A DNA stretch of 27,897 nucleotides from IMG/VR virus record IMGVR_UViG_3300032820_000082, positions 1-27,897 of that record; one strand, written 5' to 3'. The notes beneath the pieces were generated by a model. It ran no database searches and was not told the DNA's origin. It worked only from the letters and a program-made list of their open reading frames with translations. Below are positions 1 to 27,897 of this stretch, piece by piece. The position numbers and the translations under genes are program-made. Source of the stretch: a virus. Within the stretch, counting starts at the first letter, position 1, and each line of letters starts with the position of its first letter.

Positions 1-65
1 ACTCACGAGAACCACGCTTTGTGCGGATGATGCGCCGCCGTCACTTTGCCCACTGGAGAGCCTGA
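1..65 (+). CDS. C-terminal end of an upstream gene (partial)
   Basis: The frame ending in TGA at 63-65 is open to the left edge of the window and gives 20 visible residues, basic and aromatic (it contains RFVRMMRRR and ends HFAHWRA). The stop overlaps the next start as TGATG, the same coupling used elsewhere in this window, which is the main reason to believe it. Too little is visible to assign a function. A replication or DNA-binding protein would suit the basic tail and the neighbour, but that is a guess. Confidence 0.45.
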   Translation, partial: SREPRFVRMMRRRHFAHWRA

Positions 66-307
66 TGCCGACAGACCCGACCGACACCGTCCCGCTCTTT
101 GGCCGCGCTGTGCCCGCGCCGGCCTTCAAACTCCTGCTCCGGCTCGAAGACGAGGGCTACGAGATCCGGGTGGACCCCGCGACCCGCGAGCTCTGTCTCG
201 CCCCGCGTGTCCCTGCCGAGCTACGCCCAGCCATCACGCGACACAAGCACGACCTGGTCTTCCTCGTCGAGCAGGTGCTGCTGCTGGCTGCACAGGATGA
301 TGCGTAG
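65..307 (+). CDS. Small TubC-docking-domain-like protein
   Basis: This 80-residue protein has the pattern of a TubC N-terminal docking-like fold: a leucine-rich helix (FKLLLRLEDEGYEI, about residues 21-34), a short beta segment around LCLAPRVP, then a helix ending in the typical hKxxLvxLv pattern (RHKHDLVFLVEQ, about 59-70). In polyketide and peptide synthases this fold mediates subunit docking. Stand-alone relatives occur in phages and mobile elements, often beside primase or helicase genes, where the role is unknown. The start is supported by GGAGAG six bases upstream and the TGATG overlap with the preceding gene. The domain assignment is from pattern memory; the function is inference. Confidence 0.6.
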   Translation: MPTDPTDTVPLFGRAVPAPAFKLLLRLEDEGYEIRVDPATRELCLAPRVPAELRPAITRHKHDLVFLVEQVLLLAAQDDA

Positions 308-308
308 C

Positions 309-340
309 CTACAAGACCTACAAGACCAACAAGACCTACA
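309..340. repeat. 9-bp tandem repeat array
   Basis: CTACAAGAC is repeated exactly at 309-317 and 318-326, followed by one copy with a single change (CAACAAGAC, 327-335) and a partial copy (CTACA, 336-340). It begins directly after the stop of the preceding gene. Short iterated units in a phage control region can be initiator-protein or regulator sites. No binding protein can be named from this window. Confidence 0.8.
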
Positions 341-373
341 CGTCATGGCCCACGCCCACATAGGTCTGGGACT

Positions 374-413
374 GTCGGGACTTGTCGGGACTTGTCGGGA
401 CTTGTCGGGACTT
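374..413. repeat. 10-bp tandem repeat array, four perfect copies
   Basis: GTCGGGACTT occurs four times without change at 374-383, 384-393, 394-403 and 404-413. A degenerate copy precedes it (GTCTGGGACT, 364-373), and an inverted half site CCCGAC lies at 431-436. The period is close to one DNA helical turn, so a protein recognising the unit would load repeatedly on one face of the helix. This fits iterons or a multimeric regulator site; the role is inferred. Confidence 0.85.
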
Positions 414-545
414 TGGACAGGGCGCAACATCCCGACAGCGGCAATGAGGGGGGCTGGAATGGGGCGAATCATCGTCCATGACTTGATTGTTTCCGGCCCC
501 CCGGCCCGGTTCGGGCGAGTTAGGGCAGTTGCCCAACCCTGTCAT

Positions 546-593
546 CGTCAATCCATTGACGCTTCCTGGTTATATCGTCAACTAATTGACGAT
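546..593. promoter_or_regulatory. Twin operator-like dyads, 30 bp apart
   Basis: Two inverted repeats share the half-site CGTCAA with a 4-bp spacer: 546-561 (CGTCAA-TCCA-TTGACG) and 574-593 (ATCGTCAA-CTAA-TTGACGAT, 8-bp arms). Their centres are 30 bp apart, near three helical turns, as expected for two dimers binding the same DNA face. The right half of each dyad contains TTGAC, a sigma70 -35 core, and -10-like hexamers follow at 19-bp spacing (ACTAAT at 581-586, CATTAT at 611-616). A repressor-controlled promoter is plausible but not shown. Confidence 0.55.
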
Positions 594-972
594 TTAGTTA
601 ACATAACCCTCATTATTAGACCCACTTACCCCATAACCATCACGGAATAAACGTTTTGGCTTGTCATCCTCGCGCAATGCGTGGTGCCGCCACGCCCCAC
701 AACGGTGCCTGTCGCGGCGTAGGGTGCGCGGGCCACGCGCCAGCCACAACCACTGTAAGCTGTTGCCCTGTAAGGACTTGGGCGATTCGGGAATGGGCCT
801 AAAACCAAATTTCTTTTCCAGTGAGATTTATTTGGATCGGAAAGCACTTTGGGTTTTGGATATAGCATTAGCCCCCATGTGTCCCCAAGGCTACCCGTGA
901 CACCCCCCGGTGCCTGGGCGGTGCATGCCAGGTTGCACCATAGGGGCGAGAAACGTGATACCGTCCCGTGTT

Positions 973-1557
973 ATGGCACCGCTGCGTATTCCCCGGCCGC
1001 CAGTCCCGCCGAAAGCGGCGAGTGGACATGGCGGCGTACGTGCGGGGGCGGGACGGCCACGGGGCACGACGGTGGCGAGTGGGGGGTCGCGGATCTACCG
1101 CCGGACGGCAGAGCGGGAGGAGCTGTTGAGTCTCTGGCGGGCGGAGGTGAGTCGGCAGTTTGAACCGCTGGTGCAGGCCCAGCTCGCGGCGGCACAGGGC
1201 GTGACGCATATGGTCGCCCGAGACGATGAGGGACGCTGGATGACGGTCACGGACCCCGAGGTGATGCTCGAACGGCTGAATGCCGGCAAGGAGGCGTATC
1301 GGCTCTCGGCCATCGCGCCGAATGCCACGCTGATCGGGCAGATCATGGACCGCCTGTTTGGGCAGGCGCGTCAGAGCATCGACCTGGACGTGAGCGCGGA
1401 GCCCTCCCGGCTCTCGGATATTGAGCTGACAGCCTCGATCACGGGACTGCTGCAGAAACTGTCCCCGCCCGCGCTGCCCGCAGCCCAGATCCCGGCTGAA
1501 ACCGTCGAGACCAGCCCGGACCCGGCACCAGACGACTCCCCCGCATCAGATGAGTGA
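973..1557 (+). CDS. Terminase small subunit (candidate)
   Basis: The protein would recognise phage DNA and load the large subunit for headful packaging. It starts with a basic, glycine-rich segment (GGVRAGAGRPRG, about residues 20-31) that is a frequent opening of phage small-terminase-like proteins. A helical middle follows, then a segment of the type IMDRLFGQARQSID that recurs in this family, and an acidic, proline-rich tail. Length 194 residues. The frame is open back to a GTG at 910 and an ATG at 925, but the added residues look non-coding, so ATG 973 is preferred; no clear ribosome site supports any of them. It lies directly before the large terminase and overlaps it by 8 bases, the strongest argument for the call. 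Confidence 0.65.
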   Translation: MAPLRIPRPPVPPKAASGHGGVRAGAGRPRGTTVASGGSRIYRRTAEREELLSLWRAEVSRQFEPLVQAQLAAAQGVTHMVARDDEGRWMTVTDPEVMLERLNAGKEAYRLSAIAPNATLIGQIMDRLFGQARQSIDLDVSAEPSRLSDIELTASITGLLQKLSPPALPAAQIPAETVETSPDPAPDDSPASDE

Positions 1558-2989
1558 CTTGACCCTCGACGAACGGCTGCGACTGGACGCGCTGCGCGCC
1601 GAGGCGGAACGGCGCACCACGTCACGGTTCGCGACGTTCTATCCAGACGGCGACGGCCCCCTGGCGCGGTCACGGTATCAGAAACACCTCGATTTTTTCG
1701 CGGCGGGGACCACCAAGGAGCGGCTCTTCATGGCCGCCAACCGGGTGGGCAAGTCTGAAGCCGGCGCCTACGAGCTGACCTGTCACCTCACGGGGCTCTA
1801 TCCGCACTGGTGGACCGGACGACGGTTTGACGAGCCCGTGGAGTGCTGGGCGGTCGGGACCAACTCGCAGACCACGCGAGATATTGTCCAGGCCAAGCTG
1901 CTCGGGAGCGTGCAGGCGCCGGGGACCGGGATGGTGCCCGCGCATCTGATTGAACAGACCATTTCGGCGCGAGGACTGGCCGGCGCGCTGGAAGGCGCCC
2001 AGGTCCGCCACGTCAGCGGCGGGCTGAGTCTGGTTGGACTGAAGAGTTACGAGCAGGGCCGGCAGAGTTTCGAGGGGACGGCGAAACATGTCGTCTGGTG
2101 CGATGAGGAACCGCCGCAGGATGTCTACACGGAGATCCTCTATCGCACCATCACGACCCAGGGGATGGTCCTGGTCACGTTCACCCCGCTCCAGGGCATG
2201 AGTGACGTGGTCAAGGGGTTCCTGGAGCCCGAGACGACCGCATCGGCCGCGTTTAAAACCTTTATCCAGGCGGGCTGGCGTGATGTGCCGCACCTGGACG
2301 CCTCTGAACGCGAGGCGTTGATGGCCACCACGCCGCCCTATCAGATTGCCGCTCGTACCGAGGGCGAGCCGAGTCTGGGGTCGGGCGCCATTTACCCGAT
2401 TGCCGAGCGCGAGATTCTCGTCCCCACCGCGACGATTCCCGAAAGCTGGCCCCGCTGCTACGCGATGGATGTCGGCTGGAACCGCACGGCGGCAATCTGG
2501 GGCGCGACCGATCCGGGGTCAGGGCGCATTGTGCTCTATGATGAGCATTATCGAGGCCAGGGCGAGCCGGCGAGTCACGCCGAGGCGATCAAGGCGCGTG
2601 GCGCGTGGGTACGTGGCGTCATCGACCCGGCGAGCGCCGGGAGTAGTCAGGTCGATGGACGGGCGCTGATCGATATTTACGGACGGCTGGGGCTGCGGCT
2701 CGAACCGGCGCAGAATGCCGTCGAGGCGGGGCTGACCGAGACCTGGAACCTGCTCGTCTCGGGGCGACTCGTCGTCCAGGAACACCTGACGAATTGGCGC
2801 AGCGAATTTCGGAAGTATCATCGTGACGAGCAAGGGCGTATCGTGAAGGTGGCTGACCATTTGATGGATGCCACGCGCTATCTGGTGCTGAGCGGGCGGC
2901 ACGCGATGCGACCGCCGCCACGACCGGCACAGCCGAGGCGCGGACACGCGACCGGTGAGTCGTCCTTAACGGATTGGATGGGGGCATGA
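1550..2989 (+). CDS. terL: Terminase large subunit (ATPase and nuclease)
   Basis: This is the packaging motor that drives DNA into the prohead and cuts it. The N-terminal ATPase has a Walker A of the type AANRVGKSE (residues 62-70), a Walker B VVWCDEEPP (181-189, D185 and catalytic E186), and a coupling motif TFTPLQG (210-216). The C-terminal RNase H-like nuclease shows acidic positions in AMDVGW (D307), VIDPAS (D359) and VADHLMDA (D436 and D440). At 479 residues it is of normal length for P22-type large subunits. Its ATG overlaps the end of the small-subunit gene and has no clear ribosome site of its own, so translation is probably coupled. Its stop overlaps the portal start as ATGA. Confidence 0.95.
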   Translation: MSDLTLDERLRLDALRAEAERRTTSRFATFYPDGDGPLARSRYQKHLDFFAAGTTKERLFMAANRVGKSEAGAYELTCHLTGLYPHWWTGRRFDEPVECWAVGTNSQTTRDIVQAKLLGSVQAPGTGMVPAHLIEQTISARGLAGALEGAQVRHVSGGLSLVGLKSYEQGRQSFEGTAKHVVWCDEEPPQDVYTEILYRTITTQGMVLVTFTPLQGMSDVVKGFLEPETTASAAFKTFIQAGWRDVPHLDASEREALMATTPPYQIAARTEGEPSLGSGAIYPIAEREILVPTATIPESWPRCYAMDVGWNRTAAIWGATDPGSGRIVLYDEHYRGQGEPASHAEAIKARGAWVRGVIDPASAGSSQVDGRALIDIYGRLGLRLEPAQNAVEAGLTETWNLLVSGRLVVQEHLTNWRSEFRKYHRDEQGRIVKVADHLMDATRYLVLSGRHAMRPPPRPAQPRRGHATGESSLTDWMGA

Positions 2990-5436
2990 CCAGCGAAATG
3001 CAGCAGGCGTTGGACCGGTTCAAGGTCGGCTCGGATGCCGATAGCGACCAGCGGACCCGCGAGGTGGATGCCTTGCGGTTCCAGGTCCCCGAGTTTTGCT
3101 GGCCTACCGAGGTCAAGGATCAGCGCAAACCGCAGCTCATCGGCGGGGTCTCGATTCCGCAGCGCCCGATGCTGAGCATCCCGAGTCTCGACCATCCGAT
3201 CCAGCTCGTCCTGAACGCCGAAAAAGCCGCGCATCTGGGCGTCTCGATTCACCCCCTGAGTGACGACGCCGAAGAAGAGACCGCCGAGGTCCTCCAGGGG
3301 CTCTATCGGCGCATTGAGGTGCAGAGTCGGGCGAGTCTGGCACGGAGCTGGGCCTTTGAACGGGCCGTCAAGGCTGGTCGCGGCTACTATCGCGTCATTA
3401 CCGAGCCGGACCCGGACAGCGACGACCCCTACGACCAGCGCATCACGATCAAGCGCATTTTGCAGCAGGGCAGCGTCGTCCTGGACCCGTTCGCGCAGGA
3501 GGCTGACGCCTCAGACGGCGAGTGGGCCTTTGTGGTGAACGACATGCCGTGGGACACCTACAAGCGCCGTTATCCCAAGTCGGCGATGGCCGCCTATAGC
3601 GAAGAGGAGCTCTCGGCGGTCGGGATCTCGACGCCGTCCTGGGTCTCGGGAGACGAAGGCGCGTCCCGCGCCGTGCGCGTGGCGGAATACTACCGGTTGG
3701 AGTACACCACGGCGACCAAAGTGCTGCTGGACGATGGGTCGGAATCGGATGAGGACGCGATCCCCGAGGGCCGCACGGCCCGCGAGGGACGGGACGCCCG
3801 ACAGCGCGTTGAGCGCACCCCGGTGCTCTACTGGAGCACGATCAACGCGGTCGAGGAACTGGAACCCAAGCAGGAGATGGACGGGCGTTATATTCCGGTC
3901 ATCCCGGTCATCGGCCGCGAGCTGATCCCGTTCGATCAGGAACGCCGCTACGTCGGGATGATCGAGCCCAACAAGGACGCCGTGCGCCTCCAGAACTACG
4001 CGGCCTCGGCGGCTGTCGAGATGTCGAGTTTGGAAACCAAAGCGCCCTACATGATGGTGGAGGGGCAGGAGGAAGGGCACGAACAGGAGTGGCAGCTGAG
4101 CAACGTCAGAAATTTCCCATATCTCCGATATAGCCCCGTGAGTTTGAACGGCCAACCCGCACCGCCGCCGCAGCGGACCCAGGTCGATGCCTCCCGACTG
4201 GGACCCAGCATGCTGCTGCTGCAGCAGGCCCGTGAGTTTATCCATGAGGGGACCGGTGCCTATGAGTCGGCCCTCGGGCAGCAGACCCCGGCCGCGAAGA
4301 GTGGCAAAGCCATTCTCGCGCTCCAGACGCAGCATGATTCGGGAAGCTCGCACTTTATCGATAATCTGGCCGAGATCAGCCTGACGTATGAAGCCAAAGT
4401 CATCCTCGACCTGATCCCGCACATCTATGATCGACCGGGTCGGATTGCGCGCATTCTCGACCTGGAGGACGAGCCCCAGACCGTCATGCTGAACGCGCCG
4501 TTCCGGCGCGACCCCCAGACGCAACGCCCGATTCCCGCACTGGGGGTGCCAGCGATAGCCCCTGGCCCCGGCGGGTCACCGATGGGCCTCGGTGGACCCC
4601 CGCCCCCCCCCGGCGATGCTCCTCTGCCTCCTGGCGGCTCGCCGATGGGACCGGGCGGTTTTCCGATGGCCCCCGGTGGCCCACCCGTGCCGCCCGGGGC
4701 ACCCCCGATGGGCCTGCTGCCGCCACCCCCGTCTGGCCGGCCGGTCGAGCTCTACGACCTGCGAAAAGGGCGCTACGGCATTACCGTCAGTATCGGGCGC
4801 AGCTACAAGAGCCGGCGCGAAGAGGGCGCCGATGAAATGGGCCAGCTCTTCCAGGCGAATCCGAGTCTGTTCCCGATCTTGGGCGACATTTATCTGAAAT
4901 TCCGTGACTTTCCGGGTCATCTGGAAGCCGCGGAGCGGGTCAAGAAGATGCTGCCGCCGCCGTTGCAGGACCAGGACGAGGGGCCAGACCCCCAGAGGCT
5001 CCAGCAGCAGGTGCAGGAGTCGGGGCAGATGGTGGAGCAATTGACCAAGGCGTTGGACGAGAAAACGCAACTGCTCGCCACCGACGCGCAGAAGCTCCAG
5101 GCTCAGACCGCACAGACGCAGATGGATAACCAGGCCAAGCTCGACATCGAACGCATGCGGATCGAAATTGAGCGGATGCGGAACGAGACCGAGCTGACCA
5201 TCACGGCCATGAAGATCAAAGCGGATGAGGCCGAGGCGCGGCTCAAGTCGGACACGCGGCTCGCGGAATCCGAGCAGTCCAGTGCGACCAAGATCCTGCA
5301 TGATGAGACCGAGCACCAGCACCGGGAGGAGATGGCCGTGATTGACGGGCTCAAACAAGAGGCCGAGTCGGCGCAGGCGGACGCGCCCGCGACGGTCCTG
5401 GCTATCGAGATGACGCCGACAGACGAGGTCGAGTAA
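2986..5436 (+). CDS. Portal protein, P22-type
   Basis: The portal is the dodecameric ring at one head vertex through which DNA enters and leaves. The N-terminal half has the pattern of the P22-like portal family (segments such as FCWPTEV, GRGYYRVITEPDPDSDDPYDQRI and VVLDPFAQEADASDGEWAF). Residues about 526-585 form a Gly/Pro/Met-rich low-complexity insert. From about 660 to the end the sequence is charged and coiled-coil-like, as expected for the barrel that projects into the head. At 816 residues it is longer than P22 gp1 (725), partly because of the insert. ATG 2986 is chosen over an in-frame TTG at 2974 because it makes an ATGA overlap with the terminase stop and has GGGGG just upstream. 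Confidence 0.9.
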   Translation: MTSEMQQALDRFKVGSDADSDQRTREVDALRFQVPEFCWPTEVKDQRKPQLIGGVSIPQRPMLSIPSLDHPIQLVLNAEKAAHLGVSIHPLSDDAEEETAEVLQGLYRRIEVQSRASLARSWAFERAVKAGRGYYRVITEPDPDSDDPYDQRITIKRILQQGSVVLDPFAQEADASDGEWAFVVNDMPWDTYKRRYPKSAMAAYSEEELSAVGISTPSWVSGDEGASRAVRVAEYYRLEYTTATKVLLDDGSESDEDAIPEGRTAREGRDARQRVERTPVLYWSTINAVEELEPKQEMDGRYIPVIPVIGRELIPFDQERRYVGMIEPNKDAVRLQNYAASAAVEMSSLETKAPYMMVEGQEEGHEQEWQLSNVRNFPYLRYSPVSLNGQPAPPPQRTQVDASRLGPSMLLLQQAREFIHEGTGAYESALGQQTPAAKSGKAILALQTQHDSGSSHFIDNLAEISLTYEAKVILDLIPHIYDRPGRIARILDLEDEPQTVMLNAPFRRDPQTQRPIPALGVPAIAPGPGGSPMGLGGPPPPPGDAPLPPGGSPMGPGGFPMAPGGPPVPPGAPPMGLLPPPPSGRPVELYDLRKGRYGITVSIGRSYKSRREEGADEMGQLFQANPSLFPILGDIYLKFRDFPGHLEAAERVKKMLPPPLQDQDEGPDPQRLQQQVQESGQMVEQLTKALDEKTQLLATDAQKLQAQTAQTQMDNQAKLDIERMRIEIERMRNETELTITAMKIKADEAEARLKSDTRLAESEQSSATKILHDETEHQHREEMAVIDGLKQEAESAQADAPATVLAIEMTPTDEVE

Positions 5437-8210
5437 TGCCCCCACCACGCAGACGGACCAACGGTGCGCTCTCGACCTACGACCGGGAGATGCTCCAGGC
5501 CATTGCCGACCGGCGGCTCGACCCCACTGACCCCGACGCCCAGGCCGTATTGCAACGCGTGAACGCGCAGACGGCGGTGACGCCGCCCCGCCAGCGAAAC
5601 GTCACGGACTATTTTGACCCATTGGGTACGATTGCCAGAACAGTCGAGGAGAACGTCTTTGCGCCGGCTGCGACGGCCCTCTCGGAGGCCAGTCGCCCCG
5701 CTGTTGAGGCGATCACCCCACTCGCCGGGGCTGCGGTCAGGGGACTCGGCGCGGAAGTCAGTCTCAACCCGCAGGACTGGCCGACCACGACAAACAGGTT
5801 AGAGCAGTATCAAGAGCCTTACCGTGGACCCATCGGGACATCACCCCTTGACGAGGGGAGACCGCCCGTCGGCCCCACCACCACCGCGGGGCAAACGCTC
5901 AGCGCGTTGGGTGCCGTGCTCCCGTGGGCGTATTCCAGAGGGAGCGACCTTGTCACGGGGCAAGACCACGCGACCCCCGCCCCGAATATTTTCACCGAGG
6001 GCGAGCAGCCGACGTTCAAGAGCGTGTTTGAGGCGCATGGGTACCCGGGGGCGGTGCAGGACATCGGGAGCATCGCGGACCTCGTTGCTGATCCTATTGA
6101 CCTGGCGTTTCCTGTGGTCGGCGCGGGCATGGGCCTCATTGGCACGGGGCTCAAGGTGGCGAAGAAAGCTGGCGGTGCTACAGCGCGTGGCACGGTAGCC
6201 CGTCGCCTCCTTGAGACGATGAGAGAGCCAGACCGTGCCCTTGTGGCGCAGGAGATTGCCGCGCAGTTTCCTCGTGTCGATGCCTACACCAAGTTGAATC
6301 GTCACCTTTCTCGGAACATGCTCGATGCGAGACTCTCGTCACCCGAGGGGTTGTCACCGGCCACGCAGCAGTTTGTGCGCGCCATCAGGGAGTCCATGGA
6401 CGAGCCCATTGCCCCGCTGGAGCTTCAATCTCTTGCGCGTGGCGAGGACTACGTCCCCGGCCGACGCGTGCGACGTGGGCACACAAGAAGTGACACGCCG
6501 GACCCGGTCAACGCACCGAGTCGCGCTCGACGTTACCAAGGTGCTCCATCGGACGTGGCAACGGCAGCGCATGAGCGTACGCGCCTCAATCATTATCTAG
6601 CCCTAGTGAGGGAGGGTGAGAAGGGTGCGGATTGGTATGACACAAGTGGCGCAGCGACGTTGTTTGCGATGGGTGATGATGTTCCGCGAGCGCGTGAGAT
6701 GGCCGACGTGGTGGCGATTACCTCGCCGGCAACGAAGGTGGACGTGAATACAGGCTTTGCCCTGCAAGGGGTAGAGCAGTTGGAATCCGGCATCCCAGTT
6801 TATACGGGCAGATTCCCTGCACGCGATAGCGCAGCGGTGCAGGCGTTACGTGAGGGCGGCGAGGTTACCGGACAAAAACGTCTCCCCTTTTCACAACAGA
6901 TCCAACTGGGAGGTGGGTTTTCAGAGGTCGATTCTCCACGGTCAGTCCATGACATTTGGGACATGGAGGCGTGGGGGTATCAAAACCCTGACGGCTCACC
7001 GCTGCGGGAGGGCGCGTCTCCCACGCAGCACCGCTGGATGGACAGCATGACGGAAAAAGCCATCGCAAAGGCGAATAGGGAGAACCTCGGCGGCCGTTCA
7101 GATTGGACGACAGGGCACCTCCAAGCGGCGGCGTGGACGGGATCGAAGATCAGGGCAGGAATAATCAAACCAGGAGCTGACGTGGTTGATATTGCGTCGG
7201 CGTTCAACAGGCGCGAGATGCAGCTCTCACGCGAAGCAATCCCTGGAAGGACAGCGCAACATCTTGAGGGCTTGGAGGGGGAGCCGCTTGAGCAGTATGC
7301 CCGCGATCAATTCGAGATTGACACCGACCCCCAAGGCCGTTCCCGTTTAGCGATAGAGGGGCGGGTTCCCGTGGGGACACGTAGTGGAGAAGGGACTGGG
7401 GTGTATCAAGGCGAAACGTCTCCAGGGTATCAAGCCTCTATCGTGGCGGGGCACTCGCCAGCCCCTGGCGGGGGCACAGAGGTTTTCCCTCCGACGATGG
7501 CTAGAGCCACGCGGATAGAGGGCGGCTATGCGTGGTTACATGCCCAGGATGCCGGTGCTGGGTCACGACTCACGGAATTTCCGACAGAGAAAGAATACAA
7601 TGCGATCCTCGCGTCTGAGCCGGATATCTACAAGCAGCCGATGCGCGGGGCGGAACTCACCCTCAACCGCACCCCCACCGCTGATGAGATGGAGCTGGCT
7701 GACAAGATCATGACACAGGCCGCTGGGGCGAATGATGCCGTGGCGGTGGTGTTTATTCCAGGGAAGGGCATCCGCCTCGGGAACCTCCCCGAGAGTAAGT
7801 TGAATCTGAAGCAATTCGACAGAGCGACGAGGCAGGTGGCGAGAGCCCTACAGGCGCCTCGTAAGAATGGCCGTTTTAGTAGTTTCTATATCGACAACAA
7901 CTGGGGTGAGAAAACGCTCGGGCAGGAGTATTGGCAATACCTGCCAGAGCCGGGGTCACGCGCTGAACGCGAACTTCAGCGGCAGACCACGCTGGTGCGG
8001 AAGCGGGACGCCACTGAAGCAGTGCGAAACCCCTCGGTGAGGACGAACCCCCTTATTCAGGAGATTCGCGCCGTGTACGAGAAGGGCGGGTTGTCCGCGA
8101 TGCAGGCGTTTGCGACGAAACGGGGTCTCCCGCTGACGGCGGTGCTGGCGGCACTGGGGCTCGGCGCTCAGTCTCAAGCATCAGACGGCGGTTCCCGCCG
8201 TAGGTCTTGA
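5436..8210 (+). CDS. Large 924-residue phage protein, possible internal virion protein
   Basis: I do not recognise a characterised family. The N-terminal part (about 1-330) is Ala/Pro/Gly-rich with hydrophobic stretches (for example LAFPVVGAGMGLIGTGLKVAKK). A compact central region has conserved-looking motifs: DWYD (399-402), VVAITSP (425-431) followed by N438, VHDIWD (504-509), HRWMD (532-536), and DWTTGHLQAAAW (556-567). It recalls an uncharacterised module seen in other phages, but I cannot verify that. The C-terminal part is mixed, ending in a hydrophobic helix and basic tail. Its start overlaps the portal stop as TAATG, so it is co-translated with the portal. Position and composition suggest a head-internal or ejected protein; an enzyme packaged in the head is the alternative. 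Confidence 0.75.
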   Translation: MPPPRRRTNGALSTYDREMLQAIADRRLDPTDPDAQAVLQRVNAQTAVTPPRQRNVTDYFDPLGTIARTVEENVFAPAATALSEASRPAVEAITPLAGAAVRGLGAEVSLNPQDWPTTTNRLEQYQEPYRGPIGTSPLDEGRPPVGPTTTAGQTLSALGAVLPWAYSRGSDLVTGQDHATPAPNIFTEGEQPTFKSVFEAHGYPGAVQDIGSIADLVADPIDLAFPVVGAGMGLIGTGLKVAKKAGGATARGTVARRLLETMREPDRALVAQEIAAQFPRVDAYTKLNRHLSRNMLDARLSSPEGLSPATQQFVRAIRESMDEPIAPLELQSLARGEDYVPGRRVRRGHTRSDTPDPVNAPSRARRYQGAPSDVATAAHERTRLNHYLALVREGEKGADWYDTSGAATLFAMGDDVPRAREMADVVAITSPATKVDVNTGFALQGVEQLESGIPVYTGRFPARDSAAVQALREGGEVTGQKRLPFSQQIQLGGGFSEVDSPRSVHDIWDMEAWGYQNPDGSPLREGASPTQHRWMDSMTEKAIAKANRENLGGRSDWTTGHLQAAAWTGSKIRAGIIKPGADVVDIASAFNRREMQLSREAIPGRTAQHLEGLEGEPLEQYARDQFEIDTDPQGRSRLAIEGRVPVGTRSGEGTGVYQGETSPGYQASIVAGHSPAPGGGTEVFPPTMARATRIEGGYAWLHAQDAGAGSRLTEFPTEKEYNAILASEPDIYKQPMRGAELTLNRTPTADEMELADKIMTQAAGANDAVAVVFIPGKGIRLGNLPESKLNLKQFDRATRQVARALQAPRKNGRFSSFYIDNNWGEKTLGQEYWQYLPEPGSRAERELQRQTTLVRKRDATEAVRNPSVRTNPLIQEIRAVYEKGGLSAMQAFATKRGLPLTAVLAALGLGAQSQASDGGSRRRS

Positions 8211-8439
8211 GGCGCCGGAACCAGTCCGCACCAAACGAATTATTCTCACTGACGTAGCGGGCGATGATGTCGTCAATGCGGCCAACGTCGATGTTTTTAT
8301 GTTGGTGCGGCCAGCAGCGGCCGTACTCGTCATGGAGACGCTGGGGAGGGAATGTTTCAGTGTCTGGGCCAAACTGGCTGATATTCCAGTCATGAATAAT
8401 TTCATCGACAGAGCGGGGTGGTCGGCGGGAAGGAGACAT
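8053..8439 (-). CDS. Lone minus-strand small protein, moron-like
   Basis: The 128-residue product has a protein-like first part (about residues 1-88) rich in aromatic and charged residues, with segments such as DEIIHDWNISQFG, RIDDIIARYVSENN and GADWFRRLKTYGGNRRL. The remainder is low-complexity Pro/Ser/Arg and lies antisense to the last 158 bases of the 924-residue gene, so the functional part is probably the first two thirds. A GAGGTG ribosome-site-like sequence sits just before the ATG, and an extended -10 promoter-like element lies upstream on the same strand. The function is not recognised. It is the only minus-strand gene inside the structural block, which fits an acquired accessory gene. 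An overlapping reverse frame at 8181-8468 looks less protein-like. Confidence 0.5.
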   Translation of the reverse strand: MSPSRRPPRSVDEIIHDWNISQFGPDTETFPPQRLHDEYGRCWPHQHKNIDVGRIDDIIARYVSENNSFGADWFRRLKTYGGNRRLMLETERRAPVPPAPPSAGDPVSSQTPASRTTRPSRTRRESPE

Positions 8440-8562
8440 AACACCTCATCATGCGCGGGAGAAACCACCCACCTGGCGTGGGTTGGTGACCGTCACAGGG
8501 CCGCGCCCCTCGGGTCGTCTGGATGAGCCGATACGGCGCAGGAACGCGCCCCATCAGGGTTC

Positions 8563-8571
8563 AGTATATCA
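8563..8571 (-). promoter_or_regulatory. Extended -10 promoter element for the minus-strand gene
   Basis: On the minus strand these bases read TGATATACT, an extended -10 (TGn followed by TATACT, five of six matches to TATAAT). No good -35 is seen at 16-18 bp, which is tolerated for extended -10 promoters. It points towards the minus-strand gene starting at 8439, leaving a leader of roughly 115 bases. A perfect dyad at 8575-8592 overlaps the position a -35 would occupy. Confidence 0.35.
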
Positions 8572-8574
8572 AAC

Positions 8575-8592
8575 AAAGCGCCTCCTCGCTTT
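8575..8592. promoter_or_regulatory. Perfect dyad AAAGCG-N6-CGCTTT, operator candidate
   Basis: Two 6-bp arms (AAAGCG at 8575-8580 and CGCTTT at 8587-8592) flank a 6-bp spacer. The dyad sits directly upstream of the minus-strand extended -10, where a repressor or activator would act. It could equally be an RNA hairpin in plus-strand transcripts. The call rests on symmetry and position only. Confidence 0.35.
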
Positions 8593-8716
8593 ACCGGCGC
8601 AGGTGTGATATTTATGCAGTGGTAACTGACTGACGCTTTTGCTTGGGCGCGACTGATTCTCGCGCCGACAACCGCGCCCCGGCGGGGTAAAGGCGACAAG
8701 GGGACACACGACGCGG

Positions 8717-8760
8717 GGGCGTGTTTTTGGGCTTTATGCAGCCCAGGGCACGCCCTTTTT
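8717..8760 (+). terminator. Intrinsic terminator-like hairpin upstream of the scaffold gene
   Basis: The outer stem GGGCGTG (8717-8723) pairs perfectly with CACGCCC (8749-8755) and is followed at once by T5 (8756-8760). An inner stem GGGC/GCCC (8729-8732 with 8741-8744) closes the loop region. It reads as a terminator only on the plus strand. It ends 31 bases before the scaffold ATG, so it would cut or attenuate transcripts coming from the portal side. Confidence 0.65.
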
Positions 8761-8791
8761 GTCATGGTCCCCCCTTTTTGACGCGAGTGCT

Positions 8792-9736
8792 ATGAATCCT
8801 GACGCAGGGCAGGTCACCGACGGCGACATCACCATCGACTCGAATCACGAGACGCCGGATCAAATTGCTGTCGCCTTTCAGGACGATACGCCACGGGCCG
8901 AGGACGCCCCGGCTGTCGAAGCCAGTGAGCCAAGCGAGGCAGCGGGTGAGTCCCCCGAGGCAGCGCCTGCGCCACCGAAAAAGCGGACACGTCGCAATGA
9001 CCCTGGCGAGGCCGTCAAGGCCGCGATTGCCAAACAGCGCGAGGCAGAACGACGCGCCGAGGCGGCTGAGTCTCGCGTGCAGGAACTCTCGGCACCACCA
9101 GCGGAGGCGCACCCCCCTTCGGAACCCGAGCCGCAGGCACCGACCTGGGAGCGGTTCAAGACGATGCCCGGGGTACCCACGGTCGATCAGTTTCAGTCCT
9201 ACGAGGACTACAGCATGGCGCTGGCCGAGTTTGTCTCGGATGCCAAGCAGACCGAGTACACGGCGGCCCAACAGCAGGCGCACGAGCAACAGCAGCAAGC
9301 GCAACAGCAGCAAGTGCAGCTCGACCGCTGGTCAAAAACGCTGGAGGAGGCGCGCCAGCACGACCCCAAATTTGATGAGACCCTGAATCTTGACACGCCG
9401 ATGTCGCTGCCGATGCAGCACTTGGCGATGGAAAGCCCGCACGGCATCGCGATCTTGCAGTGGCTCTCCGCACACCCAGATGACGCTCAGCGTATCTCCA
9501 CGCTGCACCCGGCAGAAACCTACCGGGAAATGGGGAAATTGGAAGCCCGACTCGAAGCTGCCTCGTCCACTGAAAAAAGCGGCCCAGCCCGAGTCGTCAG
9601 TTCCGCGAAAGCTCCCATCAAGCCGCTGGGAACTTCGCCACCCGCAGAGGACCCCTTTGCAATCACCGACGATTTATCCATGGACGAACACTTCCGTCGG
9701 ATGAACGCGGCAGATCGGCAAGCGGGTCTTCTGTAA
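8792..9736 (+). CDS. Scaffolding protein (candidate)
   Basis: This 314-residue protein is acidic, Ala/Pro/Glu-rich and largely helical or disordered. A Gln-rich coiled-coil stretch (QQQAHEQQQQAQQQQVQ) lies near the middle, and a short structured C-terminus carries MDEHFRRMNAADRQ. That composition and its position directly before the coat gene match P22-type scaffolds, which guide coat assembly and then leave the prohead. Scaffolds diverge too much for sequence recognition, so the call is by position and composition. ATG 8792 is preferred over an in-frame TTG at 8759, because the TTG lies inside the T-tract of the terminator-like hairpin. The ribosome site is weak. Confidence 0.7.
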   Translation: MNPDAGQVTDGDITIDSNHETPDQIAVAFQDDTPRAEDAPAVEASEPSEAAGESPEAAPAPPKKRTRRNDPGEAVKAAIAKQREAERRAEAAESRVQELSAPPAEAHPPSEPEPQAPTWERFKTMPGVPTVDQFQSYEDYSMALAEFVSDAKQTEYTAAQQQAHEQQQQAQQQQVQLDRWSKTLEEARQHDPKFDETLNLDTPMSLPMQHLAMESPHGIAILQWLSAHPDDAQRISTLHPAETYREMGKLEARLEAASSTEKSGPARVVSSAKAPIKPLGTSPPAEDPFAITDDLSMDEHFRRMNAADRQAGLL

Positions 9737-9755
9737 TTCAGGTAAAGGATGATCG

Positions 9756-10994
9756 ATGGCTAATACACTTGCCACACCTTCTTGGACCACGAAGGAGGTT
9801 GCGCGTTCGTTCATTAACAAGCTGGTGTTTCTTGCCAATGTCAACCGGACATACGACGACCAATACGAGATTGCCGGCGCGAAGGTGGGGAACACGGTTA
9901 ATGCCAGACTGCCCCAGCGTTTTACCGTCACCGACGGTCAGGCGCTCCAACTGCAGAACTTGTATGACCAGACCGTCCCGATCTCGCTGACCAATCAGAA
10001 GAACGTCGCGTTTGGGTACTCCAGTCAGCAGGCAACGACCGAGCTGGACAACATTCGGACGCGCTACATCAACCCCGGGTCTGAGGCTTTAGCGAACGCC
10101 GCTGAAGTGCTCGCGTTCAACGCGGTCTATCGGGACATTTACTCGTCGGTCGGGACACCAGGCACGACGCCCAGTGCGACCCTGACCTATCTTGAGGCTG
10201 GCGTGAAGCTGACCGACCTCTCGACCCCCTTGCGGGGCCGCGTGGCGGTACTCGACCCGCTGGCGATGAGCACGCTCGCGAACACCACCAGCTCGCTCTT
10301 CAACCCAACGGCCGTCATTGCCGAAAATTACGAAGAGGGGATGTTCGGACGAAAGCAGCTCGGCGTCGATAAGTGGCTGCAAGATCCGGTGCGCCCGACG
10401 CATACGACTGGCACCTACACGGCGTCCACGCCGCTGGTGGATGGCGCATCACAAACGGGCAGCACGCTCGCTACGGATGGCTGGGCCTCTGGGGCCGCCA
10501 CGTTGAACAAAGGCGATATCTTCACCATCGCTGGCGTCAATTCCGTTAACCCCCTGTCGTACTCGTCCACGGGACGGTTGCAGCAGTTTGTCGTCACGGC
10601 GACCACGTCTGACTCGTCAGGCGATATGGCGACGTTGCCGATTAGCCCGAGCATCATCACCTCTGGTCAGCTCCAGACCGTGGATGCTTCACCCGCGAAC
10701 AATGCCGTGATTACCGTGCTAGGTACGACGGCAGCGGCGGGTGGCACCCTGGCGACCACGACCAGTCCACAATCGTTTGTCTACCACCCTGACGCCTTCG
10801 CCTACGTAATGGCCGACCTCATGAAACCAGGGGCCGGGGCTGAGTCCACTACAGTGCGATCCAAGGCACTCGGATTTTCCATCCGCATGGTCGAGCAGTA
10901 CCAGATCGGTACGGACCAAAACCCAAGCCGTCTGGATATCCTGATCGGCGCGGCCACTATTCAAGCGCGGCTTGCCGCGAGAGTGTGGGGTTAA
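9756..10994 (+). CDS. Major capsid (coat) protein, P22 gp5-like
   Basis: The 412-residue protein opens with a pattern typical of P22-type coats (TKEVARSFINKLVFLANVNRTYDDQY broken by the DUF-like turns; then GNTVNARLPQRF and NVAFGYSSQQATTELD). An inserted domain at about residues 220-320 is rich in Thr, Ser and Gly, matching the position of the P22 I-domain. The C-terminus returns to the HK97-fold pattern (VYHPDAFAYVMADL, GFSIRMVEQYQIG, DILIGAATIQARLAARVWG in consecutive pieces). P22 gp5 is 430 residues, so the length is normal. AAAGGA at 9744-9749 is a good ribosome site seven bases from the ATG. It would form the icosahedral shell with the preceding scaffold. Confidence 0.9.
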   Translation: MANTLATPSWTTKEVARSFINKLVFLANVNRTYDDQYEIAGAKVGNTVNARLPQRFTVTDGQALQLQNLYDQTVPISLTNQKNVAFGYSSQQATTELDNIRTRYINPGSEALANAAEVLAFNAVYRDIYSSVGTPGTTPSATLTYLEAGVKLTDLSTPLRGRVAVLDPLAMSTLANTTSSLFNPTAVIAENYEEGMFGRKQLGVDKWLQDPVRPTHTTGTYTASTPLVDGASQTGSTLATDGWASGAATLNKGDIFTIAGVNSVNPLSYSSTGRLQQFVVTATTSDSSGDMATLPISPSIITSGQLQTVDASPANNAVITVLGTTAAAGGTLATTTSPQSFVYHPDAFAYVMADLMKPGAGAESTTVRSKALGFSIRMVEQYQIGTDQNPSRLDILIGAATIQARLAARVWG

Positions 10995-10996
10995 TT

Positions 10997-11629
10997 ATGG
11001 CACTAGCGACAACAACACTATCGTCCGCCGTTGCCGTCGATGACACGTCTATTGTCGTCGCGTCAGCGACCTCATTTGACGCAGGACGCTTGGTCCTCGT
11101 GGACAATGAGGTGATGCAGGTCGCGCAGAACTACAGCTCAGGCACCACGGTTGATGTGATGCGTGGCGTCAACGGAACAGCGACCAAAGCCCACGTAATC
11201 ACGAGCAATGTGTCGCATGGAGAGGCGACCGATTTCTCGACGCCTGCCGCGCAGGAGATCGTCGGTTACCAAGCCTCACGGGCGACGGTGATCACTAGCA
11301 TCACCGCCACTGGCACCTTGACGTTGCCGACAGCCGGGACCGATGCTCGCGTGATCCTTAACGGGACCAGCGTGATTGCGCTGACCATCCCGGTGCCGAC
11401 CAAAGATATGGACGGGACGCTGTTGACCATCGTGGGCAACGGCGTGGCGGCCCATACGCTCACGTTTACGGGAGGGCTGTCCGGTGCTGGCACATCCTAT
11501 GACGTGATCACAACCAACTCTGCGGCTCCGATTGCATTCACCGCGATTGCGTGCAACGGATTGTGGAACTCGTTTGTGGCGACCCCGATGGCGGGGACGG
11601 TCACGAACATCACAGGCACCGTGGCCTAA
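10997..11629 (+). CDS. Head decoration or head-fibre-like protein
   Basis: The 210-residue product starts with a compact module of the type DAGRLVLVDNEVMQV then VDVMRGVNGTATKAH, a pattern found repeatedly in phage surface proteins. A Gly/Thr/Val-rich beta region follows (for example VILNGTSVIALTIPVP and LTFTGGLSGAG). It starts two bases after the coat gene with GGGG upstream, and is followed by a terminator-like hairpin, so it is expected to be made in amounts close to coat protein. That points to a decoration protein on the capsid surface. ATG 10997 is preferred to the in-frame GTG at 10985, which lies inside the coat gene. Confidence 0.65.
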   Translation: MALATTTLSSAVAVDDTSIVVASATSFDAGRLVLVDNEVMQVAQNYSSGTTVDVMRGVNGTATKAHVITSNVSHGEATDFSTPAAQEIVGYQASRATVITSITATGTLTLPTAGTDARVILNGTSVIALTIPVPTKDMDGTLLTIVGNGVAAHTLTFTGGLSGAGTSYDVITTNSAAPIAFTAIACNGLWNSFVATPMAGTVTNITGTVA

Positions 11630-11642
11630 CATCACACAGAGA

Positions 11643-11674
11643 GGGGGGTCACACTGTGGCCCTCCGCTCTTTTT
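11643..11674 (+). terminator. Intrinsic terminator-like hairpin after the capsid genes
   Basis: A nine-pair stem (11643-11651 with 11657-11665, including two G-T pairs) closes a five-base loop and is followed by GC then TCTTTTT (T5 at 11670-11674). It lies 13 bases after the decoration gene stop and ends 13 bases before the next ATG. It would let capsid genes be expressed more strongly than the downstream tail genes. Confidence 0.6.
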
Positions 11675-11687
11675 CACGAGGGGATAC

Positions 11688-12176
11688 ATGGGGATTGTGC
11701 ATAACCCGGATTCGGACTTCGCCAGGGAGCTGGAGAAATGGAACCAGCCGACGACCAACGGCGGATTTGGTGCGGCGAGATTTGAAGAGTATCCGCTCAT
11801 GGTGTACAAGGCGTTCCAGCGGGAGAACGGGAAGGTGATGTGCGGCGACCCCCGTGCCTCGGTAGGGGATGCTGACGGCGAAGCCTTTTCGCGGTCATGT
11901 CAGCTTGTCGTGCAGAGCAACGATGAGCGCGACCGGGCACTCTCAGATGGCTGGTCCGCGTCGCCAGATCAGGCGCTTGAGAAATTCGAGCGTGATTTGC
12001 AGTCCATCGCTGAGGTGACCGCGCAGCGACACTTTGCCGATCAGGGACTCAGTGATCTCGCCAAGGCCGAGGCGACGACGGCGGATGCGGCGACCCATGC
12101 ACAGGTGCCGGCGGTGCCGATTACGCCGGTCAAGCGGAAGCGTGTGCGTCCGTCGCGCAGTAAGGCGAAGGGGTAA
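11688..12176 (+). CDS. Small phage structural protein of unknown function
   Basis: The 162-residue protein has a recognisable opening (FEEYPLMVYKAFQRENGK, about residues 32-49) and CQLVVQSNDERDRALSDGW (about 72-90), patterns shared by small proteins located between the coat and the head-tail connector in several phages. The C-terminal 40 residues are Ala-rich and then strongly basic (VKRKRVRPSRSKAKG), suggesting DNA contact or a disordered tail. ATG 11688 has GAGGGG eight bases upstream, and the longer frame from 11532 would run through the terminator hairpin, so it is rejected. The role is unknown; a head-completion factor is possible. Confidence 0.65.
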   Translation: MGIVHNPDSDFARELEKWNQPTTNGGFGAARFEEYPLMVYKAFQRENGKVMCGDPRASVGDADGEAFSRSCQLVVQSNDERDRALSDGWSASPDQALEKFERDLQSIAEVTAQRHFADQGLSDLAKAEATTADAATHAQVPAVPITPVKRKRVRPSRSKAKG

Positions 12177-12179
12177 CAC

Positions 12180-12458
12180 ATGGCCCAAACCAGCGGGACG
12201 TATAACCGGTCGGTCGTGATTACGAAAAGCGACACCGTAAACTTCGATGGGTCCACGTATTCTGCCGCTGCCTCGACGAAGGCCATTCCGGCTGATGCCA
12301 TCTTCGTCGGAGGCGCTGGTGTTGTGGTCGCGATTTTCGAGGATGGCAGCTCCGCGCCATTCACCGTGTTGGCCGGCACCGTACTGCCGCTCAAGTGTAT
12401 TCGCGTGAATAGCACCTCCACGACAGCGACACTCATGAATGCGCTCTATCAAGTGTAA
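12180..12458 (+). CDS. Small beta-rich virion-type protein
   Basis: The 92-residue product has the pattern of a small phage beta-sandwich protein: SDTVNF, then AIFVGGAGVVVAIF, TVLAGTVLPLKCIRV and STTATLMNALYQV. Similar short proteins sit near connector genes in many phages and are usually annotated as hypothetical or structural. AAGGGG at 12168-12173 is a good ribosome site. Its stop overlaps the start of the gp4-like gene as TAATG, so the two are co-translated. A role on the head surface or at the connector is inferred from place only. Confidence 0.65.
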   Translation: MAQTSGTYNRSVVITKSDTVNFDGSTYSAAASTKAIPADAIFVGGAGVVVAIFEDGSSAPFTVLAGTVLPLKCIRVNSTSTTATLMNALYQV

Positions 12459-13192
12459 TGACTGTCAGCCAGCTCATCACTGCGGCCCTGCAAGACTTGC
12501 GGGTGTTACAGGTCGGAGAGACTGCGTCAGCGAACGACGCGGCGTATGGGCTCAACCGACTCAATGACTGGATCGACGGCCTCGCGACCGAGGGCTTGAC
12601 GGTCTATAGCCGAGCGCGCACGCTCTGGACGATCTCAGCAGCTACCAGTTACACGATTGGCACCGGGGCGACGATCAACTGTGCGCGCCCCACGGGTCCA
12701 CTGGCTATCGACAACGTCGGCTTTCAGGACACGTCGGTCTCACCGACGATAGAGTACAACCTGGGGCCGGTGCTGACAGAGGACGCCTACGACGGGATCG
12801 CGCAGAAAGCTCTCACGTCTGTCTATCCGCAGGCCGTGTACTACAACCCCACGTATGATTCCGGGTTTGGTCTCATTCGCCTGTGGCCGATCCCCACCAG
12901 CACCACGCTGCAAGGCGTGATCTATACCCTGGTGCCCGTGAGCGAATTTACAGCCATCAGTGACACGATTGCGCTGCCGCCGGGGTATCGCCGGTTCATG
13001 CGGACCAATCTCGCCAAAGAATTGGCGAGCGCGTTTGACTCGCCGCTGACGCCGGATATCCAGCAGGCCGCAGCGGAAAGCAAGGCCGACGTGAAGCGTG
13101 CCAACGAGCGGTTGATGGACCTCTCCAGTGGCGTGGCAGGACTCATCTTTGGTGGCGCCGGCCCGCACTACAATATCTATTCGGACACATAG
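12458..13192 (+). CDS. P22 gp4-like head-tail adaptor (tail accessory factor)
   Basis: In P22, gp4 binds below the portal ring after packaging and extends the channel. The first 60 residues carry the family hallmarks: an N-terminal helix (TVSQLITAALQDLRVL), then NDAAYGLNRLNDWIDGLATEGL. A middle beta region follows with IRLWPIPTS, and a helical segment with YRRFMRTNLAKELASAFDS. The product is 244 residues, longer than P22 gp4 (166), as is common for environmental relatives. It lies immediately before the gp10-like gene, the same order as in P22. It has no clear ribosome site and its ATG overlaps the previous stop. Confidence 0.85.
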   Translation: MTVSQLITAALQDLRVLQVGETASANDAAYGLNRLNDWIDGLATEGLTVYSRARTLWTISAATSYTIGTGATINCARPTGPLAIDNVGFQDTSVSPTIEYNLGPVLTEDAYDGIAQKALTSVYPQAVYYNPTYDSGFGLIRLWPIPTSTTLQGVIYTLVPVSEFTAISDTIALPPGYRRFMRTNLAKELASAFDSPLTPDIQQAAAESKADVKRANERLMDLSSGVAGLIFGGAGPHYNIYSDT

Positions 13193-13194
13193 AC

Positions 13195-14673
13195 ATGCCG
13201 CAATATTCCGGCTTTGTCTACGGGTCAAACGAACAGCAGAGCCCGTGGGCTGACTGTGAGCGCACGGTCAACTGGTACCCCGAGCCGACCCAGGCGTCGT
13301 CGTCGCCACACGTCGCTGCGCTCTATCCCTGTCCCGGACAGGAGGAGTATGTCCGGGTCGGTGACATCAATGGTCGCGCCCTCTTCGCCATGTCGGGCAA
13401 CTGCTACGCCCTGATGGGGTCGAGCCTCTACAGGGTGCTTGAAACGGCCACCGCGTCGATTGTCACGGACGGGACAGGGGTCACCAATGACCCCAATCCC
13501 GCAAGCATTGCGAGCAATGGGGACGGTGGCGGCCAGATTCTGATCGGCTCTGGGACGAACGGGTACCTGTTGACGATTGCGACCAATACACTCAGCGCAT
13601 CGATCAGCGCGCTCGCCGGGAAATGCACGATGGTCGGCATGATCGATGGCTACTTCTTGTCCTTCGACAGCGCCGAATCCAAATTTTACATCTCTGCTTT
13701 GAACAACGGCGCAAGCTGGGACGCCACACAGTATGCCCAGCGCAGCATTGCCCCAGACCCCTGGAAGGCGATGGTCGTGGACGGCAATCGTCAGATTTGG
13801 CTCATTGGCGAACAGACGGGCGAGGTCTGGTACGACGCTGGGACGAGCCCGTTTCCCTTCGCGCCCGTGCCGGGGTCGGTGTTTGGCTATGGCACATCGG
13901 CACCGTATTCAGTCAAACTGGCTGGCGACAAAATGGTCTGGCTCTCCCAGACGGCAGAGGGCGCGGGGATTGTCGTCGCCGCGACCGGCCTGGTTCCACA
14001 GCGGGTCAGTTCGTACGCGGTCGAGACCGCCATCGCCGGCTATGCCAGAACCAGCAAAATCACCGACGCGGAAGCCGTCGTCTACAGCGACCAGGGCCAT
14101 CTTTTTTACTGCCTGACGTTTCCAGCGGCCCAGGCGACCTGGGTCTTCGACCTCTCGACGGGTCTCTGGCACGAGCGAGGCGTCTGGGATGTGAGCAGTG
14201 GCAGTTATGCGATGTGGGGACCGCGCAGCCACTGCTATGCGTTTGGCAAGCATCTCGTCGCTGACCGCACCACGGGACTCATCTGCTCGATGGATACCGC
14301 CTTCACGACGGAATGCAACGGTGACCTGATTCGTCGGCTGCGCGTGCCGCCTCCGCTCTGGCTGCAAGCGGGGGCCGCACGTCGCCTCTTTGTCTCTCGT
14401 CTGGAGCTGTTGCTGGAACCGGGTCTCGGTGCCGTCTCTGGGCAGGGCGTCGATCCCCAGGTCATGATGCGGACGAGTACGGACCTCAAGACGTGGAGTA
14501 ATACGCAGCTCGCTGCGGCCGGGGCGCAGGGGACGTTTGGCACGCGGGTGTATTGGACGCGACTGGCGAGCTCCGACCGTGCCTGGGTGCCAGAAGTGAC
14601 GGTCACTGATCCGATTCCCTGGCGGATTGTGGGGGCCAACGTGGAAGGACGCAACATCCAAGGACGGGACTGA
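13195..14673 (+). CDS. P22 gp10-like packaged-DNA stabilisation (tail nozzle) protein
   Basis: The 492-residue protein has the typical start of this family: a short N-terminus, then CERTVNWYPEP (residues 21-31). A repetitive beta-propeller-like body follows with motifs such as GRALFAMSGNCYALMGSSLYRVL, QIWLIGEQTGEVWYDAG and DLSTGLWHERG. P22 gp10 is 472 residues and forms the hexameric nozzle below gp4 that holds packaged DNA and carries the tail spikes. Length, order and motifs agree. It starts two bases after the gp4-like gene. Its stop (TGA 14671-14673) lies four bases before the next chosen start. Confidence 0.88.
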   Translation: MPQYSGFVYGSNEQQSPWADCERTVNWYPEPTQASSSPHVAALYPCPGQEEYVRVGDINGRALFAMSGNCYALMGSSLYRVLETATASIVTDGTGVTNDPNPASIASNGDGGGQILIGSGTNGYLLTIATNTLSASISALAGKCTMVGMIDGYFLSFDSAESKFYISALNNGASWDATQYAQRSIAPDPWKAMVVDGNRQIWLIGEQTGEVWYDAGTSPFPFAPVPGSVFGYGTSAPYSVKLAGDKMVWLSQTAEGAGIVVAATGLVPQRVSSYAVETAIAGYARTSKITDAEAVVYSDQGHLFYCLTFPAAQATWVFDLSTGLWHERGVWDVSSGSYAMWGPRSHCYAFGKHLVADRTTGLICSMDTAFTTECNGDLIRRLRVPPPLWLQAGAARRLFVSRLELLLEPGLGAVSGQGVDPQVMMRTSTDLKTWSNTQLAAAGAQGTFGTRVYWTRLASSDRAWVPEVTVTDPIPWRIVGANVEGRNIQGRD

Positions 14674-14676
14674 TGG

Positions 14677-15162
14677 ATGCTCAGCATAGCGCCGACACCG
14701 GAAGTCGTAGTCGAGCCGGCCGTCGTGGAGCGCCGGATCTCGGGGCGCGTCACACAGGTGATGCGGTACTGGCTGCTCTCGATGGTGGACCGGTTGAACG
14801 CCACGCCGCAGACGCTGGACACCGTGCAGCTCTCCACGCAGGCGGCATCGATCAGCGCGACGAATTTTGCGATCCTGTCGGTGTCACCAGGCGTGTATCG
14901 GCTCTCGATGGGAGCCAGGATTTCCCGAGCGGCGACGACCAGCTCGTCCCTGACCGTGACGTTCGGGTGGACCGCGTCGGCAGTTGCTTGCACGACGAGC
15001 AGCACGGCGATGACGGGGAACACGACCGCGACCGTGGGCACTCTGACGATCCTGGTGCGCGTGGACGAGGCGACGGCGATCACGTATGCGACGACCTACG
15101 CGAGCGCGGGGGGCACGACGATGCAATACAGCCTGGACGTGTCGTGCGAGCAGCTCGTGTAA
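14677..15162 (+). CDS. Beta-rich virion protein at the P22 tail-needle position
   Basis: The 161-residue product has a short N-terminal helical segment (VERRISGRVTQVMRYWLLSM) and then a Thr/Ser/Val-rich beta domain with YRLSMGARISRAATTSSS, VTFGWTAS, TGNTTATVGTL and ITYATTYASAGGTTMQYSL in consecutive strands. Phage proteins of this type are common next to tail genes and are usually uncharacterised structural proteins. In P22 this position after gp10 is taken by the tail needle gp26, but no long coiled coil is visible here, so I do not call it a needle. An overlapping frame from 14673 is open through this gene but gives a low-complexity product. Confidence 0.65.
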   Translation: MLSIAPTPEVVVEPAVVERRISGRVTQVMRYWLLSMVDRLNATPQTLDTVQLSTQAASISATNFAILSVSPGVYRLSMGARISRAATTSSSLTVTFGWTASAVACTTSSTAMTGNTTATVGTLTILVRVDEATAITYATTYASAGGTTMQYSLDVSCEQLV

Positions 15163-15599
15163 TCCGACCGGCCACGCTTGCGGATGTGCCGGCCCTGGTC
15201 GTGATGGGGCAGCAGTTTGCCCAGACAGAGATGTATCGGGATGTGCTGCGCGAGAACCCTGAGCAGATGGCAATTGTCGCGACGAACCTCATTGAGGATG
15301 AGAGCGGGACGGTGCTGGTCCTTGAGCGAGACGGCGTCCTGATGGGCATGATCGGACTCGTCTGCACTCCGCATTTCCTGTCTGGCGACATGTATGCTGG
15401 TGAGGTGTTCTGGTGGGTCACGCCGGGACAGCGCGGTGACGGGGTCCGACTCCTGCGCTCGGCGGAATCGTGGGCCATCGAGCGCGGGGCCAAGACGCTA
15501 CAGATGATCGCCCCCACCGAGCGCGTCGGACAGTTCTACGCCCGGATGGGATTTCGAAGGACGGAAATCTCCTACCAGAAGGAGTTAGTGGCATCATGA
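15144..15599 (+). CDS. GNAT-family N-acetyltransferase
   Basis: This is a 151-residue GCN5-related acetyltransferase, which transfers acetyl from acetyl-CoA to an amine. The fold starts with IRPATLADVPAL (residues 7-18). Beta strands LVLERDGVLMGMIGLV (58-73) and AGEVFWWVTP (85-94) lead to the acetyl-CoA loop around QRGDGVRLL (96-104), with its R97 and G100 placement. IERGAKTL and FYARMGFRR (131-139) end the fold. The best start keeping the first strand is GTG 15144, overlapping the previous gene by 19 bases; ATG 15204 would cut into the fold. Its stop overlaps the next gene as ATGA. The substrate is unknown. Confidence 0.85.
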   Translation: MRAARVIRPATLADVPALVVMGQQFAQTEMYRDVLRENPEQMAIVATNLIEDESGTVLVLERDGVLMGMIGLVCTPHFLSGDMYAGEVFWWVTPGQRGDGVRLLRSAESWAIERGAKTLQMIAPTERVGQFYARMGFRRTEISYQKELVAS

Positions 15600-16270
15600 A
15601 GTCGGCGGTGCTCGCAGCGGAAGCATTGACCGCGCAGGTCTCACATCGTCTGATGGCGCTGGCGGAGGAGCGCCTGGTGCCGCATGAGGCGTCCGAGGGC
15701 ACCGAGGTGGTCCCGGACATCCGCGTCTATGACAATGTCTTGCCGGACCCGGAGGGCTATCGTGCGTTGGCGTTAGCGCATGCGTTCCGCACGTTTACCA
15801 TCGGCAATGTGGAGTGGCGTGGGTTCGCTGAGTGTGAGCCATCCGGTCTGACGGACTGGTTGCAGGACCGGCGTCCAGACCTGACGGCGACGTTGTCATT
15901 GCTAAGGCAGAGCCCCAAGGGTCAAGCGGAGCCTCACTACATCCACACAGACCGGAGCATGGGGGACTGGACGGCTATCTTGTATTTGACGCCGTCTCCC
16001 AAAGCAGGGGACGGGACCGACTTTTGGCGACACCGCTGGTCAGGTGTCACGGAAAGCCGTGCTGAATCCGCGACTGAAATGGCGCAGGAATCACAGGCAT
16101 GGAGTGACCGGGATCAATGGTCCCTGCGGCTACACGTCGCGTCCCGGTTCAATCGCGTGGTCCTGTTCCCGGCGGAATACTTCCACTCCCGTGCCCTGTA
16201 TGAGAACTATGGGGATGGCGACACGGCCCGATTAACGCAGATCGTGTTCTGCGAGAAGAAGGACACATAA
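15596..16270 (+). CDS. 2-oxoglutarate/Fe(II)-dependent oxygenase-like protein
   Basis: The 224-residue product has the metal and cosubstrate ligands of this superfamily: H117 and D119 in HYIHTDRSMGDWTAILYL broken at the turn, distal H197 in FPAEYFHSRALYEN, and R212 in TARLTQIVF. GTDFWRHR (140-147) lies where such enzymes cover the active site. Members hydroxylate proteins, nucleic acids or small molecules using 2-oxoglutarate and O2. Phage relatives resembling uncharacterised DUF families are common in aquatic viruses. It overlaps the acetyltransferase stop (ATGA), with AAGGAG further upstream, so the two enzymes are made together. Whether it acts on a virion protein, host protein or metabolite is unknown. 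Confidence 0.82.
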   Translation: MKSAVLAAEALTAQVSHRLMALAEERLVPHEASEGTEVVPDIRVYDNVLPDPEGYRALALAHAFRTFTIGNVEWRGFAECEPSGLTDWLQDRRPDLTATLSLLRQSPKGQAEPHYIHTDRSMGDWTAILYLTPSPKAGDGTDFWRHRWSGVTESRAESATEMAQESQAWSDRDQWSLRLHVASRFNRVVLFPAEYFHSRALYENYGDGDTARLTQIVFCEKKDT

Positions 16271-16271
16271 C

Positions 16272-16814
16272 ATGTCTGTCACAATGTCAACAGGACTCTT
16301 GATCGGTTCAAGTATTGCTAGCGGCGTTGGAGCATTAGGGGCTGCCAAGATGCAGAGCGGTGCGGCCGGTCGATCCGCACAACTCACGACCGACGCGGCC
16401 AATCGGGCCGCTGAATTGCAGCGTCAGACGGCGGCTGAGCAACTGGACTACGTCAAGGACCAGGCACGCATGGACCGAGAGTCCGCACGCTGGGCAGATC
16501 GACAGAATTACGGACTGTCCAAAGCTGAAATGATGAATAGGTTTTCCCAACGCGGTGACACCGCGACCAACCGGCGAGCGGAGCTTGTATCGGCTGGCCT
16601 CAGCGGGGACAAGCGGTATGGGGCCACGCAGAACCAACTGAACACCATGCGTGCGCTGATGGGTATGCCGAATAAGGAGCTTTCTGCGTATGTCCGGCCC
16701 GAGGCGTTGCGCCTGACCGCCCCGGTGTTGCCGGACTACGTGGAAGACCCCACGCAGTATACCGTCGATGACGAGGACGTGGTCCCGACGACCACCGCCC
16801 GTCGCCGGGTATAA
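16272..16814 (+). CDS. Small ejection-type internal virion protein
   Basis: The 180-residue protein begins with a glycine-rich hydrophobic segment (LLIGSSIASGVGALGAAK, about residues 9-26). A long Ala/Gln-rich amphipathic helix follows (GRSAQLTTDAANRAAELQRQ and onwards to about 75), and the end is acidic and disordered. This layout matches small P22-type DNA-ejection proteins, which are packaged in the head and released through the tail to help cross the envelope. AGAAGGA at 16255-16261 is a good ribosome site. It is first in a run of four proteins of similar character. The function is inferred from layout and position. Confidence 0.65.
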   Translation: MSVTMSTGLLIGSSIASGVGALGAAKMQSGAAGRSAQLTTDAANRAAELQRQTAAEQLDYVKDQARMDRESARWADRQNYGLSKAEMMNRFSQRGDTATNRRAELVSAGLSGDKRYGATQNQLNTMRALMGMPNKELSAYVRPEALRLTAPVLPDYVEDPTQYTVDDEDVVPTTTARRRV

Positions 16815-16847
16815 ACACGGACGGCGCGTCGAGAGGGAGACAACGCG

Positions 16848-18656
16848 ATGGCGAGTAACGACAACCGAATCCGGCAGGCATACAACGAGTATTTGGGGCG
16901 TCCCGCGTCAGCATCAGAGGTCGAGGGATGGGTGTCTGGCCGCTACCATGGAGGCGGAATCGATGACTGGGTGCAAGCGATCCGCAACTCTGGAGAGGCA
17001 CAAACCTATGCGGCACGTCAGCGTGCAGAGACTGCGCCTCGGGTGACATCGAACGTGCCGGACCTGGAGGAGTTTGATCCGGGTCCGCCCCCCATTGATC
17101 CTGGCAGCGAGCAGCCGGACGCTCCGCCACCGTATGAACCGCCTGGATCGAGAGACCTGGATCGCGAACGGGCGAGAGATGCATTGCAGGCGGCGTACCG
17201 CGACCATCTTGATCGAGAGATGTCCGAGGCGGACTTTGAGGGCTGGTGGTCGGGACAGTATGGCTGGGGACCAAGAGGGATTGAGGGGCTTCCTGGCTGG
17301 CTGCGTGGCATCAAGCACGAGGGAGACCGGCTGAAAGGGGAAGACAAAAAAGAGGACCCTGCCGGCGTACCGCAAAGAACAGGCCCAGCCCCGCCTGGGT
17401 GGGACCAGGCGAAGTGGGCGGACCCAGACCATCACACCGTCAAGTACGACGCGGCCGCGTTCCTCTACGGTCTCACCAAGCCGTCAGAGATTGCCGCGAT
17501 GGTGAACAGTGCCGAGTTTCAGGCGCGGTTCCCCGGAGCCACCTTCAACGACAAGGACAAGATCGATTTCGGCAGCGTGACTGAAGACGGTGTCCCGGTT
17601 GGGGTGGTTGACGTACTCATGCGCGCCGATCAGGGAGGGGATACCTCGGCTGGATTATGGTGGGGTGCGGGACCGACCGGAGGAGCGACAGGACCGACCG
17701 GACCAGCAGCGCCCGGACCAGCAGCGCCCGGACCAGCAGCACCCGGACCAGCAGCGACCGGACCAACAGGACCCGCAGCGACCGGAGGATGGACGCCCGA
17801 CGCCTGGGCCGCAGCACTTGTCAATGCCCAGGGTGGGAGCCCGTTACTCAATCCGGCCGCGACACAGGGACCGCCGAGTATGGGCTATGGTGGCATGGGA
17901 CCGGGCGGTGGCGGCGGCACGATGGGGCAGATGATTACCCCCTACAATCCGCTCGCGACCTACAGCCCCGTGCCATATGTCCCGCCGGCTCCATTCCGAC
18001 CGCCGGCTTACGAGGGCGCCACGCCGTTCGAACAAGATCCCTACGCGGCTGCGACCCCGTTCGTCGGTCCAACGGCTGCGGACATGACCGCAGACCCTGG
18101 CTACCAGTTCCGGCTGCGGCAGGGACAAGAGGCACTGGAGCGCAGCGGTGCGGCACGCGGGGTCACGAATACCGGTGGCACCCTGCGGGACATTCTGGAC
18201 TACGGACAGCAAGCCGCGAGCCAGGAATACGGCAACGTGTTCGGACGGCAGCGGGACGTGTACGACCTCAACGAACGTAACCGGTTTAACGCCTACCAGG
18301 CGAACTATGGCAACGCGATGGACGCCTATAACCTGAACGAGCGAAACCGGGCTGGGGCGTTCACCACCAACGTCGCCAACGCCAGAGACGCCTACGCGAT
18401 GAACCAGGCGAATCGTTTTCAGGGTTATCAGACGAACGAGTTAGCGCGGTGGCAAGAGAACCAGGAAGCGGAGGCGCGTCGGTCTGGTGCGTATGGCGCG
18501 AACCTGGGTGCCTACGAGCGACAGCAACAGTACGGGCTGCGAGCGCAGGACCAGCAGTTCAACCAGGCGTTCCGGAACTGGCAGGAACAGTACAACCAGG
18601 GCCGGATGAACGCGACGGATACCTATAACCGCATGTACGGGTTGAGCACCACATAA
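16848..18656 (+). CDS. Multi-domain ejection-type virion protein
   Basis: The 602-residue protein has two short helical modules at its start, about residues 4-52 (AYNEYLGRPASASEVEGWV) and 108-163 (AYRDHLDREMSEADFEGWW), related in pattern to DUF4214-type repeats. A mixed domain and a Pro-Gly-Ala pentapeptide linker (about 275-314) follow. Then comes a segment beginning YQFRLRQGQEALERSGAARG (about 418), a pattern recurrent in phage DNA-ejection proteins. The C-terminus is Asn/Tyr/Gln-rich and contains three 22-residue repeats (472-537). GAGAGGGAGA lies upstream of ATG 16848. Probably a head-internal protein released during infection; tail attachment is the alternative. Confidence 0.72.
   Translation: MASNDNRIRQAYNEYLGRPASASEVEGWVSGRYHGGGIDDWVQAIRNSGEAQTYAARQRAETAPRVTSNVPDLEEFDPGPPPIDPGSEQPDAPPPYEPPGSRDLDRERARDALQAAYRDHLDREMSEADFEGWWSGQYGWGPRGIEGLPGWLRGIKHEGDRLKGEDKKEDPAGVPQRTGPAPPGWDQAKWADPDHHTVKYDAAAFLYGLTKPSEIAAMVNSAEFQARFPGATFNDKDKIDFGSVTEDGVPVGVVDVLMRADQGGDTSAGLWWGAGPTGGATGPTGPAAPGPAAPGPAAPGPAATGPTGPAATGGWTPDAWAAALVNAQGGSPLLNPAATQGPPSMGYGGMGPGGGGGTMGQMITPYNPLATYSPVPYVPPAPFRPPAYEGATPFEQDPYAAATPFVGPTAADMTADPGYQFRLRQGQEALERSGAARGVTNTGGTLRDILDYGQQAASQEYGNVFGRQRDVYDLNERNRFNAYQANYGNAMDAYNLNERNRAGAFTTNVANARDAYAMNQANRFQGYQTNELARWQENQEAEARRSGAYGANLGAYERQQQYGLRAQDQQFNQAFRNWQEQYNQGRMNATDTYNRMYGLSTT
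17701..17775 (+). repeat. 15-bp coding repeats giving a Pro-Gly-Ala linker
   Basis: Five head-to-tail 15-bp units (17701-17715, 17716-17730, 17731-17745, 17746-17760, 17761-17775) encode a GPAAP-type pentapeptide. The first two are identical and the others differ by one to a few bases. The product is a flexible linker between the N-terminal modules and the ejection-like half. Such direct repeats are prone to copy-number change by slippage. Confidence 0.85.
18261..18458 (+). repeat. Three 66-bp imperfect coding repeats
   Basis: Units at 18261-18326, 18327-18392 and 18393-18458 encode 22-residue repeats with the shared pattern Y-x-x-N-x-x-NR (YDLNERNR, YNLNERNR, YAMNQANR). Each is followed by a Tyr/Asn/Ala-rich stretch ending near DA or an acidic residue. 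The even period suggests a repeated helical hairpin or rod in the virion protein. Confidence 0.75.
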
Positions 18657-20212
18657 TGCCGTTTCAATACCGACCTCATCAGAACCGCTATGTCGGGTCC
18701 ATTACCGACCTTATGGGTCGTGGACGTGATGCCGAGGCCCAGGCGCTGATCACGGCTGCGAACGCACAGGCCCAAGCGGCTCAGGCCAGCGGGCAGGCGT
18801 GGGGCGGGGCGATCCAGAGCATTGGCAATACCGTCGCGGCGATCCCGGGGCAACTACAGGCGCAGCAGGACCGTGCGAGGACACTGAAGGCAGAAGAGGC
18901 GGCTACAGCCCTTACACAGGCGCGGACTGATACGCTCAGAGCAGAGGATCGTCGCAGGATTACCGACGATGCGACTAAAGCCAATGAGGCTATCCGTATC
19001 AATGCCGTGTTCGGGAACCCAGATTGGAGCCCGCAGGACTTCGTTGCCATTGCGGGTCCAGATCGTGGAATGAAGATTGCCGAAGCGTGGCATGGACTAC
19101 AGAACCCTCCAACTGATTATTTGAGTCCAGATGAGCAGGGCGAGTATTTACGCAAAACAGCTCTGGGGTTTAACGCTTTGCCAGAGGCGTTAAAGCCCGA
19201 GAACTGGGCTGCTGCGCGTCAGGCGTTATTGGGTAATCCCAACCTGCAAATACCAGAAGGCAGTATTCCGATTGAGTTTGACCAAGTGTGGTTGGATCAG
19301 GCCATAGCCTTTGGTCAGGACCCGGCAGGAAGCACGCAGCGTGGAGCGGGAACTGACTATAGGTCCTACCTGGAAAGGGTCGCTCAGGGTCTCGGGGTTC
19401 CAGTTGCCCAGCTCACGCCAGAACAGGAGCTAGACGCAAGGCGACAGTACACGGCGGCCGGTTCATCACAAGCGCCACTACTGGGTCGGGAGGCAGACAG
19501 GGAGACAGCTCGGGTAATCGCTGAGGCGGTGACCAAGGGTGAACAGCCGCCTACCATGACCGGGCTGCGTAAATTTACTGGTCTAGTGCGCGAGGAGATG
19601 GCGAAGCTGGGTTACGACCTGACTGAAGCCACGCAGGACTGGAACGCGATGGGCAAGCATATAAGCACGCTGAACAGCGCGGGTCAGTTGCGTATGCGGC
19701 AGGCCACCACGTTTGCGTATCATTCCTTGGACCTTGTTGAGAAATTCGCCAATGAGTGGGATGCTGGGGGATTCCCCACATTGAACAAGATTCGGATGCA
19801 GTCGGCAATGGAGGGGGTGCTTGGGCCAGAAGCGCAGCGCATTGCCACCAACCTCAATTCTACCATTACAGACCTTGTATCTGAATTGGCGACGGTCTAC
19901 CGTGGGGGGCTCTCTTCGACCGATTCAAGTATTGCGCTCGCGGCTGAGAACCTGAAGACCGAATGGTCTCATGAGGTGCTGCTCTCTGGCATCCAGTTGA
20001 TGCGAGACACGTTACAGATACGGCTCAATTCTATCAACACCACAGGCGTGGCGGGGACGCCCTATAATCGGTATTCGAGAGACTCTGTCCCGGTTGATGA
20101 CGTGCCCGTTGGAGGCGTTGAGATGCTCGCGCCTGACGGGGTAGAGTCAATCGTGGTCCCACCAGAAGATGTAGAACACTATGAACGCCAAGGGGCAACA
20201 AGGGTTCGGTAA
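18656..20212 (+). CDS. Candidate DNA-ejection / internal virion protein, 518 residues
   Basis: The N-terminal 110 residues form an Ala/Gln-rich amphipathic and coiled-coil region (QALITAANAQAQAAQASGQ, then QAQQDRARTLKAEEAATAL). A long mostly helical body follows without a recognisable catalytic motif. The segment ITDLMGRGRDAEAQ after a short aromatic opening recurs in ejection proteins of podoviruses. Its ATG overlaps the previous stop and its own stop overlaps the next ATG (both TAATG), so three large proteins are translated in sequence. In P22 the three ejection proteins gp7, gp20 and gp16 occupy the same place. No direct homologue can be named from sequence reading alone. Confidence 0.68.
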   Translation: MPFQYRPHQNRYVGSITDLMGRGRDAEAQALITAANAQAQAAQASGQAWGGAIQSIGNTVAAIPGQLQAQQDRARTLKAEEAATALTQARTDTLRAEDRRRITDDATKANEAIRINAVFGNPDWSPQDFVAIAGPDRGMKIAEAWHGLQNPPTDYLSPDEQGEYLRKTALGFNALPEALKPENWAAARQALLGNPNLQIPEGSIPIEFDQVWLDQAIAFGQDPAGSTQRGAGTDYRSYLERVAQGLGVPVAQLTPEQELDARRQYTAAGSSQAPLLGREADRETARVIAEAVTKGEQPPTMTGLRKFTGLVREEMAKLGYDLTEATQDWNAMGKHISTLNSAGQLRMRQATTFAYHSLDLVEKFANEWDAGGFPTLNKIRMQSAMEGVLGPEAQRIATNLNSTITDLVSELATVYRGGLSSTDSSIALAAENLKTEWSHEVLLSGIQLMRDTLQIRLNSINTTGVAGTPYNRYSRDSVPVDDVPVGGVEMLAPDGVESIVVPPEDVEHYERQGATRVR

Positions 20213-22158
20213 TGGCACAACAGAGTTGGTTTGAACGCAATGCGCCGGTTCGGCCCCAAACGCCGCCAGTCGAACCCACGGAACCGGTGTCTAGTGGATG
20301 GTTCGAGCGGAGTTCCCCGGAGGCCGTCAGGCCGCCAGACCCCGCTCAAGCACCCCGTCGGCCAGCGGTGATCCGGGCGGGACCGGGAGACCGCAACTAT
20401 CGCTTCCCGGCCGATATAAAACAGGGCGGCCGCCGTTTTGTGACTGAAGCCGTGCGGGGTGCTGGCCTGCACCCTACTGATCTACGCACCGCCTTTGATG
20501 AGGCAATGAGCAACCCCGGTCTCGTTCTTGACATTGTCTCTGGGATGGCCGAGGGGGCGAAGGGTCAGGTCATGAAGTCGTGGGAGGCGCTCAAGACGGG
20601 CCGACCAGGCGATGCCCTTGGACATCTCATCTATGCTGCGGTGCCAGGGATTGGACCCGCGCTCGACCAGGCGACTGAAGATTACAAACGTGGGGACACG
20701 GCCGGGGCATCTGGTCGTATCGCGGGCATTTTTCTGTCCCTCGGGGCTGGAGCACTGGGGAGTGCGCGCACACCGCCCTTCCCGGGCCTCCGCAACAAGA
20801 ATCCCGTGCAGCGCCAAGCCATAGCGTATGCCGAGCGCGAGGGCATCCCGGTGGATCTGGCAACCGCGTCTGGGAATCGGGCGGTGCGTAGTTGGCAGGA
20901 AGGGATGGAGTTTACCCCTGGTGGCATGCTTGTCGAGGCAGTGAAGAGTCCACCACGGGTGCAAGCCTTGCGTCAGTCGGCGCAGCGGCTCGCTGATGAT
21001 GTGTCCCCGGCACCTGTTTCGCCAGAGGCGTGGGGCACTACCGCGAGGGACCGCGTGACGCAAGCACGCGAAGGCTACACGGCCATCGCGGACGAGGCGT
21101 ATCCCGCGTTCCGTGCCGCCACCGAGGGATCCGGCCAACTCGTGGATATTGCCAAGGTTCTCGCAAGCGATCCGATGCAAAAGCTCTGGCGGCAACTGGA
21201 GAAGAAGAGGGCGGCCACTGGGGGGTTAGTGGGCCGCGAACTGCGAGCTTATTTGAAGATAAGCGATCTGCGCGACCTCCCGCCGGGGTTAGCTGACATC
21301 GGCGTCATTGACGATATTCTCGGAGACATGAAGTCGTATGCCCGCACAGAGCGTGGTCCCATAAAAGTGGTCGTGGGTGCCCTTGAGAAGCAAGTCCAAG
21401 CGGCCACAGCACTGGCGGGGCCAGAGGCGGTGGAGGCGCTCACTCGCGGCCGTGAGGCGATCAGGAACCGCGTGCGCGTCGATGCGGTCCTTGACGCGTT
21501 ACCAGATGAGCCCGTGAAGGTGTTCAACCGCTTTGTCACATCGGGGGGCACCAACATTGAGGGGTTACGTGAACTCGTCGAGATTGTTCCAGACCTCGCC
21601 CCCCAATTGGGACGTGCGTGGCTGGAGCGGCACCTGGACCCGGTACTGTCTGGTGGCGGATTCGAGAAGGCACAGACGTTCCGCAATAGTTATAACAAGC
21701 TCGACAAGAATACGAAGGCGATCATCTTTGGGGGCGCTGAGAACGTCAAGGCGATGGACAACTTCACCCAACTGACCGCGCAGATGGGGAAATTAGCTAA
21801 CCCGCCTGGGACCGCCGGTCAACTGATCGGGGCCGGGGCGTTCAGCACGGCGGCGGCCTATGTCAGAGAGAGCTACCCTGGCTATGCACTGCTCTCGCTC
21901 CTTACCCCAACGGTTCTTAGTGCTGTTTTCAAAAGCCCGACCGCGGTCAAGGCGCTGACGCAGGGATTGTCCATGGCGGCAGGACCAGGTCGTGGGACAT
22001 CGTCTGCGAGCAGGGCCGCGTCGGCGGCGGCACTCGAACTGGTGCGGGCAGCGGTGCGCGAGTCAGGGCAACCCCTGCCGCCAGCCCCCCTCCACAATCC
22101 CGACATGACGCCGAGGGAGTCACTATCGTTCACTCCCGAGATCATGCGCCGCCGTTAG
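20212..22158 (+). CDS. Candidate DNA-ejection / internal virion protein, 648 residues
   Basis: The N-terminus has a small duplication: WFER at residues 6-9 and again at 30-33, each followed by a Pro-rich spacer. The body is helical, with hydrophobic glycine-rich segments (IAGIFLSLGAGALGSA around 170, and about 534-573 with LIGAGAFSTAAAYV and YALLSLLTPTVLSAVF) that could insert in a membrane. No catalytic motif such as a lytic transglycosylase centre is seen. Its position as the last large gene before the fibre matches P22 gp16, and membrane-active segments suit a protein that helps DNA cross the inner membrane. The assignment is by position and composition. Confidence 0.68.
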   Translation: MAQQSWFERNAPVRPQTPPVEPTEPVSSGWFERSSPEAVRPPDPAQAPRRPAVIRAGPGDRNYRFPADIKQGGRRFVTEAVRGAGLHPTDLRTAFDEAMSNPGLVLDIVSGMAEGAKGQVMKSWEALKTGRPGDALGHLIYAAVPGIGPALDQATEDYKRGDTAGASGRIAGIFLSLGAGALGSARTPPFPGLRNKNPVQRQAIAYAEREGIPVDLATASGNRAVRSWQEGMEFTPGGMLVEAVKSPPRVQALRQSAQRLADDVSPAPVSPEAWGTTARDRVTQAREGYTAIADEAYPAFRAATEGSGQLVDIAKVLASDPMQKLWRQLEKKRAATGGLVGRELRAYLKISDLRDLPPGLADIGVIDDILGDMKSYARTERGPIKVVVGALEKQVQAATALAGPEAVEALTRGREAIRNRVRVDAVLDALPDEPVKVFNRFVTSGGTNIEGLRELVEIVPDLAPQLGRAWLERHLDPVLSGGGFEKAQTFRNSYNKLDKNTKAIIFGGAENVKAMDNFTQLTAQMGKLANPPGTAGQLIGAGAFSTAAAYVRESYPGYALLSLLTPTVLSAVFKSPTAVKALTQGLSMAAGPGRGTSSASRAASAAALELVRAAVRESGQPLPPAPLHNPDMTPRESLSFTPEIMRRR

Positions 22159-22177
22159 CGCATCGTAGGAGACATCC

Positions 22178-24421
22178 ATGGCAGGCACACTGACTCCCAC
22201 CCCGTATCAGACAGTTCTTGACGATGACGGGGTCGCGGTCTCCGGCGCGAAGGTGTATACCTACGAGGCCGGGACGACGACCAACGCGACGACGTATACG
22301 ACCTCGGCGCTGGACGTGGCGAACGCGAATCCGATTGTCGCGGACAGTGCCGGTCGGTATGTCGCCTACCTCGCCGCTGGCGCGAACCTGAGGTTTATCA
22401 TCAAGACCTCTGCTGATGTCACCATCGACGACCAGGACAATATCCAGTCGGTGCCGGGTGCCTCGGTCAACCTCGACCTTGAAGGCACGGTGGGCGAAGC
22501 CATCACGGCCGGACAGGTCGTCTATCTGTCGAGCGGAGCGGAAGCGTCTCCCCTGACGGCGGGGCTCTGGTATCTCACAGACTCGGATGCGGCTCCGACC
22601 AGTACGACCGCGCAGACTATCGGCGTGGCGGTGAGCGCCATTGCGATCAATACCTCGGGGACGATCCGTCTGGCTGGGCTGGTAACAACGGCCGGATCTG
22701 TCGTCGTGGGGACTACCTATTATGTCTCGGCGACACCCGGTGCGATCACCTCGTCAGCCCCCGCGCTATCACGACAGGTGGGCGTGGCGATGACGACCTC
22801 GACCCTGGTCCTGGCCGCCACGACGGTCGTGGCCGCGAGCATTCCTAACCCCATCAGCCAGGACCTGTTGTTCGTTGATAACACCTACGACATCGGCAAG
22901 TCGGGCGCGACCCGGCCTCGGGATCTCTTTACCTCTCGCAATGCCACGGTCGGGTCAGACATCGTCGTGAGCGGGACCGGCCCGCACGCGATTGGAGGAG
23001 CCACGGTTGACTATGTGCGGCTTGGTCTAGACGGCGCGTTTACGTCTGGGGGTGCGAGTACAGTCGCCTTTGGGACGTATACGAGTGGGGCGCTGACCGG
23101 GCATAGCGCAGACTCGGCTGCTATTGCTGGGGCCAAGCTGAACAATAGCGTGGTCACGGCTGGCAACTGCACGACCATCGCGCAGTTGTGGGTATCCGAA
23201 CCACAGATTACGGTCGGCTCTGGCACGGTGACGAACTCGGCCACCGTCTATATCGAATCCGCAGCCACCGAAGGAGGAACGGCGAATCATGCCCTCTGGG
23301 TCGATAGTGGATCGACGCGCCTGGACGGCACGCTGACCGTCGGTAGTACCGCCGCCGATGCGATTGACGTAGCGGGAGGGATCAATACCGGGAGCGGGAA
23401 CGTCGCCCTCGTGAATGCAGCGGGGAAAATTACGGCACTGTCTAGCACCGAAGTCGCTGATCTGAGTGGTGCCGCCCTCACGACACTGAATGCCTCCAAT
23501 ATCTCGTCAGGCACCCTGGCGAGTGCCCGACTCCCGACCAATGTGGATCTCGGTGGCACGCTGGATGTCACGGGCGCGACCACGCTTGACTCGACGCTTG
23601 GAGTGGTCGGTGCGGTCACGTTTAACGACGCTGCCGGAGATGTGAACCTCAGAGTCGAGACATCTGGCAACGAAAACATGCTGTTTGTGGATGGCGGAGA
23701 GGATCGTGTCGGGATTGGGACTGCGACTCCTGGTGCGGCGCTGGACATCTCACACGGCACAGGAGCACAACCGGCAACGTCTGGCGATGTCGCCACCAAC
23801 ACCGCGCTGAGGGTCAGCAATACCGGCGCAAACAACACAGTGCTGGATGTGGGTGCGGACTCGGCAACGCAGACCTCTTGGATTCAAAGTCGTAATCGTG
23901 GGAACTTAGCTGCAGGTGGAAGTTATGTGTATCCGATCCGCCTGAATCCCAACGGCGGCGATGTTCGGGTTGGTGCTGGTGTTACCTTCAACAACGACAC
24001 CGCTGCGGCGAACACCCTCGACGATTATGAGGAAGGCACATGGAGTCCTATCCCAAGGGGATCGACTGGTAGCGCCGGAACCGCCGCGGATAACATGAAT
24101 GGCAACTACACCAAAATCGGGCGCTTGGTCGTCGCTACCTGTTACGGAGTTTTGACGAATCTTGGATCGTGGACTGGGTCTTTTGAAGTTGCTGGCTGGC
24201 CATTTACCCATGGTGTCGGTCAAGTCACGCAGGGGTCCATCGGTCAATTTCCGTTCGGGACAGATGGAACGTCTGCCGGGTCGTGGAGGACGGTGATGTT
24301 TCCCGCAGGCGGCACGCATTGCAATTTTCGGGAGGGCTATAACATGGACACGGTGACACCCTATAGTCAGATTCACGGCACCGGGTTTGCCATCTCAGTG
24401 ACCCTCTCCTATTACGCCTAG
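22178..24421 (+). CDS. Tail fibre / receptor-binding protein
   Basis: The 747-residue protein starts with a phage head-binding-type domain (about residues 8-95: DDDGVAVSGAKVYTYEAGTT, then NPIVADSAGRYVAYLAAG and IDDQDNI). A long Thr/Ser/Gly/Ala-rich repetitive beta shaft follows with patterns such as GTLTVGST, LGGTLDVTGATTLDSTLG and DRVGIGTATPGAALDI, typical of trimeric phage fibres. The C-terminal tip (about 612-747) starts with LDDYEEGTWSP and YTKIGRLV, a tip pattern known in aquatic phage fibres. TAGGAGA lies eight bases before ATG. It should bind the host surface. No enzyme motif is visible, so a fibre is more likely than a depolymerising spike. Confidence 0.85.
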   Translation: MAGTLTPTPYQTVLDDDGVAVSGAKVYTYEAGTTTNATTYTTSALDVANANPIVADSAGRYVAYLAAGANLRFIIKTSADVTIDDQDNIQSVPGASVNLDLEGTVGEAITAGQVVYLSSGAEASPLTAGLWYLTDSDAAPTSTTAQTIGVAVSAIAINTSGTIRLAGLVTTAGSVVVGTTYYVSATPGAITSSAPALSRQVGVAMTTSTLVLAATTVVAASIPNPISQDLLFVDNTYDIGKSGATRPRDLFTSRNATVGSDIVVSGTGPHAIGGATVDYVRLGLDGAFTSGGASTVAFGTYTSGALTGHSADSAAIAGAKLNNSVVTAGNCTTIAQLWVSEPQITVGSGTVTNSATVYIESAATEGGTANHALWVDSGSTRLDGTLTVGSTAADAIDVAGGINTGSGNVALVNAAGKITALSSTEVADLSGAALTTLNASNISSGTLASARLPTNVDLGGTLDVTGATTLDSTLGVVGAVTFNDAAGDVNLRVETSGNENMLFVDGGEDRVGIGTATPGAALDISHGTGAQPATSGDVATNTALRVSNTGANNTVLDVGADSATQTSWIQSRNRGNLAAGGSYVYPIRLNPNGGDVRVGAGVTFNNDTAAANTLDDYEEGTWSPIPRGSTGSAGTAADNMNGNYTKIGRLVVATCYGVLTNLGSWTGSFEVAGWPFTHGVGQVTQGSIGQFPFGTDGTSAGSWRTVMFPAGGTHCNFREGYNMDTVTPYSQIHGTGFAISVTLSYYA

Positions 24422-24434
24422 TGGATGCTAGGCG
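24415..24434 (+). promoter_or_regulatory. Perfect hairpin spanning the fibre stop codon
   Basis: CGCCTAG (24415-24421) pairs perfectly with CTAGGCG (24428-24434) around a six-base loop. The TAG stop of the fibre gene lies in the left arm. No T-tract follows, so it is not a classical terminator. It ends 12 bases before the next ATG and could protect the fibre transcript, be a processing site, or limit ribosome access to the following gene. Confidence 0.5.
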
Positions 24435-24446
24435 TGGAAGGAAAAC

Positions 24447-24728
24447 ATGGCTATCACAAAAACAATCGTGCCAGACAAGATTGAGGTGCTGGAACTAGGT
24501 CCGGTGCAGGTGAGGACCGCCACGGTTATCGAGGAAGATGGCGTGGAATTGACGCGCACGTTTCACCGGCACGTACTTGTTCCCAGTGACAAGCGATCTG
24601 GTAGCTGGGAGGACACAGACATCTCTGGCGAAGATGCACGGGTGCAAGATATTTGCACTGCTGCATGGACACCCGAGGTCAAAGCCGACTACCAAGCGTG
24701 GCAGGATGCACTCAACTCGGGGTCATGA
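24447..24728 (+). CDS. Small conserved fibre-adjacent phage protein
   Basis: The 93-residue product opens with AITKTIVPDKIEVLE and continues with VQVRTATVIEEDGVELTRTFHR, a pattern seen in many small proteins of aquatic phages beside tail fibre genes. I know of no assigned function; fibre assembly or a minor tail component are possible. GGAAGG lies seven bases upstream of the ATG and its stop overlaps the next start as ATGA. The preceding hairpin may influence its translation. Confidence 0.7.
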   Translation: MAITKTIVPDKIEVLELGPVQVRTATVIEEDGVELTRTFHRHVLVPSDKRSGSWEDTDISGEDARVQDICTAAWTPEVKADYQAWQDALNSGS

Positions 24729-24973
24729 TCTCCATCTCCTGGGCCGAAGTCGCCGCAATTGTTACCGCGGTCTCCGTCATTACCGGCGCAGCCGCGACCT
24801 ACGTGCGCCTAGCCACCGTCAATGCGGTGCGGGAGATCCTCAACGAGCGACTCAAGGACTACATGGGGCGGGAACTGGTGGAAACCAGACTCCAGTATCT
24901 TGGAACCGAGATGAACTCGGTGCGGAAGGACATTGACTCCCTCACCCATATGGTGCAACAGCTCAAACAATGA
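24725..24973 (+). CDS. Small membrane protein with coiled coil, spanin-like candidate
   Basis: The 82-residue protein has one N-terminal membrane segment (WAEVAAIVTAVSVITGAAATYV, about residues 5-26, shown here as two pieces WAEVAAIVTAV and SVITGAAATYV). A charged helix with heptad character follows (REILNERLKDY, then EMNSVRKDIDSLTHMVQQLKQ). This is the layout of an inner-membrane spanin or a membrane-tethered lysis helper. ATG 24725 overlaps the previous stop (ATGA); the longer frame from 24653 is a shadow of that gene. No outer-membrane lipoprotein partner was found, so a different membrane role remains possible. Confidence 0.6.
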   Translation: MISISWAEVAAIVTAVSVITGAAATYVRLATVNAVREILNERLKDYMGRELVETRLQYLGTEMNSVRKDIDSLTHMVQQLKQ

Positions 24974-26442
24974 TGCCCCATTTAAATTATCTGTCTGCCA
25001 TCCGGCGTGCGCGGGAAGCATACCGTGCCCGATTGGATCGGGAGATTGACGATCACGGGCTGGCCTCGACGCTCCTGCTGCAACTGGAGCACGACTACAC
25101 CTATGATGATCTGATAGCCTGGATCGAGCGGAGCGCAGAGTACCGAGCGCGGGAGGTTCCGACCACCTCACCTACCTTGAACGCTGCCGCTCCGCTCCCT
25201 CCCCTCACGGGCCACCTGAGCGTGGATGGCATGGCCTATGTCGATGACACGGGCCGTCGCATCCCGCTGATGTGTCATGTCGGCGATCTCCTGATGTTGT
25301 TTGTCGAGGGGAGGCTGGAGAACGACAAAGAAAAAGAGCAGCGGGTCCATAACGCCTTCACCGACCTGCGCGATCATGGCTACAGCGGCTTGCGATCATG
25401 GTGGAGTATTCGGTGGGGAGATGAACCCAATGCCTACTGGGGGTCGCGTCGGCTGAATCCGTCTGACCACGCGCACCGGCAAATGATCGCAGAATGCCTA
25501 CGCATTGGGGCCGCAGACTATGGGCTCCAGTGGCATCTCGCCCTGGGGTCAGCGGCAGAGGTGTCTCCCCATGCGATGTCTGAAGCGTGGCACTGGCTGG
25601 GGGATATTGTGCAGGCACACCCCACCTGGTTTGCGCTGATTGAAGGCTTGAACGAGGCGTATCACAACGGGGAATCCGATCCAGAGGTGGTCGAGCGGTG
25701 GGTGAACATTTCCCGACACAAGACGCCAACCGTGCTGCACGCCCTCAGTGCTGCGGATGGGGCAGCGGGGAGTGAAGAAGCCGACGAACTCAAGAAGTGG
25801 ACCCCCAGTTGGCAACAGGTCTATCTCGTCCATGCGAGCCGTGCGAATCACTGGGGCGATCAGACGAGGCATGCCTTCTCCACAGGCTACAAACGAGCAC
25901 CACGGCGGCTGGGATGGAGCGGCGAACCACCGGGGATACAGTGGGGTGAACACACACGGGTCAGCGGCATGAATTATCCGGAGGAATGGACCCGCAATCC
26001 CTGGCGTTATGCGTTCTACCTGGCTGTCACGGCGCTGTCCCGGCAGGTGCCGACCTATATGTGCAGTCACGGCGTCTGTCTGGAGGGGCGTCTGCGCGAC
26101 GCACCAGGATTTGCCCTGGCTCCCCGCTTGATCAGCGATCTGCCGCCCGACCTGATGGCCTACGACGAACTGTTTCATGGGGGTGAGACCCACAAGCATC
26201 GGCGCGTGATCGAAGCCCCCGAGCACTGCCGCGCCGAGCATGCGAAACATGCGGACGGGTCCTGTGTCATCGCGGTCTACCCGGAGCGCCCTGGGATTAC
26301 CGAGATGGACCTGATCTTTGAGCGGCCATGGAGGGGGAGACTGCACGATGCCTATGGCTACACAGATATGGCGATTGCGCGGGGTGCGACGATCCGTCGG
26401 GACATCTCCAATGGCCTGCTGTGTGTTGGGGAGGTGCTCTGA
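24970..26442 (+). CDS. Clan GH-A-like glycoside hydrolase with N-terminal DUF4214-like module
   Basis: Residues about 8-62 form a short helical module (AYRARLDREIDDHG, then DDLIAWIERSAEYRARE) resembling the two at the start of the ejection-type protein at 16848. The rest looks like a TIM-barrel hydrolase: a first strand region VDGMAYVDDTGRRIPL (85-100), GYSGLRSWWSI (138-147), then HPTWFALIEGLNEAYHNG (217-234) with the clan GH-A Asn-Glu pair N228-E229 as acid/base. E319 in GWSGEPPG is a candidate nucleophile. It would cleave a polysaccharide, in the virion or at lysis; the substrate is unknown. It overlaps the previous gene (ATGA). Confidence 0.72.
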   Translation: MMPHLNYLSAIRRAREAYRARLDREIDDHGLASTLLLQLEHDYTYDDLIAWIERSAEYRAREVPTTSPTLNAAAPLPPLTGHLSVDGMAYVDDTGRRIPLMCHVGDLLMLFVEGRLENDKEKEQRVHNAFTDLRDHGYSGLRSWWSIRWGDEPNAYWGSRRLNPSDHAHRQMIAECLRIGAADYGLQWHLALGSAAEVSPHAMSEAWHWLGDIVQAHPTWFALIEGLNEAYHNGESDPEVVERWVNISRHKTPTVLHALSAADGAAGSEEADELKKWTPSWQQVYLVHASRANHWGDQTRHAFSTGYKRAPRRLGWSGEPPGIQWGEHTRVSGMNYPEEWTRNPWRYAFYLAVTALSRQVPTYMCSHGVCLEGRLRDAPGFALAPRLISDLPPDLMAYDELFHGGETHKHRRVIEAPEHCRAEHAKHADGSCVIAVYPERPGITEMDLIFERPWRGRLHDAYGYTDMAIARGATIRRDISNGLLCVGEVL

Positions 26443-26475
26443 TGGTGTCTCCACTCCAACCGAAGGAGGAATAGA

Positions 26476-26658
26476 ATGTCTACGCCCTCAGAGTCCACGA
26501 GCGCGACCACAGAAAGCCTGCTCACGCTCATCGGGAGCCAGACCGTGATCATTTCACGACAGGCCGCGCTCATCACCAGCCACGCCGCTCGCATCGCTGA
26601 GCTGGAAAACGCTACGGCGAGCAGTCGGGTCACGACGACCGCGTTCGACCCCGAGTAG
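26476..26658 (+). CDS. Small helical protein of unknown function, 60 residues
   Basis: The product has a Ser/Thr-rich start and a helix with heptad-like spacing (LLTLIGSQTVIISRQAALIT, then HAARIAELENAT). It has one of the best ribosome sites in the window, AAGGAGGA at 26463-26470, five bases before ATG. That argues for real and strong translation despite the small size. It could be a small coiled-coil lysis accessory; no family is recognised. Confidence 0.6.
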   Translation: MSTPSESTSATTESLLTLIGSQTVIISRQAALITSHAARIAELENATASSRVTTTAFDPE

Positions 26659-26660
26659 CG

Positions 26661-27017
26661 ATGCCCCTGGCCTACAAGTCTGGCGTGCGCGTACGGACCA
26701 GGACGCTCGCCTTGGCGCACATCGAGAACAGCGCCCTCGCCACGCAGACTGAGCTGGGCTACCCCCGCGTGCTGGTGGCGACATCGATTAATGACAGTCG
26801 TCATATGGAAGGATCAAAACACTACACCGACGAGGCCATCGACTGGCGCACGAAGGGACCGGCCGCAAACACGATGGGATCTACTGCTCGCAAGCAGCGG
26901 TTCCGTCGCCGGCTGACGGCCCTACTGGGTGACCGGTTTACGGTGATGTTGGAAGGGCTCGGCAAGCCGCACGAGCATATCCATGTCCAGGTCAAAAAAG
27001 GAGCACATTATCCATGA
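26661..27017 (+). CDS. M15-like zinc peptidase, endolysin candidate
   Basis: The 118-residue protein has the metal-site pattern of the M15/hedgehog-type peptidases: H54 and D61 (SKHYTDEAIDW, spacing HxxxxxxD) and a C-terminal HEHIHVQV with H106 and H108, and E98 or E105 as possible catalytic base. Such enzymes cut peptide bonds in peptidoglycan stem peptides and serve as endolysins in some phages. It is short, so it is a single minimal catalytic domain with no cell-wall-binding part, as in phages of Gram-negative hosts. It sits in the lysis cassette between the coiled-coil protein and the holin candidate. Its stop overlaps the next ATG. Confidence 0.75.
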   Translation: MPLAYKSGVRVRTRTLALAHIENSALATQTELGYPRVLVATSINDSRHMEGSKHYTDEAIDWRTKGPAANTMGSTARKQRFRRRLTALLGDRFTVMLEGLGKPHEHIHVQVKKGAHYP

Positions 27018-27145
27018 TCCGAAAAACGAAGGGCGGACACAAGGTCGTCTCCAAGAAGGGCAAAAACCTTTCCAGGCCAGGACTGAGTAAGGCTGCGGCC
27101 ACCAAGAGATTGGCACAGGTCGAACATTTCAAGCGTAAGGGGTGA
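27014..27145 (+). CDS. Tiny basic phage protein, 43 residues
   Basis: The product is lysine-rich, with KTKGGHKVVSKKGKNLS, then LSKAAATKRLAQVEHFKRKG. This pattern (a Lys/Gly beta hairpin followed by a helix ending near RL-x-QVE-x-F) occurs in many small phage proteins of unknown role. AAGGAG at 26998-27003 is ten bases upstream, the start overlaps the peptidase stop (ATGA), and its own stop overlaps the next ATG (TGATG). Coupling on both sides supports a real gene. Confidence 0.7.
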   Translation: MIRKTKGGHKVVSKKGKNLSRPGLSKAAATKRLAQVEHFKRKG

Positions 27146-27438
27146 TGAATCCGTTCAGGTTTTTGCGGCTCTACAGCAGCGTGAGTCGCGTGCTGGCACT
27201 GATCCAGTCAGCGTCAGCGTCATACAACGAGGGAGGCGCTATGAGTCGCAGTTTGTTTGTGAGTAAGACGTTCTGGCTGAATTTTTTAACCGCTGCCGTG
27301 GAGGTGACAGGAGCCCTATCGAGTGTCATTCCGCCCGGTGCGCTCACGCTGGTGTTGGCGGGCTTGAACGTGGCTATTCGGATTATCACTCACGGCCCCG
27401 TGCATGTACTCACGCAAGCGGGTGACGACGACGCGTAA
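27145..27438 (+). CDS. Holin-like small membrane protein with two possible starts
   Basis: The 97-residue product has two membrane segments after a basic amphipathic N-terminus: TFWLNFLTAAVEVTGAL (about residues 42-58) and IPPGALTLVLAGLNVAIRI (about 63-81). It ends in an acidic tail. A second in-frame ATG at 27241 has a stronger ribosome site (GAGGGAGG, 27229-27236) and would give a 65-residue protein with both membrane segments but without the N-terminal extension. This dual-start arrangement is known for holin and antiholin pairs, in which the longer form delays lysis. The position beside a peptidoglycan peptidase supports a lysis role. A non-lytic membrane protein cannot be excluded. Confidence 0.65.
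   Translation: MNPFRFLRLYSSVSRVLALIQSASASYNEGGAMSRSLFVSKTFWLNFLTAAVEVTGALSSVIPPGALTLVLAGLNVAIRIITHGPVHVLTQAGDDDA
27229..27236 (+). promoter_or_regulatory. Internal ribosome site for a short holin form
   Basis: GAGGGAGG lies four bases before the in-frame ATG at 27241 and is a better match than the site before the first ATG at 27145. It would allow a shorter product of 65 residues beginning MSRSLFVSKTFW. Alternatively this is the only real start and the upstream part encodes nothing essential. Confidence 0.5.
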
Positions 27439-27462
27439 CGATTCACAACAGGAGGAGTACCG

Positions 27463-27585
27463 ATGCCCAAGGTAACCACGTCGAAGGGGACGAAGACTTA
27501 CAAATCCGTCTCAGCCGCGAAGGCACAGGCCAGGAAGAACGGGGGCAAAGTGTCTCGGGTGAAGGGCAAGAAATACACTAAGTGA
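27463..27585 (+). CDS. Tiny lysine-rich protein, 40 residues
   Basis: The product is very basic (KVTTSKGTKTYKSVSAAKAQ, then ARKNGGKVSRVKGKKYTK) with an even spread of Lys and Gly. The ribosome site AGGAGGAG (27450-27457) is nearly a perfect anti-16S match five bases before ATG, which makes translation very likely. It is the last plus-strand gene of the operon and its end overlaps the end of a minus-strand gene by eight bases. It may bind nucleic acid or membranes; no function is known to me. Confidence 0.65.
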   Translation: MPKVTTSKGTKTYKSVSAAKAQARKNGGKVSRVKGKKYTK

Positions 27586-27733
27586 CCCGGCGTTCCACGG
27601 GCGCGTCTGCTTCCCAGGTGTGCGAACAGACCGAGCAGTAAAATGACCATCGGTCACCGGTCAGGATGACATCGATACTGCGGTCCTCTCCGCATCGGGG
27701 GCAGTCAGCGATTGGAGGTGCGCCTCCGCTCAT
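27578..27733 (-). CDS. Zinc-ribbon mini-protein, 51 residues
   Basis: The product carries two CxxC pairs, C11-x-x-C14 (CPRCG) and C33-x-x-C36 (CSVC), 18 residues apart and separated by a short beta segment (DVILTGDRWSFY). This is the layout of a zinc ribbon as found in small nucleic-acid-binding or adaptor proteins. On the minus strand GGGGGA precedes ATG 27733, and that ATG overlaps the stop of the upstream minus-strand gene (ATGA). A longer frame back to 27895 adds Arg-rich residues and is rejected in favour of the coupled start. Confidence 0.65.
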   Translation of the reverse strand: MSGGAPPIADCPRCGEDRSIDVILTGDRWSFYCSVCSHTWEADAPVERRVT

Positions 27734-27897
27734 GCGTCCCCCTGTGGGGTGTAGCGATACTCGCTCACCCTCGCACCGTCTACGGGCCTGATTCTGTTTT
27801 CGATCTGCATCCCGAGTTGCACGCGACACTCGGAGACTCGCGTGCGCCACGCATAGACGCCGCCGACGCCGGCCAGGGCGAGGCCGTTGATCCACCG
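27730..27897 (-). CDS. Minus-strand small membrane protein (partial, cut by the window edge)
   Basis: The frame is open from the right edge and ends at a TGA that overlaps the zinc-ribbon start. The visible 55 residues show a membrane-like segment (WINGLALAGVGGVYAW), then a charged segment (RTRVSECRVQLGMQIENRI) and a hydrophilic end (SEYRYTPQGDA). The start lies outside the window. It could be a small membrane protein of an early or accessory operon transcribed towards the late genes. The stop-start overlap is the main support. Confidence 0.55.
   Translation of the reverse strand, partial: RWINGLALAGVGGVYAWRTRVSECRVQLGMQIENRIRPVDGARVSEYRYTPQGDA

Follow-up and report, generated by a model that had tools for sequence, protein, structure and literature searches.

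Divergent DUF4214-like modules on a predicted DNA-ejection protein and a glycosidase-like protein of a P22-type phage, and their possible role in binding the host envelope

The window analysed here, throughout by computational means, is the whole of a 27,897-base virus record (IMG/VR IMGVR_UViG_3300032820_000082), the gene set of which resembles that of a P22-type short-tailed phage, with terminase, portal, scaffold, major head protein, adaptor, and Hc3 head-closure protein. The region separating the neck protein from the ejection genes (14673-16270) encodes a GNAT acetyltransferase and a DUF6445/2OG-oxygenase-like protein, both retained in a sibling record, G004 (L139/L140), whose head genes are about 80-94% identical to those of the window. 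The ejection block consists of the ORFs at 16848, 18656, and 20212. Its second protein (18656..20212, + strand) is gp20-like in position and size, based on gene order, size, and a weak match to phrog_21132 (DNA ejection, E 0.032), while the third (20212..22158, + strand), for which no family match was found, is gp16-like in gene order and size only. In comparison with G004, these two proteins (18656-22158) and the C-terminus of the fibre-like protein (22178-24421) are largely replaced, in a pattern that resembles a host-range swap. Downstream of the fibre-like protein, the locus continues with a small putative membrane protein (24653), a putative glycosidase (24970), and an M15-peptidase-like ORF (26661). 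The latter (26661-27017) had no Pfam match, and its likeness to an M15-type peptidase endolysin comes from the motifs SRHMEGSKHYTDEAIDW and HEHIHVQ, judged by eye.

On the basis of its sequence, the product of the 16848 ORF is a P22-gp7-type protein, predicted to act in DNA ejection and carrying two clearly homologous N-terminal modules. Its gp7-like C-terminal part (residues 406-602; 18063..18653, + strand) matches phrog_598, annotated as 'DNA ejection', with an E-value of 8.6e-6, and the alignment of residues 410-554 to profile positions 83-223 of 240 identifies it as a homologous ejection domain; tblastn also matched this part to annotated ejection/DNA transfer proteins of podoviruses. The first module, w1, is of a short type (residues 4-55; 16857..17012, + strand), and the second, w2, is of a long type with a GWGPxGIEGL insertion (residues 103-163; 17154..17336, + strand). 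Their Smith-Waterman score of 86 was reached by none of 5000 shuffles. In AlphaFold models of 12 sequences each ejection module is helical, with a block pLDDT of about 70-89; the helices span residues 2-16, 22-29, 38-46, and 49-62 in the w1 region, and 99-121, 127-134, and 145-168 in the w2 region (pLDDT about 85). Relatives found in viral contigs have one module (L007, L008, and L013), two, three (L009), or four (L012), and between the copies there is often a long linker of low complexity, enriched in Pro, Gly, or Asp. The modules are followed, in the relatives as well, by a conserved domain (residues 187-272; 17406..17663, + strand; 74-91% identity in five relatives) that reads DPDHHTVKYDAAAFLYGL...FPGATF...DKIDFG...GVVDVLM, and to which no annotated phage record could be matched by tblastn at E<=1.

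The glycosidase begins with a single module, g (residues 5-60; 24982..25149, + strand), which is present in all six homologues available (the window protein and five relatives) and is predicted to form helices at residues 7-22, 28-41, 45-54, and 56-60. All three segments lie where the initial annotation had located them. The glycoside-hydrolase-like part (residues 77-490; 25198..26439, + strand), recognised through secondary-structure order, Foldseek, and invariant Glu residues, is a putative alternating beta/alpha barrel with a C-terminal beta domain. Two glutamates, E229 (GLNEAY) and E319 (SGEPPG), are invariant across the six homologues, and we infer a catalytic role for them. The structure model of this protein is poor (mean pLDDT 44), and from this low-confidence model the best Foldseek match was the PslG glycosyl hydrolase, over 80 columns only. 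What bears on a possible place in clan GH-A, with its barrel fold and two catalytic Glu, are the two invariant glutamates, the alternating beta/alpha order (from the same low-confidence model), and this partial PslG match. Pfam gave no match to a glycoside hydrolase family, a PDB sequence search found nothing, PslG included, no obvious signal peptide was seen, and no cellular relatives emerged from the genome collection scanned, although with a poorly chosen pattern. The small protein encoded immediately upstream (24653..24973, + strand) has an N-terminal hydrophobic stretch and a coiled coil, and overlaps the glycosidase start. In each of the five relatives, a copy 80-93% identical to this small protein lies immediately ahead of the glycosidase, and the small protein is possibly a functional partner of the enzyme.

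When the modules of the two proteins are compared directly, similarity is weak: the w1-g score was reached by 260-350 of 5000 shuffles (Smith-Waterman), the w2-g score by 62-147 of 5000, and an HMM of the ejection modules retrieved g with an E-value of about 7 only. Such direct pairwise scores (p about 0.01-0.07) would fit the idea that the resemblance arose by chance between short amphipathic helices. Both groups, however, independently pick DUF4214 (PF13946) as their best Pfam match (E 0.058 for the ejection set and 0.019 for the glycosidase set, both below the cut-off), with an alignment over the full module. Single-record searches with PF13946 gave E-values of 0.0013 for the glycosidase of L018 and 0.0066 for the ejection protein of L006. 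The curated cut-off of this family is 23.2 bits, and it was reached neither by any module in the window (g scored 15.4 bits) nor by any relative (13.4 bits for L018, 9.6 for L006), and for this reason we call these modules DUF4214-like, and not members of the family. BLAST searches of phage records with the modules themselves returned nothing credible, and PHROG scans gave chance-level matches only.

We then relied on a DUF4214 profile built from 25 modules of plasmid and phage records, with w1, w2, and g left out; these 25 were located through a bait consensus written from general knowledge, and confirmed by their PF13946 scores and by record annotation. Against this profile w1 scored 27.2 bits, w2 10.1, and g 11.3, values reached by none of 4000 full shuffles in any of the three cases, and, when the hydrophobic pattern was preserved, by 0, 3, and 0 of 4000 shuffles, respectively. 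Profile-profile comparison with hhalign, where E-values of single comparisons are not database-calibrated, yielded scores of 25-31 over 47-50 columns, which is the whole module, compared to 9 +/- 2 for permuted columns, and none of 150 column permutations reached the score of either the ejection or the glycosidase profile against DUF4214. Real helical sequence was used as well: an alignment of 19 unrelated phage proteins of tape-measure type, all DUF4214-bearing, was covered by 74 windows, and each profile was scored against them. The DUF4214 windows came out on top, with 40.8 for the short ejection modules (12.9 at most in other windows) and 27.7 for the glycosidase module (13.3 at most). The alignment to DUF4214 that the initial annotation had suggested as a check hence puts the link among the three segments far above chance, and the sharing of a module between ejection protein and glycosidase is confirmed, if indirectly, through this family. 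Judged from these profiles, w1, w2, and g are divergent DUF4214-like three-helix modules that fall below the Pfam curated cut-off, and a chance resemblance appears very improbable, being mostly refuted by scores well beyond those of shuffles that keep the helix pattern, of permuted profiles, and of decoys taken from real helical sequence.

The six best structure matches of the ejection N-terminus among BFVD viral models are all DUF4214 proteins (E from 4.6e-8), a result that is not fully independent because Foldseek scores sequence as well as shape; for g, the agreement with DUF4214 concerns helix order only, in a model of low pLDDT. Foldseek also returned sigma-factor matches for the ejection model, which were weak and which we took as chance helical matches.

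Two details that had been proposed as shared features fared less well. The LDRE tetrapeptide is indeed identical in two of the segments, but it is not ancestral: all five glycosidase relatives have LDRP, and ejection modules mostly have LGRE or LGRD, which also counts on the side of chance. We considered LDRE as a sign of copying from one gene to the other, and rejected this idea in view of the LDRP and LGRE of the relatives and of a g profile nearer to general DUF4214; as read from these alignments, the match is a coincidence. Similarly, the Trp residues do not occupy equivalent alignment positions: helix 2 of g lacks a Trp, and the Trp in its helix 3 is out of register with the one in w1.

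Whether the two carriers are tied to each other can be addressed through their occurrence in other phages. G004 (38 kb) shows synteny with the window over the full length of the permuted map. It retains one ejection module and has no glycosidase, the fibre and M15 genes flanking other small ORFs there. Conversely, the glycosidase and its upstream gene are also found in an unrelated phage background (L001, L002, and L018-L020, with the G007/L141 record among these), where in five relatives the glycosidase precedes an ORF of about 690 residues belonging to another phage lineage. In the longest of these records (G007, 18.4 kb), transglycosylase-bearing and internal-virion genes found further on indicate a structural gene block; no other module was found within this 18.4-kb fragment. 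Since the ejection module occurs in G004 without the glycosidase, and the glycosidase in an unrelated phage, a single docking site shared within this particle is not supported. In addition, the profile of g scores higher with hhalign against general DUF4214 (30) than against the ejection modules (19-24), so that g was probably recruited independently. Based on these comparisons, each of the two genes probably acquired the module separately, out of a pool widespread among phages and bacteria and not from the other gene, and the module is a general adaptor and no docking tag peculiar to this virion. The earlier interpretation thus holds as far as a helical module related to DUF4214 is concerned, but not as a common tag implying a single docking site in the particle.

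These arrangements bear on two other explanations. According to the first, the glycosidase serves in lysis or spreading, at a late stage or outside the particle, with its module targeting cell wall or capsule and unrelated to the ejection modules. The position of the gene between a putative membrane protein and an M15-peptidase-like ORF, in the fashion of a lysis cassette, and the presence of the same locus without glycosidase in G004, speak in its favour, while the large ORF that follows in five relatives, and the structural gene block of the longest record, do not. We regard this explanation as a tentative one; it concerns the glycosidase only, and can be compatible with either envelope binding or docking. 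According to the second, the modules would be virion-assembly docks that load the ejection protein and the enzyme through a common particle partner or through each other. Placement of tape-measure modules near the C terminus would suit such docks, as would phages with modules on two or three gene products (G023, G031, G033, G039, and G041, among others), and the recurrent match of w1 to solved structures of the phycobilisome linker domain (PF00427; Z 3-4 over about 59 residues, 3.2-3.6 A; E 0.02 by sequence). A Z of 3-4 for a small helical bundle, however, is within the range of a chance arrangement, and this weak similarity may reflect a common arrangement only. Furthermore, the two carriers do not obligatorily co-occur, module copy number is variable, and g shows no specific closeness to the ejection modules that occur in the same phage. 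We consider docking less likely than the envelope binding described below.

DUF4214 occurs widely among the secreted proteins of bacteria, with no function or ligand known to us; in the literature searched, no paper linking it to phage virion proteins was found. A pattern scan of viral contigs, some of which may be prophage or misclassified bacterial DNA, yielded 264 DUF4214-like loci, of which 80 were kept; these counts are not rates, because the pattern demands a near-consensus motif. A nine-sequence DUF4214 alignment was too varied to serve for such a scan. Many carriers are tape-measure proteins with modules close to the C terminus (15 of the 19 scanned match one tape-measure family), a single baseplate hub/tail-lysozyme family protein carries 12 modules, and 6 of 30 other carriers match a virion structural family. 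A metalloprotease-like protein, recognised by eye, bears C-terminal DUF4214 modules in L134:616-2001 (G031), a contig that also has a DUF4214 tape-measure-type protein. The distribution suggests that DUF4214-type modules serve phages as a shared means of attaching to the host envelope or of keeping parts of the virion together.

Our preferred reading, to which we assign a probability of roughly 0.5, is that these are host-envelope adhesion or anchoring modules, with a shared ligand such as glycan or peptidoglycan, as the initial annotation had offered among its options, being our best guess. The ejection protein would present a flexible N-terminal array of modules, variable in copy number and joined by Pro/Gly-rich linkers, ahead of its P22-gp7/T7-gp14-type ejection domain, and during or after ejection this array would tether the gp7-type protein to a polymer on the surface or in the periplasm of the host. 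In the glycosidase, a single module ahead of the glycoside-hydrolase-like part would keep the enzyme on its polymeric substrate, in the manner of a carbohydrate-binding module. Copy numbers of 1-4 on long low-complexity linkers are easier to reconcile with avidity-type binding than with a dock of fixed stoichiometry. Envelope binding is also favoured because the module of the enzyme diverges faster than its barrel-like region (50-61% versus 75-87% identity across relatives), because genuine DUF4214 is found on phage proteins active at the envelope or passing into it, and because bacterial DUF4214 is viewed as a likely surface-anchoring domain (PMC12780176). The resemblance to phycobilisome linkers weighs against it, as it points equally to protein-protein docking. 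A broader version, in which DUF4214-like modules are a general phage tool for a common envelope ligand, and hence an overlooked post-adsorption layer of host recognition, seems to us less likely than not; it would require repeated recruitment onto the first proteins to meet the envelope, such as tape-measure C termini, baseplate hubs, gp7-type pore proteins, and polymer-degrading enzymes. In any case, the occurrence of DUF4214 on tape-measure, baseplate hub, and ejection proteins, and on a phage enzyme, provides small modules for probing its ligand, and is a hint that envelope-binding parts may travel with ejected phage proteins.

In comparison with known systems, the modules share with DUF4214 the helix order, the Y-x3-L-[GD]-R motif, an S-x-E near the end, tandem repetition, and fusion to other extracellular or virion parts, and differ from it in the extra GWGPxGIEGL stretch of the long-type ejection module and in the lack of a helix-2 Trp in g. 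The tape-measure protein of Salicola phage CGphi29 (L021; PF13946 E 1.3e-3) is likewise a phage virion protein with the module, but DUF4214-bearing tape-measure proteins belong to long-tailed phages, carry the modules near the C terminus, and are usually nearer to the Pfam consensus. With the phycobilisome linker domain the likeness concerns the AYxxxLgR helix and a local helical arrangement of about 59 residues, whereas linker domains are protein-assembly domains of about 130-150 residues that act in light-harvesting complexes. PslG, an exopolysaccharide glycosyl hydrolase of Pseudomonas aeruginosa, resembles the glycosidase as its best structural match over the 80-column stretch, the barrel part of the model being too poor to compare, and we know of no DUF4214 module in PslG. 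Finally, the P22 gp7/T7 gp14-type ejection (outer-membrane pore) proteins are matched by the 16848 protein in its C-terminal, phrog_598-like part, and in size and order the three proteins of the ejection block correspond to gp7, gp20, and gp16 of P22 (PMC8954989). P22 gp7, however, is about 230 residues long (PMC8954989), and the protein described here differs from it in having an N-terminal extension of about 400 residues, which bears the modules.
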